DNA of 64,000 bases from Verrucomicrobiia bacterium (GTDB taxonomy: Bacteria > Verrucomicrobiota > Verrucomicrobiia > Verrucomicrobiales > DEV007), in NCBI GenBank assembly GCA_030427505.1, contig JAUICH010000001.1, positions 744,001-808,000 of the forward strand. Reading direction: 5' to 3'. The notes below the pieces were generated by a model. The model worked only from the letters and a program-made list of their open reading frames with translations. It did no database searches and was not told the origin of the DNA. How positions within the stretch are numbered: position 1 is the stretch's first letter; every line of letters starts with the position of its first letter. A program made the position numbers and the translations under genes. Shown one piece after another: positions 1 to 64,000 of the stretch.

Positions 1-1
1 G

Positions 2-886
2 TTACCCCAGCACCTCCACTACGAAGCCGGTCTGGCGGTCATCAAGGCGGGCAAACATTTGTTCTGTGAGAAGCCTCTCGCCATTACCTCCGAGCAGGCC
101 ACGGAAATGTTCGAAGCAGCTCAGGCGGCGGGCATCGTCCACTACGTGAACCATAACTATCGACGCTGCCCGGCCGTCATCCTGGCCCGCCAGCTCATAG
201 ACGAAGGCCGCATTGGGGATCTCTACCACTGGCGCGGCGCTTATCAGCAGAGTTGGCTGGTGGATCCCAACGTGCCCATGAGCTGGAAGCTGCGGAAGGA
301 TACCGCTTTCGCCGGTCCCCAGTGGGACCTGAACTCTCACAATGTGGACCTGGCCCACTACCTTGTGGGAGACATCACGTCAGTCTCGTGTTTGACATCA
401 AATTTCATCAAAGAGCGCCCGCTGGCGGATGATCCTTCCAAGAAGGGAACGGTGGAGGTGGAAGACGCGGCGCTGATGATGGTGGAGTTTGAGAATGGCG
501 CCCTGGGTAGTTTTGAAGCCACCCGGTTTGCCACCGGCCGGCGGAATCATCACACCTTTGAAATCTACGGTAGCCGGGGTGCCCTGGCCTGGGACCTGGA
601 AGACATGAACCGCCTGCAATTTCTCTCTCTGGACGATCCCGACCATGCCCGCGGCTTCCGCAACATCATCGCCACGGAGCGGGTTCACCGGTATGCCAAG
701 AACTGGTGGCCACCCGGGCACATCATCGGTTACGAACACACCTTCGTGCACGCCATGGCCGACTTCCTGGAAGCCGTCGCCGGAAACGCCCCCATCAAGC
801 CGGATTTCGAGGACGGGGTAAGAGTCTTGAAGGTGCTCGAGGCCGGGCTCGCTTCGGCTGAGTCCGGGAAGAAAGTCGTGCTGTAA
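2..886 (+). CDS. Gfo/Idh/MocA family oxidoreductase, 5' end outside the window
   Basis: The reading frame is already open at base 2, so the N-terminus lies upstream; about 294 residues are visible. The first visible segment contains AGKHLFCEKPLA, the diagnostic motif of this family, where the EKP lysine/proline segment follows the NAD(P)-binding Rossmann fold. The rest is the alpha/beta substrate-binding domain, ending at TAA. Such enzymes oxidise or reduce sugars, polyols or their derivatives in the cytoplasm and are strongly expanded in PVC bacteria. The WDLNSHNVDLAHYL stretch carries the usual His in the active-site region. It converges with the sulfotransferase, 28 bases between stops. 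The substrate cannot be predicted. Confidence 0.9.
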   Translation, partial: LPQHLHYEAGLAVIKAGKHLFCEKPLAITSEQATEMFEAAQAAGIVHYVNHNYRRCPAVILARQLIDEGRIGDLYHWRGAYQQSWLVDPNVPMSWKLRKDTAFAGPQWDLNSHNVDLAHYLVGDITSVSCLTSNFIKERPLADDPSKKGTVEVEDAALMMVEFENGALGSFEATRFATGRRNHHTFEIYGSRGALAWDLEDMNRLQFLSLDDPDHARGFRNIIATERVHRYAKNWWPPGHIIGYEHTFVHAMADFLEAVAGNAPIKPDFEDGVRVLKVLEAGLASAESGKKVVL

Positions 887-914
887 AGACGCGGGCCGGA
901 ATGGTTTGGTCCGG

Positions 915-1862
915 CTACAAAGGGGTGATGATGGCCATCAAACTTACGGAGTAGAATATCTGCCGGATCCGGCCTGGGGTCAGAATGCCGGATTCGGTGC
1001 CTCCAAAATTGAGGTCGTCCTTCAGCCGTTCGTAGTAGGCGCATTCTCTTTCCAGCAGCTTGAAGAGGTAGTCCCTCAGATAGCCTGGAATGGACTTCAT
1101 GAAGGCGTCTGGCGGGACTCTCATCCGGAAATGAAAATACTCGTTTCCGCTGCGAACGCCGAGGAACTCGTGGACGGCCCGGAGGAGTTCCGCGGGTTTT
1201 CCGGTAATGTGATCGAAAAGGCCCGCGAAGAGATGGCCGGGTTTCAATAAGCGGCTCCAGGTGTCCAGGACCTGCACGTAGTTGGCTTCGTCCAATTGTT
1301 CCCGCGAATGAAAAAACTGGGTGAACTCCGCTGGGGGAACCTCCGCGACTGACCGGCGGGTGCGGTTCAGGAGGTGCGTCACCGCGTCCGACCAAGCCCG
1401 TTCCACGGGATGGCGCAGCATGACGATGCACTTCACATCGGGGTTCAGTAACGTGATTTCGTCAATGATCTCCTCGGGAAGCGAGGCGTAGGTGGCGGAG
1501 GCTTCTCCCCGGCACTTTGGCCGGTAAAAACTCTGGTGCGTGATGAGAGAGTCGCACTGCTTACTCAGCCACTTCAGGCGGCTGTCTTTCATTCTCCAAA
1601 GGTAGTCGTCCAGGGTCTGGCGTGAGGTGGAGTGGCGGCGCTTTGAGCTGGGGGCGACGGAACTGAAAAAATGGCGGTCGCTCATCCGGGGCAGGAAGAT
1701 CTGCGGGTGCCGTTTCAGGTTCTGGTGAAGCCAAGTCGCCCCCGTACGGTGAGGCCCGGCGAGGAAAAAATCAGGGAAACGCTTCAGGGAAAGCCGGGGA
1801 TTCTCCACCGGAATGTAGCGAATATAGGATCTGGCTTCTTTGGTGAGTCTGCGCGGTTTCAT
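915..1862 (-). CDS. sulfotransferase domain protein
   Basis: This 315-residue protein resembles PAPS-dependent sulfotransferases. Near residue 35 the segment AGPHRTGATWLHQNL matches the 5'-phosphosulfate-binding loop (P-x-x-G-x-T/S-W/L). Further in, LRHPVERAWSDAVTH matches the 3'-phosphate-binding R-x-P-x-x-R-x-x-S motif. It would transfer sulfate from PAPS to an acceptor, probably a glycan or lipid, in the cytoplasm. It stands alone on the minus strand; a long gene-free region lies upstream. A sulfatase at 53 kb shows the organism also handles sulfate esters, but the two loci are far apart. Its acceptor is unknown. The first Met is used as start because the fold begins about 25 residues later. 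Confidence 0.85.
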   Translation of the reverse strand: MKPRRLTKEARSYIRYIPVENPRLSLKRFPDFFLAGPHRTGATWLHQNLKRHPQIFLPRMSDRHFFSSVAPSSKRRHSTSRQTLDDYLWRMKDSRLKWLSKQCDSLITHQSFYRPKCRGEASATYASLPEEIIDEITLLNPDVKCIVMLRHPVERAWSDAVTHLLNRTRRSVAEVPPAEFTQFFHSREQLDEANYVQVLDTWSRLLKPGHLFAGLFDHITGKPAELLRAVHEFLGVRSGNEYFHFRMRVPPDAFMKSIPGYLRDYLFKLLERECAYYERLKDDLNFGGTESGILTPGRIRQIFYSVSLMAIITPL

Positions 1863-2159
1863 TCCACATGCGCTGGTGGGGTTGGTTCAGAGCACCCTAA
1901 TTCTCGTGGGGAGAAAATTTTTGAGTCGCAAGAATACGGAAGAAGCCTCCCGCTGCAATGTTTTGGTACTCATGATCTTCAGTAAATTGGAGGTCCCATG
2001 GGATCGAAATAGGAACGCTTGAGCCGCGTAAAAGAGATGAAGGAGGAGTGCGAGAATGAGTCCCCTGGGCAAAAATGGTCGTGGAAACCCGGCTGGGGAA
2101 TGGGGGAAAGCTGTTCGAGCAGGCTGTGGAACATGGCTCCACGGGTTACCGGTGAGAAA

Positions 2160-2266
2160 TGTGAACAACCGGTTAGTAGGGTGGGGCCTGACGTGAATAA
2201 GTAAGGACAATGTGAATAACCGGGGTAAGACCCTTCATTTGCTGTCAACAACCTGTGAATAAGTGT
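2160..2266 (+). repeat. iteron-like cluster of five TGTGAAYAA repeats
   Basis: Same-orientation units start at 2160 (TGTGAACAACCGG), 2192 (CGTGAATAAGTAAG), 2211 (TGTGAATAACCGG), 2243 (TGTCAACAACCTG) and 2254 (TGTGAATAAGTGT). Two sub-types alternate, one continuing with ACC and one with AGT. The complement of TGTGAATAA is TTATTCACA, which fits the DnaA-box consensus TTATNCACA exactly at 2211 and 2254. Spacings are 32, 19, 32 and 11 bases. This could be a cluster of DnaA sites, an iteron array of an integrated element, or binding sites of a local regulator. No dnaA, dnaN or rep gene is nearby, so an origin is not claimed. Confidence 0.5.
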
Positions 2267-2375
2267 CTTGCGGCCGGAGAGAGGGCCTTGCTGTCATTTC
2301 TTGGGCTGCTTTCTGTATGACACAGGGCCAAGTAAGAAGTGCTTGTCGAAGCCGTCTGACGGAATAGAATAAACC

Positions 2376-2599
2376 CAGCATCAGGAGAGGCTCCGCGAAA
2401 GCGGGGTCCGGCAACCTGGCGATGGAGAAGCCAAGGTGCCTTGAAAGTCGAGCGAAGAGAGATTCGCGAGGCCTTCGATGTGCGGAACCGTTCCACCCAA
2501 ACAGGAGCGAGTACCGAACAGTAATTCTCCAGCGGAGCCCCAAGATTTGAAATTGGTAGCCGCCGTTCCCGATGTGGAATGGCGGCCTTTTTGTTTTTG
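2376..2599 (+). ncRNA. unidentified structured RNA ending in an intrinsic terminator
   Basis: Three strong helices follow each other. GGCTCCGC (2389-2396) pairs with GCGGGGTC (2401-2408) around a GAAA tetraloop, 8 pairs. ACCTGGC (2414-2420) pairs with GCCAAGGT (2430-2437) with one bulged A. GCGAA (2452-2456) pairs with TTCGC (2463-2467). An outer helix CATCAGG (2379-2385) can pair with CCT..GATG (2472-2480), closing the domain. About 80 bases later comes a terminator. GGCAACC...GGTGC flanking the second helix resembles the SAM-I riboswitch core, but the kink-turn and pseudoknot segments are absent, so no class is assigned. It may be a free small RNA or a leader controlling the small ORFs downstream. 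The true 5' end is not defined. Confidence 0.5.
2559..2599 (+). terminator. Rho-independent terminator of the structured RNA
   Basis: GCCGCCGTTCC (2559-2569) pairs with GGAATGGCGGC (2576-2586), 11 pairs including one G-T, around a six-base loop. The run CTTTTTGTTTTT follows at once. It lies between the structured RNA and the ATG at 2677. Confidence 0.85.
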
Positions 2600-2676
2600 G
2601 GAGTCTCCGGACGACAAGACCTGATGCGGTAGATGAACCGAAAATCAAAATCAGAACATCCCACTGCATCACGAAA

Positions 2677-3018
2677 ATGAACTATCAGGAACTACTCGAA
2701 ACCACCGCCACAGGACGGCGGGGAGTGACATCGTCCACCACCGCGGCCGGGGAACGACAGACAAGACCGGCGGCGCCAGCGCCCGCTTGGCGATTCACGC
2801 TGTCGGAACCTCCACCGGGTCCGGCCACCAAGCTGGCGGTTCGCGTGGACGAGGACAATCCGAATCACCACCTGTGGAACAATCGCGGTACCTGGTGGTG
2901 CCACTTCACGGTACACCGGCCCGACTACACCGCGGAGCGCGTGCGCGTATCTTTGAAAACGAGGAATCTTGAAACCGCACGGGTACGCCGGGATGAGCTG
3001 CTGGCTTCACTCCACTGA
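2677..3018 (+). CDS. small protein resembling a tyrosine-recombinase N-terminal domain without a catalytic domain
   Basis: The chosen ATG gives 113 residues; an in-frame ATG at 2572 would put the start inside the terminator and is rejected. Residues 1-50 are low complexity and Ser/Thr/Ala-rich. The second half, GTWWCHFTVHRPD followed by VSLKTRNLETARVRRDELLA, has the pattern of the arm-binding or SAM-like N-terminal region of phage-type integrases (aromatic strand, SLxTxDxxxAR helix). No core with the R-H-R-Y catalytic residues follows, so this is not a recombinase by itself. It overlaps the next ORF by 26 bases, which suggests translational coupling. The function is unknown; it could be a DNA-binding remnant or a domesticated cassette protein. 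Confidence 0.6.
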   Translation: MNYQELLETTATGRRGVTSSTTAAGERQTRPAAPAPAWRFTLSEPPPGPATKLAVRVDEDNPNHHLWNNRGTWWCHFTVHRPDYTAERVRVSLKTRNLETARVRRDELLASLH

Positions 3019-3208
3019 CCCACTCGAGAACGGTGGGGCGGAGGACGCCCCACCGCCTGTCTCGACCCGTCACCCAAAGACCGGGGAACCGGTTCTGCTT
3101 AAGTTTGAACTGACCGTGAGCCCGCTACCGGAGAATTTCAGTCACTGGCCGCCCCATATGCGGCGGCGGTATTTGAGGAATGCGCTGGCGCCTGCTTCAG
3201 GGAATTGA
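2993..3208 (+). CDS. small protein of unknown function overlapping the previous gene
   Basis: Starting at the ATG inside the end of the preceding gene, this frame encodes 71 residues. The C-terminal half, HPKTGEPVLLKFEL followed by SPLPENFSHWPPHMRRRYL, looks like a real small domain: amphipathic, with aromatic and basic residues spaced regularly. A perfect 10-bp inverted repeat (3031-3055) lies inside the frame and encodes NGGAEDAPP, which looks more like a hairpin sequence read through than a folded segment. A TTG start at 2971-2969 upstream is possible but weaker. I do not recognise the family. Overlap with the upstream ORF suggests the two are made together. Confidence 0.4.
   Translation: MSCWLHSTDPLENGGAEDAPPPVSTRHPKTGEPVLLKFELTVSPLPENFSHWPPHMRRRYLRNALAPASGN
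3031..3055 (+). repeat. perfect 10-bp hairpin inside the second small ORF
   Basis: CGGTGGGGCG (3031-3040) and CGCCCCACCG (3046-3055) are perfect complements around GAGGA. The hairpin begins 12 bases after the stop of the first small ORF. There is no T-tract, so it is not a standard terminator; it could be a processing or pausing element or an insertion scar. Confidence 0.7.
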
Positions 3209-3256
3209 AGGAGCGCCGTGCAACCGCCACGATTGACCAGCCGTGAGATCATAAGT

Positions 3257-3511
3257 ATGCGAACCACTTTGGTGATCAATGATGAGCTATTGGCTTCTGC
3301 TAAGTGACAGGCCGCGGAAAGGCAGTGCAGCCTGAGCGCAGTGGTTGAAGACGCTCTTCGCCTCGCTCTCAAATCAAATAAGGGAAAGAGCGAAAGCGGG
3401 GTTTCCTTTCAGATGCCAACTTTTCGTGGCCGGGGGCAGATTGTAGTGAGTTCGCCCGCTGACTTTGCGCAATTGGAGGAAAGTGACGCACTGGAGCGTT
3501 GTCAGAAGTGA
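3257..3511 (+). pseudogene. vapB: VapB-type antitoxin with one in-frame stop
   Basis: The frame from ATG reads MRTTLVINDELLASAK, then TGA at 3305-3307, then QAAERQCSLSAVVEDALRLAL and on to a second stop at 3509-3511. The opening is the ribbon-helix-helix DNA-binding domain of VapB-like antitoxins, and the tail is the toxin-binding region. Without the TGA, most simply a mutated CGA, the protein would be 84 residues, a normal length. No frameshift is needed. It overlaps the toxin remnant by GTGA, the typical coupled arrangement. As read, only 16 residues would be made, so it is called a pseudogene. Confidence 0.75.
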
Positions 3512-3942
3512 AGCTCTTCGATGTTAATATCCTGATCTATTCCCATTGTCAGGATCAGGAAGAGCATGGCTTTTGACTTGCCGTAGTAGAGGCGTTGGCC
3601 CGAGGAACTCGGCCCTTTGGGTTTCTTCAGCTGGTTGCAGCCGGATTCGTCGGGATCGTGACCCATCCCAAGTTCCCCAATGGCCCGACGCCCTTGGCTC
3701 AAGCTTTGGCGGCCGTCGATAGCTTTGAAGCCTTGGATCACTTTCAGTGGGTAGGGCCCGGAAAGCATCGCTGGTAATTGACGGCTCGACTGTGCCGGGA
3801 GTGTCAGTGTGTGGGAAAAAAGGTCGCGGATGCCCAGCATGCGGCGATTGCGATAGAGCATGGCTGCGAGTGGTTGACTCGCGATCGCGACTTTGAGGCC
3901 TTTGCCGGGCAGGGATTGAGGCTGCAATTGGTGGAACCGTGA
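3508..3942 (+). pseudogene. vapC: VapC-type PIN-domain toxin with two in-frame stops
   Basis: From GTG the frame gives VKLFDVNILIYSH, with the first catalytic Asp of the PIN RNase fold. A TGA at 3574-3576 and a TAA at 3775-3777 interrupt it. The same frame continues between and after the stops: VTHPKFPNGPTPL in the middle, then DAQHAAIAIEHGCEW and TRDRDFEAF at the end, the conserved acidic C-terminal part of VapC. The reading frame is kept over 145 codons, so inactivation was by point mutation, and recently. The intact protein would have cleaved RNA under control of the partner antitoxin. Neither half of this module can now be fully translated. Confidence 0.78.
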
Positions 3943-3967
3943 CAGAGAAAGAATTGAGCAGTCCAGT

Positions 3968-4016
3968 TTTTACCCGGATAAAATTTGACAAGAGTTTTAC
4001 CTGGGTAAAAATAGGC
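3968..4016 (+). promoter_or_regulatory. promoter with two TTTTACC-type palindromes before the DUF2239 gene
   Basis: TTTTACC-TG-GGTAAAA (3995-4010) is a perfect 7-bp inverted repeat; a near copy, TTTTACCCGGATAAAA, lies at 3968-3983. A consensus -35 TTGACA sits at 3985-3990, with an A-rich -10-like stretch (TAAAAAT) overlapping the second palindrome. A repressor bound there would block RNA polymerase. The start codon follows at 4021, leaving a very short leader. Confidence 0.55.
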
Positions 4017-4020
4017 GATC

Positions 4021-4617
4021 ATGTTTCCTCATCCCATGGCTGCTTCCTCCACTCTCACCGCCTTCCAGGGCGAAACACTCCTGTCTTCCGGCACCGCCAG
4101 CGAGGTCGCGCTGGCCATGGCGTCCCGGATCAGCCAGTATCAGCAGGGAGGCATCCTGGTGTTCGATGACGAATCTGGCCGGGTAGTGGACCTGGACATT
4201 CGGGGCACCCGGGAAGAGATCATGAAACGTTATCGGGATGAACCGGATAGCTCCCGTGCCGATGCCGGAGAGGAGCGTTCGCCCGGGCGTCCCAAGCTGG
4301 GCGTCGTAGGCCGGGAGGTGACGTTGCTGCCCCGCCACTGGGAGTGGCTCGGCGAACAGCGGGGAGGGGCCTCGGCGGCGCTTCGGCGATTGGTCGACGC
4401 CGCTCGCGCGGCCAACGTTGGAGCTGATCGAGTCCGGAAGGCCAAGGAGGCGGCCGACCGCTTCATGGGCGCCGTCCTGGGGGATCGCCCGGGTTATGAG
4501 GAAGCATCGCGAGCACTGTATGCCGGAGACCGGCTGTCGTTCGAAGCTAGAATCCAGGACTGGCCCCGCGACTTGCGGAACTACGTGAAACGCCTGGCCG
4601 AGCCCGCGTTTTCCTGA
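4021..4617 (+). CDS. DUF2239 family protein
   Basis: This 198-residue cytoplasmic protein carries the hallmarks of DUF2239: an N-terminal TAFQGETLLSSGTASEVALA segment, a middle FDDESGRVVDLD strand, and the most conserved block GRPKLGVVGREVTLLPRHWEW near residues 90-108 followed by GGASAALRRLVDAAR. The biochemical role of the family is not established. The start is the ATG right after the palindromic promoter; an internal ATG five codons later is also possible. It converges with the oxidoreductase operon, 22 bases apart. The palindromic promoter suggests tight repression, by whom is not visible. Confidence 0.85.
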   Translation: MFPHPMAASSTLTAFQGETLLSSGTASEVALAMASRISQYQQGGILVFDDESGRVVDLDIRGTREEIMKRYRDEPDSSRADAGEERSPGRPKLGVVGREVTLLPRHWEWLGEQRGGASAALRRLVDAARAANVGADRVRKAKEAADRFMGAVLGDRPGYEEASRALYAGDRLSFEARIQDWPRDLRNYVKRLAEPAFS

Positions 4618-4639
4618 GGATTGGCGGAGGGGCTGGGCG

Positions 4640-5356
4640 TCAGGCGGCTTCGGGGGAGAGTCCCAGATGCGCCAGCGCTTCCGGAGTGGGGCCTACATTT
4701 TCGGCCATTGGCATATTTCCCAGGTAACCGATGTCCCGCATGCCCACCGGCGTGGTGTAGTAGCCACCGGACACCAGGTTGCGCATCAGGTAAAAGAAAC
4801 TGCCGGGGTATTCCTTGGAGTTCTTCTTGGCGGAAACAGCCAGTTCCTGGCAGATGGCCAGCTGAGTCTTAGCATCCAGGGAGACAAAATCTCTTCCGCC
4901 CCGGCGCTGGGCTTCTTCGTCCAGCCAGTCCAGTCCTTTCAGAATGAGGTTCCGGTCTGACGCCTGGTTCCGGTAGGGTGAACTGATCCATTCGTCGACA
5001 AAGTCGTGCACTTTCAGTTCGGACGCGCTGGGGGAGCGGTCGTCCGCGGGCATGATGATGTCTTCCAGCACGATGACGGTCTGGCGCTGGTGCCCGGTAA
5101 AGGTGAGTGGCCAAACGTCGCCAGGGCGGTAGGCTTTCACCATGTCCGGGTCCGGGCCGTAGCCTTTTGCGGCGGGAAGCTTGGCCTTGCCCGGCTTGTC
5201 CTGGGCAAAGGCGGTTCCGGTGCTTCCGAGAAAGGGCATCGCGGCGGACGCGGCGAGAATCCACTCCAGCGCGACGCGGCGGTCGATCCGGGTTGGCGAA
5301 CCGGGTGCCGGGGTGGATGGGGGAGAGGTGCTGCCTTCGGGTGATCCGGTGCTCAT
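4640..5356 (-). CDS. gluconate 2-dehydrogenase subunit 3 family protein
   Basis: The 238-residue product starts with a long Pro/Ser/Thr-rich leader, then RIDRRVALEWILAASAAMPFL, which reads as a twin-arginine-type export signal ending near FAQ. The mature part has the pattern of the small gamma subunit (subunit 3) of membrane-linked FAD dehydrogenases, which is exported with its flavoprotein partner and helps it mature or attach to the electron chain. It lies 28 bases downstream of the GMC oxidoreductase in the same operon, exactly the expected pairing. No cytochrome c subunit is encoded beside it, so electrons must reach a partner made elsewhere. Confidence 0.85.
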   Translation of the reverse strand: MSTGSPEGSTSPPSTPAPGSPTRIDRRVALEWILAASAAMPFLGSTGTAFAQDKPGKAKLPAAKGYGPDPDMVKAYRPGDVWPLTFTGHQRQTVIVLEDIIMPADDRSPSASELKVHDFVDEWISSPYRNQASDRNLILKGLDWLDEEAQRRGGRDFVSLDAKTQLAICQELAVSAKKNSKEYPGSFFYLMRNLVSGGYYTTPVGMRDIGYLGNMPMAENVGPTPEALAHLGLSPEAA

Positions 5357-5384
5357 GATACGAGAGGAGTGAAGAGGTTGGGGC

Positions 5385-7196
5385 TCAGAGGTTGCCGCGT
5401 TTCAGTTCTTCCACCAGGTGATCGCCGGCCCGCCAGGCCAGGGCCATGATGGTGAGGGTGGGGTTCTTGTCGGCGGTGTTGGCAAAGGGCGCACCGTCGG
5501 CCAGGATCAGGTTTGGCACGTCCCAGGTCTGGTTGAAAGAGTTCGTGACTGAGGAGGCCGGGTCCGCGCCCATGATGGCGCCGCCCACTTCGTGAATGAT
5601 GGAGCCGGCGGTCTTGATCTCGTCCTCCGGTTTGCTGAAGTCCGGCGTGCCGCGGAACCGGGCGCCCATGGCATCCAGGATGGCGGCCATCATTTCCTGC
5701 TGGTGAGCCACTTGCTTCAGTTCGTAGTCCGACCATTTCCAGTGGAAGCGCAGGGCGGGAATGCCCCACTGGTCCTTCACCTCCGGGTCCAGGTCGCAGT
5801 AGCAGTCCTCATTGGGCGGCATGAAGCCCTGAGCGCCGATGCCCTGGAGCGAACCGTAGTAGCGGCGGGCGTCTTCCTTCAGTTCGTGACCGAAGGCGAT
5901 GCCCTCCCGGTCAGTCAACCAGTCGAAGCTTTTCCCAACATTAATGTTGGGAATCTTCCGGCCGGTGCTGAACACCAGCTTGTAACCGCCGGGGAAGCCG
6001 AGCTTGTCCTGCTCGTGGCAGAGCCACCAGGGCACGTAGACCTGCTGGCCCACGGTGCCGTCTTCATTGTGGGGCGGCATGTCTTCAAATGCCGGAATCT
6101 GCGCGGAGAAACTGCTGCCCACGGATTCCGTAATGTACTTGCCCACCTTGCCGCTGGAGTTGGCAATGCCGTCGGGGAAGAGGTTGGACTTGGAGTTCAG
6201 CATGAGGCGGACGGTTTCCTGGGAACTGGCCGCTAGAACAACCACCCGGCCGGAAACGTGGTGCTCGCTGCCGTCCACTTTGTCGATATAAGTCACGCCG
6301 CTGGCTTTTCCGTCCTGGTCCACGGTCACCTCCCGCGCCATGGCGTTGGGCAGGATATCCAGGTTCCCCGTGGCCAGGGCGGGATTCAGGTGCACGGAGA
6401 TGGAGTCGTAGGCCGCCTTGATGGAACAGCCGCGGTGACAGTCCGTGGCGAAGAAGCACTTCGCCCGCGTGCGCATGTTGTCCGCCAGGATGCGCTGGGC
6501 TTTCGGGTTGTTCGGGTGCAGCTTTGGGGGAGTGCCGTCCGCGTCCTGGATCTTTGTCAGGATGGCGCGGTGGATCGGCACCACGGGAATGCCCAGCTTC
6601 TTCGCCGCGCGGTCTTTGGCGAAGAGTTCGCCGGCGCGGAACTTCGGCGGCGGCAGGAGGACGCCGGGAGAGGAGTCGGGGGAGTTTTCGATGCCTTCGT
6701 TCGCGCCGAAAATGCCGACCAGCATTTCCACTTTGTCGTAGTAGGGGGCGACATCGTCATAAGAGATGGGCCAGTCAAAGCCGATTCCCTGGTCGCTGTG
6801 GCATTTGAAATCGCGGGGACCATTGCGCAGGGAGACGCGGCCCCAGTGGTTCGTCCGGCCGCCCAGCATGCGCTGGCGCCACCAGGCGAACTGGCGCTGC
6901 TTTTCCTTACTGGCATTGGTGTAGGGCTCCCCCGGAATGTCCCAGCCGGAATTGATGGAGCAGTCGTGAAAGCCGTACTGCTTGTCTGGGGTCTTTTCGC
7001 CACGCAGGGGCGCCATGTCGGGAGTCTGGAACATGGCGGACTCCCGCACTGGATCGAACATGCGGCCCGCCTCCATGACCAGCACCTTGATGCCTTCCAT
7101 GGTCAGGGTGTAGGCCATTTGTCCGCCGCCCGCGCCGGAGCCGACGATCACGACATCATAGGAAGACTGTACCTCTAGAGGAGAGATGACCGGCAT
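5385..7196 (-). CDS. GMC-family FAD-dependent oxidoreductase (sugar or alcohol dehydrogenase large subunit)
   Basis: This 603-residue protein has the FAD-binding motif VVIVGSGAGGGQMAYTLTMEG at residues 15-35 and the GMC C-terminal signature: IIHEVGGAIMG with the catalytic His, then NLILADGAPFANTADKNPTLT with the second active-site Asn. The middle contains the substrate-binding region with RAKCFFATDCHRGCS, whose cysteines are typical of the gluconate/2-keto-gluconate dehydrogenase branch. It probably oxidises a sugar, sugar acid or inositol and passes electrons outward. It is the first gene of a two-gene operon with subunit 3; being without its own signal, it may be co-exported by the Tat signal of that partner. 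Confidence 0.9.
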   Translation of the reverse strand: MPVISPLEVQSSYDVVIVGSGAGGGQMAYTLTMEGIKVLVMEAGRMFDPVRESAMFQTPDMAPLRGEKTPDKQYGFHDCSINSGWDIPGEPYTNASKEKQRQFAWWRQRMLGGRTNHWGRVSLRNGPRDFKCHSDQGIGFDWPISYDDVAPYYDKVEMLVGIFGANEGIENSPDSSPGVLLPPPKFRAGELFAKDRAAKKLGIPVVPIHRAILTKIQDADGTPPKLHPNNPKAQRILADNMRTRAKCFFATDCHRGCSIKAAYDSISVHLNPALATGNLDILPNAMAREVTVDQDGKASGVTYIDKVDGSEHHVSGRVVVLAASSQETVRLMLNSKSNLFPDGIANSSGKVGKYITESVGSSFSAQIPAFEDMPPHNEDGTVGQQVYVPWWLCHEQDKLGFPGGYKLVFSTGRKIPNINVGKSFDWLTDREGIAFGHELKEDARRYYGSLQGIGAQGFMPPNEDCYCDLDPEVKDQWGIPALRFHWKWSDYELKQVAHQQEMMAAILDAMGARFRGTPDFSKPEDEIKTAGSIIHEVGGAIMGADPASSVTNSFNQTWDVPNLILADGAPFANTADKNPTLTIMALAWRAGDHLVEELKRGNL

Positions 7197-7683
7197 GGCG
7201 GGAAATGAGGGGGGTTAGGGTGGGGGTGACCAGTAAAGCCACAAACCCTCGCAGAATTTCTGGGGGTAGGCCATTACGTAATCGAGGGATCTGATCCCCC
7301 TGATCACGAGTAAAGAAATCCGCAAGGCCGGAGAGATCTCCTTGCGCGGAAGAACTCTGCTGGTGTCTGAAACGCTTCCGTGGATTAGGCAGTGTGGACA
7401 AATTGGAGAACGGACCGGAAATGAAGAAAGGGAAAGAGAACTCAGCGCCGCAAAGCGGCGAATACCTGGAGACGCGGCCCATTCTTCGCCTGGCTTCGTT
7501 CCCGCTCACTCTATTGGGGGTAGGCCCAATGCCGTTCGCGGCGCCTTGCCAGACAAAAAATGGCCTCGCGCCGGTCCGCCCCCAATTTGTCCGCACTGCC
7601 TAAAGCGACTCTTGAGAAGGCAAGACTTTCGCTGGCCATACGGGGAAGCCTTCAGTAATGGGAGAAAGAACAAAGCATCCGCC
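7197..7683. other. intergenic region with a MITE
   Basis: This 487-base gap separates the divergent oxidoreductase operon and the DUF167 gene. The left part (7197-7384) presumably holds the oxidoreductase promoter, though I see no clear -35/-10 pair. The 7385-7603 part is a non-autonomous element, listed separately. ORFs crossing it show no recognisable protein. Confidence 0.6.
7385..7603. mobile_element. 219-bp MITE with long terminal inverted repeats
   Basis: The left end GGCAGTGTGGACAAATTGG (7388-7406) is matched in inverse orientation by CCAATTTGTCCGCACTGCC (7582-7600), one mismatch in 19. Past a short unmatched stretch, CGGACCGG (7411-7418) and CCGGTCCG also match, extending the repeats to about 33 bases. 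Both ends are bordered by TA (7386-7387 and 7601-7602), the target duplication typical of IS630/Tc1-mariner transposons. The inside codes for nothing recognisable and includes small hairpins. A transposase acting in trans would be needed. Confidence 0.75.
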
Positions 7684-7956
7684 ATGATCAGGCTCCCCAT
7701 CAAAGTCACTCCGAACGCGAAGAAGACGGAAATCATTGGTTGGGAAGGGGAGGGAGGCAAGGTGCTGCGGGTGCGGTTGAACGCGCCGCCGGTGGACGGC
7801 AAGGCGAATCAGGAATTGGTGCGCTTCCTGGCCAAGCGCCTGGGACTCTCAAAATCGGCGGTGACGATTGCCCGGGGCGAGAAGTCCCGGGACAAGGTGT
7901 TGGAGATCGCGGTGGAGTGGGGAGAGGAGGAATTGCGGCGGAAATTGGGAGATTGA
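7684..7956 (+). CDS. DUF167/YggU family protein
   Basis: The protein from this ATG has 90 residues, the normal size of the YggU/DUF167 family. It begins with IRLPIKVTPNAKKTEI and contains the family signature VRLNAPPVDGKANQELVRFLAKRLGL followed by ARGEKSRDK. An open frame extends upstream into the MITE and is rejected because the family starts here. The family is a small alpha/beta cytoplasmic protein of unknown biochemical role. No operon partner is evident. Confidence 0.9.
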   Translation: MIRLPIKVTPNAKKTEIIGWEGEGGKVLRVRLNAPPVDGKANQELVRFLAKRLGLSKSAVTIARGEKSRDKVLEIAVEWGEEELRRKLGD

Positions 7957-8019
7957 CCATCCGCTTCCTCAATCGAACACGCTAGGCGATCACGGGTGTG
8001 CGGAGATATGGAATAGAAA

Positions 8020-8283
8020 ATGACCTCATCTATTACATCCTATGATCGGGTCGAAGGAGACGCGCTCCAGTTGAGCTGCGAAGAACGCCCGAAACTGGCA
8101 CAGCGGCTTCTCGAAAGTCTGGATGATTTAGCGGACCAGCCATCCCCGCAATGGAGAGACGAGATTCAGCGGAGGATGCGCGAGATTGACGGAGGAAAGG
8201 CCACGCTCATTCCTCATGATCAGGTGATAGAAGAAGCCAAAGCTCGCGTTCGGGAAGTTCGCCAAGGTAAGTCTGGCGTATGA
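8020..8283 (+). CDS. addiction-module antitoxin (RelB/ParD-like, TIGR02574 type)
   Basis: This 87-residue protein has the layout of the short 'putative addiction module component' antitoxins: an N-terminal helix LQLSCEERPKLAQRLLESLDD, an acidic centre, WRDEIQRRMREIDGGKA, then a C-terminal toxin-binding tail with IPHDQVIEEAKARVRE. Such proteins neutralise ParE/RelE toxins and repress their own operon. The stop overlaps the start of the toxin frame (ATGA at 8280-8283). The antitoxin is complete whereas the toxin is broken, so it is now an orphan; it might still silence a related toxin elsewhere. Confidence 0.82.
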   Translation: MTSSITSYDRVEGDALQLSCEERPKLAQRLLESLDDLADQPSPQWRDEIQRRMREIDGGKATLIPHDQVIEEAKARVREVRQGKSGV

Positions 8284-8554
8284 AACTCGACTGGCATGAA
8301 GAGGCCAAGGAGGAGTACGTAGAAGCGGCGCTCTACTATGAGGAGCAAGAAGAAGGGCTGGGGGAGCGGTTTATCGTTTGAGGGCGGCTCCCCAGATGCC
8401 GAGGAAGTTTAACGGCAACTGCCGGAAAGTGTTTCTGAGAGTATTCCCGTATGCCCTGATCTACCGGATGACGGGGAACGGGGAGGGCTAGATTATTGCG
8501 GTCATGCATCTCAGCCGCGAGCCGGGCTACTGGGAAAGTCGAATGCAAGAATGA
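8280..8554 (+). pseudogene. ParE/RelE-type toxin, deleted and frameshifted
   Basis: From ATG 8280 the frame reads KLDWHEEAKEEYVEAALYY then EEQEEGLGERF, the N-terminal part of ParE-like toxins, and stops at 8382. Conserved C-terminal parts are found in another frame: FNGNCRKVFLRVFPYALIYR at about 8409-8470 and, after a TAG, IIAVMHLSREPGYW, ending at 8554. The segment normally linking the two halves is missing, so an internal deletion with a frame change plus a nonsense codon destroyed the gene. The original protein would have had about 95 residues. Its antitoxin partner directly upstream is intact. Confidence 0.8.
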
Positions 8555-8570
8555 AGGTCCGAAATATAAA

Positions 8571-8624
8571 ATCTTGAAATCAAGATAAATTCCTTGACCG
8601 CCATTAAATCTTGATGTAAAGATT
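8571..8624 (+). promoter_or_regulatory. pirin promoter with two MarR-like operators
   Basis: ATCTTGAAATCAAGAT (8571-8586) is a perfect palindrome; ATCTTGATGTAAAGAT (8608-8623) is a second copy with one half-site mismatch, 37 bases on. Between and over them lies a good promoter: TTGACC (8594-8599), 17-base spacer, TAAAGA (8617-8622). The second site covers the -10. The symmetry resembles operators of MarR-family regulators that sense quinones or aromatic compounds. No such regulator gene is in the window. Confidence 0.65.
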
Positions 8625-8631
8625 ATTCACC

Positions 8632-9405
8632 ATGAAACCTAAAGTCACTCTCTACCCCGAGAACCGTCAGGCCACTGGCGCTTTTGACGGCGGGAAAATT
8701 ACTGAAATCAAGCCGATCCCGTTCCCTCACGAATATGGTGGGTCGGACCGCATTGGGCCCCTATTTTACTGGGCCTGGGCGTCCGCGAATGGCGATGGCG
8801 TCATCCCGATGCACCCGCACCAGGGCTTTGAGATCATGAGCTACGTGCTAAAGGGCGAGATCGGGCACAAGGACACCCTGGGCACCAAGAGCCGGGTGGG
8901 CGAAGGCGGCGCGCAGGTCATGCAGACCGGCGCCGGCGTCTCTCACCAGGAAGAAATGTTCGGGGAACGCACCGAGTTCTTCCAGATTTGGTTCGAGCCG
9001 AACCTGCGGGAAGCTGTCCGGCGCCGGCCGGCCTATTCCGAGCACCGCAACAGCGACTTCCCGGTGGAAGGCGTGAACGGCCTGAAGGTGAAGCACGTCA
9101 TCGGCAAGGACGCGCCGGTCCAACTGGTGGCCGACATCCGGTTTGACGACATCACGATTGCGGCTGGCGAACGCTACGAGGCCACCCTGCCCGCCGGGCG
9201 TTTCCACGCGGCGGTCGTGGTGGAAGGCAGCGGCACCGGCCAGACCGGCGAAGGCGAAGAGAGCTTCGCGCTCTCCAAGCCAGACTTCGCGGTGATAGAA
9301 GCGACTGAAGCCGACGCCAAGGTCAGCTTCACGGCGGGTGAGGAAGGACTCCGCGTGGCGCTTCTCGAGGCGCCGCTGGAGGTGGACTACCCGCTCTATC
9401 GCTGA
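8632..9405 (+). CDS. pirin family protein
   Basis: The 257-residue product is a bicupin of the pirin family. The N-terminal cupin contains MHPHQGFEIMSYVLKGEI, with the metal-binding histidines, followed by MQTGAGVSHQE, which carries the remaining His and Glu ligands. The C-terminal half (from about residue 170) has the second cupin. Bacterial pirins are Fe- or Ni-containing proteins; some have quercetin 2,3-dioxygenase activity, others act in stress response. The palindromic operators upstream suggest induction by an aromatic or electrophilic compound. An intrinsic terminator follows, so it is probably a single-gene unit. Confidence 0.9.
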   Translation: MKPKVTLYPENRQATGAFDGGKITEIKPIPFPHEYGGSDRIGPLFYWAWASANGDGVIPMHPHQGFEIMSYVLKGEIGHKDTLGTKSRVGEGGAQVMQTGAGVSHQEEMFGERTEFFQIWFEPNLREAVRRRPAYSEHRNSDFPVEGVNGLKVKHVIGKDAPVQLVADIRFDDITIAAGERYEATLPAGRFHAAVVVEGSGTGQTGEGEESFALSKPDFAVIEATEADAKVSFTAGEEGLRVALLEAPLEVDYPLYR

Positions 9406-9438
9406 CGCAAATCTGAAAGTTCCTGACTGACTGAAGGG

Positions 9439-9480
9439 GCCCGTCCCACGTAACCATCCGAGGGGCGGGCTTCTTTTTCT
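9439..9480 (+). terminator. Rho-independent terminator after pirin
   Basis: GCCCGTCCC (9439-9447) pairs with GGGGCGGGC (9462-9470), nine pairs with one G-T, and is followed by TTCTTTTTCT. It ends the pirin transcript 34 bases after the stop codon. Confidence 0.85.
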
Positions 9481-9547
9481 TCGGAACTCGTCTTCTAATT
9501 GTTCCTACTCTTTCAAATAAGCCTTCAACTTCCTTTCACTTCCTACC

Positions 9548-10471
9548 ATGAGCCAGGAAATCGATCTCAACTCCCTCCGTTCGCTGCTTCACGAAAAGCC
9601 GGACCTCGTCCTGCTGGACGTACGTCTGGCGGACGACTACGCCGCCGGTCACTTGCCGGGCGCTAAGAATAACTGCGTTTATGAAGTCGCCTTTGGCGGG
9701 CGCATGGAAGACATCGCCGCTGACAAGGCCACGCCGCTCTGCGTGTATGGTGCGAATGAAAACAGCCACGAGTCCCGCATGGCGGCGGAGAAACTGGACC
9801 GCGCCGGCTACGAATCGGTTTACGATTATCGCGGTGGCGTCGATGACTGGAGCCGGGAAGGCGCCGCTTTGGAGGGAAGCGCTTCTCCTCTGGACGAACC
9901 GCGCATTCAAGAAGGGCGTTACCCCGTGGATCTGGAAGAAAGCCGGGTCGGCTGGACGGGACGGAATTTGTTGAACAAACACACCGGCACGTTGCAACTG
10001 ACGAGCGGTCACCTGGACCTGGTGGAGGGGACGGTGACCGGGGGGGAGTTTATCATCGACATGAACAGCCTGAAGTGCACGGACCTCGCGGGGAGCCCCT
10101 TGCATGACGTGCTCATCGATCACCTGAAGAGTGACGACTTTTTCGACGTCGAGCACTACCCGGACATCCGTTTCCGGATCGTTTCCGCCACTCCGGTGGA
10201 CGGCCGGAAGACTGGCGCGCCGAATCTGAAAGTGGAAGGGGAACTCACCATGAAAGGCGTGACCCGGCCCGTAAGTCTGATGGCCGCGACGGGGATCACT
10301 CCAGAGGGCAGGCTTGCCGCCCAGGCCACGTTATCCATCGACCGCACCCAGTGGAACGTGATCTACGGGTCTTCGAATTTCTTCAAGCGGCTCGGCGGGC
10401 ACTTGGTGAATGACGAATTGGAGATCGAACTCCGCATCGTCACGACAAAAGAGTTTGAATTGCCGGGTTGA
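9548..10471 (+). CDS. rhodanese domain fused to YceI domain
   Basis: This 307-residue protein joins two usually separate domains. Residues 1-108 are a rhodanese domain: LLDVRLADDYAAGHLPGA, then the active-site cysteine Cys65 in TPLCVYGANENSHESR, and a closing YDYRGGVDDW. Residues about 122-300 are a YceI-like lipocalin-type barrel: SRVGWTGRN near its start, LKSDDFFDVEHYPDIRF as its best-known motif, and LTMKGVTRPVSL. YceI proteins bind isoprenoid or amphiphilic ligands and are usually periplasmic, but there is no signal peptide here, so both domains appear cytoplasmic. The likely role is sulfur or stress chemistry on a hydrophobic carrier, which is inference. The next gene starts 33 bases downstream. 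Confidence 0.85.
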   Translation: MSQEIDLNSLRSLLHEKPDLVLLDVRLADDYAAGHLPGAKNNCVYEVAFGGRMEDIAADKATPLCVYGANENSHESRMAAEKLDRAGYESVYDYRGGVDDWSREGAALEGSASPLDEPRIQEGRYPVDLEESRVGWTGRNLLNKHTGTLQLTSGHLDLVEGTVTGGEFIIDMNSLKCTDLAGSPLHDVLIDHLKSDDFFDVEHYPDIRFRIVSATPVDGRKTGAPNLKVEGELTMKGVTRPVSLMAATGITPEGRLAAQATLSIDRTQWNVIYGSSNFFKRLGGHLVNDELEIELRIVTTKEFELPG

Positions 10472-10504
10472 ACCCGGCTGGATTCGCGGCGTAGGATCGC
10501 GGTC

Positions 10505-12235
10505 ATGGCGATCCAGAAGCTGATTAGAGGAATCAGTGCTCCCCGGGGCATCGGTTGGGTGTCACGGTTGCTGTTCCTGCTGACCGTTTCCTTTGTGGCG
10601 GCTCAGTGGTTTCTCCATTGGTTGAATCCTGGAGCGCCGGGGGAACCGGCCATTTCGCTGCGGGGGCCGCTGGGGTTTCTGTTTTGTGGGGTCTGGTTGC
10701 CATTCTGGTGTGTCAGTTCGCGGCGAAAAGCCGGGCCGGAGGCGGAATCGACGGGCTGGGTCCTCGGGTTGCTCCTCATCCTGGCGGCTTGTCAGGTATC
10801 CCTTTTGTTTTCCAGCCCCTCCGGGCTGCCGGATCTTCCCCTGGTGGTCGCCTCCTTTCTGACCGGCTGTGGCGGCTTGCTGCTTTGGCCGGCTCTCCTC
10901 CCCCCGATCGATCAGGGAGACGACGCAAAGGAGCGCCGGGGAATTGGCTTGGTTCCTCTGGCATTCATCCTGTTGGGCGGGGGCGTGGCGGCCTTTTTTG
11001 TTCCGGATGCCGCATTGGTCTCCGCCGCTAGCACCATGGCCCTGCTGGTGGGGATCATTCTCATTTTCTTCAAGCCCAAGATTCCGGTCGAAACCATCCG
11101 ATTGAAGGCCGGCCCACGTTTCAAAGCAGGGCGTCATACGCGCAAACCCGAACCGGAGATTGCCGTGTTGGCGGTGGTTTTCGCGGGGGTCGCCTGGTTC
11201 GGGTTGCACGTCGTGCTTGGCAGCGCGGCCCTTCAGCCAGATGGAATGCTGGGCGGTTTGGAAAGCGATTCCCCACTGAAATACTGGAGGGCAGTGGTGT
11301 GGCCCTTTCTGATGGCCTGGCCTCTGATTGGCGCGGTCAGGTGGGGGCCGCTGACCAGCAGGCTGATCTCTGGCATTCAGAAACTTCCGCCGGGTATCGG
11401 CGTCGCCTTGGCGCTGGTGCTGTTTGCTGTGTCGGCGGTTCCTCCAGTCCTACCCCTGCCGGAGCCCTGGATGAACTGGGTGGCCGTGTTGATAGGAGCG
11501 CCGTTGTCAGGCCTGGCTTTGGTCTTGGGCTGGCATTCCGCCGTGCTGTGGCTTCAGGGAAGACTTCCCTTGTTGCTGAAATCGAGAGCCGTGGGTTTGG
11601 CGACTGGGTACGCCGTATTGGGTGGCTTAGCCGGTTCGTTGGGGGGCTGGGTCTTGCTGGATCTGATATCTCCGTCACTGATGACCCAAATCGTGATGGC
11701 TGCCGGTCTGGTGGTCCTGGCAATTGCCGCGGTCATTTTTCGGGGCCGGGCAGGAAAAGAGGCGGAATTCGCTCTACCCAACCGCTGGCTGGCGCCCGGT
11801 TTGAGTGACCGCGCTCAGTTCCTGGGGAAGGAGCCCGACGCGGCGGTCTTCGTTGTCACGCACGACGTGCCTCCGGAAAACTGGGAAGCCTTTGTCGAGG
11901 CCGCCTGGAAAACGGCGGGCATGCGGGAACGCTATGGCGCCCACTCGTGGATTTTGACTCAAGACTCGGGAACGCCCGACCATTTCCGGGAGGTGTACCA
12001 TGTGGAATCTCTCGAGGCCTACACCGAATCAGTGAAAGGAGAGACCCCGGAGGAACGTCAGTTGAAGCAGGCGGTGTTCGCCTTAGGTAAGTGGGAATCC
12101 CTTCCCGGTGAAGACCGGTGGCCGGTCATGACGGAGGCACCCGAGCCTCCGCCAGTCTCACCCCCTGAGGAGGAAGCTGCCGAACCCGAATTCCAGCCGG
12201 AGAATGGGGAAGCGCCGGAGCCTGAACCGAAATAG
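10505..12235 (+). CDS. polytopic MFS-like membrane protein with a C-terminal monooxygenase-type soluble domain
   Basis: The 576-residue protein has about 12 hydrophobic segments between residues 18 and 420, then a soluble part. Residues about 435-525 (FVVTHDVPPENWEAFVEAA, HFREVYHVESLEAYTES) resemble the ferredoxin-like antibiotic-biosynthesis-monooxygenase domain found at the C-terminus of MFS_3 transporters. A Pro/Glu-rich tail ends the protein. This layout, 12 transmembrane segments plus such a domain, matches MFS_3 exporters, but the membrane part has diverged too far to see classical MFS loop motifs. Substrate unknown. It lies 33 bases after the rhodanese-YceI gene and 27 bases before the nitroreductase, so the three are probably co-transcribed. 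Confidence 0.65.
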   Translation: MAIQKLIRGISAPRGIGWVSRLLFLLTVSFVAAQWFLHWLNPGAPGEPAISLRGPLGFLFCGVWLPFWCVSSRRKAGPEAESTGWVLGLLLILAACQVSLLFSSPSGLPDLPLVVASFLTGCGGLLLWPALLPPIDQGDDAKERRGIGLVPLAFILLGGGVAAFFVPDAALVSAASTMALLVGIILIFFKPKIPVETIRLKAGPRFKAGRHTRKPEPEIAVLAVVFAGVAWFGLHVVLGSAALQPDGMLGGLESDSPLKYWRAVVWPFLMAWPLIGAVRWGPLTSRLISGIQKLPPGIGVALALVLFAVSAVPPVLPLPEPWMNWVAVLIGAPLSGLALVLGWHSAVLWLQGRLPLLLKSRAVGLATGYAVLGGLAGSLGGWVLLDLISPSLMTQIVMAAGLVVLAIAAVIFRGRAGKEAEFALPNRWLAPGLSDRAQFLGKEPDAAVFVVTHDVPPENWEAFVEAAWKTAGMRERYGAHSWILTQDSGTPDHFREVYHVESLEAYTESVKGETPEERQLKQAVFALGKWESLPGEDRWPVMTEAPEPPPVSPPEEEAAEPEFQPENGEAPEPEPK

Positions 12236-12262
12236 ATCATCCCTTACTTTTATCCGCGAACC

Positions 12263-12913
12263 ATGGCCGAGACGACTGCACCCTCCCTCCTCCAACAACT
12301 GAATTGGCGCTACGCCACCAAGAGTTTTGATCCTTCGCGGAAGATCGGTGGGGAGGATTGGTCGGCGCTGGAAGAAGCGCTGGTGCTCACGCCCTCGTCC
12401 TTCGGATTGCAACCCTGGAAGTTCATCGTGGTCCAGGACCCAGCCCTGCGAGAAGAACTGGCCGGTCACGCTTGGGGACAGCGCCAGGTGATCGAAGCGT
12501 CCCACTTGGTGGTATTCGCGACGGTAACTCGAGTGGGTGATGCCCTGGTGGACCGCCACCTGGCGCGGGTCGCGGAAGTGCGCGGTGTTCCCGTGGACTC
12601 TCTGGAAAAACTACGCGGCACCATTCTGGGGAGCGTAGTAAATGGTCCCCGGGCCAGTGAGTCGGCCCATTGGGCCAAACGGCAGACCTATATCGCGCTG
12701 GGAAATTTTCTGACCTCGACCGCGCTGCTGGGGATCGACGCCTGCCCGATGGAGGGCTTTCAACCCGCGAAGTTCGATGAGGTGCTCGGTCTGCCGGAAC
12801 GCGGCCTGACGGCCACTGTGCTCTGCGCGGCGGGCTATCGGGCTGAGGATGACAAATACTCGCGACAGGCCAAGGTACGCTTCGCGCCGAAAGACGTGGT
12901 GGAATACCGCTAA
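12263..12913 (+). CDS. nitroreductase family NAD(P)H-dependent oxidoreductase
   Basis: The 216 residues match the NfsB-like flavin reductase fold. LNWRYATKSFDPSRKI is the N-terminal FMN phosphate-binding segment, SSFGLQPWKFIVV the second FMN-binding segment, and LCAAGYRAEDD near the C-terminus the third. Such enzymes form homodimers, use FMN and reduce nitroaromatics, quinones or similar electrophiles in the cytoplasm. Position after the exporter-like gene suggests a detoxification operon. Start chosen at the ATG in CCATGG, which gives the normal family length. Confidence 0.9.
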   Translation: MAETTAPSLLQQLNWRYATKSFDPSRKIGGEDWSALEEALVLTPSSFGLQPWKFIVVQDPALREELAGHAWGQRQVIEASHLVVFATVTRVGDALVDRHLARVAEVRGVPVDSLEKLRGTILGSVVNGPRASESAHWAKRQTYIALGNFLTSTALLGIDACPMEGFQPAKFDEVLGLPERGLTATVLCAAGYRAEDDKYSRQAKVRFAPKDVVEYR

Positions 12914-13018
12914 GCGGTGTTGTGGGTTGGGGATTTCTCGCATCCGCCAGTTCGATATGGTAAGTAAAAGAGTAAGGAAGCAAAGCGTCCCCCGTCCATT
13001 CCCTTTGCAACGGTTCCC

Positions 13019-13432
13019 ATGGCCAAAAACATTCGGCTCAGGCATATCATCGGAAAAGCAGGTGACGTAGCCATCCAGCTCCGCAGTCTGCATTTTTCGC
13101 AATTTTACTCCGCGAAAGGCTGGCATCCTGACATCAACGCCTACCGCTACGATGACAGGATAGAGGTCTGCGTGGACCTGGCTGGGGTGGAAAAGGCTGA
13201 TATTGACCTGAAGATCCATCCCCGCCGCCTCGTCTTATCAGGTGAAAGAAGAACGCCCGGGCCATGTTGCCAGGGAACCGGTTGCCGGGAGGTGCTGGCT
13301 TTCGAAATCGTGAACGGCCCATTCGAACGCGATCTGGAACTGCCAGCCGACGTGTTGCCGGAGAAGGTAACCGCGCGGCAGGAAAATGGCATGCTCTTCA
13401 TTGAGCTGCCGCTGCGCCACCCGGAATCGTAA
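13019..13432 (+). CDS. small heat-shock protein, Hsp20/alpha-crystallin family
   Basis: This 137-residue protein has an alpha-crystallin domain from about residue 38: PDINAYRYDDRIEVCVDLAG opens it, with VEKADIDLKI and LVLSGERR following, and ENGMLFIELPL closing it. The tail HPES is short and lacks the usual I-x-I motif, which normally helps oligomers form. A Cys-rich loop (GPCCQGTGCR, residues 81-90) in the middle is unusual and could respond to oxidation. It holds unfolded proteins for refolding or degradation. The lon gene starts 23 bases downstream, so chaperone and protease are likely one operon. No CIRCE element is visible. Confidence 0.88.
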   Translation: MAKNIRLRHIIGKAGDVAIQLRSLHFSQFYSAKGWHPDINAYRYDDRIEVCVDLAGVEKADIDLKIHPRRLVLSGERRTPGPCCQGTGCREVLAFEIVNGPFERDLELPADVLPEKVTARQENGMLFIELPLRHPES

Positions 13433-13455
13433 CCCTTTTCAAGAGGTGCCATTCC

Positions 13456-15915
13456 ATGGACGACCAAAAACTGTTGGAACACTCGACTGTTATCGAGACC
13501 GAACCGCCGGCCTCGGCAGGCTCCCATCCTGACGGCGAAGCCGCGAGCGGCGCCGTGCCGCCGGAGGAGTTGCCGATCTTGCCGGTTAGGGGTGTCGTGG
13601 TTTTCCCCGGCACGATGGTCCCGCTGACTATCGAGCGTGAGGCGAGCCGGAAACTGCTCGATGAGAGCCTGCCCCAGAGCCGGTCCATCGGCATCGTGGC
13701 CCAGCGGGACGCGGAGATCGACCAGCCCGGACCCGCCGACTTGTACGAAGTGGGTGTGATGGGCGAGGTCCTGCGCATGATCAAGCAAAGCTCCAAGGGG
13801 GCGATCGTGTTGGTGCAGGTGCGCGACCGCATCCGGGTCCGGGAATTCACCCAGACCGAGCCCTTCCTGAAGGCCCGCTACGACGTGGTCGAAAACAAGA
13901 CGCCTTCCGATGATGACGAGTACTGGAAGGCGGCGCTGCAGAACCTGAAGGACTCCGCTTCCCGGCTGGTAAGCTTGAATGACAACTTGCCGGACGACGC
14001 CGGGCAGGCCATCGCGAACATCGATGACCCGGTCCTGCTAACCGATTTTCTCGCCACCAACCTGAGTATCGAGCTTCCGGAGAAACAGAAGCTGCTGGAG
14101 GAAGCGGACGTGGTGCGCCGGCTGGAGGCCGTGCAGCGCATCGTGAACAACCAACTCCACATTGCCGAGCTTCAGCGGAAGCTTCGCGAAGACGTGGAGA
14201 CGGAATTCACCGACGCCCAGCGCCGGGCTTACCTTCGCGAGCAGCTTCGCGCCATTCAGAGAGAACTGGGTGAAGGCGACGGTACCGAAGAGCAGGTGGA
14301 CGACTTGCGGGGACGCCTCGAAGAAGCCGGCCTGCCCGAAGACGTCATGGAACAGGCGGAGCGCGAATTGAAGCGGCTGGACCTCATCCCACCCGCCAGT
14401 CCGGAACATTCTGTCATTGTTAGTTACCTGGAGATCCTGGCCGAGCTTCCCTGGTCGAAGCTGAGCGAAGATCACGTGGATCTGAAGAAAGCCCGCGAGA
14501 TTCTGGACCGGGACCACTATGGCCTGGACAAGGTGAAGCAGCGCCTCATCGAGTACCTCGCCGTGCGAAAGTTGAACCCGGAGGGGCGCGGCCCCATCCT
14601 CTGTTTCCTTGGACCTCCTGGCGTGGGTAAGACCAGCCTGGGCCAGTCCATTGCTGACGCCCTGGGGCGGGAGTTTGCCCGTATCAGCGTGGGCGGTATC
14701 CGGGATGAAGCAGAGATTCGCGGTCACCGCCGGACCTATATCGGTTCCATGCCGGGCCGCCTGATCCAGGAGATCCGCCGGGCCGGAACGCGGAACCCCG
14801 TCATCATGCTGGACGAGGTGGATAAGATTGGCGCCGACTTCCGGGGAGACCCGGCCAGCGCCTTGCTGGAAGTGTTGGACCCGCGTCAGAACGACAAGTT
14901 CGTGGACCGCTATCTCGACGTGCCTTTCGACCTCAGCCAGGTCATCTTCATCGCCACGGCGAACTACATCGATCCCGTTCCCGCGCCCCTGCGCGACCGC
15001 ATGGAGATCATCGAAATTCCCGGCTACACGGAGGAAGAGAAACTCCACATCGCCACGGACTACCTGGTGAAACGCCAGCTCGAAGAAAACGGGCTGAAGC
15101 CCGAGCAGTGCGAGTGGGAAGAGGACGCCCTGAAGGAAGTCATCGAAAGCTATACCCGCGAGTCCGGCGTGCGAAACCTGGAGCGGGAGATCGGCGCCGT
15201 CTGCCGCGGCGTGGCCGCCGACGTCGCGGAAGACGAAGCCAGATCCGTGACCGTCACGCCGGACTTTGTCCGTGAAAAACTGGGTCCGCCGCGCCACGTC
15301 CGGGAAGAGAAGTTGCAAACCAGCGCGCCCGGCGTGGTGAACGGCCTGGCCTACACCCCCGTGGGCGGCGAGGTGCTCCACATCGAGGCGCTCCGCTACG
15401 AAGGCAAAGGTCATGTCCAGCTCACCGGTCAGATTGGTGACGTGATGAAAGAATCCGTTCACGCGGCCTGGAGCCTGGTGAAGGCCCGCGCCGAGGAACT
15501 GAAGATAGATCCCGAAGACTTCAAGAACTACGACGTGCACGTCCATGTGCCCGCGGGCGCCATTCCCAAAGACGGACCCTCCGCCGGCATCGCCATGTTT
15601 ACCGCCCTCGCGTCCCTGTTTTCCAATCGCCCCGTGAACAAAGACGTCGCCATGACGGGTGAAGTCACCTTGCGCGGACTCGTGCTGCCGATTGGCGGAC
15701 TGAAGGAAAAGTCCCTGGCCGCCGAACGCGCGGGCATACAGAAAATCCTGATCCCCAGTCTGAACCAGAAAGACGTTCCCGACATCCCCGAGTCTGCCCG
15801 GAAGAATCTCGAAATCGTGCCCGTGAAAACGGTGGACGATGTTCTGCGGGAGGCCCTGGTGATGGAGACCACTGAGGAGACAACCACGGATGACACAGAG
15901 AACACAGATGGATAA
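13456..15915 (+). CDS. lon: ATP-dependent Lon protease
   Basis: The 819-residue protein has all Lon parts in order: N-terminal substrate-binding domain (LPILPVRGVVVFPG from about residue 36), a helical segment with AYLREQLRAIQRELGEGD, the AAA module with Walker A GPPGVGKT at 386-393 and Walker B VIMLDEVD, and the protease domain. Catalytic Ser709 sits in PKDGPSAG and Lys752 in GGLKEK. It degrades damaged and regulatory proteins in the cytoplasm. The last 17 residues, METTEETTTDDTENTDG, are a translation of a dispersed repeat, which also supplies the stop codon. Co-transcribed with hsp20. Confidence 0.96.
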   Translation: MDDQKLLEHSTVIETEPPASAGSHPDGEAASGAVPPEELPILPVRGVVVFPGTMVPLTIEREASRKLLDESLPQSRSIGIVAQRDAEIDQPGPADLYEVGVMGEVLRMIKQSSKGAIVLVQVRDRIRVREFTQTEPFLKARYDVVENKTPSDDDEYWKAALQNLKDSASRLVSLNDNLPDDAGQAIANIDDPVLLTDFLATNLSIELPEKQKLLEEADVVRRLEAVQRIVNNQLHIAELQRKLREDVETEFTDAQRRAYLREQLRAIQRELGEGDGTEEQVDDLRGRLEEAGLPEDVMEQAERELKRLDLIPPASPEHSVIVSYLEILAELPWSKLSEDHVDLKKAREILDRDHYGLDKVKQRLIEYLAVRKLNPEGRGPILCFLGPPGVGKTSLGQSIADALGREFARISVGGIRDEAEIRGHRRTYIGSMPGRLIQEIRRAGTRNPVIMLDEVDKIGADFRGDPASALLEVLDPRQNDKFVDRYLDVPFDLSQVIFIATANYIDPVPAPLRDRMEIIEIPGYTEEEKLHIATDYLVKRQLEENGLKPEQCEWEEDALKEVIESYTRESGVRNLEREIGAVCRGVAADVAEDEARSVTVTPDFVREKLGPPRHVREEKLQTSAPGVVNGLAYTPVGGEVLHIEALRYEGKGHVQLTGQIGDVMKESVHAAWSLVKARAEELKIDPEDFKNYDVHVHVPAGAIPKDGPSAGIAMFTALASLFSNRPVNKDVAMTGEVTLRGLVLPIGGLKEKSLAAERAGIQKILIPSLNQKDVPDIPESARKNLEIVPVKTVDDVLREALVMETTEETTTDDTENTDG

Positions 15916-16045
15916 AGAGCAGGCGTGACTTAATTTCCAAAATCTGGGTTATCTGAGAAATCTGTGGTCAGAAAAAAGGAGCGTGCGTTCGGCCCCTCGG
16001 TTCTCGTCCGCAAAAATCTCTGTGCTCTCTGAGTCCTCTGTGGTC
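15867..16045. repeat. dispersed repeat with GACCAC/GTGGTC ends, overlapping the 3' end of lon
   Basis: The unit opens with GACCACTGAGGAGACAACC and closes, in inverse orientation, with GAGTCCTCTGTGGTC; the terminal six bases are exact complements. Inside are further CACAGAGAACACAGAT and AATCTGTGGTC-type blocks in both orientations. A related unit is at 31985-32126. The first 49 bases are translated as the end of lon. Such palindromic-ended, non-coding repeats spread by an unknown agent. Confidence 0.65.
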
Positions 16046-16085
16046 AAATATCGGAAGACGTCCGCCGATTCCCCACAGCGCCCGC

Positions 16086-17066
16086 ATGAAAACCCGCCGG
16101 CAAGCCCTGAAGCTGACCGCCGCCTCTGTCGCGTCGGTCACGTCATCTTCTTCTTTCTATTCAACATCAGCGGTTGGACAGGTGGTGGGGAATCCCCTTC
16201 ATGAAGCCGCCAGGGCCGCGCGCGATCCTGGGTTGGAGGGGCAGGTGGGATTGGTCACGGCTTCCTTGTCCGCCCACATTGTGGCCACCGAAGAGGAGGC
16301 AAAGACTTCGGGTGGTGAGAAGTTTACCCTCCTGGAACTGCCCCGGCTCATGCGGGACGAACTGGGCGAGCTGACGATCTTCGATCTGAATTCCATGAAT
16401 CTGCCCAGCCTGGAGCCGGCTTACCTGGACCGGCTCCGCAGGGCGGTGGAGGACGCGGGTTGCGTCTCGACAAACCTGAAGCTGAATCAACCGGTGGACA
16501 TGAGCCACCCGGACCCCGCGGTCCGGGCCGAGGCGATGCGGCAATACCAGGCGGCCATCGAAGCGGCGGCCTGGCTGGGCATGCGCTGGGTGCGGCCCTT
16601 GCCCCGGAAAGAAGCGCCCCATGACATGGCGGTTCACCTTACGGCCTTCTGGCAGTTGATCGACTTCGCGGGCGAACGCGGTCTGACGGTGCTGGTGGAG
16701 AATTTCGGCTGGATGGAAAGCGACCCCGATGCCGTGGTGAACCTGTTAGAGTCCATCAACCAGGACCTGCCAGCCATCCGCTATGCCTTGGCCGGGGTGG
16801 ACACCGGCAACTGGTCGAGCAATGAGGTTCGCTACCCAGCCCTCGAAAAGACCTTTCCCTGTGCGGTCACCTGCGACTTCAAAGTCAAGGCCCTGGGGCC
16901 GGATGGAGAACACCCGGCTTATGATCTAAAGCAGTGTTTCGACATTGCCCGGGCCTCAGGCTTTCGCGGACCCTGGGCGATCGAACACGGCAACAAAGAC
17001 CGGAAACAAGCCTTTGCGGAAATCAGCCGGATTGCCGCCTGGCTGCGGGAGTGGTCGAAAGACTGA
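16086..17066 (+). CDS. secreted TIM-barrel protein, sugar phosphate isomerase/epimerase-like
   Basis: The 326-residue product starts MKTRRQALKLTAASVASV, a Tat-like signal (twin Arg at residues 4-5). The mature part is an AP-endonuclease-2-type TIM barrel: LTVLVENFGWMES provides the metal-binding Glu of strand 5-6, LAGVDTGNW the next Asp, and GPWAIEHGNKDR the final Glu/His region. Family members isomerise or epimerise sugars with a divalent metal. An exported version suggests action on sugars in the periplasm or cargo that folds before export. It stands alone and converges with the SGNH hydrolase, 21 bases apart. Confidence 0.82.
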   Translation: MKTRRQALKLTAASVASVTSSSSFYSTSAVGQVVGNPLHEAARAARDPGLEGQVGLVTASLSAHIVATEEEAKTSGGEKFTLLELPRLMRDELGELTIFDLNSMNLPSLEPAYLDRLRRAVEDAGCVSTNLKLNQPVDMSHPDPAVRAEAMRQYQAAIEAAAWLGMRWVRPLPRKEAPHDMAVHLTAFWQLIDFAGERGLTVLVENFGWMESDPDAVVNLLESINQDLPAIRYALAGVDTGNWSSNEVRYPALEKTFPCAVTCDFKVKALGPDGEHPAYDLKQCFDIARASGFRGPWAIEHGNKDRKQAFAEISRIAAWLREWSKD

Positions 17067-17087
17067 CAAACCCGCGAAAGCGGTCGA

Positions 17088-17798
17088 TTATTTCAGCGCT
17101 TCCTCAATACTGGCCGCCACCTGCGTCGCGAGAAACGCGGAACCCTCGTCCGTGTAGTGAAGGTCTCCTGGCTTGAGGTATTTGTCCGTGTAGGGGGTAA
17201 CGGCGGTATTGAGATCGTCAATGGCGATGCCATTTTCTTTCATTACCTTCTGCGCGATGGCGTTGTAGTCGTTGATGTCGCCAAAACGGCGGTCAGGTGC
17301 GAGCACGCCACCGTTCGGGATGGGGGTGGAGGTTGCCCAGATCAGTTTCGCGCCGCTGGCTTTCAGGCGATGTACGATCTTTCGCAGGTTGGCTTCATAG
17401 ACATCCGGTGGCGAGTGGCCGGTGCCTTCCGGGGGCAGCTTGGAATCGTGAATCCCGAAATTGAAATGGATGACATCCCATTTTTCATCCCCCAGCCAGG
17501 CGTCCATCTTGTCGATACCCCGGTTGGTGGAGCCGCCGTTTCCGGGAATGCGGTGTACGTTGGCTTTGCCCGCCAGTAGTTCGCGAACCGGCACGGTGTA
17601 GCCCATGGAAATGGAGTCCCCAATCAAGAGCACCCGGGGAAGACCGGGTTCGTCCGTGATGGGGATGAGCGAGGGGTGCACCTTCCGCTCGGGCTTGTCC
17701 GCCGCGCGGCAGTTCTCACACCGGTATCCCGCCAGGGCGAGCACGAACAGGAGGCACAGCGGCGCAATCAAAAGGGGAAGGACGGTTTTCTTGGGCAT
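17088..17798 (-). CDS. secreted SGNH/GDSL-type esterase
   Basis: This 236-residue protein has an N-terminal hydrophobic segment (residues 5-24) acting as signal or anchor. The four SGNH blocks are present: LLIGDSISMG with nucleophile Ser62, PGNGGSTNRG, the block III segment FNFGIHD, and PGDLHYTDEG with Asp212 and His214 completing the triad. Such enzymes remove acetyl or other ester groups from polysaccharides. It is the last of three minus-strand genes, 73 bases after the cyclase-fold protein, and may share the promoter upstream of the HlyD-like gene. Confidence 0.88.
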   Translation of the reverse strand: MPKKTVLPLLIAPLCLLFVLALAGYRCENCRAADKPERKVHPSLIPITDEPGLPRVLLIGDSISMGYTVPVRELLAGKANVHRIPGNGGSTNRGIDKMDAWLGDEKWDVIHFNFGIHDSKLPPEGTGHSPPDVYEANLRKIVHRLKASGAKLIWATSTPIPNGGVLAPDRRFGDINDYNAIAQKVMKENGIAIDDLNTAVTPYTDKYLKPGDLHYTDEGSAFLATQVAASIEEALK

Positions 17799-17871
17799 GG
17801 TACAGTCTATTGGGGAATTGAGTCAGGAAAGAAAAACTGGATCGCGCGGCCGGTAAAGAACAAGAGGCTTA

Positions 17872-19116
17872 CTACAGAGAGGAAGGCCCGTTCAAGCCGC
17901 CTTCACGGCAGCGGACCAAGGTCATGAGGGCGAAAGCCGTGCCGTAGGGTTGGTGATAGTTGTAAAACGGGAAGTCCCACCAGGAGCCGTCTTTCTCCTG
18001 GAGCGCCAGGATGATGTGGGCCAGATCCTGCCGGTAAGGCGCCGCCGCCGCTTCGGGCAGCGTCTCCACGCAGAGAGCAGCGTAGTAGTGGCCATAGTAG
18101 AAAAAATAGCCCGCCACGGCGAACCAGCTTTCGTGGGGAATCGGGCGCTTCCGACCAATGCTAAGCCAGCCGTTCCGGTCTCGCAGTCTGACAAGCCACT
18201 CCTCCATGACAGCGTCCGTGATGGAGTCGTCCCCCCAGAGCCGGAGGGCCAGGTTGCAGGCCTGGGAACGGCCCAGGCTGCCCCCGGGACGGTTGATGGA
18301 ATACATCGGCCGCATTTTCAGGTATTCGCCATACATGTAGCTGTTGTCCGGTTTTCGCTGGCGTTGAATGGAATCGAGAGCCCGTTGCACCAGCTTGTCC
18401 GGTACGTCGATGCCCGGGATTTCTTCCGCCTCGTGAAAGGCCACCAGCATGGTGGCCGTGGTGAAGCTGATGGCGCTGGAGGCGGGCTTTTGCGAACCTA
18501 CCCGGAAGTCGTAGTAGCCCCAGCCGCCGTCCACCGACTCATAGCGCTCCAGCCGGTCGATCTGCCCGCGGATGATGCCTTCGATGGCCTTTTGCCGGCC
18601 GGCGAGGCCCGCTTCTCCGGCCCGGCCATGCATGCGGACCAGGGCTTGAAGGCCGTAGCCGTGTGTCCACACATTGTAGATGGCGTCCGCGGTGGCGCGG
18701 CGCACCTTGGGCAATTCTTCCAGCAGGTAGGCTTCGCCTTTTTCCAGTGCCGCCAGGGCGGGAGAGCCTTTCTCCAGGTCGCCGCACTCGATGAGGGCGG
18801 AAACACACATGGCCGTCACCGCGGTGCGAAAAGCGTGGTGAGCGCCTGGAACCGGCGCGTATATGTTCAGCCCCTTGGTCAGGGCGGGGGAGCCCCAGGA
18901 ACCGTTTGAGTTCTGGGTTTCCAACAAGAACGCGAGGCCCTTCTGGATACCCTCCTCAATCTCTTCTGGGTGACGTTCGGTGGAGGACGCTTCGGCAGTC
19001 GTGGCGCCATCCTGAGCCCGAGTCGAAACGGAGGCGATCCCGAGGATCAAGCTCGAAAGCCAGACCAGAACCCGTTTCCCATTCCGGCTGGGACAGGTGG
19101 AGAACGCGGCCATCAT
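17872..19116 (-). CDS. secreted terpenoid-cyclase/prenyltransferase-fold protein
   Basis: The 414-residue product has a signal peptide (LVWLSSLILGIASVSTRAQ, about residues 17-35). The rest repeats the (alpha/alpha) barrel pattern of squalene cyclases, prenyltransferases and TED domains: FLLETQNSNGSWGSPAL, SVDGGWGYYDF and LQEKDGSWWDFPF are QW-like units. No DXDD acid motif of squalene-hopene cyclase is visible, so it is probably not a cyclase but a surface or periplasmic binding protein of the same fold, as seen often in Planctomycetes and Verrucomicrobia. Its start overlaps the stop of the HlyD-like gene by ATGA, so the two are translated together and likely cooperate. Confidence 0.75.
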   Translation of the reverse strand: MMAAFSTCPSRNGKRVLVWLSSLILGIASVSTRAQDGATTAEASSTERHPEEIEEGIQKGLAFLLETQNSNGSWGSPALTKGLNIYAPVPGAHHAFRTAVTAMCVSALIECGDLEKGSPALAALEKGEAYLLEELPKVRRATADAIYNVWTHGYGLQALVRMHGRAGEAGLAGRQKAIEGIIRGQIDRLERYESVDGGWGYYDFRVGSQKPASSAISFTTATMLVAFHEAEEIPGIDVPDKLVQRALDSIQRQRKPDNSYMYGEYLKMRPMYSINRPGGSLGRSQACNLALRLWGDDSITDAVMEEWLVRLRDRNGWLSIGRKRPIPHESWFAVAGYFFYYGHYYAALCVETLPEAAAAPYRQDLAHIILALQEKDGSWWDFPFYNYHQPYGTAFALMTLVRCREGGLNGPSSL

Positions 19117-20690
19117 TCGAGGATGATTTCGTCACCTTCGGCCAGGCCGCTCAGGATTTCCGTGACCTTGCCATCCGACAGGCCGGTTTCGACGGCTTTC
19201 TTTTCTCCACCTTTCAGAGTCACGAAATGATCCGTGCCCTCCCGTTTCACGGCGCCTTTGGGCACGGTCAGGGCTTTCTCCTTTTCATAGATGTCGAAGC
19301 GGACACTGGCGTTCATGCCGGGATAAAGCCGAGCGGATTCCGGCGCGTTGTTCAGCGTCACAATCGCGTCGAACTTCCCGTCGCTCTGGGGCGCGAAAGA
19401 GAGCGATTCGAGTTTCGCTTCCAGGAAGGACTCCGGGTTCGATTTCGGGGAGACTTCGGCGGCCAGGCCTTCCTTCAGGTGTTCCAGCTTATCTTCCGGC
19501 ACCGCCAGCCGCACCCGCACCGGAGCGGGTTGCACAATGGTCATGAGGACTTCACGGGGCGAAAGCTTCCCGCCCGCCACGAGTTTTCGTTCCACGGCCG
19601 TTGCGGTGGCCCACTTGCCCCGGTCCTGCGCTCCGTAGTAAACGAACCCATCGACCGGCGCCTTAATGGCTGACAGCATGGCCAGGTCGGCCTTCAAACC
19701 TTCCAGTTTTTCGGCTTCCTTGGTGTTGGCGCGTTTTTGTTCGGCCAGTTGGAGCCGGGCTTGCGCCAGCTTGTCCGGAAGCGTGTCTTTGGCGTTTTCC
19801 CAGGCATTGTTCACGGTGGTCACACGGTGGACCAGGTCTTCGTGGTCTCTTGGGATTCGGGAGTTCAACTCCCGGTCGCTACGCTCTTTAGTTTCCTTCA
19901 GGCGCCACTCCGCCTGGGCCACGTCGTCACGGGCCCGTTTGACGATGATCTCTTCGGTTTCCTCCGTCAGATCGTCCGCTTCATACATTTTCAGGAGCTG
20001 ATCCAGTTCCTCTTTGGAGTAAGCCAGGTAGTTTTCCCATTGCAGGACGTTCTGGCGCGCGTCTTCCTCCCGCATCTTACGGCCGACCTCCAGGAAGTAA
20101 GTCAGGTCTTCATCGGTGCGCAGCTTGTTCCGCTCTGCGGATTTCAAGTCCAGCGGGGTGGACAGCTCCAGGGCTTCCAGATTTTCCTCGGCCAGTTTCA
20201 GGCCCAGCTCCGTCAATGGCCGTTTCTCGCTCAAGTCGCGGACCTGCTCTTCCAGCGCTTCCGTATCCAACTGGATCAGGACATCGCCCTTTTTGACGGC
20301 GGTCCCGTGAGGAATGGCTTCGACCACGGTCAGGTCGCCCCACTCTTCGGGGACCAGGCTGATAGGCGTGGTGTCCAGCGCTTCAAAGACCGCGTCCAGT
20401 TCCACCACCACTTCGAAGGACTCCGCTTTAACCTTGTGGGTCTTGGGCCCTTCCTCTGCCGACTTCTTGTCCTCTTTGCCGGCTGCTTCTTTCTTGTCTT
20501 TGGGAGCGTCTTTCTTTTCCGGTTTGGGATCGGGCTTCGCGGCTTCCTTTGCTGCGGGTTCGGAAGCGGGATTTTTCTTGGGTTCCTCCAAACCGGCGGC
20601 CTCAACCGGGCTCCCTGTCGTGACCGTCCAGCCAAAGAGCAGAGGGAAAAAGAGAGCCAGTCGAACGATAGAAAACACTCGTGAGTTCAT
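19113..20690 (-). CDS. HlyD-like periplasmic adaptor protein
   Basis: The chosen ATG gives 525 residues with an N-terminal export signal; an in-frame start 49 codons upstream is rejected because it would hide that signal. Residues 30-75 form a Lys/Glu/Pro linker. A biotinyl-lipoyl half-motif follows (AIPHGTAVKKGDVLIQLD), then about 200 residues of charged heptad-like coiled coil, the second half-motif (LSAIKAPVDGFVYYG), a beta-barrel and a membrane-proximal domain (YPGMNASVRFDIY, LTVPKGAVKREG). This is the layout of adaptors linking an inner-membrane ABC or RND pump to an outer component. No pump gene is adjacent; instead the next gene, overlapping by four bases, is the cyclase-fold protein. 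Confidence 0.85.
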   Translation of the reverse strand: MNSRVFSIVRLALFFPLLFGWTVTTGSPVEAAGLEEPKKNPASEPAAKEAAKPDPKPEKKDAPKDKKEAAGKEDKKSAEEGPKTHKVKAESFEVVVELDAVFEALDTTPISLVPEEWGDLTVVEAIPHGTAVKKGDVLIQLDTEALEEQVRDLSEKRPLTELGLKLAEENLEALELSTPLDLKSAERNKLRTDEDLTYFLEVGRKMREEDARQNVLQWENYLAYSKEELDQLLKMYEADDLTEETEEIIVKRARDDVAQAEWRLKETKERSDRELNSRIPRDHEDLVHRVTTVNNAWENAKDTLPDKLAQARLQLAEQKRANTKEAEKLEGLKADLAMLSAIKAPVDGFVYYGAQDRGKWATATAVERKLVAGGKLSPREVLMTIVQPAPVRVRLAVPEDKLEHLKEGLAAEVSPKSNPESFLEAKLESLSFAPQSDGKFDAIVTLNNAPESARLYPGMNASVRFDIYEKEKALTVPKGAVKREGTDHFVTLKGGEKKAVETGLSDGKVTEILSGLAEGDEIILE

Positions 20691-20881
20691 GGATTCGCAG
20701 CAAAAGAAGTGAAAATTAGCCGGAGAGACCGGCGGGTAAAATCCCGGCAGACTATCGGGAATCCGGGACGAAGACAATACCAACCCGGAGCGCGGGGGCG
20801 GATTTTGAATCGGTTGCCTGTCAGGGCCGGTTCGCAAGATTCTCTGGCGCTCAACGGGTCAGGCTGTGCTAAGGTCGGCCC

Positions 20882-21343
20882 ATGTCTGAGCACCATGCCA
20901 CGATTCGATGGGACCGCGGAGAGCGCGGCTTTGGCTATCAGGAATACTCCCGCGATCACCGTTGGACCTTCCCCAACGGAGTCACGGTGGAGGCTTCCGC
21001 CGCTCCGAAATACCTCGGAAATGAAAACCTGGTCGATCCGGAAGAAGCCTTCGTCGCCTCTTTGTCCAGTTGCCACATGCTGACCTTCCTGGCCGTGGCG
21101 TCGATCAAGGGTTTCGAAGTGGAGAGCTACGAGGACGATGCCGTGGGCTACCTGAAACCGAACGCGGACAAGAAAATGGCCATCACCGAGGTGGTGCTGC
21201 GGCCGAAAGTGACCTTTTCCGGGGAAAAACGGCCCCAACCGGTCGAGCTGGACGAACTCCACCACCGGGCGCACAACGAATGTTTCATCGCGAATTCCGT
21301 AAAGACCGACATTCGCGTGGAGTTAGCCCAGGCGGTGCATTGA
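20882..21343 (+). CDS. OsmC family peroxide-reducing protein
   Basis: This 153-residue protein has the OsmC/Ohr fold. Cys64 (ASLSSCHMLTFL) on the central helix and Cys134 (AHNECFIANS) are the two conserved thiols that reduce organic hydroperoxides. Length and Cys spacing agree with the OsmC-like branch. It acts in the cytoplasm as a homodimer. The gene is divergent from the HlyD-like gene, with about 190 bases between starts that must contain both promoters. Confidence 0.92.
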   Translation: MSEHHATIRWDRGERGFGYQEYSRDHRWTFPNGVTVEASAAPKYLGNENLVDPEEAFVASLSSCHMLTFLAVASIKGFEVESYEDDAVGYLKPNADKKMAITEVVLRPKVTFSGEKRPQPVELDELHHRAHNECFIANSVKTDIRVELAQAVH

Positions 21344-21474
21344 CCGCGTTGCGCAAAGGCGCGCGAAAATTGGCCTGACGCGTGCGTTTCTTGCCACCGC
21401 GGACGGAGAGACAGGAAAGAAACCGGTGGGCGGCTCGTTGACTCCGCTCCGGATACGCTGCAAAATTTCACACT

Positions 21475-22599
21475 ATGATGGACCTGACACGCACCGCCTA
21501 CGGCACCTGGAGTGGGGGCCGTTTCATGCACTTTGGCGAGCAACTGAGCGAGGATCGCTTCCTCGGCCTTATTCAACACGCTTACGAATCCGGCGTGCGC
21601 ACCTTTGTGACCGCGGACGTTTACGGCGTGGGCAAAGCAGACGAAATGCTGGGCAAAGCGCTGGAAGGCGTGGACCGCGACAGCTACTGCCTGGTGGGCA
21701 CCATCGGGCACGACATTTACAAAGGCCAGCGCGCCGGCGCCAAAGGCTATCCGCGCTTTACCGACCCCACCCTGCGGGGCGAAGCGGAGTACGCCGACTA
21801 TCTGAAAATGGCGGCCGAGAAGTCCCTGGAACGCTGCCGCACAGACCATTTCGACCTGGTCATGCTGCACAACCCGGACTCCATCGGGTATTCCAACCCC
21901 AAGGTGTGGGAAGGCATGACGGCCCTGAAGGACGCGGGCCTGACCGGCATGACCGGGGTCGCTCCAGGACCCGCCAACGGCTTTACGATGGACCTGGCCT
22001 ACTGCTTTGAGCATTTCCACGAAGCGCTGGACTGGGCCATGATCATCCTGAACCCCAACGAACCCTGGCCGGGCCGTTATGTGCTGCCCCCCGCCAATGA
22101 ATACGGGGTGAAGATTCTCACCCGGGTGGTGGACTACGGCGGGCTGTTTCACGACGACGTGAAGCCCGGCCACCATTTCCGCGAAGGCGATCACCGCACG
22201 TACCGTCCCGCCGGTTGGGTGGAGCACGGCTGTGAAAAGGTCGAGAAGATGCGCCCCATCGCCGAAAAGCACGGGTTGACCCTGCTGCAGCTCGCCTGCC
22301 AGTGGAATCTCTGTCAGCCGCCCGTGGAAAGCGTGGCGCCCACCTTCATCCAGGAAGCCGGCGAAGACGCCCGCCCCGTGGAAGAGAAAGTGATGGAGTT
22401 TGCCCGGCTTCCGGAGGAGAACCTCCTTTCCCACGAGGAAGTCGAAACCATCCTTCAGATTGGCAACAACGAAGGCTGCATGGCTCTGAAAGGCGCCAGC
22501 GTTCGCCACGAAGGCGAAGACCCGCGCCCCGACGAATGGCCCATGCGCCCCGAGCTGGCACAGATCGCCACCCGCTGGGGCCTGAACCCGAGCTGGTAA
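21475..22599 (+). CDS. aldo/keto reductase family protein, catalytic lysine not seen
   Basis: The 374-residue protein has the AKR (alpha/beta)8 barrel: FVTADVYGVGKADEMLGKAL carries the conserved Asp48 and Tyr50, and HFDLVMLHNPD carries the His of the catalytic tetrad. The strand that normally ends in Lys (ISTK-type) reads LVGTIGHD, so the tetrad lysine appears missing. The C-terminal part (from about residue 270) contains LLQLACQWNLCQPPVESVAPT, which matches the AKR C-terminal helix and NADPH-binding area, and ends with an extra domain. It may be an AKR with altered chemistry. Upstream and downstream genes do not suggest a substrate. Confidence 0.8.
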   Translation: MMDLTRTAYGTWSGGRFMHFGEQLSEDRFLGLIQHAYESGVRTFVTADVYGVGKADEMLGKALEGVDRDSYCLVGTIGHDIYKGQRAGAKGYPRFTDPTLRGEAEYADYLKMAAEKSLERCRTDHFDLVMLHNPDSIGYSNPKVWEGMTALKDAGLTGMTGVAPGPANGFTMDLAYCFEHFHEALDWAMIILNPNEPWPGRYVLPPANEYGVKILTRVVDYGGLFHDDVKPGHHFREGDHRTYRPAGWVEHGCEKVEKMRPIAEKHGLTLLQLACQWNLCQPPVESVAPTFIQEAGEDARPVEEKVMEFARLPEENLLSHEEVETILQIGNNEGCMALKGASVRHEGEDPRPDEWPMRPELAQIATRWGLNPSW

Positions 22600-22659
22600 G
22601 CAAGAGGGGCCTTTTTCCAAGCAGCGGCGTCGCGGGAGACCGCGTGCGCCGCGAAAATG

Positions 22660-22682
22660 ATTCTCCTCCGCCGGGAGAATCC
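22660..22682. promoter_or_regulatory. inverted repeat before the Fur-family gene
   Basis: GATTCTCC (22660-22667) is mirrored by GGAGAATC (22675-22682). It lies 35 bases before the start codon, so it could be an autoregulatory operator of the Fur-like regulator. A terminator function is unlikely because no T-tract follows. Confidence 0.35.
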
Positions 22683-22716
22683 GTGTTACGTTTACGCTAC
22701 CCTCTTGTAATCGGAA

Positions 22717-23172
22717 ATGACGCGTGACGTAGAAGAAACAGTCTCTTGGGCGGTCAATCAGTGCCGTAAAAAGGGACTCCGGCGGACCAAGGCCATGGAG
22801 GAAGTACTCCGGGCGCTGATCAAAAGCCCGCGCCCTCTGACCCTCGCCAGCTTGGCGGACGAGCCCCGGCTGAAGGAACAGTGCGACCGCGCCACGGTTT
22901 ATCGACTCCTCGTCCGGCTGGAGGAAAACGGCGTCATCCGCCGTCTCGGCCTGCACGACCGGGCGGCCTACTACACCATGAAATACCCCGACGAACACGG
23001 GGACTACCTGATCTGCTCCGAGTGCGGCAACATCGAGGAGTTGGACATCCACTGCCCGGTGGAAGAACTCGAAGAAGAAATCGCCGAAAAATCCGGCTAC
23101 CAGCGTCTCTATCACGAGCTGGAATTCTTCGGCGTGTGCCCGGGGTGTGTGGAGAAGGCGGGGGTGGAATAA
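22717..23172 (+). CDS. Fur-family transcriptional regulator
   Basis: The 151-residue protein has an N-terminal winged helix (LRRTKAMEEVLRALIKS, DRATVYRLLVRLEENGVI) and a C-terminal dimerisation domain with two CxxC pairs, ICSECG and CPGC, which hold the structural zinc. HGDYLICSECG replaces the usual H-H-D-H-x-x-C pattern, so part of the regulatory metal site is altered. Whether it is Fur, Zur or PerR cannot be decided. It probably represses its targets with a bound metal; the inverted repeat upstream may be its own operator. Confidence 0.9.
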   Translation: MTRDVEETVSWAVNQCRKKGLRRTKAMEEVLRALIKSPRPLTLASLADEPRLKEQCDRATVYRLLVRLEENGVIRRLGLHDRAAYYTMKYPDEHGDYLICSECGNIEELDIHCPVEELEEEIAEKSGYQRLYHELEFFGVCPGCVEKAGVE

Positions 23173-23336
23173 TCCGCCCTTTGCCTGTTCATAAGAACAG
23201 ATTTTCCTTGCCTGCCAGCGAGCCTTTCTGGTATTTGTTCGCGCGATGAAGTGGACGGTGTCACGGACCTCCGTGTCCAAGACAAACCTTGAGGAGAGGA
23301 TTGTAGAAACATTAGCGATCGTATAGTTTTCCCGCC

Positions 23337-23747
23337 GTGACCGTTACTGAAGACCGCATCGGGTTGTTGCAGAGCAATGAAACCTTTGGGGGAGCTCCCG
23401 TGGAAACTCTGGAGCAACTGGCCGATGTGTGCACGGAGCAGGACTGCAAGGCGGGCGAGGTCTTGATCCAGCAGGGCAAGCGGGGCGGTCATCTTTATAT
23501 CGCGCGGTCCGGTCAGTACCGGGTTTATGTCACTGAGGAAGGGATTCAGCGGGAACTGGCGGTGCTGGGCCGGGGCTCGGTGTTTGGTGAAATTGGGGTG
23601 GTGTCGGGCGTCGTGGCCACGGCCAGCGTGGAAGCCATCACGGATGGCCAGTTGCTGGTGATGAACGAGAACGACTTCCACCACGTCATGTATCATTCGC
23701 CCATGCTGGCGGAGTCGGTATTGCGCGCCATGCAGCGCTATCTTTGA
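23337..23747 (+). CDS. stand-alone cyclic-nucleotide-binding-fold protein
   Basis: This 136-residue protein is little more than a cNMP-binding domain: the start is a GTG, then residues about 10-120 form the beta-roll, with GEVLIQQGKRGGHLYIARSG and VFGEIGVVSGVVATASVEA. The latter is the phosphate-binding cassette, but its usual Arg is missing (VVAT replaces PRxA), so cAMP binding is doubtful. There is no DNA-binding domain, so it is not a CRP-type regulator. A similar protein with the Arg lies at 54639. It may act as a subunit of another protein. Confidence 0.8.
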   Translation: MTVTEDRIGLLQSNETFGGAPVETLEQLADVCTEQDCKAGEVLIQQGKRGGHLYIARSGQYRVYVTEEGIQRELAVLGRGSVFGEIGVVSGVVATASVEAITDGQLLVMNENDFHHVMYHSPMLAESVLRAMQRYL

Positions 23748-23855
23748 GCCTGTTGCCGCCCGCGTATTAGCGGGGCTTCGGACACGCAGACGCGTAAGGG
23801 CGGGGTGGCAGCGGAGGCTTGCACAGTGGCGGCAGGCTGCTTATGTCTTGCCTCC

Positions 23856-24560
23856 ATGAAAAACTTCCACATTCTCAGTCTCCTCACTGCCGCTGGTCTT
23901 CTGGCCAGTTGCGATCAGCAATCCGCGCCCGCCCCGGAAGAGGGCGGCGAAGCCGGTAGCGGCGCTCCCGCCGCCGCGGAGGAAATGACGGTCCTGTATG
24001 ATGGCTCGTCGCTCGACGCCTTTGTCATGGACACCGAAGGCGGTTGGAAGATTGACGAAGAGGGTCTGCTCACGCCCGCCGTGGAAAAGAGCAAGTACAT
24101 CTGGACGGCTGAAGAATACGGCGACTTCGTCCTGGAGCTGGAATTCAAGATGTCCGAAAACTGCAACAGTGGCGTTTTCTTCCGCACCGACCCGGCGAAT
24201 CCCGTGCAGGGTGGTTTCGAAATCCAGGTGTTCGACTCCCACGCCAAGGAGGTGCTGGACAAGCACGACTGCGGCGCGCTGTATGACGCCAAGGAACCCG
24301 CCGTGAATGCCGCCAAGGCTCCGGGCGAATGGAACCAGCTGAAGCTGACCGTGCAGGGCCCCAAAGTGGTGGTGGTCCTGAACGGGCAGACCACTCTGGA
24401 CGTGAGCCTGGACGACTGGGACACGGCGGGCATGAATCCTGACGGTACCAAAAACAAGTTCACCACCGCTCTGAAAGACCTGCCCCGCACCGGCAAGATC
24501 GGTCTCCAGGAACACGGTCACCCCGTGTGGTACCGGAACATCAAGATCAAGGCCCTCTAA
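23856..24560 (+). CDS. DUF1080 (3-keto-disaccharide hydrolase) domain lipoprotein
   Basis: The ATG used gives 234 residues with a type II signal: LTAAGLLASC, lipobox Cys at residue 19. An upstream in-frame start is rejected because it would bury the signal. After a Glu/Gly/Ala linker, the DUF1080 jelly-roll starts at about residue 45: VLYDGSSLDAFVM, then FVLELEFKMSENCNSGVFFRT, GGFEIQVFD and GKIGLQEHGHPVWYRNIKI, the typical closing motif. The domain is very common in Planctomycetes and Verrucomicrobia; it binds or hydrolyses carbohydrates at the outer or inner membrane surface. A terminator follows. Confidence 0.92.
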   Translation: MKNFHILSLLTAAGLLASCDQQSAPAPEEGGEAGSGAPAAAEEMTVLYDGSSLDAFVMDTEGGWKIDEEGLLTPAVEKSKYIWTAEEYGDFVLELEFKMSENCNSGVFFRTDPANPVQGGFEIQVFDSHAKEVLDKHDCGALYDAKEPAVNAAKAPGEWNQLKLTVQGPKVVVVLNGQTTLDVSLDDWDTAGMNPDGTKNKFTTALKDLPRTGKIGLQEHGHPVWYRNIKIKAL

Positions 24561-24613
24561 GCCCGGTCATTTACGCTCGCACCGGGAAACCGGTGCGTGT
24601 ATTGCTTTCATTT

Positions 24614-24648
24614 AAGGCCGCGCGGACGATCGGCTGCGCGGCCTTTTT
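24614..24648 (+). terminator. Rho-independent terminator after the DUF1080 gene
   Basis: AAGGCCGCGC (24614-24623) pairs with GCGCGGCCTT (24636-24645), ten pairs, with the second arm running into TTTTT. It is 50 bases downstream of the stop codon and separates this unit from the following membrane protein. Confidence 0.88.
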
Positions 24649-24669
24649 CGTACCCACTTTCTATCCGTT

Positions 24670-26106
24670 ATGCTGAACGCTATCTGGTTCGGACTCCTCG
24701 TTGCCGGTTTTCTCGTGGCCAGCCTGATGGGCCGCCTGGAGGGAGAGACCGGTGTGGTGTCGGTGGCGTTCAAGTCCGCTGAAACCGCCGTCATAGGGTT
24801 GGCTTTGCCCTTGGGCGCGAAGATGATGCTGTTCCTGGGCCTGATGCGCATCGCGGAAAAGGCTGGGCTGGTGCAGATCCTGGCGCGCCTGATTCGCCCG
24901 ATCATGACCCGGCTGTTTCCGGACGTTCCCGCCGAGCACCCGGCCATGGGCTCCATGATTCTGAACATGGCGGCGAACATGCTGGGCCTGGGTAACGCGG
25001 CCACCCCGCTGGGTCTCCGCGCCATGCAGCAGCTGGAGGAACTGAACCGGCACAAGGGCACGGCGACCAACGCCATGTGCACCTTCCTCGCGATCAATAC
25101 CAGTTCGGTCACGCTGATTCCCGTGAGCGCCATTGCGTTGCTGTCCGCCGGTGGCGTGCCGGAACCGACCCGGATCATCGGGTCCGCGATCCTCGCCACC
25201 CTTTGCTCCACGACCGTGGCGATCCTTGCGGTAAAGATCTTTGAAAAGTGGCCCGCCTTTTCCGTGGGGCGAGCCTTGGAACAGGCGAAGAAAGAGTCTG
25301 CTTCAGCGAAAGCAGAAACCGGAACCACGGGAGATCCGGAAGAAGAGCTTCCGTCTGAAGGGCGCCTGTCTTTGAGTAAGAAGCAGTGGATCGGGATTTC
25401 GGTGTTGGGGCTGGTCTGTGTGCTGGTCTTGGCGTGCCAGTTGCTGCCCGAGCAGCGCCAAGAGGTTCTCGACCGCACGGGGTTGGGAGAGATGATCCGG
25501 GTGCAAGAGGCCGCCGCCGCTCCTCCCGCAACACACGGCGAAGAGGCGGACGAGCAACTGCCCTGGTGGAACTGGCGGGAAGTGCTTGATGGCATCTCGG
25601 TGACCACCGTTCCGCTGCTTTTCATCGTTTTCCTGGGCTTTGGTGCCATCCGGAAAGTGAAGCTGTTTGAAGAGTTCGTGGAAGGGGCGAAGGAGGGTTT
25701 TGGCGTCGCGGTGCGCATCATGCCGTACCTGGTGGCCATGTTGGTGGCGATGGCGGTATTCCGGGATTCCGGGGCGCTCATGCTGGTGCAGTGGGCTTTG
25801 GCCCCGGTATTGAACGCGCTGGGATTCCCCGTGGAATTGCTGCCTTTGGCCTTGATGCGGCCGCTGACCGGAGGCGGTTCCATCGGGATTGTGGCGGACC
25901 TGGCGAATAACCCGGAGGTCAGCGAATCCGTGAAACTCATGGGTGCCACCATGCTGGGCTCCACGGAGACCACGCTGTATGTGCTGGCGGTGTATTTCGG
26001 TTCCGTGAGCATTCGGCGGACGCGGCACGCGCTGCCCGCGGGGTTGCTGGCGGACGTGGCGGGAATCGTCGCGGCCGTAGTGATCAGCCGGGCGCTGTTT
26101 GGCTGA
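24670..26106 (+). CDS. fused SpmA-SpmB (spore maturation/nucleoside recognition domain) membrane protein
   Basis: The 478 residues consist of two related membrane halves. Residues 1-200 are SpmA-like (LALPLGAKMMLFLGLMRIAEKAGL, NMAANMLGLGNAATPLGLRAM). Residues about 310-478 are SpmB-like (TVPLLFIVFLGFGAI, RPLTGGGSIGIVAD, LGSTETTLYVLAVYFG). In Bacillus these are two proteins needed for spore core dehydration, but fused versions occur in many non-sporulating Gram-negative bacteria. A charged, Ala/Pro-rich soluble linker with one extra membrane segment joins the halves. The substrate, if it is a transporter, is unknown. Confidence 0.9.
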   Translation: MLNAIWFGLLVAGFLVASLMGRLEGETGVVSVAFKSAETAVIGLALPLGAKMMLFLGLMRIAEKAGLVQILARLIRPIMTRLFPDVPAEHPAMGSMILNMAANMLGLGNAATPLGLRAMQQLEELNRHKGTATNAMCTFLAINTSSVTLIPVSAIALLSAGGVPEPTRIIGSAILATLCSTTVAILAVKIFEKWPAFSVGRALEQAKKESASAKAETGTTGDPEEELPSEGRLSLSKKQWIGISVLGLVCVLVLACQLLPEQRQEVLDRTGLGEMIRVQEAAAAPPATHGEEADEQLPWWNWREVLDGISVTTVPLLFIVFLGFGAIRKVKLFEEFVEGAKEGFGVAVRIMPYLVAMLVAMAVFRDSGALMLVQWALAPVLNALGFPVELLPLALMRPLTGGGSIGIVADLANNPEVSESVKLMGATMLGSTETTLYVLAVYFGSVSIRRTRHALPAGLLADVAGIVAAVVISRALFG

Positions 26107-26172
26107 TATGCGTCCCCCGAAACGGGATCGCGGGGCTTGAAAACCGGGCGGAAGTCAGGCCATGATCCGGGC

Positions 26173-29100
26173 ATGATACCCCCGCATCTGACTTCGGTGC
26201 TCCGCCACGGACCGGTCATCGCTTTCGCCACGGTCGCGGCACTGCCATTCGCGGCCAGGGCCGCCGATCTGGAAACCAACGCCAAACACGCCCGCGCCTT
26301 TGAGAAACATCAGCTTTCCACGGAGTTTTTCTCCGAGGGCGCTTCCTTTGACGACCTGAACCAGGACGGCCACAACGACCTGGTTTCCGGTCCCTACGCC
26401 TACCTGGGGCCGGACTATTTGGAGAAGCTGGAGATTTATCCGCCGCAGCCCTTTAACCCCTCCGGATACTCCGACAATTTCTTTTCCTACACCTACGACT
26501 TCAACGGAGACGGCTGGGTGGACGTTTTGGTATTCGGATTTCCGGGGAAGGACGCCTCATGGTTCCAGAACCCAGGGGCGGAGGGTCAGAGCCAGGGCGC
26601 CCATTGGCGGCGGCATGTGGTGTTCGACGTGGTGGACAATGAGTCGCCGACTTTTACCGACCTGACGGGCGACGGAAAGCCGGAGATCGTCTGCTCCACC
26701 GGTGGGGTCTTCGGGTACGTGACGCCGGATTGGAGCGCACCGGAAAAGCCCTGGACCTTTCACCCCATTTCCCCTCCGAACGTGGCCGGGGCCAGGTTCA
26801 CGCATGGCCTGGGTGTGGGTGACGTGAATGGCGACGGCCGGATGGACCTGCTGGAAAAGAACAACTGGTGGGAACAGCCCGAGTCCCTGGAGGGGGACCC
26901 GGTTTGGAAAGGCCGGAAGATTTCTTTCTCCACCCGGGGCGGTTCCCAGATGTTCGCCTACGACTTTGATGGCGACGGCGACAATGACATCCTGACCGCT
27001 CTGGTGGCCCACGGCTATGGGTTGGCCTGGTACGAGCAGATCGCCGAACAGGATGGAACGAAGGGTTTCGTGCAGCACCTCATCATGGGGGAAAGCGCGG
27101 CTGACAATCCCTACGGCGTCTGCTTCAGCCAGCCGCACGCGGTGGACTTGGCGGACGTGGATGGGGACGGCGTGCTGGACGTGGTCACCGGAAAGCGCCG
27201 CTGGGCGCACAACGGACACGATCCGGGCGGGAACGACCCGGCAGTCCTCTACTGGTTCCGCACGGTCCGGCAGGGCGACGCTCCGAAAAGCGGGGCAGTC
27301 GAGTTTGTGCCCTATGAAATCGACGACCATTCGGGCGTCGGAGTCGATGTGGTGGCGGAAGACATCACCGGAGACGGTTTGGTCGATATCTTAGTGGGAA
27401 ATAAGTACGGCACCTTCATCCATGTGCAGAAGGCCGGAGCGGAAGGCGAAGATTCCTTCTCCGGAAAGCTGCCCCTGCAACCCCCGGTGCGGCAGGATTT
27501 CGTTGAGAATGGCCAGACGCCGGAGGAGGCGCTGAAACGCCTTTCCCTTTACGAAGGTTTCAACAAAGAGCTGATCGTCTCGGAACCGGACCTGGTGCAG
27601 CCCGTGGCGATGACGATCGATGCCCGCGGCCGGCTCTGGGTGGCGGAAGCGATTTCTTACCCTATTCGGCAGCCGGAAGGCGAAGGGAAGGACCGGATAC
27701 TGATCTTCGAAGACGCGGACGGAAACGGCTCCTTCGAGACGCGAAAAGTGTTCATGGAAGGCCTGAACCTGGTGAGCGGCCTGGAGGTAGGTTTCGGGGG
27801 TGTCTGGGTAGGCGCCGCGCCTGAGTTTCTTTTCATCCCGGATCAAGATGGAGACGACGTTCCCGACGGCGAGCCAGAAGTGCTGCTGGATGGCTGGGCC
27901 TTCAATGACACGCACGAAACCTTGAACGCCTTCAACTGGGGACCGGACGGCTGGCTCTATGGCTGCCATGGGGTGTTCAATCACAGCAATATCGGTAATC
28001 CGGGAACGCCCGATGCGGAGCGCACGCCGATGAACGCGGGCGTATGGCGGTACCATCCGCTGCGCCACGAGTTCGAAGTGTTCGCCTGGGGTTCCAGCAA
28101 TCCCTGGGGCGTGGACTTCAACGACCAGGGGCAGGCCTTCATTACCGCCTGCGTGATTCCTCATCTTTATCACGTCATCCAGGGGGCGCGTTACCAGCGG
28201 CAGGCGGGCACGCACTTCAATCCCTTCGTGTTCGATGACATCAAGACCATCGCCGATCACCTGCACTTCGTGGGAGACATCAAGGACCACGCCCACTGGG
28301 GCGGTCATGCGCCAGCCGCGCCGGCGGATACCCTTTCCTCTGGGGGTGGGCACGCCCACTGCGGGCTTTCGATCTACCTGGGCGACAACTTTCCGGATCA
28401 GTTCCGGGGCCGGCTCTTGTTTAACAACCTGCACGGCCATTGCATGAATCAGGATGGCCTGACGCGGGAGGGTTCCGGGTATATCGGCCGCCACTACCCG
28501 GAGTTCATGATGTCGAACGACCGCTGGCACATGGGCATAGCCCTGCGCTACGGACCTGACGGGGGCCTGTTCCAGATCGACTGGTACGACCAGCAGGTCT
28601 GCCACCGGCGCGACCCGGAGATTTGGGACCGCAGCAATGGCCGCCTTTACAAATACACCTACGGAAATCCCGAGCCGGTGAAGGTAAATCTGGCCGCGCT
28701 GAGCGATGGCGAACTGGCGGACCTGATGACCCATCGCAACGACTGGTATGTGCGCGTGGCGCGGCGTCTTTTGCAGGAACGCGCCGCCGCCGGGACCCTG
28801 GAGGGTGAGGTGGCAGTTACCAAACTGAACGCGCTGCTGAAAGACCATCCAGACGAAACGCGGCGGCTCCGAGCCATGTGGGCGCTACACGCGATGGACA
28901 AACTACCGGAGCCTGAGTTGGTGGCCTTGTTAGGTGACGAAGGCGAATACGTCCGCGGGTGGAGCCTCCAGCTCATGGGCGAAGACGGGACCGTTTCGGA
29001 GGAAGGACTGAAGCGGAGTGTCGAGCTGGCTAAGTCAGACCTTTCACCCGTGGTTCGCCTCTACCTGGCGGCTCTGCTCCAGCGTCTGCCGCTGGGCGAC

Positions 29101-30861
29101 CGCTGGGAGATCGCGGAAAGCCTGGCCGCTCACAAAGAGGACGCGGAGGATCACAATCTGCCGCTGATGTTGTGGTACGGGGTGGAGCCGCTGGTGCCGG
29201 AGAATCCCGGACGGGCCCTGAGCCTGGCGGCGGGATCGAAGATTCCGAAAGTGACAAACTTTATCTATCGCCGCCTGTCGGTGGAACCGGAGGGACGGGA
29301 AACGCTTCTCAGCCAAGCCGCGAAGTGGAAGGACAAACCGGAAGCCCAAACCGCCATCGTGGCCGAACTGGCGTCGATGCTGCGCGAGCGGGCCTCGGTG
29401 CCCATGCCGCCCTTCTGGGAGCCTGCTTATGATATTCTGAAAACCATCGAGGATCCGGAGCACCGGCGGAACCTGGAGCTACTGGGCATCAAGTTTGGAG
29501 ACCGGCGCTTGCTGCCCCGCTTCCGGGAAATCGTCTCGGATACCCGCGCGGACCTGGCCGAACGCGAAGCCGCGCTGGAGATCCTGCTCACGGCCAAGGA
29601 CGAAGAATCCGTCCCCGTATTCCACGAGATCATCCAGGGCCCCGAGACCCCGCTCAAGGAGAAGGTCATTCGCGGGCTGGCCGCCTTTACCGATGAGAAG
29701 ACTCCGGAGGTTTTGCTCAGCCAGTATGAAAATCTCAGCGAAGTGGAACGGGCGGACGCGGTGACCACTCTGGCTTCTAACAAGACCTACGCCCTGGCCC
29801 TACTGGAAGCGGTTGGCGCGGAGCGGATTCCGCGAGCGGACTTGGGAGCCTTCACCGCCCGGCAGCTTCGGACATACAAGGATGCCGCCATCAACGAAGC
29901 CACTGCCAAGCATTGGGGGTCCGTGGGCGAAACATCGAAGGAAAAGAAAGCGGAGATGGAAGCCTACAAGAAGAAGCTGGGCGGCAAGGTGCTGGCCTCG
30001 GCGGACCTGGGGAATGGCCGCCGCCTGTTTAACCAGACCTGCTATGCCTGTCACCGCCTCTTTGGTGAAGGCAATACCGTGGGCCCCGACATCACGGGGT
30101 CCAACCGGGCGAACCTGGACTATCTCCTCGAAAACATCATCGATCCCAGCGGCGTGGTCGGGAAAGACTACCGGCTAACCGTCATCAACACCAAAGACGG
30201 ACGGGTCATTTCCGGCATGGTCCGCAAAGAAAATGAAAGCGCCCTGACCGTGGCCATGGTGGGGGGCGATGAAGTTGTGCTGCCCATAGCGGAAGTGAAG
30301 GACCGGGAAGCCCTGCGCTTTTCCATGATGCCGGAAGGTATTCTGAAACCTTTCGACGACGCCCAGGTGCGCGATCTGATTGCTTACCTGCAAAGCCCCA
30401 AGCAAGTAGCCCTGACTGAGCCAGGCGAGATCCGGCTACAGGGTGAGAATCTGAAGATCGAAAAGTCGGCTGGTACGGTGCGGCCGCAGGGAATGGCGCA
30501 CTTCCCGAAGGACAAGTGGGAAGGAGATTCTCACCTGTGGTGGACCGGAGCCAAGCCTGGTGACGAATTGGAGATCGCGTTCGAGGTTCCCGAAACCGGT
30601 TCCTTCGAAATGAGCGTGGTCATGACCAAGGCGAAGGACTACGGGATCGTGGACCTCAGCCTGGATGGAGACATCAGTCTCTTGAAAAACTATGACCTGT
30701 TTAACGCCCCGGATGTGATTACCACGGGAGAAGTCTCGCTCGGCCAGCAGGATCTTACGGCCGGAGCGCATACCCTTCGGGTGAAGATGGTGGGAACCAA
30801 TCCCAAAGCGTTGGCGCGTTACATGTTTGGTCTGGACTCCTTGCGCTTGATGAAGCGCTGA
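26173..30861 (+). CDS. giant secreted PVC-type dehydrogenase/haem protein
   Basis: From the ATG at 26173 the protein has 1562 residues and a signal peptide (FATVAALPFAARA). Domains in order: seven FG-GAP/VCBS units with DxNxDG calcium loops (DLNQDGHNDL, DFNGDGWVDV, DVDGDGVLDV and so on, about 45-420); a PVC-type membrane-bound dehydrogenase propeller (VQPVAMTIDARGRLWVAEAISYP onwards, about 460-830); HEAT repeats (about 870-1240); a cytochrome c-like haem site CYACH, Cys1290 to His1294, with NTVGPDITGSNR; and a C-terminal sugar-binding-like sandwich. It probably oxidises extracellular sugars and passes electrons to haem. A TTG start 12 codons upstream is less likely. Confidence 0.92.
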   Translation: MIPPHLTSVLRHGPVIAFATVAALPFAARAADLETNAKHARAFEKHQLSTEFFSEGASFDDLNQDGHNDLVSGPYAYLGPDYLEKLEIYPPQPFNPSGYSDNFFSYTYDFNGDGWVDVLVFGFPGKDASWFQNPGAEGQSQGAHWRRHVVFDVVDNESPTFTDLTGDGKPEIVCSTGGVFGYVTPDWSAPEKPWTFHPISPPNVAGARFTHGLGVGDVNGDGRMDLLEKNNWWEQPESLEGDPVWKGRKISFSTRGGSQMFAYDFDGDGDNDILTALVAHGYGLAWYEQIAEQDGTKGFVQHLIMGESAADNPYGVCFSQPHAVDLADVDGDGVLDVVTGKRRWAHNGHDPGGNDPAVLYWFRTVRQGDAPKSGAVEFVPYEIDDHSGVGVDVVAEDITGDGLVDILVGNKYGTFIHVQKAGAEGEDSFSGKLPLQPPVRQDFVENGQTPEEALKRLSLYEGFNKELIVSEPDLVQPVAMTIDARGRLWVAEAISYPIRQPEGEGKDRILIFEDADGNGSFETRKVFMEGLNLVSGLEVGFGGVWVGAAPEFLFIPDQDGDDVPDGEPEVLLDGWAFNDTHETLNAFNWGPDGWLYGCHGVFNHSNIGNPGTPDAERTPMNAGVWRYHPLRHEFEVFAWGSSNPWGVDFNDQGQAFITACVIPHLYHVIQGARYQRQAGTHFNPFVFDDIKTIADHLHFVGDIKDHAHWGGHAPAAPADTLSSGGGHAHCGLSIYLGDNFPDQFRGRLLFNNLHGHCMNQDGLTREGSGYIGRHYPEFMMSNDRWHMGIALRYGPDGGLFQIDWYDQQVCHRRDPEIWDRSNGRLYKYTYGNPEPVKVNLAALSDGELADLMTHRNDWYVRVARRLLQERAAAGTLEGEVAVTKLNALLKDHPDETRRLRAMWALHAMDKLPEPELVALLGDEGEYVRGWSLQLMGEDGTVSEEGLKRSVELAKSDLSPVVRLYLAALLQRLPLGDRWEIAESLAAHKEDAEDHNLPLMLWYGVEPLVPENPGRALSLAAGSKIPKVTNFIYRRLSVEPEGRETLLSQAAKWKDKPEAQTAIVAELASMLRERASVPMPPFWEPAYDILKTIEDPEHRRNLELLGIKFGDRRLLPRFREIVSDTRADLAEREAALEILLTAKDEESVPVFHEIIQGPETPLKEKVIRGLAAFTDEKTPEVLLSQYENLSEVERADAVTTLASNKTYALALLEAVGAERIPRADLGAFTARQLRTYKDAAINEATAKHWGSVGETSKEKKAEMEAYKKKLGGKVLASADLGNGRRLFNQTCYACHRLFGEGNTVGPDITGSNRANLDYLLENIIDPSGVVGKDYRLTVINTKDGRVISGMVRKENESALTVAMVGGDEVVLPIAEVKDREALRFSMMPEGILKPFDDAQVRDLIAYLQSPKQVALTEPGEIRLQGENLKIEKSAGTVRPQGMAHFPKDKWEGDSHLWWTGAKPGDELEIAFEVPETGSFEMSVVMTKAKDYGIVDLSLDGDISLLKNYDLFNAPDVITTGEVSLGQQDLTAGAHTLRVKMVGTNPKALARYMFGLDSLRLMKR

Positions 30862-30943
30862 AGTCTGCTTTAGACATACGTGTCCTGTTGTTGCACCTCT
30901 CTTTATCCTCAACCCAAGCACCCAGTTTCCTGGTCGCATAGGC

Positions 30944-31942
30944 ATGAAAAAGTTTCTGATCCTTCTCGTCTTGGCCGCCGTGGTGGCTGGGAGCATCATT
31001 TTCTACGACCCCTACCTGAAGCCTTACCTCGGGCCCGCGGTGGACGCGGTGAAAACGTTCGTGGCGAATTTGGGCAACCAGCTTCCCAAGAAAGAGGACG
31101 GCGAAGTGCCGGACCCATTCCAGCCACTGGAACCCGATTCGCCAGCGTCCACCGATCCGTTCCCGGCTCCCATGCCTGAAGTGGCCAGCCGGCCCGGTTC
31201 TCCGCCGTCTCCGGCCCGGCCCGCCGGACCGCCCAAGTCCGAACTGGACCGGATAGTGGAAGAAATGTATCCCATGCCGTCATTTCTGCCCCTGATGCAG
31301 ATCGTGGACAATTGGCAAAAGGTTCCGGAAAGGGCCTTTCCCGAGTCGGTTCAGTTGCGGGAACGTCTGACCTTCAAGCTGGTCACGAACGGTCAAATCG
31401 TGGGTTCGAGTTTTGCGCCCATCGGTACCATGGTGAAACCCGTTCGTCTGGATGGCGAAGTACTCACCGTGGCGAATTTGGCTAACGAGTCGATGACAAA
31501 CACGATTCATGTAGACAGCACCAACTTTAAGGAACTGATCCAAAGCCGGTATGATGAATACGTAAGTGGCGCTTTCCAGCGGGTGGCGGCCCTTAGGCAA
31601 AAGGAACGGGCCAAGCTGGCGCGGACGCCGCAAGTCGTGGAGCGCATGGCGAAGGTGTCCGGTGCCTGGCACGATCCCGGCGATCCGCGCTTTGTGCCCG
31701 TGAAGGCCAGTCTCGCGGCCGGCGAGGTCAAGGCCGTGCAGCTCAACGAAGCGAAAAAGTTCCGCTGGAATGGTTCGGAGAAAATCAATGGAGACCGCTA
31801 CCGGGGCACATTCGATACCGTGACCGTCCACTTTGAGGTGAACACCATTTTCGGAATGTTTCCGAACACCCTGAAGTGCCTCCTGAAAGACGGAAAGGTG
31901 GAAGGCTGGATCGATCCCGTGACCGAGGAGGAGAAGATTTGA
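30944..31942 (+). CDS. single-pass anchored protein of unknown function
   Basis: This 332-residue protein begins with one hydrophobic segment (FLILLVLAAVVAGSIIFY, residues 4-21) that anchors it in the membrane, followed by a Pro/Ser/Asp-rich linker (about 50-105). The C-terminal 225 residues look folded and soluble (LREKLTFKLV-like strands, RWNGSEKINGDRYRGTF), presumably in the periplasm. I do not recognise the family. It follows the giant haem protein by 82 bases in the same direction and might share its transcript. Confidence 0.7.
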   Translation: MKKFLILLVLAAVVAGSIIFYDPYLKPYLGPAVDAVKTFVANLGNQLPKKEDGEVPDPFQPLEPDSPASTDPFPAPMPEVASRPGSPPSPARPAGPPKSELDRIVEEMYPMPSFLPLMQIVDNWQKVPERAFPESVQLRERLTFKLVTNGQIVGSSFAPIGTMVKPVRLDGEVLTVANLANESMTNTIHVDSTNFKELIQSRYDEYVSGAFQRVAALRQKERAKLARTPQVVERMAKVSGAWHDPGDPRFVPVKASLAAGEVKAVQLNEAKKFRWNGSEKINGDRYRGTFDTVTVHFEVNTIFGMFPNTLKCLLKDGKVEGWIDPVTEEEKI

Positions 31943-31984
31943 CTCAAAGTGACTGTCCTCAGCGGGAATTCGTCATCGTTTTTT

Positions 31985-32126
31985 GAACCACGGAGGTTAC
32001 GGAGAACACAGAGAGATGGCTGGGAAGCTGGCGCTTTTTCTTCACGGACGGTCCAGATGGCGCGGGAGTAACCAAGCCCCGCAACCAAGAAAACGATATC
32101 GGTGCTACCCGCGGAATCTGTGGTTC
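31985..32126. repeat. dispersed repeat with GAACCAC/GTGGTTC ends
   Basis: The 142-base unit begins GAACCACGGAGG and ends AATCTGTGGTTC; the outer seven bases are exact complements. It contains ACGGAGAACACAGAGAGATGG, close to the lon-end unit at 15867-16045. It lies in a 234-base gap between two genes and codes for nothing. Confidence 0.65.
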
Positions 32127-32176
32127 GTGAGCGAGTAGCGAATGTTGGGTGAGTATTTTTAACCAGAAATCCTTAA

Positions 32177-34204
32177 TTGAAAAACCTCCAAGTACCCCTG
32201 TTGTATCCTGGTCTGGCTGTGGCCTGCCTGTCCGGGCTGTTGTGCCAGACGTCTATTTCTCAAGACAAAGACGAAGGGCTTGAGCCTATCCCGCCGATTG
32301 AAAGGCGCGTGCCCCCGGCGGGGATCGAGATACCGGAGAAGAAGCGGAAGGAATGGCTGGCGGGCTTGGAGACGTTTGCGGCCGAAGCCAAAGCTTTGGG
32401 CTCAAGGGAAGAGCGGCTGCCGGACGCGGAGGTGTTTGCCAAAGCCTTGCGGCTGGCGATAGAGAATGGGGAATTCTTCAAGGAGAAAGACCTGTCTCTG
32501 GGAGATAAGACTCTGGATGTAGCGTTGGAACGTCTGGAGGATTTGAAGTCTGGCAAGGCCCCTTGGACGGAGCAGAGAAATCTGGTGGTGCGTGGCTATC
32601 GGTCCGCCATCGATGGGTCGGTTCAGCCCTATGGCCTTTTCATTCCAGAGAAAGCGGACCTGAAGAAACCCGCGCCGCTCCTGGTGTGGATGCATGGCCG
32701 TGGGGATACCCAGACCGATATCCATTTCATCAATCGCGATCCTTCCAAGAACGCTGCCCTGGGTGGGTATTTTGAATCCGATGAAATCTTGACCCTGCAT
32801 GCTTTTGGGCGGCAGTGCATCGGGTGGAAACACTCGGGAGAGATTGATGTGTTCGAGGCGATTGAGGATGTGAAGAAACACTACTCGATCGATCCGGACC
32901 GCATCGTCTTAGCTGGCTTCTCCATGGGCGGCGCGGGAGCTTGGCATGTGGGCGCCCACTACACCGAAGAGTTTTGCGCGGTGCACGCCGGCGCGGGATT
33001 CGCGGAGACGGCGCGCTACCAAAACCTGACGCCGGAGCAGTACCCCGTGTGGTACGAGCAAAAACTCTGGGGCGTCTATGATGTGCCTGGCTACGTGGAA
33101 AACCTCTTCAACGTGCCCGTGATCGCCTACAGCGGTTCCGAAGACAAACAAAAGCAGGCCGCGCTGGTCATGGAGGAGGCGTACCAGGCCCACGGCAAGA
33201 CTTTGCCGCACCTCATCGGTCCGGGGATGGGACACAAGTACCATCCGGAAGTGGTAAAAGAGGTGCAGGCCTTCCTGGAGCAGGCCATCAAGGACGGACG
33301 GGAGCGTTTTCCCGAAACCGTTACCCTGCAAACTCAGACACTCCGTTATCACGACTATGCCTGGGTAGAGATGGAAGGCCTGGGCGAGCACTGGAAAAAC
33401 GCCACCGTGGAAGCCTGGCGGAATGGCCCTCAGAACGCGGTCGTGAAAACCGCGAATGTGACCGCCCTGCGCCTGCTGCCGAATGAAGAGGGCATGACGG
33501 CTTACCCGGCAGGGTATGAGGTCACGGTGGACGATCAGACACTGCGCCTGCCGGCGGCGAGTCCTCAAATTTCCCTGCTTCAGAAATCCGGAAAGTGGGC
33601 CGTGGGCGAACCGGGCGACGGACTGAGGAAAAAGCCGGGCCTGCAGGGACCGATTGACGATGCCTTCATGGCGCCTTTCCTGGTCGTCAGCCCGGACAAG
33701 CAGAGCGAGAACCCCTTGGTGGAACGTTGGGTGGAGTTCGAGCTGGAGCATTTCAAGACCCGCTGGCGTGAGCTGTTCCGGGGCGATCTGCCGGTGAAGG
33801 AGGACAAAGACCTCACCAATGAAGACATCGCGAACTACAACCTGATCGTGTTTGGCGATCCCGCGTCCAGCCGGACGCTGGGAAAGGTGTTGGACAAGCT
33901 GCCTCTGGCTTGGAACGCGAAGGAGGTGAGGGTCGGGAAAGAGTCTTTTGACGCCGAAAACCATCTGCCGGTGATGATTTACCCCAATCCCTACAACCCC
34001 AATCGTTACGTGGTGATCAACAGCGGGCAGACCTTCCGCGAAGCGCACGACCGGACCAACTCCCTGCAGAATCCCAAGCTGCCGGACTGGGCGATCCTGG
34101 ATCTCCGCCAACTTCCCAATGATGAAGGCGCCGGAAAAGTGGTGGCGGCCGGCTTTTTTGACGAGGCCTGGCAGGTGAAGACGGCGTCGAAAGCCAAACC
34201 CTGA
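32177..34204 (+). CDS. secreted alpha/beta-hydrolase (prolyl-oligopeptidase-type esterase)
   Basis: The frame starts with TTG, directly after an in-frame TAA, and encodes 675 residues with a signal peptide (LLYPGLAVACLSGLLCQT, residues 8-25). The hydrolase domain has the oxyanion segment LLVWMHGRGDT, nucleophile Ser249 in LAGFSMGGAG, and the catalytic His in GPGMGHKYHP. The C-terminal 280 residues, a beta-rich part, are not recognised. The likely job is cleaving esters or peptides outside the cell. No ATG start would leave the signal peptide intact. The beta-lactamase-like gene starts eight bases downstream, so both are one operon. Confidence 0.88.
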   Translation: MKNLQVPLLYPGLAVACLSGLLCQTSISQDKDEGLEPIPPIERRVPPAGIEIPEKKRKEWLAGLETFAAEAKALGSREERLPDAEVFAKALRLAIENGEFFKEKDLSLGDKTLDVALERLEDLKSGKAPWTEQRNLVVRGYRSAIDGSVQPYGLFIPEKADLKKPAPLLVWMHGRGDTQTDIHFINRDPSKNAALGGYFESDEILTLHAFGRQCIGWKHSGEIDVFEAIEDVKKHYSIDPDRIVLAGFSMGGAGAWHVGAHYTEEFCAVHAGAGFAETARYQNLTPEQYPVWYEQKLWGVYDVPGYVENLFNVPVIAYSGSEDKQKQAALVMEEAYQAHGKTLPHLIGPGMGHKYHPEVVKEVQAFLEQAIKDGRERFPETVTLQTQTLRYHDYAWVEMEGLGEHWKNATVEAWRNGPQNAVVKTANVTALRLLPNEEGMTAYPAGYEVTVDDQTLRLPAASPQISLLQKSGKWAVGEPGDGLRKKPGLQGPIDDAFMAPFLVVSPDKQSENPLVERWVEFELEHFKTRWRELFRGDLPVKEDKDLTNEDIANYNLIVFGDPASSRTLGKVLDKLPLAWNAKEVRVGKESFDAENHLPVMIYPNPYNPNRYVVINSGQTFREAHDRTNSLQNPKLPDWAILDLRQLPNDEGAGKVVAAGFFDEAWQVKTASKAKP

Positions 34205-34212
34205 AGGAAATC

Positions 34213-35361
34213 ATGAACAAAAGGCGCAGAACTCTACTGGCGGGTTTGCTAACTTCGTTGATAACCCCCGCAGGCTTGTGGGGCCTGGGAAACACTTCGT
34301 CTCTCGCGGTGGAGTCCGGGAGCGGAAGTCTGGACAATTTGAATTCTTTGCTGGAGCCCATATGGAAAAAGGCCAAGCTGCCCTGTTTGGCCGGACTGGC
34401 CTTGGTGGACGGCGAGGTAAAGGGCGCGGGAGCCGTGGGCGTGCGCAAAAAGGGCGATTCGACGCCCGTGACGATTCACGACAAGTTTCACATCGGTTCC
34501 TGCACCAAGTCCATGACCGCCACGCTGGTGGCGACCTTCGTGGAAGACGGAAAATTGGGGTGGGATACGACAGTCGGCGACATCATCACCAGTGAGAAGG
34601 TGCATGAGGATTTCCGGAAAGTGACGCTCGAGCAGCTATTGTCTCACACGGGTGGATTCCCCACCGACTTGCCACTCGAAGTCCTTTTCTGGAGCCGAAC
34701 GGCGGGCAAGAGTGTGGCCGAGTTGAGGGAATACATGGCGATGTCGGTTCTGAAGGAAGCACCGGCTTATCCTCCTGGGGAAGGGTGGAAGTATTCCAAT
34801 TCAGGCTTTGTAGTGGCCGGTTACATGCTGGAAATCCTTACCGGGGAATCGTGGGAAACGCTGATGCGGAAGCGGGTCTTCGATCCCCTGGGAATGGACT
34901 CCGCCGGATTTGGAGCGCCCGCCACGCCGCCGGATCAGGTGGATCAACCCTGGGGACACCTGGACTCGCCGGTAAATCCCGGACCGCTGGCGGACAATCC
35001 GCCCGCCCTGGGACCCGCGGGAACGGTGCACTGCTCCCTGTTCGACTTGGCGAAGTTCGTCCGGATGCATGTCCTGAAAGAAACCGGTCCGGTACTGAAA
35101 GAAAAAGCCACCTTCGAAAAACTGCACACCGCAGTTTCACAAGATCCGGAGTATGCCATGGGCTGGCTGGTGCCGGAGCGAAAATGGGCTCACGGTCCCG
35201 TGCTTCACCACGCCGGGTCAAACACCATGTTTTTCGCCGTCATCTGGGCATCGGAGGCGCGGAAGTTCGCGGCCATCACCGCCACGAACGTGGGACCGGG
35301 GGTGGGGGCCAAACCCTGCGACGAGGCGGTGGGGGCTCTGATTGGAAAGTACCTGCCGTGA
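34213..35361 (+). CDS. secreted serine hydrolase, beta-lactamase (class C)/DD-peptidase family
   Basis: The 382-residue protein opens MNKRRRTLLAGLLTSLITPAG, an export signal with an Arg cluster. The penicillin-recognising motifs are complete: SCTK with nucleophile Ser96 and Lys99, YSN at 194-196, and HAG in LHHAGSNT as the third motif. It belongs to the large esterase/beta-lactamase/DD-peptidase group; a role in peptide or ester cleavage is more likely than antibiotic resistance, given the hydrolase encoded eight bases upstream. It converges with the sugar operon, 43 bases apart. Confidence 0.92.
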   Translation: MNKRRRTLLAGLLTSLITPAGLWGLGNTSSLAVESGSGSLDNLNSLLEPIWKKAKLPCLAGLALVDGEVKGAGAVGVRKKGDSTPVTIHDKFHIGSCTKSMTATLVATFVEDGKLGWDTTVGDIITSEKVHEDFRKVTLEQLLSHTGGFPTDLPLEVLFWSRTAGKSVAELREYMAMSVLKEAPAYPPGEGWKYSNSGFVVAGYMLEILTGESWETLMRKRVFDPLGMDSAGFGAPATPPDQVDQPWGHLDSPVNPGPLADNPPALGPAGTVHCSLFDLAKFVRMHVLKETGPVLKEKATFEKLHTAVSQDPEYAMGWLVPERKWAHGPVLHHAGSNTMFFAVIWASEARKFAAITATNVGPGVGAKPCDEAVGALIGKYLP

Positions 35362-35404
35362 CAGACGGGCCGGGGACCCGGAGGAATCGAAGGCGGAGCT
35401 TTGC

Positions 35405-36295
35405 TTAGCCCGGCCAGTACTCCGCGATCTTCTTGCGGAGGAAGGCCACGCTGCGGGCGAGCTGGTCCATGCCATCCACGCCGTCTTCAATGCTGATCCA
35501 GTTGTCGCCAAAGCCAGCATTCTTCAGTTCCGTAAAGATGGCGTCATAGTCGTTCAGCCCTTGGCCGATCTCGCCGTGGCGGAGACGCTTGGCGTAACCC
35601 TCCGCGCCGGACTCCTCATTGCGCAGGTCTTCCAGGGTGCCTTCGGAAAGGTAGCGGTCGCTGGCGTGCATCGTGACCACGCGGGGCGCGACCCGGCGCA
35701 GAAGCTCCAGCGGATCTTCCCCGGCCAGGTAAGTATTGCTGGGGTCGTAGTTGACGCCGAAGTTTGGATGATCGATCCGGCTCACCACGTCGCAGAAAAT
35801 GTCCATCTTCTGGGCAAATTCCGGGTACTTCCAGAAGTCGTCCTTGTAGTGGTTTTCGATGATGAGGGTGACGCCGGCGTCCTTGGCCGTGGGCAGGCAG
35901 GCCTTGATGCATTCCACCGTGTAGCGGATGCCTTCCTCCCGGCTCAGGTGCGGGCGTTTCTGGCCGCTGAGCACGCGGCAGTAGCGGACGCCGAGGGCGG
36001 CGCTCATCCGGATCCATTCCTTCTCCTGTTGGACCTGGTCCGCGCGGAAATCCAGGTCCGGGTGGGTGAAGTCCGGCGAGCAGCACATCATGGGAATGGT
36101 GAGGCCCTTCTCCTCCACCTTCTGTCTCAAAGGCGCCCAGTTCTTTTCCTCCTGCATTTCCAGGAAACCGGCGTACCACTCGAGGCCGTGGATATCGAGT
36201 TCCGCGGCCAGGTCCACCCATTCGGCAATACTCATGGTGCCATCTTTACAGAGGGCCTGCATGTAGAGCTTGGGGAAAGCAGCGAGCTGGGGCAT
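35405..36295 (-). CDS. TIM-barrel sugar phosphate isomerase/epimerase
   Basis: The 296-residue cytoplasmic protein has the metal-binding pattern of the AP-endonuclease-2 superfamily: VTLIIENHYKDD carries the Glu on strand 5, VNYDPSNTYLAG the Asp, TMHASDRYL the His/Asp pair, and DNWISIEDGVDG the last Glu. It would isomerise or epimerise a keto sugar. It is the last gene of a four-gene minus-strand operon (aldolase/decarboxylase-like, MDR, SDR, this), 108 bases after the SDR gene. No signal peptide, unlike the related protein at 16086. Confidence 0.9.
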   Translation of the reverse strand: MPQLAAFPKLYMQALCKDGTMSIAEWVDLAAELDIHGLEWYAGFLEMQEEKNWAPLRQKVEEKGLTIPMMCCSPDFTHPDLDFRADQVQQEKEWIRMSAALGVRYCRVLSGQKRPHLSREEGIRYTVECIKACLPTAKDAGVTLIIENHYKDDFWKYPEFAQKMDIFCDVVSRIDHPNFGVNYDPSNTYLAGEDPLELLRRVAPRVVTMHASDRYLSEGTLEDLRNEESGAEGYAKRLRHGEIGQGLNDYDAIFTELKNAGFGDNWISIEDGVDGMDQLARSVAFLRKKIAEYWPG

Positions 36296-36403
36296 GGGTT
36301 TGATGGGGAAAGTGGTGAAAGAAAGGGAGTCGCTGGAACGAAAGGGAAAACCCCGATTCGGAAGAACAGCACGTTCCGTTCCGGTGGCCGGGAAGCGGAG
36401 GCC

Positions 36404-37186
36404 TCAGCACTTGGGCGGATTGCGCCCGATGAAGGGGTGTTGTTCGATGTCCAGAACCGATCCGCTGACTGGCCCGGACTCGTCACTGAGGAAGTAAATC
36501 ACGGCGGCGGCGATTTCTTCCGGTTTGAAAATGCGGCCGCTGGGGGCAAAGACCTTGGGAAGATGGGCCGGCCAGTCGTCCGGCATGCCCTGTTCCTGTT
36601 TCCGGAGTTTTTCGTTCTCCGTCAGGATCCAGCCCGGGTTGATCTGATTGACCCTGACAAGGTACTCGCGATGCAGCGTGTCCCCCAGGTTCCGGGACAT
36701 CGTCATCAGCGCGCCTTTGGAAATGGAGTAGGGCAGGAGTTCCGGTTCGCCAGAGTAGGCGTTCACGGAACCGATATTCACCACCGAACCGCGCGTCTTG
36801 GAAAGTTGGTCCAAGGCGGCCTGAATGAGGAAGAAGGGAGCCCGCACGTTCGTGGCGATGAAGCGGTCGAATTTCTTTGGGTCGGTATCCTTGATGTTAC
36901 CGGTGCCCACGGCTGCGGCGTTGTTTACCAGACCATCCAGTTTTCCGAAAGCTCCGATGGCGGTCTGAACCAAATCGCCGGGCGCTTCGTCCCGGGTCAG
37001 GTCGGAAATCTTCAAGGTGGTGCGGTTTCCTTCCGGGTCCAGTTCGGCGCGGGTCTGTTCGCCGAGTTCCTGTTCCAATCCATGGAGGATGACCTTGGCG
37101 CCTTCCGCCAGACAACGGGCCGCGATGGATTTTCCGATGCCGGTGGTGGAACCAGTGACGAGAATGACTTTGTCTTGAAGACGCAT
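36404..37186 (-). CDS. SDR-family oxidoreductase
   Basis: A classical 260-residue short-chain dehydrogenase: the NAD(P)-binding loop TGSTTGIG at 11-18, the structural NNAA block at 88-91, and the catalytic Ser140, Tyr153 and Lys157 (YSISK). The sequence ends in a VSGSVLDIEQHPFIG segment, typical of the cofactor-side C-terminus. It probably oxidises a sugar alcohol or sugar acid formed by the other operon enzymes. It lies 52 bases downstream of the zinc dehydrogenase gene. Confidence 0.94.
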   Translation of the reverse strand: MRLQDKVILVTGSTTGIGKSIAARCLAEGAKVILHGLEQELGEQTRAELDPEGNRTTLKISDLTRDEAPGDLVQTAIGAFGKLDGLVNNAAAVGTGNIKDTDPKKFDRFIATNVRAPFFLIQAALDQLSKTRGSVVNIGSVNAYSGEPELLPYSISKGALMTMSRNLGDTLHREYLVRVNQINPGWILTENEKLRKQEQGMPDDWPAHLPKVFAPSGRIFKPEEIAAAVIYFLSDESGPVSGSVLDIEQHPFIGRNPPKC

Positions 37187-37238
37187 GTGTGAATTGGGGG
37201 GCGAAGCGAGGGAGGGGGATAGGGAATGCGTTATTGCA

Positions 37239-38267
37239 TCAGGGCGTCAGGACGGACTTTACGACTTCTCCTTTGTGCATTTTTTCAAAAGCGTCGTGCC
37301 ATTGGTCGATGGCCCAGTAGCCGCCGATGATAGGCTTTGCGTCCAGCGCGCCGGAGGCCAGCAGGGCCAGGACACGTTCCCAGATAGGCCAGTTGTGACT
37401 GAAGCTGCCTTGGAGGGTTACGTTTTTCTGCACGAGCGGGTCGATGGAAAAGTCCAGCGGGCGCGGTCCCCAGCCGACCTTGGTGATCCAGCCGGCGGGC
37501 CGGACCAACTGAAGGGCCAGCTTGAGAGTGGCGGAAACGCCGGCGGCGTCGATCACGATATCGGCACCCAGGCCGTCGCGCTCGTTACACCAGGCGGCGG
37601 CTGCTTCATTGCCGGCCAGAGAGGTGCAGCCATACTGCTCGGCCACCTGTAGCCGGCCGCGGTCCGCTTCCAGACCCAGCATGCCCACGTCCGCGCCGCG
37701 CAGCCGGGCCACCGCCGCGCAGAGAATGCCGATGGTGCCGGGGCCGATGACCAGCACGCGATCGCCCGGCTCCATGCGGGTGTTGGACACCACCGCGTTG
37801 TAAGCGACACAGCAGGGCTCCGTAAGGCAGGCGATCTTCAGGTCCAGCCCTTCCGGGACGTGGTGCAGGCAGCGGGCGGGCACGCGGACATAGGAGGTCA
37901 TGGCGCCATCCACCCCATAGCCAAAGCCCTTGCGGGTGGGGTCCAGGTTGTAAAGGCCCCGGCGGGTCATCGGGTTGTCCGGGCTGACAACGGCGGCCGT
38001 TTCGCTGACGGCCCGGTCTCCGGCGGACCAGCCCTTCACGTTCTTGCCCACTTCGGCGATGACACCGCCAAACTCGTGTCCCAGCACCACGGGGTAGTTC
38101 ACCGGCCAGGACTGGTGGCCCGTCCACTGGTGCAGATCGCTGCCGCACACGCCCACGGCGGAGACGGCCATCAGCACATCATCGTCGCCGAATTCCGGTT
38201 GTTCGAACTCGCGGACTTCGACGCTGAGAGGCTCGGGAGCAAAATTGACGACGGCGGGGTGTTTCAT
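37239..38267 (-). CDS. medium-chain alcohol/polyol dehydrogenase without the structural-zinc cysteines
   Basis: The 342-residue protein has the GroES-like domain with catalytic-zinc ligands Cys41 (GVCGSDLH), His64 and Glu65 (GHEFGG), and the Rossmann domain motif VIGPGTIGILCA. In the lobe that normally carries four cysteines for the structural zinc, the text reads SPDNPMTRRGLYNLDPTRKG, with no cysteine. Members of the sorbitol and threonine dehydrogenase branch sometimes lack that zinc. It should oxidise a polyol or sugar alcohol with NAD(P). Second gene of the operon, 28 bases after the aldolase/decarboxylase gene. Confidence 0.92.
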   Translation of the reverse strand: MKHPAVVNFAPEPLSVEVREFEQPEFGDDDVLMAVSAVGVCGSDLHQWTGHQSWPVNYPVVLGHEFGGVIAEVGKNVKGWSAGDRAVSETAAVVSPDNPMTRRGLYNLDPTRKGFGYGVDGAMTSYVRVPARCLHHVPEGLDLKIACLTEPCCVAYNAVVSNTRMEPGDRVLVIGPGTIGILCAAVARLRGADVGMLGLEADRGRLQVAEQYGCTSLAGNEAAAAWCNERDGLGADIVIDAAGVSATLKLALQLVRPAGWITKVGWGPRPLDFSIDPLVQKNVTLQGSFSHNWPIWERVLALLASGALDAKPIIGGYWAIDQWHDAFEKMHKGEVVKSVLTP

Positions 38268-38295
38268 GAGGAAAGTTGAATTTGGAGTGACGGAA

Positions 38296-38982
38296 TTAAG
38301 CGTGGCCGTGGACCCGTTCGCAAATCAATCGTAACGAACTTTCCAGATTTCCGTCGGCGGTTTTGAAAGCGTCCGCGTCGATGGTCAGCGGCGCGCCCAG
38401 GACTACCAGCGGGGCGCCGTATTCCGGACACAGGACGGCTTGCTCCAGGGTCAGACCGCCCACGGCCTGGACCGGGACGTTCACCGCGGCGACGACCTCG
38501 CGGAGTTGATCCAGCGGGCTGGGCATCCGCTCGCCCCGGGCCGCGATGCCACGGCGTTCGTCGTAGCCGATATGGTGAATGACGAAGTCGCAGCCCAGGT
38601 CTTCCAGCCGCTTCGCGCCAGCCACCATGTCTTCACAGCCCAGGTTGTCACCCATGACCTTGACGCCGAAGTCCTTTCCCGCCTGAACGACACATTTGAT
38701 CGTTTCCTCATGAGCCCGAGCCATGACGACTACGTGGGTAGCTCCGGCCTTGGCCATCATTTCGGCCTCCAGGTAGCCGCCGTCCATGGTCTTCAGGTCG
38801 GCCACGATGGGGCTGTCCGGAAAGCGCTCCCGTAGCGCCCGCACGCCGTGGAGACCTTCAGCCAGGATGAGAGGGGTCCCAGCTTCCAGCCAGTCCACCC
38901 CGGCCCGCAGCGCCATTTCAGCGGTTTCGAGGGCCTCTTGGGAGGAAGTCAGATCGAGAGAGATTTGAACGATTGGTTTCAT
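38296..38982 (-). CDS. HPS/KGPDC-like aldolase or decarboxylase (OMP decarboxylase superfamily)
   Basis: The chosen ATG gives 228 residues, normal for 3-hexulose-6-phosphate synthase and 3-keto-L-gulonate-6-phosphate decarboxylase; an extension of 35 residues upstream is rejected. DLKTMDGG at 62-69 is the DxKxxD metal and acid/base motif. Other family blocks are WLEAGTPLILAEG, VMGDNLGCED and VQAVGGLTLEQA. In C1 metabolism HPS joins formaldehyde to ribulose phosphate; in ascorbate catabolism the relative releases CO2. No phosphohexulose isomerase (hxlB) is nearby, which speaks against a complete formaldehyde pathway. First gene of the operon. Confidence 0.85.
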   Translation of the reverse strand: MKPIVQISLDLTSSQEALETAEMALRAGVDWLEAGTPLILAEGLHGVRALRERFPDSPIVADLKTMDGGYLEAEMMAKAGATHVVVMARAHEETIKCVVQAGKDFGVKVMGDNLGCEDMVAGAKRLEDLGCDFVIHHIGYDERRGIAARGERMPSPLDQLREVVAAVNVPVQAVGGLTLEQAVLCPEYGAPLVVLGAPLTIDADAFKTADGNLESSLRLICERVHGHA

Positions 38983-39095
38983 AAAGGGGGGAGGAACGGG
39001 AGAGACGGAACGGCGAGGTGTCGCCTGAACCGGAACGACTTCACTCAACTGAGAAACCGGAAGAGGTAAACCGCAAATCGTGGTCAAAAAAAGAG

Positions 39096-39124
39096 TTGTA
39101 TTTACATTGTATTAAAGATGTAAT
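39096..39124 (+). promoter_or_regulatory. promoter of the first cassette gene
   Basis: TTGTAT (39096-39101), a 17-base spacer and TGTAAT (39119-39124) form a plausible promoter, with the start codon 27 bases downstream. TTACAT (39102-39107) and ATGTAA (39118-39123) form an inverted repeat across it. The second A gene has a similar arrangement at 43230-43263. Confidence 0.5.
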
Positions 39125-39150
39125 CGTCCCGATCCATTCGCCGGTAACCA

Positions 39151-42100
39151 ATGAAGCGGTGCCGTAAGACTCCCGAAACACCCGACGGAACCTCTTCCAG
39201 CAAACGGGGGGTGGCGTTGCTGATGACGCTGACGATCACCGCTTTGGTGACCATCCTCGTGCTGTCCATTTTTGCCTTGGGGCAGAATGAGCTGAACGCG
39301 TCTACGCATTATCGGCGTGGTGTGGAAGTGGAAGGTTTCTCGCAGACAGCGGTGAATCTGGCGATCGCCCAGATCCGGGCGGCGACGAACCAGCCGGACC
39401 TGGCCTGGGCCAGTCAGCCGGGCGCGATCCGGACGTACAACCGCTACGGAGAATTCACCCAGGGTTACAAGCTCTACTCCAGTTCCCAGATGCGCGTGAC
39501 GCTGGAGAGCACCTTGACTCACGACCAACCGCCGGACGATTGGGATACCGTGGACCTGGGCACCCAGTGGGTGGATCTGAACGAACCCTTGATTCGGGGG
39601 AACGCCGTCCATTACCCGATTGTCGACCCTCGCGCCATGGACGAGTTGGGAGTGGAGGGGTTTGGCTACGATCTGGAGGATGTCGGCCAGGGACCGTCAA
39701 AGATCGGCCTGCCCATGCCCGTGCAGTGGATCTATCAGTTGCGCGATGGCACGCTGGGTTACGCCAACCGGTTCAATCATTTCATGCCGTTCGAGAAGGA
39801 AGGCCGCAAGCCAGACAAAGGGAACCCCATCGTAGCCCGGTTGGCCTTCTGGACGGATGACGAATGCGGAAAGATCAACATCAACACCGCTTCCGAGCCC
39901 ACGTTTTGGGACACGCCGCGGGCCGGCTCGCGCGCTGATAAGGAACTAGTGTTGGACGACCGTGCGTACGGGCTGTTTCAGCCCGTTCAGGGAGAGTATC
40001 AACGTTATCCCGGGCATCCGGCGACGACGGCCCTCAGTCCGGTGCTGCTGCCTGGCAGGGAGGACATTGCACCGCAAGACAAGGAGAAGCTGTATCGCCT
40101 GACGCCCAGAGTCGGGCCGGGAGGTTCGGAGGCGGGTACCTACTCTGTTTTGACATCTAAGCCGGTTCATCCAGACCATGCGAGGCTCTACCCGTCGGTG
40201 GACGAGTTTATCATGACTCCCCGGCGTGCGGAGAATCCGTTTCCGGAACTGAATGAGGGTGAAAGTCCTGAGACCTACCTGGCCCGGACCCGGTTCTTTC
40301 TAACGGCTCACAGCCGGGCGCCGGAACTGAACCTTTTCAACATGCCCCGTGTCAGCATATGGCCCACTCATTTGGAGAGGGAAACTCCAGCGGGCGTTCA
40401 CTGGACGCCCTATGATGAGATGGCGCGTCTCTGCGCCACGCTCGGCACCCCTGAGGTGAACGAAGCGTACTACCACTTTCAGCGGAAGAATAGCGATCAC
40501 CCCACCGAAGACTGGGAAACCATTCCAAGAAACCGGGAACTGTATGCCTACCTCCAGCAACTGTCGGCGAAGGAAGTTCCCGGTTTTGGCGGAAGATTCT
40601 ATGACAAGTACGGTGAGGATCAAGATCAGATCCTAACAGAGATCGTAGACTATATTCGGTCGACCAATCTGTATGACGAAAATCTGGAGCCTTCCCAGTA
40701 CACCGGCAAAGAGTGGCTGGACGAACTGAAACAATCCCAATACACCGATCCTCGCAACCATGGCAGCGCAACGGGGACCCGCCCGGGTCACGGTCAGGTG
40801 GCCCCTCTGTACAACGAAGAAAATGAGACTCGCGGTTTCGGGCGGTTCTACACCATTACCGAAGTAGGGATCCTGCTGATTTGCAACGCGGACGCCGGGC
40901 CGCCCAATCCGGAAGATCCCAGCCGGCCGCTCTACCCGAAAGGAGTGGCGGGAAGCAATGTGCCCCAACACCGGGCCCTGGCGAAGCCGTTGGACTTCAG
41001 GACGCGGCAGAAAAGCATCCAGGCCATGCTACTCTTCGAACTGTTCAGCCCCTCCCTGGGATGGACGCAATTGCATGACGACATTTCGTTGGAGGTTGAG
41101 TTGGTGCGGGACTTTGGCGCCGATGGGCAGACGCTGAGGTTTAACTCCGGCCACGACCGGCTGCAGAGCATGCCCGCCGCGGCTGGAGCAGCCGCGGGAA
41201 ACTCCGGTTGGGGTGGGACCACTGGCTTCTGGGGGCTACTGAGAGGCCGCCGTTCTCCACCGTCGGGACCGGTTCCCGAGGACCGGTACCCGTCCCTCAA
41301 TCGGGGCGACAACCGATCCAATAACGAGAGCTATGGCTATGAGGGAAATAAGAAGACCTCCACGGAAGACCACCGCGCCGCCTACCCGTTCATCAGTGCG
41401 CCAGTCGTGATCGATGGGATGGACGAGACAATGTCCCTCACCGGAGGGAAGCTGAGGATCCAGGTATACAGCGGCCACGATCACACCCCGAAGATCAAGA
41501 ACAGTATTCGCAAGCCACAGTTGGTACAGACGCTGGAAGTAGATTTCCCCGACACCACGCTGCCGGTGCCCAGGCTGATTACCAAACCGCAGATTCGAGG
41601 GCGAGAGCCCGACTTGGAGGGGCCGGAAGATCAAGATCCCCGGCCCGCCACCGGTGTGCTGCACCCAGGCTACTGGTGGGTCTTGAACTATGATGGGCCC
41701 GGCTTCGAGCGGGAGAGCGACGGAAAGAACTTCGTCCACGCTGGAAAGATCACGGACAAAGAGGGAAATTTCCTGGGATGGAGGAAGCGGCTTGTCCACC
41801 GCGGCCGTCTCTACAACGCGCAAACCCCCAATTGGCTCTTCCGGCCTGAGGACGTGGTGCGGTCCATGGTGACCAAACAGGCGGACTACCGGCTCATCGC
41901 CGGCCGAAGGGAGATTTCCAGCGATGAGTTTCAGCCGCACCGGGACTACGACTCGGCAGGCGTGCGCCTGGCTCACAACTTTGCCGGAGCCAATACGGTC
42001 GCGGCGCCGGGGTACGACCTGCCGGATCCCAAGACAGAGAGTGAAGAGCAGCTCGTGCCCGAGGTGACCTATTGGCCGGCCCGGCAGCCGGACTTTCCGT

Positions 42101-43149
42101 TTGGCTCTCCCAGGTGCGAAACGGGCGATTTCGACAACGGTATCTCCATCGCGACCGATGGCGCCTATATCAATAAGCCTGATGAAGGGAACGTGCTGCG
42201 CCGTTTCAATTCCGAAACGGGCAACTGGACCGGGATTCCCTACTACAAGAACGCCTTCAACCAGGCGGCCCTGCCAGCCTACTTCTCGCCGAACCGGCAG
42301 GTGCCATCCGCGGTGATGTTCGGTTCACTGCCTACCGGGATCAAACGCCAGATTCCTTGGCAGACGCTCCTGTTCCGGCCGCAGAAGGGGCATCCCAATG
42401 ATGCGAAGCCGGAGGACGGGGCGTTCCGGGGGCGAAGCATTCCACCCGACCATCTGTTGCTCGACTGGTTCTGGATGCCGGTGGTGGAGCCCTATGCCAT
42501 CAGCGAGCCGTTCTCCACCGGCGGCAAGATCAACATGAACTACCAGATCGTGCCCTTTACCCACATCCGGCGTTCCACCGGGATCAGGGCCGTGCTGAAG
42601 GAAGAGAAACTGCTGATCATTCCGCGCGATCAAGCGCCCTTTTACAAGAAGGCAGAAGGACAACACGTAAAGGAACCGTTGCGCCATTCGCTGGATGTCG
42701 GGGAAACCCTCCGGCAGTTTGAGGCTCGTTTCGCGGCAAACCGGCTTTTCAAGTCGGCTTCCGAAATTTGCGACCTGCACCTGGTTCCCGAAGATAGCCG
42801 TCTGGAAGACATGGACGAGGACTTCTGGGCGGAAAATGCTCTGACCGGAGACAACACGCGGGAAAGGCCCTATGCGAATATCTATCCGCGCCTGACGACC
42901 AAGTCGAATGTCTTTCGCGTGCACTACCGGGTGCAATTGTTGCAGCTGCCGCCCGCCCACCGGGCGGATCTTCTGGACCCGGAGTGGCTGGTCTTGCAGG
43001 CGGAGTACCGTGGATCCACTTTGATCGAGCGCTATCTGGATCCCGCCGAGCCGCTCGCCCCGGACTACGCGGTGAAACCGGAGGCTTCAGACAAGTTGGA
43101 CCGTTTCTATAAGTTCCGTATAATCAACAAGCGACGCTTCTCGCCGTGA
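39151..43149 (+). CDS. Verru_Chthon cassette protein A, copy 1
   Basis: The 1332-residue product carries a pilin-like leader: RGVALLMTLTITALVTILVL at residues 19-38, with Gly20 before the hydrophobic helix. The position that is Glu5 in most prepilins is Met here, as in GspK/PilX-type minor pilins. After it comes the family block LAWASQPGAIRTY followed by YKLYSSSQM, and later FWTDDECGKININTAS, PPDHLLLDWFWMPVVEPYA and EYRGSTLIERYLDPA. It is expected in the envelope, its large C-terminal part outside the inner membrane. The ATG is 27 bases after a promoter. The other A protein follows directly. Confidence 0.9.
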   Translation: MKRCRKTPETPDGTSSSKRGVALLMTLTITALVTILVLSIFALGQNELNASTHYRRGVEVEGFSQTAVNLAIAQIRAATNQPDLAWASQPGAIRTYNRYGEFTQGYKLYSSSQMRVTLESTLTHDQPPDDWDTVDLGTQWVDLNEPLIRGNAVHYPIVDPRAMDELGVEGFGYDLEDVGQGPSKIGLPMPVQWIYQLRDGTLGYANRFNHFMPFEKEGRKPDKGNPIVARLAFWTDDECGKININTASEPTFWDTPRAGSRADKELVLDDRAYGLFQPVQGEYQRYPGHPATTALSPVLLPGREDIAPQDKEKLYRLTPRVGPGGSEAGTYSVLTSKPVHPDHARLYPSVDEFIMTPRRAENPFPELNEGESPETYLARTRFFLTAHSRAPELNLFNMPRVSIWPTHLERETPAGVHWTPYDEMARLCATLGTPEVNEAYYHFQRKNSDHPTEDWETIPRNRELYAYLQQLSAKEVPGFGGRFYDKYGEDQDQILTEIVDYIRSTNLYDENLEPSQYTGKEWLDELKQSQYTDPRNHGSATGTRPGHGQVAPLYNEENETRGFGRFYTITEVGILLICNADAGPPNPEDPSRPLYPKGVAGSNVPQHRALAKPLDFRTRQKSIQAMLLFELFSPSLGWTQLHDDISLEVELVRDFGADGQTLRFNSGHDRLQSMPAAAGAAAGNSGWGGTTGFWGLLRGRRSPPSGPVPEDRYPSLNRGDNRSNNESYGYEGNKKTSTEDHRAAYPFISAPVVIDGMDETMSLTGGKLRIQVYSGHDHTPKIKNSIRKPQLVQTLEVDFPDTTLPVPRLITKPQIRGREPDLEGPEDQDPRPATGVLHPGYWWVLNYDGPGFERESDGKNFVHAGKITDKEGNFLGWRKRLVHRGRLYNAQTPNWLFRPEDVVRSMVTKQADYRLIAGRREISSDEFQPHRDYDSAGVRLAHNFAGANTVAAPGYDLPDPKTESEEQLVPEVTYWPARQPDFPFGSPRCETGDFDNGISIATDGAYINKPDEGNVLRRFNSETGNWTGIPYYKNAFNQAALPAYFSPNRQVPSAVMFGSLPTGIKRQIPWQTLLFRPQKGHPNDAKPEDGAFRGRSIPPDHLLLDWFWMPVVEPYAISEPFSTGGKINMNYQIVPFTHIRRSTGIRAVLKEEKLLIIPRDQAPFYKKAEGQHVKEPLRHSLDVGETLRQFEARFAANRLFKSASEICDLHLVPEDSRLEDMDEDFWAENALTGDNTRERPYANIYPRLTTKSNVFRVHYRVQLLQLPPAHRADLLDPEWLVLQAEYRGSTLIERYLDPAEPLAPDYAVKPEASDKLDRFYKFRIINKRRFSP

Positions 43150-43229
43150 GGCGAATTCAGCAGCGAGAAGACCCGGTTTGCGCGGCTAAAATAATCTTGA
43201 AAGGTCCGAAAATATTTGAGACGAATGTA

Positions 43230-43263
43230 TTGACGTCGTAAATGCAGGCATTTACAATGTAAA
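43230..43263 (+). promoter_or_regulatory. promoter and palindromes before the second A gene
   Basis: TTGACG (43230-43235), a 17-base spacer and TACAAT (43253-43258) form a good promoter. GTAAATGC-AG-GCATTTAC (43238-43255) is a perfect palindrome in the spacer, and TTTACA-A-TGTAAA (43251-43263) is a second one over the -10. The start codon is at 43319. Confidence 0.6.
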
Positions 43264-43318
43264 ACAATTTCACCATGTGGTCTTGATTCACGGAGTGTCG
43301 AATTAGAGGAATTGAAAC

Positions 43319-46300
43319 ATGAAAACCCCCAGTAAAGTTCAGGTATCCGATACCGCGCCGTCGCCGAGCAGTGACTCCGGTAAGAAGAAAGGGATCGCAT
43401 TGTTGACCGTGCTGACGGTAACGGCCCTTTCGACTATCCTGGTATTGACCTTCTTTTCCCTGGCCCAGAACGAACTGGTCTCGTCCACCCGGTATTCTCA
43501 AGGCATCGAAGCCCGGCAGTTTGCCGAAACCGCGGTGAACATGGTGGTCGGCCAGATTCGCAAGGCGACGGGACGGGACGTGCTGGGGAGCCAGGACATC
43601 TTTGCATGGGCTTCACAGCCTGGAGCGATCCGTCAGTACGATCAGGATGGAGAGTTTCACGCCGGGTATAAGCTGTACTCGGACGACGAGATGATTACCG
43701 CCACGGAAACGGCGCTGACCAAGGCGGACATCACGGAATTGCGGGAGTGGAATGACGCCCCCTGGCGGTGGGTGGACCTGAACGAGCCGATCGTCCGTGG
43801 CGACCAGGTTTATTTCCCGATCGCGGACCCGACCGCAAAGCTCATTCAGAAGGTGGAGGGCTTCGACTTTAACAATACGCTCATCGGGGCTAGCCCCATG
43901 CAGACACTGCTGCAGCAGAAACGCAGCGACGCCCTTCCGATGCCCGTGGTTTGGATATACCAGCTTCAGGACGGCACGATGGGTACGATGAGCTTTGGTA
44001 AAAAGTTCGTTCCTCTGGTCTCCTCGGCGCCTAGTCCGACGGAGGAAAACCCCATCGTGGGCCGGTTCGCGTTCTGGACGGATGACGAGTCCTGCAAGTT
44101 GAACGTAAACGTTCACGCTGGTGGGGCGGCATGGGATACCCCGCGCGCCAGTGGCGATATTGACCGGGCCCTGGGGCGCTATCAGCCGGCTCAGCACGAA
44201 TGGCAGCGGTATCCGGGGCACCCGGCCACCACGCACCTTTCCCCCGTCTTGTTCCCTGGGCTGGTTAACCTAGGGTTGAACCGGGCCGAGATTGAAAAGA
44301 TTTATAAACTAGTTCCGCGAATTGTGGGCGGTGGTTCAACCGCGGGGACGCGCAAGGTTAACCCGAATGACCCCAAGGAAGCGAACGGTCTGATCGCCGA
44401 CAAAGACCGGCTCTATCCTTCCATGGACGAGTTCATTATGGCCATGGACCGCAAGGAAAACGAGTTTCCCACCAGCGACTCAATTCCTTCTGAAGTGCTG
44501 GAGCGGAGCCGCTTCTTTTTGACCACGAGCAGCCGGGCCCCGGAAGTGACTCTCTTTAACACGCCGCGGATCGTGATGTGGCCCACCTACTTCAAGACCA
44601 ATACTAGTGGCACGCAAGAGGCGTTTACCACCGCCTATGACAAGCTGATCCGGTTCTGCGGCGAAGTCGGGAAAATCAGTCAACAGAATAAAGCGAAGTA
44701 CTCTGGCTACCCGGAGCGTTACCAGTATTACTTTCAAAGAATCAGCGCGGATAGTCCCACGGCTGATTTCGAGGGAGATAGTGAGGTAAACCCTGAAGGC
44801 ATTATACGAAACCGGGAGCTGTATGCCTATCTGGATTGGTTGACCAGCACGGACATTCCTGGAATTGGCGATAAATTTTCCAACAAGTATTCCGATGAAG
44901 ACCGGTATGCGACGCTAACCCAGATTTTCGACTACATCCGTTCGACAAATCTTTTTGATGACACGCTTTACGAAGATTTTAGGGATGCGTTCAGTAAAAC
45001 CAATACTGACGAGCATCTGACGTTCACCAATCTCCGTTGGCAGGGGGGGAACGATCGCGGCATGCATCCCGGCCACGGTCAGGTGACGCCTATCGAGATT
45101 GAATACAAAGGGGTTGATACGCGCGGGCACGGGCGATTCTACACCTTGAGCGAGGTGGCGATTCACCTTATCGCCTGCGCGGAGGGCAATGGTAAGCCGG
45201 GCGGAGTGCGGGTAGAGGATTTTCCGAGTAACTACCCCCGATACACCGGGCCTTATTGGGACAGTGACGACCCGGGGTGGGATTCAGATGCGATTGAAGA
45301 GGCAAAGAAACCGGAAAACTGGAACTATGCTTTGGAACCCGGTCAGCCGTTGGGTAACAATCAGACGCTGGTGCAGGCGGCCATGCTGTTTCAGTTGTTC
45401 TCTCCGAGCTTGGGGTGGATTCCGATCAACCCAGATATGAAATTCAAAATCAACGTGGAAGGATTCAGTGTCGGTGGTAATTCGCTTACGTGGGGGCAAG
45501 GGTCTGGTGGTAGTGAGATTGTTTTTCCCGCCAACCGCAATGGTCTGAGTTTCACTTGGGCCGGTCGGAATTCAGGCGGTTACGTGGATTTCCGGGCGCT
45601 GTTGCGCGGAACAAAAGACAACGGAGACATTAACTATCCGGCCTATAATGGGAAAGTGCCTGGAGAAGTGGCGGACGACCATAAGGTCACCCGGGTGGCT
45701 AAGTTGGGCTTTGGAGCCTTCACCGGATCGTATGATGGAGGAAAGAGCAGTCCGGGTCCCGATATTTACTACCCGTGGATCAGTCAGCCGGAAGTCGTGT
45801 CTGGAAGTAATATGTCAGTGGGTGGCGGCACGGTGACCGTCGACATCTTCGCTGGCGGCGGTATGGAGAGCGGACACGAAACCGATCCGAAGGTGGTGCA
45901 GCATTTCGAGATCGATTTTCCGGACTTTTCGTCTCCGAAACCTGAGTTGGCGCGCGGGACCGCCGAGCGATGGAACGACGAAAAAACGGTGCTGGTTGAC
46001 GCGCAATCCATTGCCCCGGAGTGGTGGATCTTTAACGCGGACGGCTGCAATGTGGGCAATAACCACCGCGGCCGCTTGAAAGGGGCCCATAAGAGCACCA
46101 CGAGCCCCAATTACAACGATACAGGAGACGAACGGTGGCGGAGTGGGCAGTTCCGCGGGTCCTTCATCCGGGAGGGGGATGTGGTCCGTTCCATGGTGGT
46201 GGCTGGCAGCGATCCCAGATTGATCATGGGCCTCAAAGAGGTTGAAGGAGGGGCTACTGGACCCCATTTCGTGCCGCACGCGGATTACAATAAGAATGAG

Positions 46301-47644
46301 CCTTTCGCGCATAGTCTGTCCGATAGCGTCAGGGGCATGTCTCACCCAGGTTCTGGCGGGAAGTCCAACTATAAGAAAGACTATGAAGACGCTGACTTTC
46401 AGTTGGTGCGTGACGTGAAGCTGGACGGGAACCGGCGCCCCTACTTTGCCCGGGCGGACGGGTATGAAAGTTCAGTGGTTCAAAAGTACGGAGATTTTGA
46501 CAACGCCTGGGGCAACCTTCCTTCAGGCCCCTTTATCAACAAACCTGATGAGGGGAATACCCATGCATTGCTGCATTCCACGGACCCGAATTCCGGGTGG
46601 CAATTCTTGCGTGACTATGGAGACTTCCCCTACTTCGTTCGGGACTGGGTGCATGAACCGCAGGGGCCATCCTATTTCTCGCCCAACCGCATTTTGCGCT
46701 CTCCGGCGCAATTTGGTTCCCTTCCTTCGGGGATGGCAAGCTTCAAACCCTTCCAGACCCTGCTCTTCCGGCCCAATGTGGAAGGTGGCATTTATACCAC
46801 TCACCCGGGAGCGGAGAGTCCGCCGGATCACTTGCTGATGGACTTCTTCTGGATGCCGGTGGTGGAGCCGTTTGCCATCAGTGAGCCTTTCTCCACGGCT
46901 GGAAAGGTTAACTTGAATTACCAGATTCTTCCGTTCACCCACATTACCCGCAATACCGCCCTGCGTGGAGTGTTCCGGTCAGAGTATATGCTCTGCGTGC
47001 CGAACCGGTGGAGTAACTCCTTTAAAGTGGGCGTGGGCCGCGGGCGGGGATATCACTGGTTGAACAACCCCTTTGGGGGGGATCTCCAGCAAAAAAGTCT
47101 GCGGGCCGTCATCGAACCAGTAGAAACCTTGTCACAGTTTGAGAAGAAGTTCGATAACGATGAGATTTTCCGTTCCGCTTCGGAGATCTGCGAGGTTCAC
47201 TTGATCCCTCAGGATGTGGGTGAGGCCCAGGGATTCCCGAATGCGACCGGAACCTACACCCCCAGTGTATCGGACATGGCCACAGGGAAATACTGGTCGG
47301 ATCATGCGCTGGTCGGAGACAACTCAAGGGAGAATCCGTATGCGGATATCTATCCCCGTGTGACGACGAAGTCGAACACGTTCAACGTCTTCTACCGGGC
47401 CCAGGTCATCCAAAAAGCCAAGGGAACGAAACCTGACGAGTGGGATGTAAACTATGACCAGGTAGTGGCCGAGTATCGGGGATCCACGCTGGTGGAACGT
47501 TACATTGAGCCGGAAGGGCTTTTGGACGACGCCAATGATCCGGACTACGGCACGGAGTTCAATAAATACGAGAATCATGACATTCCCGGCTTGGACGAAC
47601 TCTATAAATTCAGGGTCGTCAGCACGCGCCGCTTTGCGCCGTAA
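43319..47644 (+). CDS. Verru_Chthon cassette protein A, copy 2
   Basis: This 1441-residue paralogue of the preceding gene shares its plan: leader GIALLTVLTVTALSTILVL (Gly25, Thr in place of Glu5), FAWASQPGAIRQY with YKLYSDDEM, PPDHLLMDFFWMPVVEPFA, PYADIYPRVTTKSN and EYRGSTLVERYIEPEG. The similarity is clear but far from identical; loops and the centre differ, and it is longer by 109 residues. It has its own promoter and palindromes, so A1 and A2 could be made under different conditions. It ends 37 bases before gene B. Confidence 0.9.
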   Translation: MKTPSKVQVSDTAPSPSSDSGKKKGIALLTVLTVTALSTILVLTFFSLAQNELVSSTRYSQGIEARQFAETAVNMVVGQIRKATGRDVLGSQDIFAWASQPGAIRQYDQDGEFHAGYKLYSDDEMITATETALTKADITELREWNDAPWRWVDLNEPIVRGDQVYFPIADPTAKLIQKVEGFDFNNTLIGASPMQTLLQQKRSDALPMPVVWIYQLQDGTMGTMSFGKKFVPLVSSAPSPTEENPIVGRFAFWTDDESCKLNVNVHAGGAAWDTPRASGDIDRALGRYQPAQHEWQRYPGHPATTHLSPVLFPGLVNLGLNRAEIEKIYKLVPRIVGGGSTAGTRKVNPNDPKEANGLIADKDRLYPSMDEFIMAMDRKENEFPTSDSIPSEVLERSRFFLTTSSRAPEVTLFNTPRIVMWPTYFKTNTSGTQEAFTTAYDKLIRFCGEVGKISQQNKAKYSGYPERYQYYFQRISADSPTADFEGDSEVNPEGIIRNRELYAYLDWLTSTDIPGIGDKFSNKYSDEDRYATLTQIFDYIRSTNLFDDTLYEDFRDAFSKTNTDEHLTFTNLRWQGGNDRGMHPGHGQVTPIEIEYKGVDTRGHGRFYTLSEVAIHLIACAEGNGKPGGVRVEDFPSNYPRYTGPYWDSDDPGWDSDAIEEAKKPENWNYALEPGQPLGNNQTLVQAAMLFQLFSPSLGWIPINPDMKFKINVEGFSVGGNSLTWGQGSGGSEIVFPANRNGLSFTWAGRNSGGYVDFRALLRGTKDNGDINYPAYNGKVPGEVADDHKVTRVAKLGFGAFTGSYDGGKSSPGPDIYYPWISQPEVVSGSNMSVGGGTVTVDIFAGGGMESGHETDPKVVQHFEIDFPDFSSPKPELARGTAERWNDEKTVLVDAQSIAPEWWIFNADGCNVGNNHRGRLKGAHKSTTSPNYNDTGDERWRSGQFRGSFIREGDVVRSMVVAGSDPRLIMGLKEVEGGATGPHFVPHADYNKNEPFAHSLSDSVRGMSHPGSGGKSNYKKDYEDADFQLVRDVKLDGNRRPYFARADGYESSVVQKYGDFDNAWGNLPSGPFINKPDEGNTHALLHSTDPNSGWQFLRDYGDFPYFVRDWVHEPQGPSYFSPNRILRSPAQFGSLPSGMASFKPFQTLLFRPNVEGGIYTTHPGAESPPDHLLMDFFWMPVVEPFAISEPFSTAGKVNLNYQILPFTHITRNTALRGVFRSEYMLCVPNRWSNSFKVGVGRGRGYHWLNNPFGGDLQQKSLRAVIEPVETLSQFEKKFDNDEIFRSASEICEVHLIPQDVGEAQGFPNATGTYTPSVSDMATGKYWSDHALVGDNSRENPYADIYPRVTTKSNTFNVFYRAQVIQKAKGTKPDEWDVNYDQVVAEYRGSTLVERYIEPEGLLDDANDPDYGTEFNKYENHDIPGLDELYKFRVVSTRRFAP

Positions 47645-47681
47645 GGGAATCGAAGCGCAAGAATTCCAACCATCATTGATT

Positions 47682-48311
47682 ATGAAAACCCTCAGTTCAC
47701 GCGGAGGCACTGGCCTCCGCTCCCCACGGAGTTTCTCTGGCTTCAGCTTGATTGAGGTGACCATCGCGATTGCGATTACCGCTATCGGCTTGCTGGCTCT
47801 CCTGGGCATGTTGCCTCAGGGAATGAAGACGATGCAGGAGGCGGGCGATCGCGCCTTGGAAGCCCGTATTCAACAACAGATCCTTGGGGAAATCCTGCTT
47901 ACCAACTGGGACAATCGTGCCCAGTATGACTATCGGAAGGCAGATGGCGATGGGTTGAGGTACTATGACGATCAAGGAATCGAACTGGACAAGTCTAGGA
48001 TGAATGCGGATGACTTCGATTTCCGGCACGTTTACACGGCGAGAGTCCATGTCCCAGACGTGGGAGACACCATGCCTCGAAGCATCTACGACGGAAAGTC
48101 TGCTAAGAACTACAGCGGCGTTCAGATTCCAGCCGAAGGTAACGCCTCTTTTTTAGACAAAGACGTGCAACTGGTGGTGATTGAGATTTCCAGTGTGACG
48201 GACCCAAATTTCGATTTCGACGACTCCGATTACTTTTCCAGAATCCGGACATTTCAAAGTTCGCTGGTGAAAATGGGATTCGATTTCAATCCTAATGTGA
48301 GTTCGAATTGA
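47682..48311 (+). CDS. Verru_Chthon cassette protein B, pilin-like
   Basis: The ATG used gives 209 residues; an upstream in-frame region is ignored because the leader would be internal. The prepilin leader is short and basic, cleavage expected after Gly20, followed by FSLIEVTIAIAITAIGLL with Glu at position 5 of the mature protein. GLLALLGMLPQGM after the helix resembles GspI/PilV minor pilins. The rest is a small folded domain with acidic stretches. A prepilin peptidase must be supplied from elsewhere. Confidence 0.88.
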   Translation: MKTLSSRGGTGLRSPRSFSGFSLIEVTIAIAITAIGLLALLGMLPQGMKTMQEAGDRALEARIQQQILGEILLTNWDNRAQYDYRKADGDGLRYYDDQGIELDKSRMNADDFDFRHVYTARVHVPDVGDTMPRSIYDGKSAKNYSGVQIPAEGNASFLDKDVQLVVIEISSVTDPNFDFDDSDYFSRIRTFQSSLVKMGFDFNPNVSSN

Positions 48312-48398
48312 CCGGATTGAAGGCACGGGATTGTCACCTTTGAAAACCCCAGAAGCGGCCGTGGCGACAGGCCTCTTCACGGCGAAAGAGAAAGAAGC

Positions 48399-49466
48399 AT
48401 GAAGACTCTAAAAATAAGGGAAAGCGCGAAGAAAGCGGATCGCGATTCGAGAACGGGTTTCACGATGATTGAGTTGCTCGTTTCGATGACGATTCTCTCG
48501 GTTCTGTTGCTGATGCTGACTCAGTTGCTGACTCAGGTGCAGAACACCTGGTCATATTCCGAGAGCCGCATTTCACAGTTTCGTGAAGCCCGCGTGGCAT
48601 TCGACATCATCTCGAAGAATTTGTCCCAAGCCACGATGAATACCTACTGGGACTACGAATACGATCGGGGCAATCAGGTCAAAAGATACCGCCGGCAATC
48701 CGAGCTTCACTTCCTGACGCTGCAAGCCAGAGATCTGGATCTTGGGAAGCCCACGACGACACACGCGATCTTTTTCCAGGCTCCCTTGGGATTCTCCAGC
48801 CGCTACCGGAATTTGGACAACCTGTTCAACGGAAGAGGATATTTCGTGGCGTTCTCCGATGACCTCGATTTCAAGCCCCAGTTTATCAAGGCGGAACCCA
48901 AGTTCCGGTTTCGGCTGATGGAGTACCGGGCGCCCGCGGAAGAAAATCAGGTTTTCGTGGATGGCGATGAAGAGCGCCAAGCAGACCGGGAACAGATTTT
49001 CGACTGGTGGTACCAATACGAGCAAGAGAAATACAGCTACCCGCTGGCAGAGAATATTATCGCTTTGATTATCTCCCCCAGGGAAACACTGGAAGATTCG
49101 CGAAAAGGCGCGGGTGGATCGGTGGAGACTGATACGTTCAGCAGTATTGCTCCCGAGTATACATTCGATTCAAACGACCGGACTAAGAAAGCTTTCACTC
49201 AAATGGTTCCACCGCTGGTAAAACTGACCATGGTGGCGATAGACGAAAATTCGGCTGTTCGTCTGGAAGCTCAGTACGGACGAAGTATGCCTGACTTGGT
49301 GCCCAATAGCCTTTTCCGGAACACACGCGACTACCAGCGGGACTTGGACGAGCTGAAGAAGGACCTCATTGATGCCAACGTGAATTTCAAGGTATTCAGT
49401 ACCATGGTAGCCATCCGTAGTGCGAAGTGGAACACCTTGATCCCGCAGGGAGATATCGGCAGTTGA
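48399..49466 (+). CDS. Verru_Chthon cassette protein C, pilin-like
   Basis: The 355-residue protein has a basic leader, cleavage after Gly20, and FTMIELLVSMTILSVLLLML with Glu5. The helix runs on into TQLLTQVQNTWSYSESRISQFREARVAFD, like the GspJ/PilW class of minor pilins. The remaining 290 residues form a large globular domain, facing the periplasm or exterior. It starts 87 bases after gene B and ends 53 bases before gene D. Confidence 0.88.
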   Translation: MKTLKIRESAKKADRDSRTGFTMIELLVSMTILSVLLLMLTQLLTQVQNTWSYSESRISQFREARVAFDIISKNLSQATMNTYWDYEYDRGNQVKRYRRQSELHFLTLQARDLDLGKPTTTHAIFFQAPLGFSSRYRNLDNLFNGRGYFVAFSDDLDFKPQFIKAEPKFRFRLMEYRAPAEENQVFVDGDEERQADREQIFDWWYQYEQEKYSYPLAENIIALIISPRETLEDSRKGAGGSVETDTFSSIAPEYTFDSNDRTKKAFTQMVPPLVKLTMVAIDENSAVRLEAQYGRSMPDLVPNSLFRNTRDYQRDLDELKKDLIDANVNFKVFSTMVAIRSAKWNTLIPQGDIGS

Positions 49467-49519
49467 GGCTCGCCTGTCCGTTGTGATTCATTTGTTAATC
49501 TGACATACTGATTTTGTTT

Positions 49520-50164
49520 ATGAAGGTCTTTCGTAATTCCCGCGAGAAGCAGGGCTTTTCGCTGATTGAAATGTTGATCGTACTCTCGGTGGTGGGGTTG
49601 CTCTTCGCCATGTCCGCGCCTCAGTTCTTCACGCTGATGCAGTCGACCAGTCTCACGACGGAGGGGGCTTTTTTAAGAAACAAGCTTACCCAGGCGCAGC
49701 AGATTGCCCTTTCTAAAAACGCGGACGTGGAGGTGCGTTTCTTCAAATTCAAGGATGAAGCACAGGTGGAAACCGTGGAACAGTTTCGTGGGATCCAGTT
49801 CTACACCTACAATCAAAGAGGCGAGGCGGAACCCATCAGTCAGTTCTTCAAGCTGAAGGCTCCCATTGTTGTCAGCAGTGACAATAAGATGTCCACCGTC
49901 CTGCGGCCCACCTCGGATGACTTCTATTCTCCGCGTAGGGGGCGTTCCGAGATCCCCATCGAAGGCGTGCGAAGGGAAGCTGAATTTGTATCCTTCCGGT
50001 TTCGTCCTGACGGCTCGACCGATCTCCCCGGTAAAGCGGGTTCGGATACTTGGCACCTGACTCTCGTGAAGGAGACGGATGGAAGCAATGGGAGCGTCCC
50101 GGATAACTTTTACACCGTTCAGATCGACCCCTTTAATGGCCGTCTCTTGGAGTTCCGGCCGTAG
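49520..50164 (+). CDS. Verru_Chthon cassette protein D, pilin-like
   Basis: The ATG gives 214 residues; a TTG two codons earlier is also open. Leader MKVFRNSREKQG, cleavage before Phe13, then FSLIEMLIVLSVVGLLFAM with Glu5, followed by RNKLTQAQQIALSKN as in GspH/FimT pseudopilins. The C-terminal part is a beta-rich domain ending in FNGRLLEFRP. This is the last cassette gene; A1-A2-B-C-D are all on one strand. Confidence 0.88.
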   Translation: MKVFRNSREKQGFSLIEMLIVLSVVGLLFAMSAPQFFTLMQSTSLTTEGAFLRNKLTQAQQIALSKNADVEVRFFKFKDEAQVETVEQFRGIQFYTYNQRGEAEPISQFFKLKAPIVVSSDNKMSTVLRPTSDDFYSPRRGRSEIPIEGVRREAEFVSFRFRPDGSTDLPGKAGSDTWHLTLVKETDGSNGSVPDNFYTVQIDPFNGRLLEFRP

Positions 50165-50232
50165 TGGAGGTTTCGTGGCGCTCTATTGCCGAGCGCCCCG
50201 GTTGCGAAGGTAGCTTCCATACCAGTGAAGCC

Positions 50233-50250
50233 CGCAAGATCGGTCTTGCG
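50233..50250 (+). repeat. 7-bp hairpin after the cassette
   Basis: CGCAAGA (50233-50239) and TCTTGCG (50244-50250) are perfect complements around TCGG. No T-tract follows. It lies in the 118-base gap after gene D and may be a weak terminator or an operator of the next gene. Confidence 0.45.
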
Positions 50251-50282
50251 ATTGCTGGGTTGATAGCGCTACGATTAAACTT

Positions 50283-51512
50283 GTGAAACCCCGACTATTT
50301 CTTTCTCTGTTTGTCGTCCTCATCTTCACGGTGCTCCCAAGGGCCGAGGCAATTCCGCTTACGGGCTCAAATGGGAAGACGATAGAGGTGGCTGGCATCA
50401 AATCGGCAACCCCTTCCGGTTTGGTGGTGCAGATCAAGAAAGACGACGCGCCGATCTCGATTCCCTGGTCCAAGTTAGACCTGGATAAGCTGAAAGAGGG
50501 CTTGTCCCAGGTCCACGCGGCACATTTGGCCGCTCTGGGCGGGCGCACGGTCGAGTTGAACTTGGGTTCCTTCGGCAGCCAGATTCCAGGAATGACAGGT
50601 GACGGCGAGGTGGAGTTTGTGGATCGAAAAGTGAAGAAAGAGGCCGAAGGTCTCTACGAAGTGGACGTCAGTCCCAAGACGGGGGAGACGTTCCAAAAGG
50701 CGAGCCTGGCGTTGAGGATTGTGCCGGGGAGAAAACCGAAAGCCATCCTGGTGGTATCTCAGGGGATGGGTGGCAATGGATTACTCTACGCGACGGCAGA
50801 CAGCGCTGGAATCCTTCAGCCATTCCTGAATGCCAATGACTTGGCCATCATGGGAACCTTCTTTCACGCCAAAGCAGCGGACCGTTCCGTGATTCCATAC
50901 TATTTAGCGAGCAAAGGGTCGGGCCGGGCTGTCGAAGATGCCATCAAGCAGATCGCGGACCGGGCGAACATGCCGGAATTGGCTGAGGTGCCGCTGTTGA
51001 TCTATGGCCGGGACATCGGTGGAGCGGCCTTTGCATACAACTTTACGCAATGGAAACCCGAGCGGGTGGTGGGCGCCGTGGCGGCGAAAGGGGCCTTTCT
51101 TGCCCATGAGGCCACGGAAGCCTCGGCAAAAGTGCCGCTCTTGCTGATCGTCGGAGAGTTTGACAATACGTTTGAGTTCTTTCAGGCGGCGCCACTTCCC
51201 GGAGAAGTGTTTGGCCGTTACGCCGACAAGAAACCGCTTTGGACCTACGCGTTGGAACCCCATGCCGGGGCAGACTTCAATCAGTCTGGGTATGATCTCG
51301 CGACGTCGTTCCTTCAGTGGGCGCTCAACAACCGCCTGAAAGAAGACGGAAGTCTTGCGGACATCGAACGGACCGAAGGTTACGTGGGGAACGCTGAAGA
51401 CGGTTCCTACGAAAAGCTGGAGGAAGATATCGCGCTGCCAACCACGCAAACCTGGCTGCCGAGTGATGATTTCGCGAAGGCATGGTCGAAGTTCGTGACC
51501 GGAACGTTCTAG
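50283..51512 (+). CDS. secreted alpha/beta-hydrolase-like protein with Asp at the nucleophile elbow
   Basis: From a GTG start this encodes 409 residues with a signal peptide (LFLSLFVVLIFTVLPRAEA). A small domain follows (residues about 25-90, with VVQIKKDDAPISIPWSKLD), like SHD1/SLA1-type modules seen in PVC bacteria. From about residue 150 the alpha/beta-hydrolase fold is apparent: AILVVSQGMGGNG, then LLIYGRDIGGAAFA where Ser is expected but Asp244 is found, and EPHAGADF with a possible catalytic His. Either Asp is the nucleophile, as in dehalogenases and epoxide hydrolases, or the enzyme is inactive. Confidence 0.65.
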   Translation: MKPRLFLSLFVVLIFTVLPRAEAIPLTGSNGKTIEVAGIKSATPSGLVVQIKKDDAPISIPWSKLDLDKLKEGLSQVHAAHLAALGGRTVELNLGSFGSQIPGMTGDGEVEFVDRKVKKEAEGLYEVDVSPKTGETFQKASLALRIVPGRKPKAILVVSQGMGGNGLLYATADSAGILQPFLNANDLAIMGTFFHAKAADRSVIPYYLASKGSGRAVEDAIKQIADRANMPELAEVPLLIYGRDIGGAAFAYNFTQWKPERVVGAVAAKGAFLAHEATEASAKVPLLLIVGEFDNTFEFFQAAPLPGEVFGRYADKKPLWTYALEPHAGADFNQSGYDLATSFLQWALNNRLKEDGSLADIERTEGYVGNAEDGSYEKLEEDIALPTTQTWLPSDDFAKAWSKFVTGTF

Positions 51513-51617
51513 GGCGTCAGACCTGGGGAAGTGAAAGCAAGCAAGGGCACGGAGATCGATGCTTCCGGCAACGCTTTGAATCGACAGACGGGTGATCGTA
51601 TGTCATGAGGGCTTTCC

Positions 51618-53066
51618 ATGAGCACCCCATCACCCCTTCGATTTCCTCTTTTTGTCTCCGGCGCCTGCTGGTTTAGCATTATTTTCCTGGCCCTTTCCGG
51701 GCTTCTCAGGGCGAGCGACAAAGACTCGGAGATTCCTCCCGGAGATCAGCCAGAGGCGGACTTTCCCGCCCTGATGCCGCGGATCGAACTGAAGGATGGG
51801 GACACCGTGGTGTTTTTGGGGGATTCCATCACCCACCAGTGTCTCTACACTCAGTACGTGGAGACCTATTGCTTCACCCGCTATCCTGGTTCCAGGATTC
51901 GGTTCCACAATTCCGGTGTGGGTGGAGATAGAGCGGTGGATGCGCTGGGGCGTTTCGAACGTGACGTCGCGGCTTTCGATCCGGACTACGTCACGATTCT
52001 GTTGGGTATGAATGACGGAAGGTACAAGGCCTTCGACCGGGAAGTCTTCGACACCTACGAGCGGGACATGAAGACGCTGCTTGACCAGATAGCCGAAACC
52101 GGGGCCAAAGCGGTGGTGATGACTCCCACGATTCATGATGCCCGGGCCGCGCGACTGGCTGAGAAAGATCGTGGCGAGCCGGCGAATACGTACTACAACG
52201 GCGTTCTGGCGCTTTTTGGCGAACGTCTTTGGGAGGAGGCACACCGGAGAGGTCTGGGGTATGTGAACTTGAGGGGGCCGTTGGAAGATATCACGGCGGA
52301 GCAAAGGAAAACGGACCCGGCTTTCACGATGATCCCGGATTCCGTGCACCCGAGAGAAACCGGCCAGGTGGTGATGGCGGTTGCTTTGATCGACCAGATG
52401 TTTGCCAAATCGAAGGTCAGCGCCATCTCGGCCATCAAATCGCCCAATGGAAAATGGCGGATCTTTGCGGCGGGTGGGGAAGTTTCAGGCGTTGAGGAAG
52501 CGGCACCGGAGGGTGAGCTTCCGGGGTTTTCCTTTAAGGCTGAAGCGCTGCCTTGGGTCCTGCCTCCGGAAGCGGAACTGGGCTATCAGTTGACCAAAGC
52601 CGGGCACCGGCATAGCGGAGAGCGGTTGACGGTGGCGGGACTGGAGCCGGGTAGATACGACTTGCTCATCGACGGCAAGAAAGTCGCCACCTACTCATAC
52701 AACCAGTTGGCCAAGGGAGTGGAACTACAGGGAATCGCCCAAACTCCACAGCATCAGCAAGCTTTGGCGGTAGCGCTCTTGAATCAGGAGCGAAACGATC
52801 AGGCCATGCGGCCGCTGCGCAATTGGTGGAGAGAGCGCAAGGTCAGACGGTTCGAACTGGAAAAATGGAAAGCAGAGAATCCGGGTTCCGAAGAGATCGA
52901 AGCGAAACAGGCCGAGTACCAAACTTGGCTGGAGTCCACCTATGAAATAGAAGCCAGCCTTCTGGCGAAAGTGAAAGAGTATGACGACAATATTTACTCG
53001 ATCAATCAGCCCGTGGGTCACCATTATAAGGTAAGGAAAGCCGTGGCGGCGCCGGATTCGAAGTAG
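51618..53066 (+). CDS. secreted SGNH/GDSL hydrolase with a C-terminal extension
   Basis: The 482-residue protein has a signal or anchor segment (residues 11-30). SGNH blocks: VVFLGDSITHQ with Ser70, NSGVGGDRA, ILLGMNDGRY, and MIPDSVHPRETG with the Asp-His pair. Around residue 270 a beta-sandwich-like module begins, and the last 100 residues are charged and helical (MRPLRNWWRERKVRRFELEKWK). It probably removes esters from polymers. Just 21 bases separate it from the possible GTG start of the sulfatase gene, so they are likely co-transcribed. Confidence 0.9.
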   Translation: MSTPSPLRFPLFVSGACWFSIIFLALSGLLRASDKDSEIPPGDQPEADFPALMPRIELKDGDTVVFLGDSITHQCLYTQYVETYCFTRYPGSRIRFHNSGVGGDRAVDALGRFERDVAAFDPDYVTILLGMNDGRYKAFDREVFDTYERDMKTLLDQIAETGAKAVVMTPTIHDARAARLAEKDRGEPANTYYNGVLALFGERLWEEAHRRGLGYVNLRGPLEDITAEQRKTDPAFTMIPDSVHPRETGQVVMAVALIDQMFAKSKVSAISAIKSPNGKWRIFAAGGEVSGVEEAAPEGELPGFSFKAEALPWVLPPEAELGYQLTKAGHRHSGERLTVAGLEPGRYDLLIDGKKVATYSYNQLAKGVELQGIAQTPQHQQALAVALLNQERNDQAMRPLRNWWRERKVRRFELEKWKAENPGSEEIEAKQAEYQTWLESTYEIEASLLAKVKEYDDNIYSINQPVGHHYKVRKAVAAPDSK

Positions 53067-53114
53067 AAACTGGGAGAATTTGTTGTAGTGTCAGGATCAA
53101 CCCCCGAAAGACTG

Positions 53115-54587
53115 ATGGAAAAGGCAAGAGATAGAATTTCAAAAATCGCAGGGCTCTTTGTGGCTGGGTGTTTAACGGGTGGCCAGTTGCTGGCCCCGCG
53201 GGCCGGAGCGCAAGATCAGCCGGCCACGGAAGCCAAGGAGCGCCTTCCCAATGTAGTGATCGTCTTCACGGACGATCAGGGCTATCAGGACGTGGGCGTT
53301 TTCGGAGCGGAAGGCTTTGAGACTCCCAATCTCGATCAGATGGCCGCCGAAGGGCGGAAGTTCACTCATTGGTATGCGGCGCAACCGGTGTGCTCCGCGT
53401 CGCGCACGGCACTGCTGACGGGCTGCTATCCCAATCGCGTGGGGATTCATGGCGCTCTCGGGCCGGGCAGCAAGGTCGGGATCGATTCTGAGGAGACCAC
53501 CCTGGCGGAGATCTTCAAGCAGAAGGGCTACGCCACGGGCATCTTTGGAAAGTGGCACCTGGGAGACAACCGGAAGTTCCTGCCTCTCCAGCATGGCTTC
53601 GACGAATACTTCGGCATTCCCTATTCCAACGACATGTGGCCACAGCATCCGACGAACAAGAAGTTTCCGCCGCTGCCCTTGTTTGACGGGAATGAAGTCT
53701 TTCGCATCGCGGACGAACGGGACCAGTCCATGATGACCACGATGTTGACCAACAAAGCCGTGGAGTTCATCAACCGGCACCGGGACGAGCCCTTCTTCCT
53801 CTACGTGCCGCACCCCCAGCCGCATGTGCCGCTGTTTGTCTCGGAGCGGTTCAAGGGCAAGACCAAGCGCGGCCTCTACGGGGACGTCATTTCAGAGATC
53901 GACTGGTCCGTGGGCGAGATCCTGAACGCCATCAAAACGAACGGTCTGGATGAAAATACCTTTGTGATGTTCACCTCGGACAACGGCCCCTGGCTGAGCT
54001 ATGGGGAGCATTCGGGCTCCGCCCTGCCGCTTCGCGAAGGGAAGGGCACGGTGTGGGAAGGCGGCGTGCGGGAGGCCTGCATCATGCGCTGGCCGGGTAA
54101 GATTCCCGCCGGCACGGTCTCGGATGTTCCCGCCATGAACATCGATATTCTGCCAACGATGGCGAACCTGATCGGCGCGGAATTGCCCGAAAAGAAAATC
54201 GATGGCCTGGATGTCTGGCCGCTGATCGCGGGAAACGAAGACGCCAAGAACCCGCACAAGGGCTATTGGTTTTACTACAAGAGGAACGAGTTACAGGCCG
54301 TCTCCAAGGGAAACTGGAAGCTCTACTTGCCGCACACCTACCGGACCCTGGACGGCCGTCCGGGAGGGACCGGCGGCTTGCCCGTTCCCTACTCCAGCGC
54401 CAGCACGGAGACGGAACTGTATGATCTGAGCCAGGACATCAGCGAGCAGAAGAACGTGGCCGCTCAGCATCCGGACGTGGTAAAGGAGCTGCTTTCTTTC
54501 GCTGAAGAGGCAAGAAACGAGTTGGGTGACGCTCTCACAAAAAGAGAAGGGGCCGGTTCCCGCGAACCAGGAAAGGTGGATGAGTGA
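53115..54587 (+). CDS. formylglycine-dependent sulfatase (type I)
   Basis: The ATG gives 490 residues with an export signal ([17 protein letters not shown]); a GTG nine codons earlier is possible. Metal-binding Asp53 and Asp54 are in [15 protein letters not shown]. Cys93 in [12 protein letters not shown] is the residue converted to formylglycine; Ala replaces the usual Pro of CxPxR, a common variant. FTSDNGPW near residue 300 adds the other metal ligands. It would remove sulfate from polysaccharides outside the cytoplasm. The modifying enzyme is not encoded here. Confidence 0.94.
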
Positions 54588-54638
54588 CGCGATTCCAGCT
54601 TCCCTGTGGCCCCATAGAGGAGTATAATTTTCAGAACA

Positions 54639-55157
54639 GTGAAAGAATTTGCCTACATCCACGAAGAAGGGAATGTCCCGGATACGCTCCGGAAAGTGCC
54701 CTTCCTGGAATCCTTTTCGGAGGAACATCTGAATGACGTGCTGCATTCCAGCGCGATCCTCGAGTGCGAGCCCGGCGACGTGATCATTGAAGAAGGCGAG
54801 ACCGGGTCGCGCATCCACATCCTGCTGGCGGGAACGCTGGAGGTGGTGAAAGACGGCGATGTCCTGGCCTCTCTTATCAATACGGGCGACATCTTTGGTG
54901 AAATGGCGGCCCTGTCGGACGAAGTGCGCTCCGCCTCCGTGATTTCCAAGACGCGTTCCTTTTGCCTGGCAGTAGACCAGAAGTTTCTGGAATACATGAA
55001 ACCCAAGAAAGAGAACCCCGCTTTTTACGCGGCGCTCTACGAGTTTATCGCCAAGCTGACGGCCAAGCGGCTGAAGGCCACTTCAGAACACCTTGCGAAG
55101 GTGGACCGGGAACTGAAGGACCTGAAAGAAAAGATGGCGCTGGCGAAGTCCGCCTGA
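54639..55157 (+). CDS. cyclic-nucleotide-binding-fold protein with a C-terminal coiled coil
   Basis: The 172-residue protein starts at a GTG. Residues about 20-130 form the cNMP-binding beta-roll: GDVIIEEGETGSRIHILLAGTLEVV, then the phosphate-binding cassette FGEMAALSDEVRSASV, which keeps the Arg that contacts the cyclic phosphate. Residues 135-172 are helical with heptads (KRLKATSEHLAKVDRELKDLKEKM), a likely dimerisation coiled coil. There is no helix-turn-helix, so it probably regulates a partner protein. It resembles the protein at 23337, which lacks that Arg. It converges with the enolase-superfamily gene. Confidence 0.82.
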   Translation: MKEFAYIHEEGNVPDTLRKVPFLESFSEEHLNDVLHSSAILECEPGDVIIEEGETGSRIHILLAGTLEVVKDGDVLASLINTGDIFGEMAALSDEVRSASVISKTRSFCLAVDQKFLEYMKPKKENPAFYAALYEFIAKLTAKRLKATSEHLAKVDRELKDLKEKMALAKSA

Positions 55158-55190
55158 GCGACTTCGGCTGTAATGCGCCAGATCGTTTCC

Positions 55191-56681
55191 TCAGGCCGCT
55201 AGGTCTCTCAGGGGTTTCCAGTCTCCCAGGAGACTCAATTCTTCGACGGACAACGCGCAGCCGAAAGGCGCGCCGTGAACACTGGCAAGGTCGATCGAAC
55301 CCGCGTCGATTTTCAAAGAGGGAAACTTGGTTCCGTTCGGCCCCGTGTGGGGCCGATAGAGGTCAGCGTGTTTTTCGAGGACCGCGGCCTGAACCGGTTC
55401 CGGAAACATGGAAAGGCCCGCGTAGTAGTGGTGGCCGTTTCGTTCCACATGGCGGATCCCCAGCAGGTGCATCGCGGCCAAGTCCTGGAGAAGAGCCACG
55501 GGGCCAATGTTGGCCAGGTCTTCTCCGCTCTGGATGGTGGGTTTGTTAGGATGAGCCTCGCGGTGATGGGCCAGGAGACAGGCGTTGGCGATGCCTTTGA
55601 AGACGCCTTTGCAGTTCTTGTGGCTGGACCCGCGGTAGCCGAGTTCCAGGGCGTCACGCACGCTGTTCAGCGTGGCGTCCGATTCATCGATGATCAGGGG
55701 AGGAGCATCCGTCCACGCGGCCAGGTCTTCCTTTACGTGGGTGGCCAGGGCTTCGTCACGGTGGACGGGTTGCTCCACAAACAGCAGACGCGGCGGGGAC
55801 AGGAAGTCCGCCAGCAGGGGATCGGAACGATAGGCTTCCCAGGTCTCCCGGAAGTCCCGGATGCCGCGGTACTGTTCGTTTCCATCCAGGGTGTAGAAGT
55901 AGCCGCCGGGGAGCGATTTGTCTAGCAAAGTGGCCAGTCGGCGGAGGCGTTCCCGGTCCGGCTCGATCTGGCCTCGAATCTTGATTTTGAAGTGAGTCAG
56001 GCCGTAGGTCTGGATGCAGTCTTCCAACGAATAGGGCAGACCATCATGGATTTCCTCGTCCGGAGGGATGTCGCCGGCGGTGAGGGGGTCCCCGAGGCCC
56101 ACGGTGTGGCGGGCGATGATGGGCTGGTCCGGCGCTGGTGTTTTCAACCAATCCGTGGGTGAAGTTCCGGCCAGTTCGGGGTGAAGCGTCTCAAGATCGA
56201 TGCCCGGGGTGTTGTCTTGCACCGCTTCATGAAAACTCCGCCCGGTTCCCCGGCAAAAAGTATCGATCAGGGCGCGCTCGATCAGACTGGTGCCGAGGTG
56301 GGCGAGCAGGAAGGGCACGCCGTTTTGTTCCGCCCAGGCATGCTGTTCTTGGTAAAGGGCGCGCCAGAGGCTGAAGAGAGAAGGCTGCCGCTGGAGGCTG
56401 ATGGCGGTTTCTCCCGCGTGCCGGATGGCGGCGAGCATGCCGGGCAAGTCCTCCTCGAAGGTAGAGGTGGGGTTCTTGGTGAACCACTTGGGAGGCAGGC
56501 CTTCCCCACTGATGCCGGTGACGGGCGCCTCAAGGCCGTCGATTTCCATCGTCGCCTTGAGAAACAGGTGCGGCGCTTCCGTCATGCTGGCGATGCCATA
56601 CTGGAAGGGAAACCGGGTCTTCGCCGGCCTCATGGTGAAAGACAGTTCGCGCAGGCAAACGCTGGGAGGTGAGGAGGGCAT
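55191..56681 (-). CDS. enolase-superfamily enzyme (mandelate racemase/muconate-lactonising group)
   Basis: The 496-residue protein has an N-terminal capping domain and a modified TIM barrel. Catalytic pairs are visible: Lys232 and Lys234 (FKIKIRG), metal ligands Asp266 (LDGNE), Glu303 (VEQP) and Asp332 (IDESD), and Lys355/Lys358 (GSSHKNCKG) on the opposite face. Such enzymes abstract a proton alpha to a carboxylate, in dehydration, racemisation or cycloisomerisation. The protein is about 100 residues longer than most of its relatives. It is encoded 26 bases after the SSS symporter gene, which probably imports the substrate or a precursor. Confidence 0.88.
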   Translation of the reverse strand: MPSSPPSVCLRELSFTMRPAKTRFPFQYGIASMTEAPHLFLKATMEIDGLEAPVTGISGEGLPPKWFTKNPTSTFEEDLPGMLAAIRHAGETAISLQRQPSLFSLWRALYQEQHAWAEQNGVPFLLAHLGTSLIERALIDTFCRGTGRSFHEAVQDNTPGIDLETLHPELAGTSPTDWLKTPAPDQPIIARHTVGLGDPLTAGDIPPDEEIHDGLPYSLEDCIQTYGLTHFKIKIRGQIEPDRERLRRLATLLDKSLPGGYFYTLDGNEQYRGIRDFRETWEAYRSDPLLADFLSPPRLLFVEQPVHRDEALATHVKEDLAAWTDAPPLIIDESDATLNSVRDALELGYRGSSHKNCKGVFKGIANACLLAHHREAHPNKPTIQSGEDLANIGPVALLQDLAAMHLLGIRHVERNGHHYYAGLSMFPEPVQAAVLEKHADLYRPHTGPNGTKFPSLKIDAGSIDLASVHGAPFGCALSVEELSLLGDWKPLRDLAA

Positions 56682-56707
56682 TGTGGAATTTTGGGAGAAA
56701 GGAAAGT

Positions 56708-58372
56708 TTATCGCATGTCCTTCGCCAGAGACTGGACTCTTGCGGAATCCAGTTTCGGCGTAAAGACGCTGACCGCCGCAAAGACCACAACATTCACGAG
56801 GAAACCGGCACAGCCAAGGTCCAGGTAAGTGAAGCCTGTTTTTGCGAAGTGAAAGACGGGGCCCAGCGCGGATTTAACGCCATCGGGTATGAACGGCGTG
56901 GACAGAAAGACCACGAAAATTCCGGCCACCATGCCGGACATGACACCCGCCTTGGTGCCTTTGCGGATGAACAGCATGTCGATAGTGGCGGGCAGGAGCT
57001 GAGTGGAAAACGCAATGGCCGCGAACATGAGATCCGCGATGAGTTTTAGGGGTTTGAACTCCTCGTTGTGATGCCCTTGGTTCACTAGCCAGAGCGCCAG
57101 CAGGGTGGCGGTGACGATGGCAATGCGGCCCACCCAGGCGCGTTCCCGTTCCGAACTTTTCGGGCGCAGCAGGCGGTCATAGACGTCTCGGGTGAACACC
57201 GCGCTGAGCGCGTGCAGATTGCTGTCCGCCGTGCTCATGGAGGCGGCCAGGACGGCGATCAGGATCACCGCCACCAGCACCACGCCCAGGGAACCTAGAA
57301 TGGCGGGTAACTGGTCTTTCACCATGACGATGACGACTTGATCCGTTTCGCCAATGTAGGGATGCGCGAGCACGCTGACTCCCCCATCCGCGGCCGTTTC
57401 CACCAGCGGCGGGTATAGCACCCGGCCGCCCAGCGCGACGATCATGATGCCAAACAGGAAACAGGCCGGGAGCACAATGGAAAAGATGAGCGCGCTGCGT
57501 TTCAGGGTCTGGTCGTCGCGGGCCGCGTAGAGGCGGATCCATTGGGCGGGCTGCACCAGGGAGCCGACCGAGGCAAACAGACAAATCGTCATCAGCTTCC
57601 ACGGGCCGAATATGCCGGACGGCCCCGGCAGGGCTAGCGCCTCCGGTGGCAGGTCGCGCACCTTTTCAAAGAAGCCGCCAAAGCCGCCGAGGGACTTGAT
57701 GGTGGCGAAGGAAGCCAGGACCATCCCCAAGATCAGGAGAAATCCCTGGAGCACATCCGTCCATGCCACCGAACGCATGCCGCCGATGAGCACGTAGACC
57801 ATGGTCACCAGCGAAAGGGCCGACGCGCCCAGTTCGAAAGCTCCATACGTCCGGCCCAGAAAGGTGAGGGGCCTGGTCTCCGGAAACATGACCTGCGCCA
57901 GATAGCCCCCGGCTTTGATCTGCATGATCACGTAGGGCAGGACGTAGAGAAACCCTATCAAAGCCACCAGGAGGCGAAGAACCGGTGAGTCCCCATAGTA
58001 TTCAGAGATCATGTCCCCCTGAGTCACGTAGCTCCTCCGCCTTCCGATGCGCCGGATCTTGCTCCCCAGCAGGTAGATACAGGCGCCCGCGCAGGGGAGA
58101 TTCATGGCGAAGAGCATGAAGGCCGTGCCTTCCTTATATACCTGGCCTGGAATGCCGAGGATGGCGGCGCTGGAAAAAAAGGTGGCCATGATGGTCATGA
58201 CCGTCACCAGCATGCCCTGGCCGCGCCCGGCCAGGTAGAAATCTTCCTCCGTGTTCCGGCTGCGCAAATAGCCGATGACCCCCAGGGAGAGCAGGACCAA
58301 CAGGTAGATCACAAGGACCACGAGGGCCACGGCGCCCAGCGAGAGGGAGGGCTCTGGAACGGCGGCTTCCAT
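56708..58372 (-). CDS. sodium:solute symporter (SSS family)
   Basis: This 554-residue protein has about 13 membrane segments of the SSS fold. RSRNTEEDFYLAGRG at the end of the first helix is the family's early signature, and MATFFSSAAILGIPGQVY the next one. It couples import of a small organic substrate, perhaps a sugar acid, to sodium. The gene lies between a small membrane protein, 3 bases upstream, and the enolase-superfamily enzyme, 26 bases downstream, so the three form an uptake and catabolism operon. Confidence 0.93.
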   Translation of the reverse strand: MEAAVPEPSLSLGAVALVVLVIYLLVLLSLGVIGYLRSRNTEEDFYLAGRGQGMLVTVMTIMATFFSSAAILGIPGQVYKEGTAFMLFAMNLPCAGACIYLLGSKIRRIGRRRSYVTQGDMISEYYGDSPVLRLLVALIGFLYVLPYVIMQIKAGGYLAQVMFPETRPLTFLGRTYGAFELGASALSLVTMVYVLIGGMRSVAWTDVLQGFLLILGMVLASFATIKSLGGFGGFFEKVRDLPPEALALPGPSGIFGPWKLMTICLFASVGSLVQPAQWIRLYAARDDQTLKRSALIFSIVLPACFLFGIMIVALGGRVLYPPLVETAADGGVSVLAHPYIGETDQVVIVMVKDQLPAILGSLGVVLVAVILIAVLAASMSTADSNLHALSAVFTRDVYDRLLRPKSSERERAWVGRIAIVTATLLALWLVNQGHHNEEFKPLKLIADLMFAAIAFSTQLLPATIDMLFIRKGTKAGVMSGMVAGIFVVFLSTPFIPDGVKSALGPVFHFAKTGFTYLDLGCAGFLVNVVVFAAVSVFTPKLDSARVQSLAKDMR

Positions 58373-58375
58373 CGG

Positions 58376-58651
58376 TCAGTCCGCGGTGGCGGGTTCCTTT
58401 CGCCAGATGAGGAAATAGGCCAAAGCGACCGAGACGGCTTCGACGCCGAACCAGAAGACCGTCCAGGCGTAAATCAGGGGGATGCCGAAGACGAAGCGGA
58501 GGGCCTCCGGGTCCGCCGGATCTGGATTGACGAGGAGGATACCCGGCCCCGGACCCATGATTACCGCCAGCAGGAAAAGGCCGAGAAGCCACCAGCCCAG
58601 GTGACGGAAACGGGCTTGGGAAGGGGGAGATTCCGGCGGGGGCGGGGTCAT
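58376..58651 (-). CDS. small two-helix membrane protein, symporter partner (DUF3311-like)
   Basis: From the ATG at 58651 the protein has 91 residues: a Pro-rich N-terminus, then two hydrophobic helices (WWLLGLFLLAVIMGPGPGILL and IYAWTVFWFGVEAVSVALAYFLIW), and a short charged tail. Size, topology and the position directly before an SSS gene (3 bases) fit the small accessory subunits often co-encoded with such symporters, DUF3311 among them. The match is by layout, not by a strong motif. Longer upstream frames are rejected because they overlap the divergent gene region without family support. Confidence 0.6.
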   Translation of the reverse strand: MTPPPPESPPSQARFRHLGWWLLGLFLLAVIMGPGPGILLVNPDPADPEALRFVFGIPLIYAWTVFWFGVEAVSVALAYFLIWRKEPATAD

Positions 58652-58790
58652 GGAGGGGCTTTGGTAACAAAAACGGAGCAGCGGCGCAACCATCACGCCA
58701 CCGGTAGTACCAGCGCGGAGTTGACGGGGCTTGAACGCCGCGTGGCCCGGCGGTAGGTAGAGGGCGTGACTCAGACGCGGGAGGCAGAGG

Positions 58791-61655
58791 GTGGAGCGTA
58801 AGTTCCTGGGCTGGGACCGGCCGGTGCTGGATCTGGCGGCGGAGCGGCTGTTGCGTGGCATCACGGCCCGGCCCGCCGACCTGAGTTCCATAGCCATCAT
58901 GGCGCCGACGCGGAACGCGGGCCGCCGCCTGCGGGAGCGGTTGGCGCTCTTGGCGGAAGAAAAAGGCCTGGGTGGCGTTCTGTCCCCCCTGATCCGGCCG
59001 CCGGAGTATTTTTTAAACTTGGGCATTTCCGAGGAACAGCGGCCGAGGCTTGCGTCACGAAACCAGACCGTGCTGGCTTGGGCGCGAACGTTGCGGAAGG
59101 CGAAGCTGGGGAACTTCCGGGCGGTTTTCCCGGTGGACCCGCCGGAGCAGGATTTTCGCTGGGCGCTTCAGGTGGGACGGGAGTTCGCGGACCTCAGGGA
59201 AACCCTGGGCGAGGCGGGGAAGGATCTGAAGGCCATCTTTCAAGCCGGAGGCGACGAGATGCCGGAGAGGGAACGGTGGGAGGCTCTGGCACGGCTGGAA
59301 ACCGCCTACCTGGAAACGCTCGACGGGCTGGGGCTGGAAGACCGCCAGGACGCGCGGGCCAGGAGCGCGGAGAAGGCCCGGCTGCCGGAGGAGATCCAGC
59401 GCCTGATCCTGCTGGCGACGCCCGACCCCATCCCCCTCGCATTGCGGGTGGCGCGCGGCTTGAGCCGGAAGCTTCCGGTGGAGATCTGGGTCCACGCGCC
59501 GGAGAGCGTGGCGGACGGCTTTGACGAGTGGGGCCAGCCGGAGGCGGACTTTTGGGAGAGCTTCCTTTTGCCTCTGAAGGAACGGCAGCTTCACGTATGC
59601 ACAAACGCCGAGGCGCAAGCCCGGCTGACGGCCCGATGGATCGCGCCGCTGAACCAAAGAGACCGCTACGTGGCGGTGGGGGCTCCGGATCGCGAGGCGG
59701 CGTTGACCTTGCGCCGGGTGCTGGAAGAACGCCAGGTGCCAGTCTTCGATCCCGAGGGCGAGGCGCTGAAGACACAGGGTTTTCACTACCTGTTGCGCAC
59801 CCTTGGCCGGTTTGTCAGGACCGGAGAGTTTGCCGATTTCGCCGAACTGGTTCGCTGTCCAGGTTTCGTCCGGCTCGTGGAAAGCCGGACCGGAGAAAAT
59901 ATTTCCACGCGGCGTTTGCTGGAGGCCCTGGACCGTTTCCAGTCCGAGACCATTCCCCGCCACCTGTCCTCCGTTCGAACACTGCTGAAACGAGATCCGG
60001 AAAATGAGGATCGGGGACGGATGGCTTTGGAACAAGCCATGGAAGTGGGGCTGCGCGTTAGGGAGGAACTGAGCGCGGAAGGCAATCTGACCGCTTTGTT
60101 AGGCGCCATGGTGGCGATCCATGGCGGCGCTTCACTGGACCCGGAAAAAATGGAAGACCAGGCAGTCATCGAAGGGGGTAAAGCCCTGGAGTCCGCCTGC
60201 CGGGAGTGGGAGGCCGTCTCCGCCTCCGGCCTGGTCGACGCTTCTCCATTGGATGCCCTGGACTTCGTGGTGGAACAGGCCGGCGAGCAGCGGATCTACG
60301 AGACCGGACACCGGCCCGCCGTGGAAATGCTGGGCTGGTTGGAACTGCTGTGGGAGGATGCTTCCTGGTTAGTATTAACGGGCATGAATGACGGAGTGGT
60401 GCCGGACGCGGTGGTGGGAGATAAGTTTATCCCGGAAGCCCTGCGTGGTGCTCCCTATGTGGGCCTGAAGACCAACCGGGACCGTTTCGCGCGGGACGCC
60501 TACCTCCTGGCCGCGTTGCTGGGCAGCCGGGCCAAAGCGGGCCGGGTGGATGTTTTGTTAGGAAAAGAAACGGACGCGGGCGATCCGCTCCGCCCCTCCC
60601 GGCTGCTCTACCTGTGCCGGGACGAAGAGTTGCCGAAGCGAATCGAGACCCTCTTCAAAGAGCCGTCCGATGCGCCGGAGATGGGTTTCTGGAACGCGCC
60701 GTGGAAATTGAAGATTCCCGAGGCCCCACCGCTAAACGGCCTGCGGGTCACGGAGTTCCGGACCTACCTGGCCTGTCCGTTCCGTTATTACCTGACCTAT
60801 CGCTTGCGTATGGAGTCTCTGGACCTGGTCCGGACCGAGATGGGCAGCCGGGAGTTTGGCATTGTCTGCCACGAGGTGTGGGAGCGCTTTGGCCGGGACG
60901 CTGCCTTGCGGGACTCCACGAACGCGGATGACATAGGGGAGTTCTTCACCCAGACGGCGGATGCCGTGGCGGGCGAACGCTTTGGCGGTGAGCTGTCCGT
61001 GCCGCTGCAACTTCAGTTGGAAAGTTTGAAGCAGCGCTTCCGCCGGGCGGCGGAGATCCAGGCGGAGCAGCGGAGAAACGGGTGGCGCATCGTGGACGTG
61101 GAGCGGGTCATTCATGAATCCCTGCCCTGGAAAATCGGCGGTCTGCCCATCTGGGGGAAAGTGGACCGGATCGAGCAGCACGAGGACGGCGCCTGGCGGT
61201 TCCTGGACTACAAGACTTCGGACCGGGCGGCGAATCCCAAAAATCAACACCTGACCAAGATCATGGGTAGCACCAATCTCCGCCAGGTGTTGAGTTGTGC
61301 CCGTTTCAAGATGGGAAAGGCGGAGTATCGCTGGCAGGACCTGCAAATGGTGCTTTACGCGGCGGCCTTGCAGGAGATTCATGGGGAGCCGGTGGCGTGC
61401 GGGTACTTCAACGTGCCCAAGGCGCTGGAGGAAATTGGCGTGGTGGAATGGAAAGATTTGGATGCCGATCTCGTTTCCGAAGGCGTGGCCTGCGCGGAGC
61501 GGATCGTGGCGGCGATCCAGGAAAACCAGTTCTGGCCGCCCACGGAGCGGCCGCCCTATGACGACTACGGACCCCTGTTGTTTGACGTGCCGGAGATGAC
61601 GGTGGAAGCAGGCGGGTTCGCCCTGGCCGAACGACTGGAGGACGCCGATGCCTGA
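58791..61655 (+). CDS. PD-(D/E)XK nuclease family protein, AddB/RecB-nuclease-like
   Basis: From GTG the gene encodes 954 residues. The N-terminal 600 residues resemble the inactivated helicase part of AddB. The C-terminal nuclease domain begins at VTEFRTYLACPFRYYLTYRL (about 645), with FGIVCHEVWERF holding the His, then WGKVDRIEQHEDGAWRFLDYKTSD with the Asp-(x)n-Asp-Tyr-Lys metal-binding core. The four-cysteine iron-sulfur cluster of AddB is not evident. With the helicase gene, which overlaps by eight bases, it would form a two-subunit helicase-nuclease that processes double-strand breaks for recombination. Confidence 0.88.
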   Translation: MERKFLGWDRPVLDLAAERLLRGITARPADLSSIAIMAPTRNAGRRLRERLALLAEEKGLGGVLSPLIRPPEYFLNLGISEEQRPRLASRNQTVLAWARTLRKAKLGNFRAVFPVDPPEQDFRWALQVGREFADLRETLGEAGKDLKAIFQAGGDEMPERERWEALARLETAYLETLDGLGLEDRQDARARSAEKARLPEEIQRLILLATPDPIPLALRVARGLSRKLPVEIWVHAPESVADGFDEWGQPEADFWESFLLPLKERQLHVCTNAEAQARLTARWIAPLNQRDRYVAVGAPDREAALTLRRVLEERQVPVFDPEGEALKTQGFHYLLRTLGRFVRTGEFADFAELVRCPGFVRLVESRTGENISTRRLLEALDRFQSETIPRHLSSVRTLLKRDPENEDRGRMALEQAMEVGLRVREELSAEGNLTALLGAMVAIHGGASLDPEKMEDQAVIEGGKALESACREWEAVSASGLVDASPLDALDFVVEQAGEQRIYETGHRPAVEMLGWLELLWEDASWLVLTGMNDGVVPDAVVGDKFIPEALRGAPYVGLKTNRDRFARDAYLLAALLGSRAKAGRVDVLLGKETDAGDPLRPSRLLYLCRDEELPKRIETLFKEPSDAPEMGFWNAPWKLKIPEAPPLNGLRVTEFRTYLACPFRYYLTYRLRMESLDLVRTEMGSREFGIVCHEVWERFGRDAALRDSTNADDIGEFFTQTADAVAGERFGGELSVPLQLQLESLKQRFRRAAEIQAEQRRNGWRIVDVERVIHESLPWKIGGLPIWGKVDRIEQHEDGAWRFLDYKTSDRAANPKNQHLTKIMGSTNLRQVLSCARFKMGKAEYRWQDLQMVLYAAALQEIHGEPVACGYFNVPKALEEIGVVEWKDLDADLVSEGVACAERIVAAIQENQFWPPTERPPYDDYGPLLFDVPEMTVEAGGFALAERLEDADA

Positions 61656-64000
61656 GGAACGCATTCAGATTTCCAATCAGATGATTCTGGCGTCGGCCGG
61701 GTCGGGGAAGACCTATCGCCTGACGGATCGTTTCATATCGCTGATGGCCCTGGGCGAAGCGCCGGAGGCCATGATCGCCCTGACATTCACCCGGAAAGCG
61801 GCGGGCGAATTCTTTGACGAGATACTGAAGAAGCTGGCCGGCGCCGCCACCGACGAAGGCGTGGCGGCCCGGATCAAGGCGGCCAATGGTTTACCGGACT
61901 TCGATTCGCGCCAGGCGCGGAAGCTTCTCCGCCGGATGGTTAGCCGCACCCATGCCCTGTCCCTGGGCACGCTGGACAGCTTCTTCGTTTCCATCGTGCA
62001 AGCCTTCCCTTTTGAACTGGGCATGAGCGGCGGGTTTGAGATTCTGGATGACTACGCGCTGATGCTGGCCCGTCAGGAAGTGTGGGCCCGGGTCTTTCAG
62101 GATGTGGGGGCGAACGAGAAAGCGCGGCGGAGTTTCCTGGACGCCTTCAAGCGCTCCACCTTTGGGAAAGAGGAACGGCGTTTGGGTGAGAATCTGGACG
62201 AGTTCCTGAAGTGGGGGCACCGGCTGATTGTGAAGGCGCCGGACCGCCACTACTGGGGCAACGCGGATCTTATCTGGCCGGGAGGCGTACCCTACGTGAC
62301 CACCGCCAAGGAAGCGAAGGCGACTGGGCAACGCTTGCTGGGAATGCTGGAGGCGCGGGCCGGAGGAGAGCACGCGGTTCCTCCGAAGAGCCTGGAGAAG
62401 TGGGCAGACTTCGTCGAAGCCGTGGCCTCGCTCCAGCCTGGGGACAAGTTAGGAAAGGAGTTCGACACGCTTCAGAAGAACATGGGCGAGGTGTGGGATC
62501 GCGTGGAGGACGGCCACGCGGATTTCAACGTGGAACGAAAGCGCGTCTACTTGGGGCCGGACGAGTGCGGCGCCCTGACGGATCTGGTGTCCTACATGGA
62601 CTGGTGCGACCTGGCATCCAACGCGGAGTCCGCCGTGGGGATCTGGGAGATCCTGAATCGCTACGAGGAGGTCTATCACCAACTGGTTCGCCGGACCGGG
62701 CGGCTCACCTTTGAAGATGTGCAGTGGATGCTCAGCGGAAAGTTGGCGCGGGCCCATGAAAACGTCGCGGAGGCTCACCTGGAAGAACGCTGGCAGTCCG
62801 TGGAATACCGGCTGGACGGTCAGTACCGGCATTGGCTGCTGGACGAGTTTCAGGACACCAGTTTTGGTCAGTGGGAGGTCATTGAGAACCTGATCGATGA
62901 GGTCGTTCAGGACACCAGCGGCGAGCGCAGCCTGTTCTATGTGGGAGACGTGAAGCAGGCCATTTATGGCTGGCGCGGTGGGGATTCACGGCTGTTTTGG
63001 GAGATCTTTGGCCGCTATAATCAAGGCAGCGAAGACCGCATTCAGGAGCACCCCATGCACCAGTCCTGGCGGTCCGGCCCCGTCATCATTCAGACGCTGA
63101 ATGCCATCTTCGGAAATCGCGATGCGCTGGCGGCGAACTTCCCCGCCGCCATGGAACGCTGGGAAAAGGAGTGGCAGCCTCACGACTGGGCGAAGGATAC
63201 CGAAGGCTGCGTGACCTACCTCCAGGCGGCAGGCAAGGAAGCGGAGGCGCGCTATGAAGTGGCGCTCGGGTTGTTGAAGAAACTGCGGCCCGGAGAACGG
63301 CGCCTGAAGTGCGCCGTATTGGTGCGCGAGAACCAGACGGCCCGCCAGTTGGTGGAGTATGTCCGGGCTCGAAGCGAGATCCCCATCAAGGCCGATACCG
63401 AGCTGGAGATGGGCCGCGAGAATCCGCTAACCTCCGCGCTGTACTCTCTGCTGAAGTGGCTGGCTCATCCGGGAGACCGCTTTGCCTGGGAGCATGTCTT
63501 GATGACGCCCTTCGCGGAGATGGTCCGCGACGGAGAACGCGGCCCGAATTGGTTCCGGGCCCAAACGGCGCGGGAGATACACGATCATGGGTTCGAAGCG
63601 GTGATTCAGGGATGGCTTAGCTATTTGGAGGAGAATTGGCCGGGCGAATTGGATGCCTTCGCGACGCGCCGGGCCGGGCAATTCCGCGCGGCGGCGAGAC
63701 GGTTCGACTCCGAGGGCGACCGCTCCATCGACCGCTTCCTGGCCTATCTGGATCACTACACGGACACCGACCCCACGGCCAAAGGCGTGGTGGAAGTGAT
63801 GACCATTCACAAGGCGAAAGGCCTGGGATTCGATGCCGTGATCCTTTGCGATATCGACAAAGACCGGCCCGAGAAAGGCACCGGGGGCGAGTTGGTCTCC
63901 GCCGAGAACGAACGGCGGGAGATCCAATGGGTGACCCGGCTTCCCCGGAAGGCCGCCGCGCGGCGCGATCCGGTGATGGCGGCGTTTCTGGACCAGCGGG
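61648..64000 (+). CDS. UvrD/Rep-family helicase-exonuclease, AddA-like, 3' end outside the window
   Basis: The ATG overlaps the AddB-like gene by eight bases, a sign of coupling. The frame stays open to the window edge, giving about 784 residues. Superfamily-1 motifs are present: Walker A LASAGSGKTYRLT near residue 18, FTRKAAGEFF (motif Ia), LLDEFQDTS (motif II), VGDVKQAIYGWRGG (motif III) and VMTIHKAKGLGFD (motif V region). Overall layout fits AddA; its nuclease domain would lie beyond the edge. Partner of the upstream nuclease in break repair. Confidence 0.9.
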   Translation, partial: MPEERIQISNQMILASAGSGKTYRLTDRFISLMALGEAPEAMIALTFTRKAAGEFFDEILKKLAGAATDEGVAARIKAANGLPDFDSRQARKLLRRMVSRTHALSLGTLDSFFVSIVQAFPFELGMSGGFEILDDYALMLARQEVWARVFQDVGANEKARRSFLDAFKRSTFGKEERRLGENLDEFLKWGHRLIVKAPDRHYWGNADLIWPGGVPYVTTAKEAKATGQRLLGMLEARAGGEHAVPPKSLEKWADFVEAVASLQPGDKLGKEFDTLQKNMGEVWDRVEDGHADFNVERKRVYLGPDECGALTDLVSYMDWCDLASNAESAVGIWEILNRYEEVYHQLVRRTGRLTFEDVQWMLSGKLARAHENVAEAHLEERWQSVEYRLDGQYRHWLLDEFQDTSFGQWEVIENLIDEVVQDTSGERSLFYVGDVKQAIYGWRGGDSRLFWEIFGRYNQGSEDRIQEHPMHQSWRSGPVIIQTLNAIFGNRDALAANFPAAMERWEKEWQPHDWAKDTEGCVTYLQAAGKEAEARYEVALGLLKKLRPGERRLKCAVLVRENQTARQLVEYVRARSEIPIKADTELEMGRENPLTSALYSLLKWLAHPGDRFAWEHVLMTPFAEMVRDGERGPNWFRAQTAREIHDHGFEAVIQGWLSYLEENWPGELDAFATRRAGQFRAAARRFDSEGDRSIDRFLAYLDHYTDTDPTAKGVVEVMTIHKAKGLGFDAVILCDIDKDRPEKGTGGELVSAENERREIQWVTRLPRKAAARRDPVMAAFLDQR

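Follow-up and report, generated by a model that had tools for sequence, protein, structure and literature searches.

A cassette of five pilin-type genes

Five consecutive genes, A1, A2, B, C and D, lie in that order on the forward strand at positions 39151-50164 of the window, that is, the whole 64,000-nucleotide stretch of DNA that was analysed. Both A genes encode giant, predicted GspK-like (K-type) minor pseudopilins without Glu5, A1 with 1332 residues (39151-43149) and A2 with 1441 residues (43319-47644), while B (47682-48311), C (48399-49466) and D (49520-50164) encode Glu5-bearing proteins that resemble the GspI/PilV, GspJ/PilW and GspH/FimT minor pseudopilins, respectively. All five proteins exceed the curated NCBIfam cut-offs for the Verru_Chthon families, which establishes their membership of this cassette: A1 (E 4e-290, 966 bits) and A2 (9.6e-271, 902 bits) match TIGR02600, B matches TIGR02598 (1.8e-19), C TIGR02599 (6.4e-100) and D TIGR02596 (7.6e-41). 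B additionally matches PilV (2.9e-8) and GspI (6.6e-4), and D matches GspH over its first 63 residues (1.1e-6). Gene positions and leaders agree with a preliminary description of this DNA, made from the letters alone, which had reported five successive genes with pilin-type N termini, two of them coding for very large proteins devoid of Glu5.

Translation of B starts at the ATG at 47682, as a longer, TTG-initiated open reading frame (ORF) from 47505 would overlap A2; for D, the ATG at 49520 is the more likely start. The intergenic gaps measure 169 bp (A1-A2), 37 bp (A2-B), 87 bp (B-C) and 53 bp (C-D), and thus fit a single operon. Promoter-like hexamers in the A1-A2 gap (TTGACG-17-TACAAT, 43230-43258, forward strand) could uncouple A2-BCD from A1, although such sites occur in the region at chance level (5 found versus 4.9 expected). 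The genome itself (6.4 Mb, 96.5% complete) holds this one cassette only; its two A genes and its single C gene were the only ones above the cut-off in a profile search.

The cassette recurs across Verrucomicrobiota

Scanning GTDB genomes with an alignment of A1 and A2 yielded 233 contig stretches encoding A relatives in other genomes, from which we kept 80 loci, all of them belonging to Verrucomicrobiota as judged by their titles, and located B, C and D around A with local hidden Markov models (HMMs). Given these 233 A-encoding stretches and the recurrence of B, C and D beside them, the cassette is not a chance assembly. Complete cassettes in relatives follow the rule of one gene of each class, a check called for by the preliminary description, and occur in four main orders, namely ABCD (18 loci), BCDA (18), BCAD (11) and DBCA (7), in all of which B sits immediately 5' of C. 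The DBCA arrangement corresponds to H-I-J-K, the usual gene order of type II secretion systems (T2SSs). The window is the sole sampled locus with two adjacent A genes. One cassette is split, with B, C and D placed about 3.8 kb from A on the opposite strand (L048:3743-13813).

Glu5 was present in every scorable B (60/60), C (64/64) and D protein (62/62), as scored with a motif that itself required E; the two B and two C rows lacking the motif were truncated by the end of a contig or had no recognisable leader in the called ORF. Independently of this scoring, the Glu5 column is invariant in each of the three family alignments, being invariant among 52 D proteins and the sole invariant column among 52 B proteins. 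None of the 66 A proteins, in turn, carries Glu5, their fifth position being I, L, T, M, V, A, S or C. B, C and D also match PF07963 and have the class III leaders, cleaved after G/A, that mark minor pilins of type 4 filaments.

Beyond these cassettes, divergent C-like genes adjoin divergent A-like ORFs, all below the NCBIfam cut-offs, on two contigs of one genome (G155, C73 and C74) and one contig of another (G149, C531), a hint of a second type of cassette that is more distantly related. Furthermore, in 78 of 145 sampled genomes of the phylum, TIGR02600 weakly matched the N-terminal regions of predominantly large ORFs (~400-1500 aa), while a match over the cut-off was found in only 3 of the same 145; large K-type minor pilins probably form a wider family that has yet to be described.

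A proteins combine a GspK-like frame with a variable insert

A1 matches the GspK profile NF037980 over residues 19-93 (1.1e-9), and HHalign aligns A with GspK over 55 columns (E 5.7e-7). This sequence match is confined to the N-terminal 55-75 residues, and sequence comparisons, HHalign included, gave no significant similarity between A and GspK beyond the N-terminal helix. With 38.2 and 19.9 bits against a cut-off of 130, the A proteins fall short of the NCBIfam GspK equivalog and are, by this measure, relatives rather than orthologues of GspK. An A homologue from locus L026 (1178 aa, ~40% identical to A1) was modelled at full length with AlphaFold2 from a 66-sequence alignment, resulting in a mean pLDDT of 86.5, a pTM of 0.89, a long N-terminal helix (residues 2-64) and closing strands at the C terminus. 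GspK (3ci0_K) was the best VIA-align match, with a Z score of 9.3 over 251 of 280 residues and an rmsd of 3.6 Å, followed by a row at Z 4.3, so that the homologue displays a pilin fold with the GspK alpha-domain. Foldseek ranked 3ci0_K only 19th (E 0.72), probably because the GspK parts lie far apart in the A chain. The predicted K fold of A1 and A2 themselves rests on their full-length homology to this modelled protein. The outcome named beforehand as fatal to the idea, a lack of any pilin-like fold outside the N-terminal helix, was thus not what the model returned.

A nested segment of ~425-450 residues interrupts the conserved frame. In A1, this beta-rich module spans residues ~576-1000 (40876-42150, bounds approximate), as delineated from low identity, length variation and the homologue model; mean pairwise identity across the family is 24.6% inside it versus 40% and 46% in the flanks. 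The A2 module occupies residues ~617-1066 (45167-46516, bounds again approximate), the two A proteins being 31% identical inside the insert and 48-49% outside. Insert length varies widely across the A family, and the L026 model shows a beta-sandwich at residues 509-804, which, within the full-length model, returned only generic beta-sandwich matches (Z ~4). Taken together, low identity, length variation and the beta-sandwich indicate a conserved K frame that bears a variable head, and the structural match to GspK, the absence of Glu5 and the cassette context characterise A as a GspK with a fast-changing, beta-rich insert of ~425 residues. Duplication of the entire K module in tandem, considered on account of two 'GK-x-N-x-N ... 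S-x-[DS]E' motif pairs, was rejected as the main architecture, since the confident model comprises one GspK fold over residues 34-1178 with an insert.

C adopts a GspJ-like fold

The AlphaFold2 model of the C protein in the window (pLDDT 90.8; long N-terminal helix at residues 8-61) matched the J subunits XcpW (5vtm_W, Z 10.8), EpsJ (3cfi_B, 10.7) and GspJ (3ci0_J, 10.3) in VIA, along with the Thermus type IV pilus (T4P)-like pilin TTHA1219 (Z 10.9), with the next unrelated row at Z 5.1; Foldseek likewise returned EpsJ (3cfi_B, E 7.1e-4, probability 1.00). C hence combines Glu5 with a GspJ fold that extends beyond the N-terminal helix, bearing out its earlier designation as GspJ-like, at a score of 29.9 bits against the NCBIfam gspJ equivalog cut-off of 64.85. 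B and D possess the Glu5 leaders of GspI and GspH and score below the respective equivalog cut-offs (gspI, 20.1 bits versus 44.35; gspH, 28.7 bits versus 80). The labels B = I and D = H are accordingly putative, drawn from leaders, weak HMM matches and gene order. A search of the PDB with the B profile returned PsaE and other rows at chance level and was discarded.

Filament machinery is encoded elsewhere in the genome

The genome contains one prepilin peptidase, ten secretin matches and 12 T2SSE-family matches, comprising eight full-length PulE/PilB-type proteins and four shorter ATPase matches. Three GspG clusters exceed the cut-off (C11, C45 and C47), each carrying a K-like gene and at least one more pilin-type gene. 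Several PulE/PilB-family ATPases lie outside the T2SS clusters, and T4P-type ATPases are present. Of the 18 GspG-like pilin matches in this genome, most score below the cut-off and lie apart from the three T2SS clusters (C50, C6, C56, C54, C17, C4 and C15). Motor and secretin are thus encoded away from the cassette, as had been anticipated: the T2SS core (E, G, D and prepilin peptidase) is there, with candidate status for any particular partner of the cassette, and the contrary case of a cassette in a genome devoid of such a core does not apply. Since each of the three T2SS clusters has its own K, the cassette represents an extra tip set; the same circumstance makes the need for one less evident.

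The filament in question could also be a type IV pilus, with A serving as an adhesin-like modular tip, comparable to PilC/PilY1 or to Streptococcus sanguinis PilB/PilC, rather than as a part of a secretion system. H-I-J-K-type minor pilins do cap type IVa pili (T4aP) as well (PMC10191384), modular pilins that carry a grafted adhesive module are found widely (PMC8179133), and both the resemblance of C to TTHA1219 and the additional ATPases outside the T2SS clusters would suit such a role. However, A matches the K subunit of a T2SS, 3ci0_K, and no K-type structure from a T4P appeared among the matches listed, an absence that carries little weight. We regard a pure pilus cap as a serious possibility, albeit not the probable case.

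Neighbouring genes hint at polysaccharides and exoproteins

The commonest family beside cassettes are autotransporter-type beta-strand repeat proteins (TIGR02601/PATR) of up to ~3300 aa, some with PEP-CTERM tails. They account for 9 of 88 immediate neighbours versus 2 of 76 distant genes (one-sided Fisher p 0.049), the latter sample consisting of the longest distant ORFs and hence being biased to large size. A regex-based contrast for the repeats gave 13/139 versus 1/389, in sets that are not length-matched and include near-duplicate genomes. Glycoside hydrolases and LacI-type regulators recur near cassettes, too, and in the window, the cassette is preceded by sugar-dehydrogenase-type genes and followed by genes for a GDSL hydrolase and a sulfatase. 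Judging from this gene content, the cassette may serve in the use of extracellular polysaccharides or in the export of exoproteins. ORFs of ~1800-3300 aa adjoin the cassettes at L029, L034, L044, L052, L061, L071 and L078, with beta-strand repeats recognised by NCBIfam in L044, L052 and L061 and by regex only in L029, L034, L071 and L078. A further large gene in the window (26137-30861) encodes a 1574-aa protein composed of FG-GAP repeats, DUF7133, HEAT-like and cytochrome c domains.

Such surroundings raise the question of a dedicated T2SS cargo adaptor, in which each giant K would recognise one large exoprotein or exoenzyme from an adjacent gene and initiate the pseudopilus that pushes it out. 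The frequency of PATR-type neighbours, the recurrent hydrolases and regulators and the GDSL hydrolase and sulfatase following the window cassette all lean this way, as does another Verrucomicrobiota species with 67 PulG-like pseudopilins, where a pseudopilin is induced on alginate (PMC13274419). Yet the association is weak and concerns a minority of cassettes; the A2-type relatives L084 and L085, residing beside EPSP synthase and multihaem cytochromes, do not show it, and A1-type genes found apart from B, C and D in other genomes share neither a neighbour nor a conserved flank with the window. The neighbourhood thus provides a weak link to cargo, and we consider the adaptor reading somewhat doubtful.

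Two A clades accompany one B-C-D set

In the tree of A proteins, A1 groups with L013, L014 and L015 (support 0.999-1.0) and A2 with L068, L077, L084-L086 and L090 (support 0.99), which makes them old paralogues and not a fresh copy. Gene counts, which leave out weak matches below the cut-off and stem partly from draft or fragmented metagenome assemblies, gave A:C ratios of 2:1 in the genome studied here, 3:1 in G145 and 2:1 in G146, G147 and G152, next to 1:1 in G150 and G151 and 2:2 in G154 and G155. In G145-G147, the only BCD set stands behind an A2-type gene, with the A1-type gene placed on a different contig. The second A gene of G152 has at least 6 kb of BCD-free sequence on either side, and in G153 the A and C genes are on separate contigs. 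Two of the orphan A1-type genes abut one end of their contig (L013 downstream and L015 upstream, in G145 and G147), and some orphans could be non-functional.

The surplus of A over C genes supports alternative tips on common H-I-J subunits, so that the proposal of A1 and A2 as alternative tips, put forward from this one locus, now has backing at genome scale from the counts and the orphan A1-type genes; A1 and A2 themselves would then share one BCD set. A mere local duplication with one copy decaying and no alternative-tip role, to which the uniqueness of the adjacent A pair among sampled loci might point, is very improbable, as A1 and A2 fall into two well-supported clades, each with other species, both frames are intact and full-length, and A1-type genes persist in three other genomes.

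Discussion

In type II secretion, the minor pseudopilins H, I, J and K form the tip of the pseudopilus, K being the subunit without Glu5. The K and J folds, the Glu5 pattern and the gene order support the initial view of the cassette as a GspH-I-J-K-like tip with two K-like subunits. We consider it probable that the operon encodes a complete minor pseudopilin set of this type (D = H, B = I, C = J, A = K) that tips a type 4 filament, with A1 and A2 alternating on one BCD set. The filament would be a T2SS pseudopilus or a type IV pilus. From the features above, we infer a complex that could form as follows. The single prepilin peptidase would cleave the cassette leaders, and B, C and D, with their Glu5, would assemble beneath A, which, lacking this residue, could only cap. 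An assembly ATPase and platform from elsewhere would add major pseudopilin below. Being nested in the conserved K frame, the variable module would be exposed at the outermost end of the filament. A1 and A2 would compete for, or be expressed alternately with, the one B-C-D set, and the choice between them would give a single filament two heads, for cargo recognition or surface binding.

Like GspH-I-J-K of the T2SS (XcpU-V-W-X), the cassette comprises four classes with class III leaders, of which three have Glu5 and the fourth does not, and shares the GspK fold of A, the GspJ fold of C and, in seven relatives, the H-I-J-K order. It differs in lacking GspG, E, F and D, in its A proteins, which are 4-5 times longer and contain a nested module of ~425-450 residues, and in that several A genes may accompany one BCD set. 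As in the T4aP tip (FimU-PilV-PilW-PilX plus PilY1), H-I-J-K classes would cap a type 4 filament; there, however, a small K subunit, PilX, is accompanied by PilY1 as a separate cap, whereas the extra bulk of the cassette is inside K itself. A also resembles modular pilins such as S. sanguinis PilB/PilC and Thermus TTHA1219, in which the tip exposes a bulky module mounted on a pilin frame, as we propose for A. In contrast to the C-terminal module of S. sanguinis PilB, that of A is nested inside a K-type frame already bearing the GspK alpha-domain, and A exceeds the 860-residue extreme for modular pilins named in PMC8179133. Finally, the window departs from the NCBIfam description of Verru_Chthon cassettes, which gives no function, in having two A genes for one BCD set.

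Capping of H-I-J-K-type tips of type 4 filaments by a subunit without Glu5 (PMC10191384) and the grafting of modules onto pilins, the GspK alpha-domain included (PMC8179133), are already known, and the families have been catalogued by NCBIfam without a function. We found no publication on the cassette or naming its families in the literature searched. What is new is the assignment of the cassette as an H-I-J-K-type set, its giant K with a nested module and the repeated finding of more K than J genes. Going one step further, the K-type giants may be interchangeable heads, with ancient A paralogues competing for one H-I-J base, so that exchange of the cap alone would direct one pseudopilus machine to different cargo or surfaces; this bolder reading we hold at a little short of evenly balanced. 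To our knowledge, no such combinatorial tip system has been described for T2SS or T4P.

Overall, the analysis proposes a function for four families known by name only, which are expanded in Verrucomicrobiota, a phylum of major polysaccharide degraders. Research on type II secretion has yet to settle how the pseudopilus tip chooses its substrates, and a constant H-I-J base with variable K heads offers natural material for domain-swap tests of substrate choice. If the caps are interchangeable, K would be the specificity determinant, and, if this holds true, a bacterium could change the head of one filament machine.
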